Shown here: one piece after another, positions 1 through 21,767 of the stretch
Numbering within the stretch: the stretch's first letter is position 1
How the letters are laid out: each line of letters opens with the position of its first letter
Virus record (IMG/VR): IMGVR_UViG_3300025449_000062
Coordinates: 1-21,767 of that record
Length of the DNA: 21,767 nt
Source: a virus
Strand: one strand, 5' to 3'
Made by a program: the position numbers and the translations under genes
The notes under the pieces: generated by a model
The model's input: only the letters and a program-made list of their open reading frames with translations
What the model was told of the DNA's origin: nothing
The model's database searches: none

Positions 1-333
1 CCCTTAGAGTGCTCGGGTGATATTGCACTCGTAGACCCAATGGGAGCTTGGGGCCACTTTACCAGTCTTTGCTCTAGTTGCGCCGATGTTGTCGAAAGAG
101 ATCTCAAGCAAATTCATGCTGATCGTGTCTCTCTAGGTCCATTAACCAGTACTCCCAATACCGAAGCTCTAGAATCCGACTTTTACAAGACTAATATCGA
201 GCAACCGCTACTAGAGAAGCAAAAAGAAGAGCGTGCAAAGCGTAATAGCGATATTCGTGACAAAAAAGATGAAAAGATTTGGAGTCAAGAATTTGGCGGT
301 AACTCTGGAAGTAATAATGGACCCGTTCTATAG
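1..333 (+). CDS. Unknown protein, 5' end cut by the window, with Cys motif and charged tail
   Basis: The reading frame is open from base 1, so the true start lies upstream; the ATG at 40 is internal to the open frame and is probably not the start. About 110 residues are visible. The visible N-terminal part has a cysteine near the edge, then CSSC about 20 residues later (encoded near 70-81), a spacing that would suit half of a zinc-binding knuckle whose remainder may lie upstream. The C-terminal half is strongly charged (Lys, Glu, Arg, Asp) and probably helical, ending in a Gly/Asn/Ser-rich tail. The stop is TAG and the next gene starts 12 bases later in the same frame, so they are probably co-transcribed. 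I do not recognise the family. Confidence 0.75.
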   Translation, partial: PLECSGDIALVDPMGAWGHFTSLCSSCADVVERDLKQIHADRVSLGPLTSTPNTEALESDFYKTNIEQPLLEKQKEERAKRNSDIRDKKDEKIWSQEFGGNSGSNNGPVL

Positions 334-345
334 TATGGTGACAAA

Positions 346-2286
346 ATGCCCAAAGTAAATTGGAATGAAGAACCACCAAAGGAAGAAGATTCAGTAAACT
401 TTGACGATATGGTCAATAGTGCTCCTGAAACTGGTAATGGTCGTAGTAGAGGGCGTAAAAGGGAACGCACTGACGTAGAAGAGAAAACTGACAATCTTCG
501 TAGTCGCTTTCTGACTTCAGAGGAAAGTAACAAAATTGATCAAGAAACACCAAGTTCTGATCAGTTGTCCAAGTGGCGTGAAGATTTAGCTAGACTTTCT
601 GAAACATCGCAACCCGAATGGATGTTTGACGATACACCACCATTCTCTAGTACCACTAAAGCCGAGGCTTTAGCCATTCGTGCAGGACGAACTCGTGCTC
701 TATCTTCTAAAAACCAAGCGCTAGCTTCGGCCTTTGAACGGGAAGAAGACGTTCCTCCGGAACTACGTCCCAAGTGGCGTCAAGTTCGCCCTCAGTTTGA
801 AGCTCAAAGAGACGAAGAGTCACTTCCTATTCGAGTCAAGGTGCAGTACCGACCGCTTGGTGACCCTGAAACTTCACACCTTGCTCCACTCCATCGTAAC
901 ACTACTATCGACTCTTTGTTTGCTCAACTCGATCACGATCCTCGTGAACTTTGTGACGGAATTGGACACGTAGTTAGTGTATGGCGGAACCCTAGAAGTG
1001 GTCCACCCCGCAATATTGGAATGATCGTTGGCCTAAGTCAATGGGATCCCAGTCAGTCTAGAAGAACTAGTGAAGAAGCCCTAAAAATTCATCGTGAGTT
1101 TTGTGGCCCTGATGCCACTCTTGGTCGTGGTTGCACTAGTAACAAATGCCCAATCAAATACCACTATGATCACTGCGTTGGTATGCCTAATGCCTATACT
1201 CACGCTGAAGGTTGCCCTATGGAGCAACATTTTGAGCCTCTAGGCGAAGATCACCCAATGTATGGTAGAACTTTGGCTCACGTCAGTCTTTTTAGAATGC
1301 CCACTGATGATGAAATGAAGAGAGGCCGTACTCCTTACAACTGGGAGCAGATGCCTAGATGGGAACAAAGGCCCCACCCTGTAGACCCAGATCACAAAGT
1401 CTGGCGTCTAACTGATTCCGGCTTCCCGGATGCTTTTAAAACTTTTGGGCCCGGTAGTAGTCTAGTTAAACCAGTTATTGTACCTATTGAGCAGGTTGCT
1501 CACATTAGAGCTGATGCAGCAGACGAATATCTAAGTTTACCACCTAGAGTCGGTAAGATTGACTTAAGACCATATTTTTCAGGCACTAACGCCATGGAGC
1601 ACATTGGTAGTAGAGCTACTACCGGTCTTATTGTCCCCCGTATGTCAAATCCTTTTAGAGCTGCATCTACTGAAGAGATGTCTAGAGCTCCCGGTATCAA
1701 TTATGTAGTACGTGAACTTACTAGAAGACAAGAGACCGGTGATACTTCACCTATTGGAAACTTTGATCCCGATCGTGACGGCAATTTTAATACACAGAGA
1801 TTTGACGATAGTGATTTATGGGGCAATTTCCAAGCGTCTCGTACCGCTTACACTCACGTTACCGAAAACTATCAGCCTGGGCCTACCTGCAGATTCTGTG
1901 ATGAGCCCAGCTATGTAGGCGCTAAGGGCCCGGTGGTTCAGACGGGGACTGCTCCCGATGGTCGTCCACTTACCGCTCACGAAACTTGTGAACCCAATCA
2001 CTTTGAGTTTGCCAATAGCTTTCGCACTCTAGATGATGATATTGTTAACGTTGACTTTATCCAGACCGCTAGTCACGACTATGGTATTAAGCCCGGAGTC
2101 CCCGGAGTGGGATACAGTACACAAAAAGTCGATCGTGAAATTGGTATTACAACTCCCAGCAAAGAGATTGACGTACAGCCAGGCTTTGCAACTGTTCGAG
2201 TAGCACCTCACGGCCCGGTAAGTGAAATGTCTCGAGTTCAAGTAGATAACTTAATTGATGGAGTGGCTCAGCCACCCAAAGACTAA
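346..2286 (+). CDS. Unknown 646-aa phage protein with two Cys/His clusters
   Basis: A large soluble protein of unknown function. The first 170 residues are highly charged and look disordered. Residues 253-290 hold five cysteines (253, 263, 268, 277, 290) with His273, His276 and His286 between them, a plausible zinc site. A second cluster reads C515-x2-C518-x26-H545-x2-C548, a spacing typical of small zinc fingers. I see no Walker motif, nuclease motif, signal peptide or membrane segment, so it is not an evident terminase. The ATG at 346 is the first start after the upstream stop; no clear Shine-Dalgarno precedes it, which suggests translational coupling to the gene before. It lies upstream of the portal gene, where packaging or head genes are usual, but that does not assign a function. 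Confidence 0.85.
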   Translation: MPKVNWNEEPPKEEDSVNFDDMVNSAPETGNGRSRGRKRERTDVEEKTDNLRSRFLTSEESNKIDQETPSSDQLSKWREDLARLSETSQPEWMFDDTPPFSSTTKAEALAIRAGRTRALSSKNQALASAFEREEDVPPELRPKWRQVRPQFEAQRDEESLPIRVKVQYRPLGDPETSHLAPLHRNTTIDSLFAQLDHDPRELCDGIGHVVSVWRNPRSGPPRNIGMIVGLSQWDPSQSRRTSEEALKIHREFCGPDATLGRGCTSNKCPIKYHYDHCVGMPNAYTHAEGCPMEQHFEPLGEDHPMYGRTLAHVSLFRMPTDDEMKRGRTPYNWEQMPRWEQRPHPVDPDHKVWRLTDSGFPDAFKTFGPGSSLVKPVIVPIEQVAHIRADAADEYLSLPPRVGKIDLRPYFSGTNAMEHIGSRATTGLIVPRMSNPFRAASTEEMSRAPGINYVVRELTRRQETGDTSPIGNFDPDRDGNFNTQRFDDSDLWGNFQASRTAYTHVTENYQPGPTCRFCDEPSYVGAKGPVVQTGTAPDGRPLTAHETCEPNHFEFANSFRTLDDDIVNVDFIQTASHDYGIKPGVPGVGYSTQKVDREIGITTPSKEIDVQPGFATVRVAPHGPVSEMSRVQVDNLIDGVAQPPKD

Positions 2287-2318
2287 TAAATGTAATTACC
2301 CCTGTAAATAAACTTAGA

Positions 2319-2338
2319 GTGTAGATCCGCACCTACAC
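2319..2338. terminator. Small inverted repeat between genes
   Basis: GTGTAG (2319-2324) and CTACAC (2333-2338) form a perfect 6-bp stem around an 8-base loop in the 66-base gap before the next gene. No T-run follows. The same GTGTAG/CTACAC core appears in the much stronger hairpin after the capsid gene. It could be a weak terminator, an RNA processing site or a translation-control hairpin just upstream of the ribosome site; chance is not excluded for a stem this short. Confidence 0.35.
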
Positions 2339-2352
2339 GGAAAGAGAAATAA

Positions 2353-2862
2353 ATGGAACCCCGTTTGAATATTAAGATTGCTGACCTATTTGATGGTCCT
2401 AGTCCGGTTGACGTTGACTTTATTCCACAAGGTCAACAGATGGATAACGACTTTATTGATGCAGACAGCAACGATGCACAGCGTAACTGGCAGGTTGAGC
2501 AAGACTTCCGCCATGACTGGGCCGCCGAGATTGACCGAGACAATGCTAGTGGTCAAATGCACGGTCGTGACGATAACAACCCGGCTCAACAGACTGCTCC
2601 ATATGGTCAGCCTACCATGGCTGCCAAGCAAGCTCGTGGTTTTAACAACAAGCAGGCTCACAGAAACGCCACTCTTGGTGTTCTAGCCAAGCTTAACGGC
2701 AACGACACTCTAACCGGTAGTCGCGTTTACGCCAAAACTGCTAGTACCAAGATTTCCGGTACCGTCATTGCCGTTGGTGATCGTGAGTTTGCAGTTGTCT
2801 GGGATGACCGTACGGCCAGTGTCGAGCGCAAGTCCGACTACGAATTGGTGATCAAGAAGTAA
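2353..2862 (+). CDS. Unknown 169-aa protein with C-terminal SH3-like pattern
   Basis: The first ~120 residues are hydrophilic, rich in Asp, Asn, Gln and Ala, and probably flexible. The last ~48 residues alternate hydrophobic and polar positions as in a small beta-barrel: G136-T137-V, then E145-F146, W150-D151 and a final basic strand ending in two lysines. The same pattern, with the same spacing, occurs in the next gene (G48-T49-L, E57-Y58, W62-D63), so the two may share an SH3- or KOW-like fold. The start is ATG after a purine-rich GAAAGAGAAA stretch. It lies in the block upstream of the portal gene. The function is unknown; a virion or DNA-contact role is a guess. Confidence 0.8.
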   Translation: MEPRLNIKIADLFDGPSPVDVDFIPQGQQMDNDFIDADSNDAQRNWQVEQDFRHDWAAEIDRDNASGQMHGRDDNNPAQQTAPYGQPTMAAKQARGFNNKQAHRNATLGVLAKLNGNDTLTGSRVYAKTASTKISGTVIAVGDREFAVVWDDRTASVERKSDYELVIKK

Positions 2863-2865
2863 CTA

Positions 2866-3438
2866 ATGTTTAGAACTAAAAAGGCCGAGATCCTTTCTGT
2901 ACCTGCAGAAGAGGTCCTTGAAGCCACCGTTCGTGCACCACAACCCGAAGAGCAGGTCTCAATTCACTTTGCTCGAGTAGAGGGTTCTCTAAGTTTTATC
3001 ACTTATGGAACTCTTGTAGACTACAATGGTCACGAATACCAGTTCGAATGGGATACTACTCGTAACAAAGTGGCCAGACTTACCGGTTCCAGAGTTACAC
3101 CATTCTTGTGGAGTAGTGCCCAGGATGCACTCGAAGAAATTCTAGTGTCTCCGGTAGAGAGTCCAGATGTAGTTGGATTACTAACCCGAGAGATTCAATC
3201 GGTTAAGAGCAGTGTTGAGACCGGTCTTAGGGCCGTGGATCAACATATTGAGGTTCTCAATCGCCCAGTGCCTGCACCCGTAGTTCAACCCGAAAGGCCC
3301 AAGGCAGTCTCCAAGCCCACTCCCGTTGAAGAGACGGCAATGGCAGACCCAGATGAAAATCTAATTATGGCCAATGCCTTGAAATTTTTACAAGAATCAC
3401 AAGATGAAGATCTAGGTATCGACTACTTAGGCCTCTAG
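2866..3438 (+). CDS. Unknown 190-aa protein with SH3-like pattern
   Basis: It starts 3 bases after the preceding stop, so it is almost certainly translated from the same message. Residues ~31-78 contain alternating beta-strand residues with G48-T49-L50, E57-Y58 and W62-D63, matching the C-terminus of the upstream protein at identical spacing. Residues ~85-130 look helical. A Pro/Val/Lys-rich linker spans ~132-155, and the C-terminus is acidic and short-helical. There are no cysteines, signal peptide or membrane segment. I do not recognise the family. The Pro-rich linker and acidic tail suggest a modular assembly factor or virion component, but the sequence does not prove it. Confidence 0.8.
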   Translation: MFRTKKAEILSVPAEEVLEATVRAPQPEEQVSIHFARVEGSLSFITYGTLVDYNGHEYQFEWDTTRNKVARLTGSRVTPFLWSSAQDALEEILVSPVESPDVVGLLTREIQSVKSSVETGLRAVDQHIEVLNRPVPAPVVQPERPKAVSKPTPVEETAMADPDENLIMANALKFLQESQDEDLGIDYLGL

Positions 3439-3446
3439 GAGATAAT

Positions 3447-4205
3447 ATGAATTTTGCAGAAGGTAAAGGCCCCAAGCAGGTCAAGAAGAGCTACCCTCTT
3501 GGCCAGTTTACTACCATCTACGGTAACGGCAGTCTCTCAAATGTTAACCCAGCTCCCGTAGCCTATCCACAGACTTTCAGTGGTGGACAAGTGGCCGGTA
3601 TTAGTGGTACTAGTTGGGGGTCAGTGGGTTACTACCAACCCGGTAGTGTTAATCCAGGACTCAATCTATCCTCTAGTATTAACAGTAATATTGATATTAG
3701 TGTTATTTGCAGTCCCGGTGCTCAAGAGAGTATTCAGGACATCGAGACCGTTACTGTCACCTTAAATGCAGAAACCGGTTGGAGTGGAACCGCTACTGTA
3801 TGGTTGCAGGGCACTCTAAATCGTTATACCCCTAACGCTTACCTTCCTGTAGGTACTAGTAGTTACTCGAGTACTAACTGGGTGTCTATTGCCAGTACCA
3901 CAATTACCGGCGCTAACCTTCCGGCACTTATCAAGGTCCCGGCCGCTAGTGGCATTCTCTATAATGCCTATCGTCTAGTGGCCAGTGGTGGTACCGGTAT
4001 TATTGACTGGGCCATTCCCGGTATGTTTATTGATCTTAGTGCCATGCAGGTCGGTCAGGAAGCCGTCTGGGCCAACGGTAACCTTGGTCAAACCAATATC
4101 CAAGATAACGATGTTATTACTATTAGTGGTGGCCAGGTCACTAACTACACCGAGAACCCTCTGCCTCTCGAAAATATTCAAGCCAATCACACTTGGGTTC
4201 AATAA
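3447..4205 (+). CDS. Beta-rich structural protein (252 aa), possible head or surface protein
   Basis: A good ribosome site (AGGAG at 3437-3441) sits 5 bases before the ATG. After a short basic N-terminus, the protein is dominated by Ser, Thr, Gly, Asn and Val in alternating strand patterns, as in jelly-roll or immunoglobulin-like phage structural proteins. Residues ~90-190 form a compact-looking domain with Trp and Tyr at strand positions. The C-terminus is less regular and ends in a Trp-Val-Gln. Codon use is dominated by GGT, AGT, ACT and GTC. The location upstream of the portal would suit a capsid surface or head-fibre protein, but neck or tail is equally possible. I know of no specific family match. 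Confidence 0.75.
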   Translation: MNFAEGKGPKQVKKSYPLGQFTTIYGNGSLSNVNPAPVAYPQTFSGGQVAGISGTSWGSVGYYQPGSVNPGLNLSSSINSNIDISVICSPGAQESIQDIETVTVTLNAETGWSGTATVWLQGTLNRYTPNAYLPVGTSSYSSTNWVSIASTTITGANLPALIKVPAASGILYNAYRLVASGGTGIIDWAIPGMFIDLSAMQVGQEAVWANGNLGQTNIQDNDVITISGGQVTNYTENPLPLENIQANHTWVQ

Positions 4206-4220
4206 TTAATCTACTATACT
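4193..4220 (+). promoter_or_regulatory. Candidate sigma70-type promoter before the 55-aa gene and portal
   Basis: TTGGGT at 4193-4198 and TATACT at 4215-4220 are separated by 16 bases, matching the -35/-10 layout of vegetative promoters; the -10 is one mismatch from TATAAT-type consensus in its key positions. It overlaps the end of the upstream gene and lies just before the portal-containing block. Phage late promoters often differ from this form, so the call is tentative. Confidence 0.25.
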
Positions 4221-4231
4221 AGGGGACAATA

Positions 4232-4399
4232 ATGGAACGTCAGCAAAATATTCGACAAGCTTCAACTCGTCACGTAGCCAAGAATTTCACTCTCGATGGA
4301 TTTGAGATTGAGCAGAATGCTAGTGGTGGGGTAGTTGTCGGACGTACAACTGGTATTTGCCATTCTTGTGGTGGCAACAACGTTGACTGCTGCCTATAG
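4232..4399 (+). CDS. Small 55-aa protein with CxxC...CC C-terminus
   Basis: ATG at 4232, stop TAG at 4397-4399, giving 55 codons. AGGGGA at 4221-4226 is a fair ribosome site. The N-terminal 28 residues are polar and include basic and Gln/Asn residues. The C-terminus carries C43-H-S-C46, then C53-C54 next to the final Leu, a spacing that suits a small zinc knuckle or a redox pair. Codon use (AGT, GGT, GTC, ACT) is like that of the neighbours, the frame fills the gap between two well-supported genes, and the portal starts 13 bases later. Function unknown. A shared operon with the portal suggests a head-assembly or virion role. Confidence 0.7.
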   Translation: MERQQNIRQASTRHVAKNFTLDGFEIEQNASGGVVVGRTTGICHSCGGNNVDCCL

Positions 4400-4412
4400 A
4401 TAAGGTATAGTA

Positions 4413-6722
4413 ATGTCCCGTAAGAGTTGGGAAGAAAGACCTAGTGGTCTAACCCTACCTAGTAATCCTATTGCCGGTCGAGTTGCTGCTCGAGATATGC
4501 TTAATAATGTTAAAACCGGTAATATTCTCAATGACGTTGGTCCTATGGCTCAAGCCATGGGTGGCCCACCAGAAGGCCGTCAAAGACTCAATAGACTAGG
4601 TACAGACTTCCTAGCTGAGAGCGGTATGGCCAGAACGTCCAATCGTAGAACAGCAGCTGCAACCGGTAGTGATGCACAGTGGGCTTGGCCCAAACTCCAT
4701 GACCCCTTTGAGTACTGGCGTGAGCGTACGTGGTGGTTTAACATGGAGGACCCAGACGAGCAAACCCGTAAGATTCGTGACTGGGCTCGCCTTCTCTATA
4801 CCACTCACTACCTAGTTCCCAGTCTTATTGACATCTATACTCGCTACCCGCTACTAGACATTGAACTTATTCACCCAGACAAGCGCATCTCCGAGTTCTA
4901 TAATGAACTATTCTTTGATGGATTAGACTATAACGAGTTCCTATTTGACCTTGGTCGTGAGCACTGGACTGTTGGTGAAGTATTTGCCATGGGTTCTTGG
5001 CACGATGGTATTGGTGCATGGGAAGACGATGAAATCATTAACCCTAATGACGTTATTGTAGCTAAGAATCGTGCTCTAAGAACTTACCAGTATCACATTA
5101 AGGTTCCAGAAGAGATTAAGAAGTTGATTGAGCGTAGAGAACCTGCTCAAGAGTATGCTATGCTTATGCAAATGTACCCGGATGTTGTAGCCTGGGCACG
5201 TCAAGATAAAGAAATCCCTGTTTCAGATGTTATCATGAAGCAGCTCAAATTTAAGACTAACCCCTGGAGCGAACATGGTACTCCTATTCTACTTCGTGCT
5301 TTTCGTATGCTTATGCTTGAGGAGTCTCTCAACGCGGCACAAGACGCCATTGCTGACAGACTATATTCTCCTCTTATTTTGGCTACTCTTGGTCTTCCTG
5401 ACGTAGACCAGGACGGTCCATGGATTCCGGATGCTCAGGAACTTCAAAGCTTGAGGGACGACCTGGCTATGGCCGTTAACTCGGACTTCCGATTGATGAC
5501 CTATCACCACGGACTAACTATCCAGAATGCATTTGGTCGAGAGAGTATGCCACGTTTGGATGCCGACTTTATGCGAGTCGAGAGTAAGGTTATGCAGGTA
5601 TTTGGTATTGGTGCCGACCTTCTTCAGGGCGGTAATGGCGGTACTTATGCTGCCGGTGCTCTTAACCGTGAACTCATTACTCAAATGCTCTCAACCTACC
5701 AGCATAAGATTGAAAGATTTATTCGTTCTCGTATGGAACCGGTTGCCGAGCGTCAAGGACACTATGAATTCCGCACTGTTGGTGGCCAAAAAGTTCCAGT
5801 TATGGAAACTGTTCTTATGGTTGACGAAGAGACCGGTGCAGAGTTCGTTGAAGAGCGTCCCAAGCTAGCTATTCCGGAAGTTCGTTTCCGTAGTATGAAC
5901 CTACGTGATGAAACTATTGAACGTGGCTTCCTGCAGCAGCTGGCCGCTAGTGGATTCCCAATCTCGCTTGCTACTATGGCCGTGAATATTCCCATTGACT
6001 TTGAGGACGAAGTTGAAGCTCGTAAGAATGAGAAAATCGCTACAGTGGTTGCAGAGCAGCAATTTAAGCGCGATCTATTTGAGCGTTTGACTACACTGCA
6101 ACTCCCAATTCCACCAGAATACTTCCAGGAGTATCAGGCCTATCTAGCCGGTATGGAAGATCCCACTCTTATGGCTCAGTTGGCCCCGGGTGCTATTGCT
6201 GGTGTAGCCAGTATGCCTAGTGCTCCTAATATGAGTGGTCCTCCTGCCGGAACCGATGTTACCGGTATTAACGAAACCTATCCCAGTATGGCCAATCAGG
6301 CTGGCCAAGAACGTCAGCGCCCTGAAGAGAGCTATGACCAACGCAAGAGTCAACCCAAGCCTAGCAAGAAGGGTCCCAAGAATGGGCCCAAGAAAAAGAC
6401 AGCTAGTGTAGCCGGTTGGGACGACGACTTTGATGACGAACCATTCGAGACCGTCACTTACGGTGATAGAATGAAGTTTGCTATACCTTTCGAGCAAAAG
6501 AAGCGCAAGCGTATGAAGTTGGCCAAGGGTATGAAGATTATTGTTGACGACTCTTACGAGAAGTTTTCAGAAGACGAATTTAAGAATCACTTGGCCTCAA
6601 TTATTGAAGCCGACGACCACTTAATCCCCAAGCCCAACCTAGAGCAAGGTGATGAAGCACACAGTAGTGATGGTGGCATGGACGAGCACACAACTACGGG
6701 TGCCGGTCTAGACGACTTCTAA
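4413..6722 (+). CDS. Portal protein
   Basis: The portal is the dodecameric ring at one capsid vertex through which DNA is packaged and ejected. The 769-aa protein has the features of large-phage portals of the T4 gp20/SPO1 type: a Trp-rich entry region (residues ~90-120), a conserved-looking segment EHWTVGEVFA near residue 185, a helical stretch RAFRMLMLEESLNAAQDAIA near 300 typical of the portal stem/wing, and a glycine-rich loop GIGADLLQGGNGGTYAAGAL near 400 as in portal crown/tunnel-loop regions. The core is about 600 residues. The remaining ~150 residues are a Lys/Pro-rich and then acidic extension not usual in shorter portals. A prohead protease, scaffold-like gene and capsid gene follow, as expected for a head module. 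ATG at 4413; only a weak AAGG precedes it. Confidence 0.9.
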   Translation: MSRKSWEERPSGLTLPSNPIAGRVAARDMLNNVKTGNILNDVGPMAQAMGGPPEGRQRLNRLGTDFLAESGMARTSNRRTAAATGSDAQWAWPKLHDPFEYWRERTWWFNMEDPDEQTRKIRDWARLLYTTHYLVPSLIDIYTRYPLLDIELIHPDKRISEFYNELFFDGLDYNEFLFDLGREHWTVGEVFAMGSWHDGIGAWEDDEIINPNDVIVAKNRALRTYQYHIKVPEEIKKLIERREPAQEYAMLMQMYPDVVAWARQDKEIPVSDVIMKQLKFKTNPWSEHGTPILLRAFRMLMLEESLNAAQDAIADRLYSPLILATLGLPDVDQDGPWIPDAQELQSLRDDLAMAVNSDFRLMTYHHGLTIQNAFGRESMPRLDADFMRVESKVMQVFGIGADLLQGGNGGTYAAGALNRELITQMLSTYQHKIERFIRSRMEPVAERQGHYEFRTVGGQKVPVMETVLMVDEETGAEFVEERPKLAIPEVRFRSMNLRDETIERGFLQQLAASGFPISLATMAVNIPIDFEDEVEARKNEKIATVVAEQQFKRDLFERLTTLQLPIPPEYFQEYQAYLAGMEDPTLMAQLAPGAIAGVASMPSAPNMSGPPAGTDVTGINETYPSMANQAGQERQRPEESYDQRKSQPKPSKKGPKNGPKKKTASVAGWDDDFDDEPFETVTYGDRMKFAIPFEQKKRKRMKLAKGMKIIVDDSYEKFSEDEFKNHLASIIEADDHLIPKPNLEQGDEAHSSDGGMDEHTTTGAGLDDF

Positions 6723-6754
6723 TGTAAAACCTTAAAAGAAGGATATAAGACTTT

Positions 6755-6943
6755 ATGAGTAGACTTTTTAATGACAATAAGCTCAATATCCTTCCGGTAT
6801 TGGGTGCCCCCAAAAACGCTTTCTTGAGTGTGGTTAGTAATCTAGAAAAGATTGCCATTATTGAAGAAGGTGAAGGCAAGCTAGCTCGCAACTACAAAGA
6901 TCTAGATCTCTCTAACAGTATTTATACCAAAAAAGAAGATTGA
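6755..6943 (+). CDS. Small 62-aa protein of unknown function
   Basis: ATG preceded by AGAAGGA (6737-6743). The protein is short, with a hydrophobic/amphipathic N-terminal half (Leu, Ile, Val, Phe spaced by polar residues) and a charged C-terminal half ending Lys-Lys-Glu-Asp. There is no membrane-length hydrophobic run. It directly follows the portal gene and its stop lies one base before the next ATG, so the following membrane-protein gene is probably coupled to it. I do not recognise it. Confidence 0.7.
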   Translation: MSRLFNDNKLNILPVLGAPKNAFLSVVSNLEKIAIIEEGEGKLARNYKDLDLSNSIYTKKED

Positions 6944-6944
6944 A

Positions 6945-7283
6945 ATGCTTGGAACGTTTTTTAATAGTTCCAATGCCTGGTTTGGATATCTAAGTAACTT
7001 CTTTTTTGCTGCTGCCGGTATTCTTACCGTAGCCAAGTACACTGCCAAATTCTTTACTCGAGATAGTAAAAAGAAGATGGAAGATCTAGAAATTGAACTC
7101 AAGGCCACTAAAGAAGATATGGATGACAAGTTCGAACAGTTGCTCTCTCAGCATCGCAATAACGGTGGCTCTAGTTCCAAAGATCAGTGGGATCGGGTTG
7201 AGAGAAAAGTTGATGAACTTACCCACATTATGGATCGTCATCTAGGGTATCACGAAGGACTAAGAGACGCAGAGGAAGAATAA
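6945..7283 (+). CDS. Single-pass membrane protein with coiled-coil tail (holin-like candidate)
   Basis: Residues ~12-30 form one hydrophobic helix (Trp, Phe, Leu, Ala, Val), followed by Lys/Arg residues and then ~70 charged residues with heptad-like spacing, probably a coiled coil on the cytoplasmic side by the positive-inside rule. Small proteins with one N-terminal membrane helix and a charged helical tail include phage holins, but also spanin-like and membrane-anchoring proteins. It overlaps the next gene by one base (TAATG), and that gene also encodes a membrane protein, so the two probably work together. Their position between portal and protease is unusual for a lysis cassette, which normally lies with the endolysin. 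Confidence 0.75.
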   Translation: MLGTFFNSSNAWFGYLSNFFFAAAGILTVAKYTAKFFTRDSKKKMEDLEIELKATKEDMDDKFEQLLSQHRNNGGSSSKDQWDRVERKVDELTHIMDRHLGYHEGLRDAEEE

Positions 7284-7732
7284 TGGCCAAAAGATTCAAG
7301 CATCCGGTAACCGGAGAAGCCATTGGTCTAGGCCAACATGTCTCTTGGATTTTACAGAAACTCATTCGTAGATGGCCATTTATTATTGCCATAAATCTTA
7401 TTAGTTACACTTGTTGGATTTTTGGTGGCACTACAATCTTACTCTGGTGGAATCTTATAGCCTCTCTTATGGCATTAAATATCGAGAGTGTAGTAGGTAT
7501 TGCCATGTTCGAACAAACTCAGAGTGATGCCAAAATTATTCGTGAAAGTCTTCAGATTGTTCGGGCCGTATTGAGTATGGAGAAGGATCAATTCCAGGAA
7601 GTCAAAGATCTCATGGAGTTTATTGAGGGTGAGATGCTCAAGCACCATACCGAAGAATTTAGACATCATCAACAGGAAGAGCGAAAAGTTCACCCCTCAA
7701 ACAATGTAAACCCGTCTAAAGACTCAGAATAG
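7283..7732 (+). CDS. Two-pass membrane protein resembling DUF1003
   Basis: A 149-aa protein with a basic N-terminus, a hydrophobic helix at residues ~32-48, a short turn containing Gly-Gly, and a second helix at ~51-75. This is followed by Gln/Asp/Lys residues and a long amphipathic helix (~78-125), then a His/Glu/Gln-rich C-terminus. The arrangement of Asn-Leu and Ser-Leu residues in helix 2, followed by a Gln..Asp/Arg segment, recalls DUF1003 membrane proteins by memory of the family pattern, not by a search. It overlaps the upstream single-pass protein gene by one base and so is coupled to it. A holin/antiholin pair or a membrane docking factor for head assembly are both possible. Confidence 0.75.
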   Translation: MAKRFKHPVTGEAIGLGQHVSWILQKLIRRWPFIIAINLISYTCWIFGGTTILLWWNLIASLMALNIESVVGIAMFEQTQSDAKIIRESLQIVRAVLSMEKDQFQEVKDLMEFIEGEMLKHHTEEFRHHQQEERKVHPSNNVNPSKDSE

Positions 7733-7741
7733 TTATCGTAA

Positions 7742-15038: not shown

Positions 15039-15956
15039 ATGGCTAGAACACCCTATTCCATCAACTCCTATGTAGGAGGGGCTTACCCTCTCTATCTTGC
15101 AGGAAGCGGTATTGGAGCTTCTGATACTTCTCTGACACTTAGCGGTAGTATGAGCAGTTGGAGTGGTCTAGGCGTTACCGGTGGGTGGTACCTAGCCTTA
15201 GGTTACGGCACTAGCACCGAAGAAAAGATCTATGTAGCGGCTAGTGGTTATAACTGGAATGCCGGCAATACCATTGTTCTTTCCGGTATCACTCGAGGAG
15301 TTGACTCTACTACAGCAGTGGCTCAAGCCAGTGGTACCATAGCGGTTCCAGTGTTTACGAGTGTCGATATTAGTGAGGCCAATAGAGCGGCTAATGCACT
15401 CTATGGTGGTGGTACAGTAAGTTCCCTAGTAGTAAGTGGTGCAGTTGTAGTGGGTAACACTCTTGCAATAAGTGGCTCTACGACAGTTTTGGGTGGTCTC
15501 ACTGCTAACAGTCTTGTAACTCTTCAAAGTACCTATGAAAATGTAGTAGTCAATAGCACTACCGCTCTTAGTGGATCAAACTCAGTGGTACTAAATACCG
15601 CTAGTGGGTCTTTCTACTACAATACTCTGTCTCCTAGTGGTTCTTTTACTATCACTATTACCGGTGCACCAACTACTGCCGGTAAGAGTGCCACTTTTGC
15701 ATTATTGGTCAATAACGGTTCCACTGCCTATTTGCCTAATAATATTACAATTAACGGTAGTTTAGCAGGTGCAAGTAGTTCGGCACTTCCAGGTCAAGGC
15801 GCAACTAATAATAACATTACTACCTATTACCAGGGTGGTGTACAATGGACTTCGGCAGATGCCAGTACACTAGACTCATATAATTTTACAGTAATCTGTA
15901 CAGCAACTGGTACACCTAACTCATATACTTTGTTAGCGGGATTGACCAAGTTCTAA
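15039..15956 (+). CDS. Probable tail-fibre-like protein (305 aa)
   Basis: Residues ~86-110 read R-G-V-D-S-T-T ... T-S-V-D, a pattern resembling the attachment end of many phage fibres, and a similar pattern (R79-G...T101-x-x-D104) is present in the gene at the right end of the window. Residues ~110-190 are Val/Gly/Ser repeats of a fibrous type (VVSGAVVVGNTLAISGSTTV). The last ~100 residues form a beta-rich terminal domain with aromatic residues. No ribosome site is obvious. The stop overlaps the next ATG by one base (TAATG), tying it to the glycine-rich gene. Receptor binding is the likely role, by analogy. Confidence 0.75.
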   Translation: MARTPYSINSYVGGAYPLYLAGSGIGASDTSLTLSGSMSSWSGLGVTGGWYLALGYGTSTEEKIYVAASGYNWNAGNTIVLSGITRGVDSTTAVAQASGTIAVPVFTSVDISEANRAANALYGGGTVSSLVVSGAVVVGNTLAISGSTTVLGGLTANSLVTLQSTYENVVVNSTTALSGSNSVVLNTASGSFYYNTLSPSGSFTITITGAPTTAGKSATFALLVNNGSTAYLPNNITINGSLAGASSSALPGQGATNNNITTYYQGGVQWTSADASTLDSYNFTVICTATGTPNSYTLLAGLTKF

Positions 15957-16882
15957 TGCCATTGGCTACTACATTTGCAAACAATAGTGCTAGATCACTA
16001 GGGCTATTTTCTTCAATGTCCACCTCTACACTCTCTTTGGACTACTTAGTTGTTGGTGGTGGTGGGTCTAGTGGTGGTTATGTTACAGTTTCTCGTATTG
16101 GTGGCGGTGGCGGTGGTGGTGACGTAGTTACCACTTCTACATTCGTTTCTACCGGTAATACGTCACCCAAGCTCTCTATTCCTCTTTCGGGAATCACTGT
16201 CTATGTAGTTGTAGGTGGCGGTGGACCCACTGATGTATCCACCGACATAACCGGTTATCAAGGCGGAACAAGTTCAATTACTGCACTTTCGACAACTATC
16301 CAAGCACTTGGCGGTGGCGGTGGTGGACTTGGTGGAACTATTACTGGAGCCAATAATGGTACAGATGGCGGTTCAGGTGGTGGTGGCGGTAGAGCCAATG
16401 GTACCGGCGGTAATGGCCTTCCTTCCAACTCTAGCCCCTACCTTTCTAATACAAACGTAGGTGGAAATGCCGGTAGTTCTACCGGTACAGGTGGTGGTGG
16501 TGGTGGTGCAATTAGCGCTGGCTCTGCTGGTGTTAGTACCGGTACAGCATCGGGTGGAACAGGCCTAACCAGTACAATCAATGGCACAAGCACTGTATAT
16601 GGTGCTGGTGGCTATTCACAGAGTACTATTGCTCAAACTTCTGGAATTGGTAAGGGTGGTGATGCAACCCGCGCTACTAGCCAGGGGGGTTACCCTGGAA
16701 TAGTCATACTTGCATGGCCTACCGCTACATATTCGGGTTACCCATCTCTTACTAAAGCGAGTTTGGGTACAGTTACAAGTGGTACTAATGGGTCTTATAA
16801 CTGGATGCGATTTACAGCCGGTGCAGCACAAGGAACTACCGGTACTATGGCTCTAGTATATTCGGGAAGTGTCACTTTTTAA
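15956..16882 (+). CDS. Glycine-rich adhesin-like protein (308 aa)
   Basis: Residues ~28-250 contain many runs of three to seven glycines separated by short strands, with a pattern of the type Val-Val-Val-Gly-Gly-Gly-Gly and Ala-Leu-Gly-Gly-Gly-Gly-Gly. This is the kind of glycine-rich domain found in phage tail proteins and adhesin tips, which can pack as polyglycine-II helices. A short strand-rich C-terminus (~250-308) follows. It overlaps both neighbours by one base, so the three genes 15039-19236 are translated as a coupled set. A receptor-binding tip role is inferred from composition and context. Confidence 0.75.
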   Translation: MPLATTFANNSARSLGLFSSMSTSTLSLDYLVVGGGGSSGGYVTVSRIGGGGGGGDVVTTSTFVSTGNTSPKLSIPLSGITVYVVVGGGGPTDVSTDITGYQGGTSSITALSTTIQALGGGGGGLGGTITGANNGTDGGSGGGGGRANGTGGNGLPSNSSPYLSNTNVGGNAGSSTGTGGGGGGAISAGSAGVSTGTASGGTGLTSTINGTSTVYGAGGYSQSTIAQTSGIGKGGDATRATSQGGYPGIVILAWPTATYSGYPSLTKASLGTVTSGTNGSYNWMRFTAGAAQGTTGTMALVYSGSVTF

Positions 16883-19236
16883 TGGCTACCCAAAATTATT
16901 CTACTAACGGTACCTATTACTGGACTGTACCCAACAATGTCTCCTATGTTACTGTCACTCTAATAGGCGCAGGTGGCGGTGGTGCCGGTCCCGATACTGG
17001 TCAGCAAGGCGGTAGTGGTGGTGGTGGTGCCTATACTTCAGCAACCTTATATGTAGCTCCCGGAGCAACGTATACCATTGTAGTGGGTTCTGGAGGAATG
17101 GGTCCAGTTACCGGTGCCGGTGGTAATGGTGGAGACTCTAGTTTTTACGGTCTCTATGGACCCTATATCCCTTTTATAGTCGCTTCTGGAGGTCAGGGCG
17201 GTAAAATGGGAGAGTTTAACCAAACTGCTTCTGGATTTGGTGGTGGCGCTAGTTCTAACCCAGCTGGGATAGTGACTTCTTTTACCTCTTACGCTGGTGG
17301 TAATGGCTATTGGAGTAACGGTGCTGGTGGTGGTAGTAGTGCCGGTAGTAGTAGTGCAGGGACAAATGCTACATCTTCTATCTCGGGTGCAGTGGCTCCA
17401 ACTAATGGCGGTAGCGGTGGTAACGGTGGTGGCAATCTTTCTTCAACCTCCAATGCTCCATACCCTACTATTGCCGTTCCAGGCGTAGGTGGTGGTGGAG
17501 GCAGTGGCGGCACCTATAATGCCGGCCCCCTTGGTCAGCAATATGGTCAGGGTGGTAATGGCGGTGATGGCAGTGTCACTATCACTTGGAATGTCCCGGC
17601 TTCTCCCAATGGCTATTTATCGTTAAACTCCAATAATACCAATGTCACTCGAGCTTTTTATGGTAGTCAAGAATCGTATCTTGGCTACACCAACGGTCGT
17701 CAACATTTTCAATATATTAGAACAGCTATTGCCGCTCTAGCAAATGTAGCTCGTGCAACAGTGGTTAAAGTCAAGAGATTGCAAGCTGTCCAAGTGTCCC
17801 TAGCTAAATCAAGTAGAATTATTACTAGAGGCAAAACTTCCAAAGCCGCTCAAACTTTAACTAGTAGAGACAATAAAAAAGTTTTCAAAGTTTCTTTGGC
17901 TCTGCAACTGTCCTTAAGTATTCTTTCTAGAGCCATTCAAAAATCTCGTAGAGTACTAGCTGCTGCTGCCAACCTTGCTCAAATTCAAGTGTCTAAAATC
18001 AAGAGAATTAATGCAAATCAGAGTAATACCGCTAGTGACTCTCGAAACTTACAGAGATCACGACGAGTGTTTGCCACACTCTCTAATAACGCTCTTGTAA
18101 TTAAGTCTGTCACTAAGAGCGTTAAGTCTGTCTGGATGCCTGTAGCCACTAGCTTTAGATCTCGCATTCGTAATAGAGTTGTTAGTGCCGTACAAGTTTT
18201 TGCATCACTGTCCAATAAGAGTAGAGTGCGACTAAGACGAGTCACTGCCACTAGTGCAAACGCCACTTATACTCTGAATCGTAAAGTGAAAGTTCGAATG
18301 GTTTCGGCAGTTCAACTCTGGTATGTTCGTCAACCTAACAATAAAGTATTCCTAAAAGTAGTTGTAGCTACCGGTGTAGCGCTCTCTAGTATCAGTAAAA
18401 AGACAACCAAGTCACTAAAGGCGGTAATGTCTCTGACGGTCACTAATAGTAAGTCAATTACCAAGAAATTTAGAGCTCTATTTACCAGTAATGCTCGAAC
18501 TTCTAGAAGTCATATCTACCGTAGAGTGTCTTTGTCAACTTTAGTCAATAACACTCGTACTCAAGTGTCTAAGCTTAAAAAAGTCAGTGCATTAGTGACT
18601 AATGTATCTAAAATCGCTAAGTCCACTAAGAGAAAGAAAAACTCTACTGCTATCAGAGTTTCAAGTGCACTATATAAGAGAAATACGAGTAGAACTAGAA
18701 AAATACAGGCAACCCAAGTGGTTAATGCCACTGTTATTCGAGCCGTCAAGCACCCAAGGCATTCAACAGCTACAGTTAGATATACTATTGCCCCTTCTCG
18801 GAAAGTCACTTACTTGAGACGTGCAAAGGCATCTGTGGTGTCTTCTATCCATACTCCTGCAAGTAAAGCTCGAGTATTTGCATTACGGGTACAGGCACTT
18901 GTCTCCAAAGAGCAAAATATTTCTAAGAAAATTGCAGTACTGGTTCAAACTCTATTTACCAAAAAGCAAAATATTAGCACTCGTATTCCAGTGTCGGTAA
19001 AAGTCACTCCGGTAAATACCAATACTGTAGGAAATGTCAACTGGGCTGTTGCACAAGATCTTGAGAGTACAGACAATATTAGTCAAGTGTTTGATCAGGG
19101 TCCGGAAGACAACGTGGAAGAGACGTACCTAGAACCCGTAGACTATGCAGAAGATAAAGACCTGGAACCCGTAGATACTGCAGTTGCTACTAACGATCTC
19201 GGAGATGCCGTCATTCCAGATCCCAACTATGGCTAA
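16882..19236 (+). CDS. Glycine-rich protein with long basic repeat region and acidic tail (784 aa)
   Basis: Residues 1-~237 form a glycine-rich domain of the same type as the preceding protein, with the common entry pattern Trp-Thr-Val-Pro then Val-Thr-Leu-Ile-Gly-Ala-Gly-Gly-Gly-Gly. A short linker with several aromatic residues (Phe, Tyr, His) follows (~250-280). Residues ~277-712 consist of about 20 degenerate units of about 20 residues, each with Lys/Arg pairs, a Val/Leu-x-Ala segment and a polar stretch; this part is very basic and contains almost no Asp, Glu or Cys. Residues ~725-784 are acidic with two LEPVD copies. In the repeats arginine is often AGA, unlike the capsid gene. The repeats could bind anionic wall polymers, DNA or an acidic partner, or make a fibrous shaft. 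A tail-fibre or adhesin is the best guess. Confidence 0.75.
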   Translation: MATQNYSTNGTYYWTVPNNVSYVTVTLIGAGGGGAGPDTGQQGGSGGGGAYTSATLYVAPGATYTIVVGSGGMGPVTGAGGNGGDSSFYGLYGPYIPFIVASGGQGGKMGEFNQTASGFGGGASSNPAGIVTSFTSYAGGNGYWSNGAGGGSSAGSSSAGTNATSSISGAVAPTNGGSGGNGGGNLSSTSNAPYPTIAVPGVGGGGGSGGTYNAGPLGQQYGQGGNGGDGSVTITWNVPASPNGYLSLNSNNTNVTRAFYGSQESYLGYTNGRQHFQYIRTAIAALANVARATVVKVKRLQAVQVSLAKSSRIITRGKTSKAAQTLTSRDNKKVFKVSLALQLSLSILSRAIQKSRRVLAAAANLAQIQVSKIKRINANQSNTASDSRNLQRSRRVFATLSNNALVIKSVTKSVKSVWMPVATSFRSRIRNRVVSAVQVFASLSNKSRVRLRRVTATSANATYTLNRKVKVRMVSAVQLWYVRQPNNKVFLKVVVATGVALSSISKKTTKSLKAVMSLTVTNSKSITKKFRALFTSNARTSRSHIYRRVSLSTLVNNTRTQVSKLKKVSALVTNVSKIAKSTKRKKNSTAIRVSSALYKRNTSRTRKIQATQVVNATVIRAVKHPRHSTATVRYTIAPSRKVTYLRRAKASVVSSIHTPASKARVFALRVQALVSKEQNISKKIAVLVQTLFTKKQNISTRIPVSVKVTPVNTNTVGNVNWAVAQDLESTDNISQVFDQGPEDNVEETYLEPVDYAEDKDLEPVDTAVATNDLGDAVIPDPNYG
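17707..19014 (+). repeat. Degenerate ~20-residue basic repeats within the 784-aa protein
   Basis: About 20-22 units can be cut by eye, each opening with a Lys/Arg pair plus Val/Leu/Ile (for example KRLQAVQVSLAK, RRVLAAAANLAQI, RRVFATLSNNA, KKVSALVTNVSK, RKIQATQVVNAT). Unit length varies from about 17 to 22 residues. DNA copies are not identical, so the array is old or under diversification rather than a recent duplication. Confidence 0.6.
19129..19176 (+). repeat. Short acidic direct repeat (LEPVD)
   Basis: CTAGAACCCGTAGAC and CTGGAACCCGTAGAT occur 33 bases apart, coding the peptide LEPVD twice in the acidic tail of the 784-aa protein. Confidence 0.6.
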
Positions 19237-19281
19237 ATGTAATCTCGTCAAATAGTCACTTAGTCTATATAAGGAGTATCC

Positions 19282-20358
19282 ATGTCAATCTCTCTGTATA
19301 CTACTACTACTTCAGGTTGGACTAATACCAACTATACAAACTGCACTCTAACTCTACCCTCTAACACTATCGGTGAAGATCTCGTAGTTGTTGCGTACGC
19401 CGGTGGTGGTGGTACAGGTACCGTGACTAGTGGTTTTGTATCAAGTCAAATTACTACAGTAACCGGTAATGGCAGTTTAATTACCTACAATGCCAATAAT
19501 TACTTTTCAGTAGGTGATGTTGTTACTATCTATGGTGTTAGTACGCCTCTTAATTTTCAAAATGTCACTATTGTATCCGGTAGTTCTACGGGTTTTGTAG
19601 TTAGTGGAACCAATTCTGTCAACGTTTCAGCTTCCGGTTATGCCATTAAAGCTCCACAACTTACACCTACCGGTCTAGGTGCCACTTGGATTACTCTAGG
19701 CCAGGGTACCTCTAACCTACAAACCTACGCCTACTTTCTAGGTTACAACTGTGCTTCCGGCAACTCGGTAATTACACTAAGTGGTATTATTCCGGCCGCT
19801 CAGAGTGGTGGCGGTGGCATGGTCGCAGCGGTCTTTAGTGGCACTCTTGCTAATGCTCCAATTGCTTCTCAAACCGGACTGGTTGTCAACTCAACTGCAG
19901 TTGTCAATACTCCACTTACAACTACGGTTTCATACCAGCCAAATCAATTGCTTTTGTCATTTACTCAAGCCAATCAGTTTGCTAGCCCTTACCAGGGCAC
20001 TTGGAACGGAGTGGCTGAAACTCCCATTACCACTACCACTACCGGTACTGGTCAGAGTAGACAGGCCATAATTGGTTACCTGGTTAGTACCACTTCTGGT
20101 ACTAATGTCAACTACATTACTCCTAGCGGTAGTAGTCAGGTAGTTACAAGTACTGTAGAAGTTGTTGTCAACTCGTCTTACCCTTACAGTAATGGTAGTA
20201 CTCCACTATACCCATGGGAACCTCAGGTGGCTAACTTTACCATGTCTAATGGTCAATTTACCATCAATAAGTCGTCTACTGGTTATGTAGCAGGAGCCAA
20301 TAATACTTCAGTATACCAGCACGGTCAATACCGTAGTTCAAGAGAGAATGGAAACTAA
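19282..20358 (+). CDS. Beta-rich virion protein (358 aa) with shared C-terminal motif
   Basis: AAGGAG at 19271-19276 lies 5 bases before the ATG. The whole protein is Ser/Thr/Gly/Val/Asn-rich with alternating strands; residues ~30-45 contain a Val-Val-Val-Ala-Tyr-Ala strand followed by a Gly run. Aromatic residues lie mostly at turns. The final 15 residues, V344-x-Q-H-G-Q-Y then S, R-E and Gly, closely match the end of the 106-aa protein encoded at 12718-13038. It is followed two bases later by the peptidase gene, suggesting one transcript. It is probably a fibre, spike or tail-surface protein; no family is recognised. Confidence 0.75.
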   Translation: MSISLYTTTTSGWTNTNYTNCTLTLPSNTIGEDLVVVAYAGGGGTGTVTSGFVSSQITTVTGNGSLITYNANNYFSVGDVVTIYGVSTPLNFQNVTIVSGSSTGFVVSGTNSVNVSASGYAIKAPQLTPTGLGATWITLGQGTSNLQTYAYFLGYNCASGNSVITLSGIIPAAQSGGGGMVAAVFSGTLANAPIASQTGLVVNSTAVVNTPLTTTVSYQPNQLLLSFTQANQFASPYQGTWNGVAETPITTTTTGTGQSRQAIIGYLVSTTSGTNVNYITPSGSSQVVTSTVEVVVNSSYPYSNGSTPLYPWEPQVANFTMSNGQFTINKSSTGYVAGANNTSVYQHGQYRSSRENGN

Positions 20359-20360
20359 TA

Positions 20361-20921
20361 ATGAATGATACACGTAATGCACAAGTAGCCTGGGCCAACT
20401 GGGCTGTAGCCGATCGTATCAAGCACCCAGAGCACTGGAACTACTCAGAAGGTTCAGACCGCATGAATGCTATCGGTATCTGGCCTCCCAAGTTTCCTGT
20501 CAACACCGACTGCTCGGGTTCTTGCACATACTGGGCATGGCTCGCTAATGGCAATGACCCCAACGGTCTTAACTTCAACCACGAGGGCTACACCGGCACG
20601 TTTCTCAGTCACGAAGAGCACGAGGCCATGTGGATTAAGAATGCCAAGGGTGTCCCAGTGGAGCAAGTTCTTCCTGGTGACCATGTTGTTTATGGACCCG
20701 GTACCGGCTGGCATGTTGCAATTGTTGTAGAAGTTCACGGTAATGACATTCTTACTGTTAGTTTTGGAGCTCAGGGTGGCCCCGGTTACTGCTGGGTTAA
20801 TAAACCTAAGACAGTTCCTTCTCGTGGCTACCCATTTGACGGACGTACTCCCCAAACTTTCCTTCGTAATGTGACCGATACCAACAAGACTGTCCGTACT
20901 CCCGACGATCTCTCCAAGTAG
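20361..20921 (+). CDS. NlpC/P60-like (or CHAP-like) cell-wall peptidase
   Basis: The product probably cleaves bacterial peptidoglycan, as an endolysin or as a virion-bound wall-degrading enzyme. The catalytic cysteine lies in a T-D50-C51-S-G context, the classic NlpC/P60 form, and H118 lies in a Gly-Trp-His-Val-Ala-Ile-Val-Val strand after a Pro-Gly-Asp turn, as in this cysteine-peptidase class. The 186-aa length suits a single catalytic domain without an evident wall-binding domain; the last ~35 residues are Asn/Thr/Lys-rich. There is no signal peptide. It starts two bases after the previous stop and sits between two fibre-type genes, which favours a virion-associated enzyme over a classic lysis-cassette endolysin. 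Confidence 0.8.
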   Translation: MNDTRNAQVAWANWAVADRIKHPEHWNYSEGSDRMNAIGIWPPKFPVNTDCSGSCTYWAWLANGNDPNGLNFNHEGYTGTFLSHEEHEAMWIKNAKGVPVEQVLPGDHVVYGPGTGWHVAIVVEVHGNDILTVSFGAQGGPGYCWVNKPKTVPSRGYPFDGRTPQTFLRNVTDTNKTVRTPDDLSK

Positions 20922-20927
20922 GACTAA

Positions 20928-21767
20928 ATGTCATCTGCCTACGGTCAACGACTGCGCTATAACTTTATTACCGGTACTATCCAGAGTCTGAATGGTACCA
21001 CTCTGACTTTTACTAACGGTCAGGCTCCAACCGGTATCTCGGTAACTAGTGGTGTTAGTTACGTCCCACTCATCATTAACCCCACTAGCTATGGTGCCAC
21101 CAACACCAGTGAAATTGTTTGGATCTATAGTTACGCAGGCGGTAATAGCGCTCAAGTGGCTCGAGGGCAAGAAGGCACTACTACTATTACGGGTTTTGTT
21201 GGCGGCACCACTTACGCTCATGGGCCTACCGCTCTAGATTTTGGAGTCGTCAACCAGATCGCCAACAACGATTTGCCCGCCCCCACCAATAGTTACTACC
21301 TAGTTGGTAGCGGTACTACCAATGTTGTTTGGACTCCTTATGCTTCGGGCAGTACTATTAGTGGAGCCATTACCGGTCCGGGCAGTACTATTAGTGGCAA
21401 TCAAGTGTCCGGTATTGTAGCCACTGCGAGTAATGCCAACTATGCTGGTGTAGTTAGTGGTAGTATTGGTAGTTCAGTAGTTCTTCCCACCAGTCAGCTT
21501 GATGGTACTATGGCCAACAAACTAGTAGCCACTACTGTTACGGGTACAACCGTAAATGTTGGCAATACTCTTAATGTCGGTAATGCCGTTAACGTTGCTG
21601 GTGAAATCTACGCTAACAATACAGGTACTGCCATTAGTGCTCCCAATGGTGGTATTATAACTGGCGGCACTCTTCAGGCCGTTACTATTACCGGTACTAG
21701 TCTAGCTGTCACTAGCACTCTCACTGCCGCTACAATTACAGGTACAACAGGTAACATCGGCAGTGGT
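20928..21767 (+). CDS. Tail-fibre-like protein, 3' end cut by the window
   Basis: ATG at 20928, seven bases after the peptidase stop, and the frame stays open to the last base (280 codons). Residues ~79-104 read R-G-Q-E-G-T-T ... H-G-P-T-A-L-D, a pattern like that seen near the start of many phage fibres, and comparable with the gene at 15039. After residue ~120 the chain becomes a fibrous Gly/Ser/Thr/Val/Asn series, with repeated GSTISG and NVGN-type segments. The receptor-binding end is probably beyond the window. No ribosome site is obvious, so coupling to the peptidase gene is likely. Confidence 0.75.
   Translation, partial: MSSAYGQRLRYNFITGTIQSLNGTTLTFTNGQAPTGISVTSGVSYVPLIINPTSYGATNTSEIVWIYSYAGGNSAQVARGQEGTTTITGFVGGTTYAHGPTALDFGVVNQIANNDLPAPTNSYYLVGSGTTNVVWTPYASGSTISGAITGPGSTISGNQVSGIVATASNANYAGVVSGSIGSSVVLPTSQLDGTMANKLVATTVTGTTVNVGNTLNVGNAVNVAGEIYANNTGTAISAPNGGIITGGTLQAVTITGTSLAVTSTLTAATITGTTGNIGSG
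21346..21397 (+). repeat. 19-bp direct repeat in the fibre gene
   Basis: CGGGCAGTACTATTAGTGG occurs at 21346-21364 and 21379-21397, 33 bases apart and in frame, coding an 11-residue period that begins GSTISG. The exact match suggests a recent local duplication in the fibre shaft. Confidence 0.75.

Follow-up and report, generated by a model that had tools for sequence, protein, structure and literature searches.

What is a phage protein that joins a glycine-rich domain to a long, strongly basic repeat array and an acidic tail, and what might the array do for the virus? The question is raised by an open reading frame in what we call the window, the whole stretch of DNA analysed, which is a 21.8-kb viral fragment (IMG/VR record IMGVR_UViG_3300025449_000062, 21,767 nt). 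An earlier note made from the sequence had described just this order of parts at 16882-19236, and the layout is borne out here. The features are as follows.

15956..16882, + strand: upstream Gly_rich_2 protein, 308 aa (Pfam)
16882..19236, + strand: whole ORF, 784 aa; its start codon and the stop codon of the gene before it overlap (TAATG)
16903..17589, + strand: Gly_rich_2 domain of the polyglycine-rich phage tail type, residues 8-236 (Pfam PF21722 and PHROG tail families)
17650..17706, + strand: Y/G-rich box RAFYGSQESYLGYTNGRQH, residues 257-275, before the array (by eye against relatives)
17707..18882, + strand: basic repeat array (residues 276-667), in which the profile finds 21 units, each of 18 or 20 residues
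18703..18861, + strand: conserved cap, the last two units (IQATQVVNATVIRAVKHPRHSTATVRYTIAPSRKVTYLRRAKASVVSS), 43% identical to that of L216 and 32% to that of L134
18877..19017, + strand: post-cap basic segment, residues 666-712, with the 18-residue repeat pair KEQNISKK / KKQNISTR (sequence, DNA repeat)
19018..19233, + strand: acidic tail, residues 713-784, with two LEPVD copies, ending in LGDAVIPDPNYG (family motif G-x-D-x-[VI]-P)
20361..20921, + strand: CHAP-type peptidoglycan hydrolase, which marks the shared gene order downstream of the array (Pfam CHAP at 2.8e-4, a weak match that does not reach the curated cut-off; 7-sequence alignment)

The phage and its glycine-rich domain

The window also encodes cement, head, portal and protease genes. 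Its portal is 37-39% identical to the portals of Gordonia and Mycobacterium phages of the Bxz1 group, which includes QBert (Bixzunavirus, Ceeclamvirinae), and its portal and capsid proteins match PHROG head and portal families. In these respects it resembles the Bxz1-like phages; it differs in its array, for which tblastn with P0001 and with the array of L032 found no match in any of the 50,697 INPHARED records. Eighty IMG/VR relatives were fetched by way of the capsid protein, and we regard the window phage and its array-bearing kin as a clade of uncultivated Bxz1-like actinophages. WhiB proteins are characteristic of Actinobacteria and the phages that infect them, and WhiB genes occur in seven of the eight longer relatives, which points to actinobacterial hosts; we take the virus to be one of freshwater actinobacteria. 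A Phage_cement_3 (PF23968) capsid cement protein is encoded at 10364-10906, directly upstream of the major capsid gene.

The N-terminal domain matches Gly_rich_2 (PF21722) at 70.1 bits, against a cut-off of 24.3 (3.6e-19), and has no sequence match in the PDB. The functional comparison that suggests itself is gp38 of phages T2, S16 and PP01, a polyglycine-II adhesin with a Gly-rich receptor-binding tip (PMC12892980). Residues 1-240 of the window protein are Gly-rich too; neither a basic array nor an acidic tail is described for gp38, and the polyglycine-II fold is that of gp38, the window domain being known from its sequence. Several relatives without an array have a Gly-rich gene whose end directly precedes the gene that carries the box and the acidic tail. 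In direct blastp comparisons the window domain did not match the upstream Gly-rich genes of relatives above shuffled controls, so that only Pfam matches, of varying strength, speak for an origin of the window gene by fusion of two such neighbours. A number of Gly-rich proteins (window 15956-16882; L042 17694; L095 2654; L216 273 and 1277) share an N-terminal MPLxTFxxxxAR/AxxxLG-like motif, which is possibly a virion-anchoring peptide. In L048 (14487-16019) a structural gene of the neighbourhood encodes collagen-like GxQG repeats (QGNQGYQGTQGYQG) beside a Gly-rich domain.

The basic array and its unit

Residues 277-712 contain 91 K/R (46 K, 45 R) and three D/E (D330, D386 and E677), which agrees with the nearly acid-free basic region described before; the computed net charge of the array is +88.1 and its pI 12.0. 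The earlier note had counted about 20 degenerate units and had named two outcomes that would speak against it, the lack of any periodicity and a match to a known non-repetitive fibre domain, and neither occurred. The K/R positions give a Fourier peak at 19.2-19.3 residues with a power of 27.4, against a shuffle maximum of 9.7, and the significant K/R lags of 18, 20, 38 and 56 define units of 18 or 20 residues. A profile finds 21 units from residue 276 to about 667, after which roughly two more 18-residue units extend to 712, so that both the number and the boundaries given in the note were right. The arrays have no match in Pfam, PHROGs, NCBIfam or the PDB. TRF found no tandem repeat in the array DNA, and direct repeats there are weak (the best, a 54-nt-spaced pair, lies at 18878-18975), so that the units are old and diverged. 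The post-cap basic segment has a similar stretch in L216, as judged by eye.

Four arrays were used to train a circular profile of 20 positions for the unit; its consensus is approximately [AS]-x-[AV]-x-Q-[TIV]-[SN]-L-[AV]-x-[ST]-[ST]-[KR]-x-A-[RK]-[KR]-[FL]-[RK]-x. Among some 160 units, K/R occupies position 19 in 98% and position 13 in 77%, and the 18-residue units are two residues short, mostly around positions 13-18. A profile trained without the window protein scored the window array at 19.3 and the reversed sequence at 5.7, with a mean of 4.3, an SD of 1.1 and a maximum of 8.3 for 200 shuffles, although this leave-out test is not fully independent, since the other arrays had their units set in register by joint training. 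This score and the 43% identity of the cap to that of L216 place the window array in the repeat family of its relatives, and by the profile the order of residues, beyond their composition, is common to them.

Two known kinds of repeat invite comparison. GW modules, as found in Listeria InlB and Ami, are basic, occur in multiple copies and bind lipoteichoic acid non-covalently. The array likewise has basic units in many copies, and it differs in that these are of 18-20 residues, whereas GW modules are SH3-like domains of about 80 residues; with the E-value limit at 0.1, Pfam gave no match of any kind within the array. The triple beta-spiral shafts of adenovirus and reovirus fibres are built from pseudo-repeats of about 15-20 residues, variable in copy number and with a conserved Gly/Pro turn. 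Short repeats in variable number are common to both, but the window array has 1.8% Gly+Pro, is highly cationic and has units of 18 or 20 residues. A scan of GTDB with the cap/tail alignment found no relative, a literature search among open-licence papers found no described equivalent, and no array relative of established function was met in the databases searched. We take the array to be a new repeat family, a module with its own cap and a variable copy number, on phage proteins of structural type.

Could the array be a stalk or spacer, possibly beta-rich and oligomeric, that sets the reach of a fibre, with its charge serving assembly or solubility and binding nothing on the host? The regular unit with conserved small and hydrophobic positions is what such a part might look like, and so is a unit number that varies; even unit lengths of 18 and 20 would suit strands. 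An AlphaFold model from an alignment of eight units has approximately one strand of 9-18 residues per unit, but its mean pLDDT is 46.7, and a model from four units (pLDDT 41.3) has no secondary structure; a hydrophobic-moment test for helix or strand was mixed and leans weakly helical in two arrays. The near-total absence of acidic residues over about 400 to 1650 residues in divergent arrays exceeds what a spacer needs, and the low Gly+Pro content is unlike that of known fibre-shaft repeats. On this evidence we consider a stalk that binds nothing rather unlikely.

Variation, probable mobility and the acidic tail

The earlier note had proposed comparing unit numbers in related phages, and the array was indeed found there, in numbers that differ widely: about 20 units in L181 (577 aa), 30 in L094 (739 aa), 32 in L092 (932 aa) and 82 in L093 (1770 aa), and none in L029/L148, L030, L044, L048, L225 and L233, whose alleles are of 61-174 aa. 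L216 (1043 aa) has a more divergent array, detected by the profile without a unit-by-unit count. These relatives were reached by way of the capsid gene, the CHAP gene, the cap and the repeat profile; a scan of viral contigs with the window array alone as query gave no match. A four-unit-block profile matches 13 of the 50 records searched, many of which are fragments, so that the rest are not proven array-free. Many relatives are without the array, which is therefore dispensable for the lineage.

Where present, the arrays sit between a short Y/G-rich box and an acidic tail, and the window box RAFYGSQESYLGYTNGRQH resembles, by eye and without statistics, the YYSPNxxAYELGWRGG boxes at this site. 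Gaps separate the arrays of L181 and L182, one of exactly 20 residues. At the N-terminus the window protein has Gly_rich_2 and L092 a domain that is unclassified; L094 and L181 have only short boxes there. From these arrangements the array is best described as an insertable, length-variable module on interchangeable N-terminal parts. In L066 (19203-20204) a Spherulin4 (PF12138) domain is followed by a near-perfect basic repeat, FIKVVQTNIDKISKQKQS, in a gene truncated where the contig stops; membership of this repeat in the same family was not borne out by the profile. L055 encodes a protein of 552 aa (15255-16910) whose parts are similarly arranged and whose end is acidic (LDPTDFAEANETEEF...LDENLDPPDAGVANGT); its middle is Ser/Thr/Asn-rich and only partly basic.

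The relatives' arrays are proteins under purifying selection, as seen in two pairs, the window copy having no close relative for such a test. Between L182 and L188 the array has a dN/dS of 0.31 (Fisher p = 2e-4), and between L093 and L099 the whole gene, nearly all of it array, has one of 0.41 (p = 1.6e-5); the 66 residue changes include one acidic residue gained and five gains or losses of K/R.

By its gene content L134 is another type of phage, in which array and cap are followed by a non-acidic tail. Its array alone scored 8.2 with the leave-out profile, within the shuffle range (maximum 10.2), and its assignment draws on the cap and on the four-unit profile, which contains L134 rows. With a cap and array in so different a phage, the module seems to pass from phage to phage on its own, separately from the acidic tail, and array and cap are probably mobile together.

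The surroundings of the gene bear on whether the protein could be an accessory of lysis, a cationic protein that assists the CHAP hydrolase encoded nearby, either by attaching to the inner side of the wall during lysis or by helping release. The neighbourhood of the box/tail gene and CHAP is conserved across the clade: in relatives the acidic-tailed gene lies directly upstream of CHAP, and in the window one extra gene (19282-20358) lies between. Against such a role, array-less alleles are tiny and acidic-tailed with no wall-binding feature, in L134 the array gene and CHAP are separated, the array gene following one that is also found with the structural cassette, and the window array is fused to a tail-type Gly-rich domain. 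We give it a slim chance.

Charge is segregated along the window protein as the earlier note had said, with -2.4 in the N-terminal part, +88.1 in the array and -17.6 in the tail, where residues 713-784 contain 18 D/E and one K/R and the LEPVD copies lie at residues 750 and 761. From this segregation the note had gone on to suggest that the tail masks the array until contact with the host, and here the comparison with relatives goes against it. The relatives' gene has an acidic tail, whose C-terminus is of the G-x-D-x-[VI]-P type in most alleles, and the array-less relatives keep this tail; L134 has an array without an acidic tail. Array alleles carry +79 to +244 before the tail, and across 12 alleles, with tail boundaries set by eye, pre-tail charges of +1 to +244 and tail charges of -3 to -17 are uncorrelated (Spearman -0.03, p = 0.92) and far from balanced, the most charged array (+244) having a tail of -3. 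Masking is thus hardly credible. Different proteins encoded at 12718-13038 and 19282-20358 of the window and at 11655-12287 and 12290-13468 of L055 share a similar C-terminus (QNGQYNSRREGGGQ, QHGQYRSSRENGN, FQNGQYNTTQRGF and PVQTGQYRTTRWQG), which is perhaps an assembly or head-fibre signal.

Charges of this size, made up in the window array of lysine and arginine in nearly equal number, would also suit a protamine- or histone-like protein of the virion, or one ejected from it, that condenses or escorts phage DNA. Protamine-like chains do not typically have ordered 20-residue units with conserved hydrophobic positions, and the fusion to a tail-type Gly-rich domain and the place near a wall hydrolase fit a role at the surface better, which leaves DNA binding improbable.

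A candidate role at the virion surface

The reading we prefer, though tentatively, is that the protein is a virion-surface accessory, a fibre or adhesin, and a multivalent cationic binder of anionic envelope polymers; that it is present in the virion and binds polymers is what we infer. From the sequence, teichoic acid, capsule, DNA and protein are all candidate partners of the array. The array is fused to a phage-tail Gly_rich_2 domain with matches to PHROG tail families, in a window with cement, head, portal and protease genes; the N-terminal parts of the family are interchangeable, possibly including the Spherulin4 of L066, and the gene is near a wall hydrolase. Related phages have anything from 0 to 82 units, K/R is conserved at unit positions 19 and 13, and selection is purifying, with a single acid gained among the residue changes. 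The WhiB genes, finally, point to actinobacterial hosts. The adhesin reading is weakened by the many relatives without an array, by the low confidence of both AlphaFold models and by the lack of an array relative of established function in the searches made.

Under the adhesin reading, the polyglycine-rich domain would carry a long cationic repeat module, which would bind anionic polymers of the host envelope in a multivalent manner and with low specificity, so that virions might be kept close to the cell during the search for specific receptors. Gain and loss of units would tune the length of the array, and the acidic tail would be a separate conserved C-terminal module for docking or assembly. 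A more specific version, possible if on balance doubtful, is that this is an undescribed mobile module with its own cap, which expands at a single site of a virion protein from no copies to about 80 and acts as a tunable electrostatic tether to the anionic envelope polymers of actinobacteria.

In any case, a repeat family that was unlisted, with a clear cap and tail, is now recognisable to annotators. If the array is a tether to the cell surface, the alleles with 0, 20, 30, 32 and 82 units would be a natural series in length and avidity, with which one may ask how electrostatics and reach govern adsorption in abundant, hard-to-culture freshwater actinobacteria.
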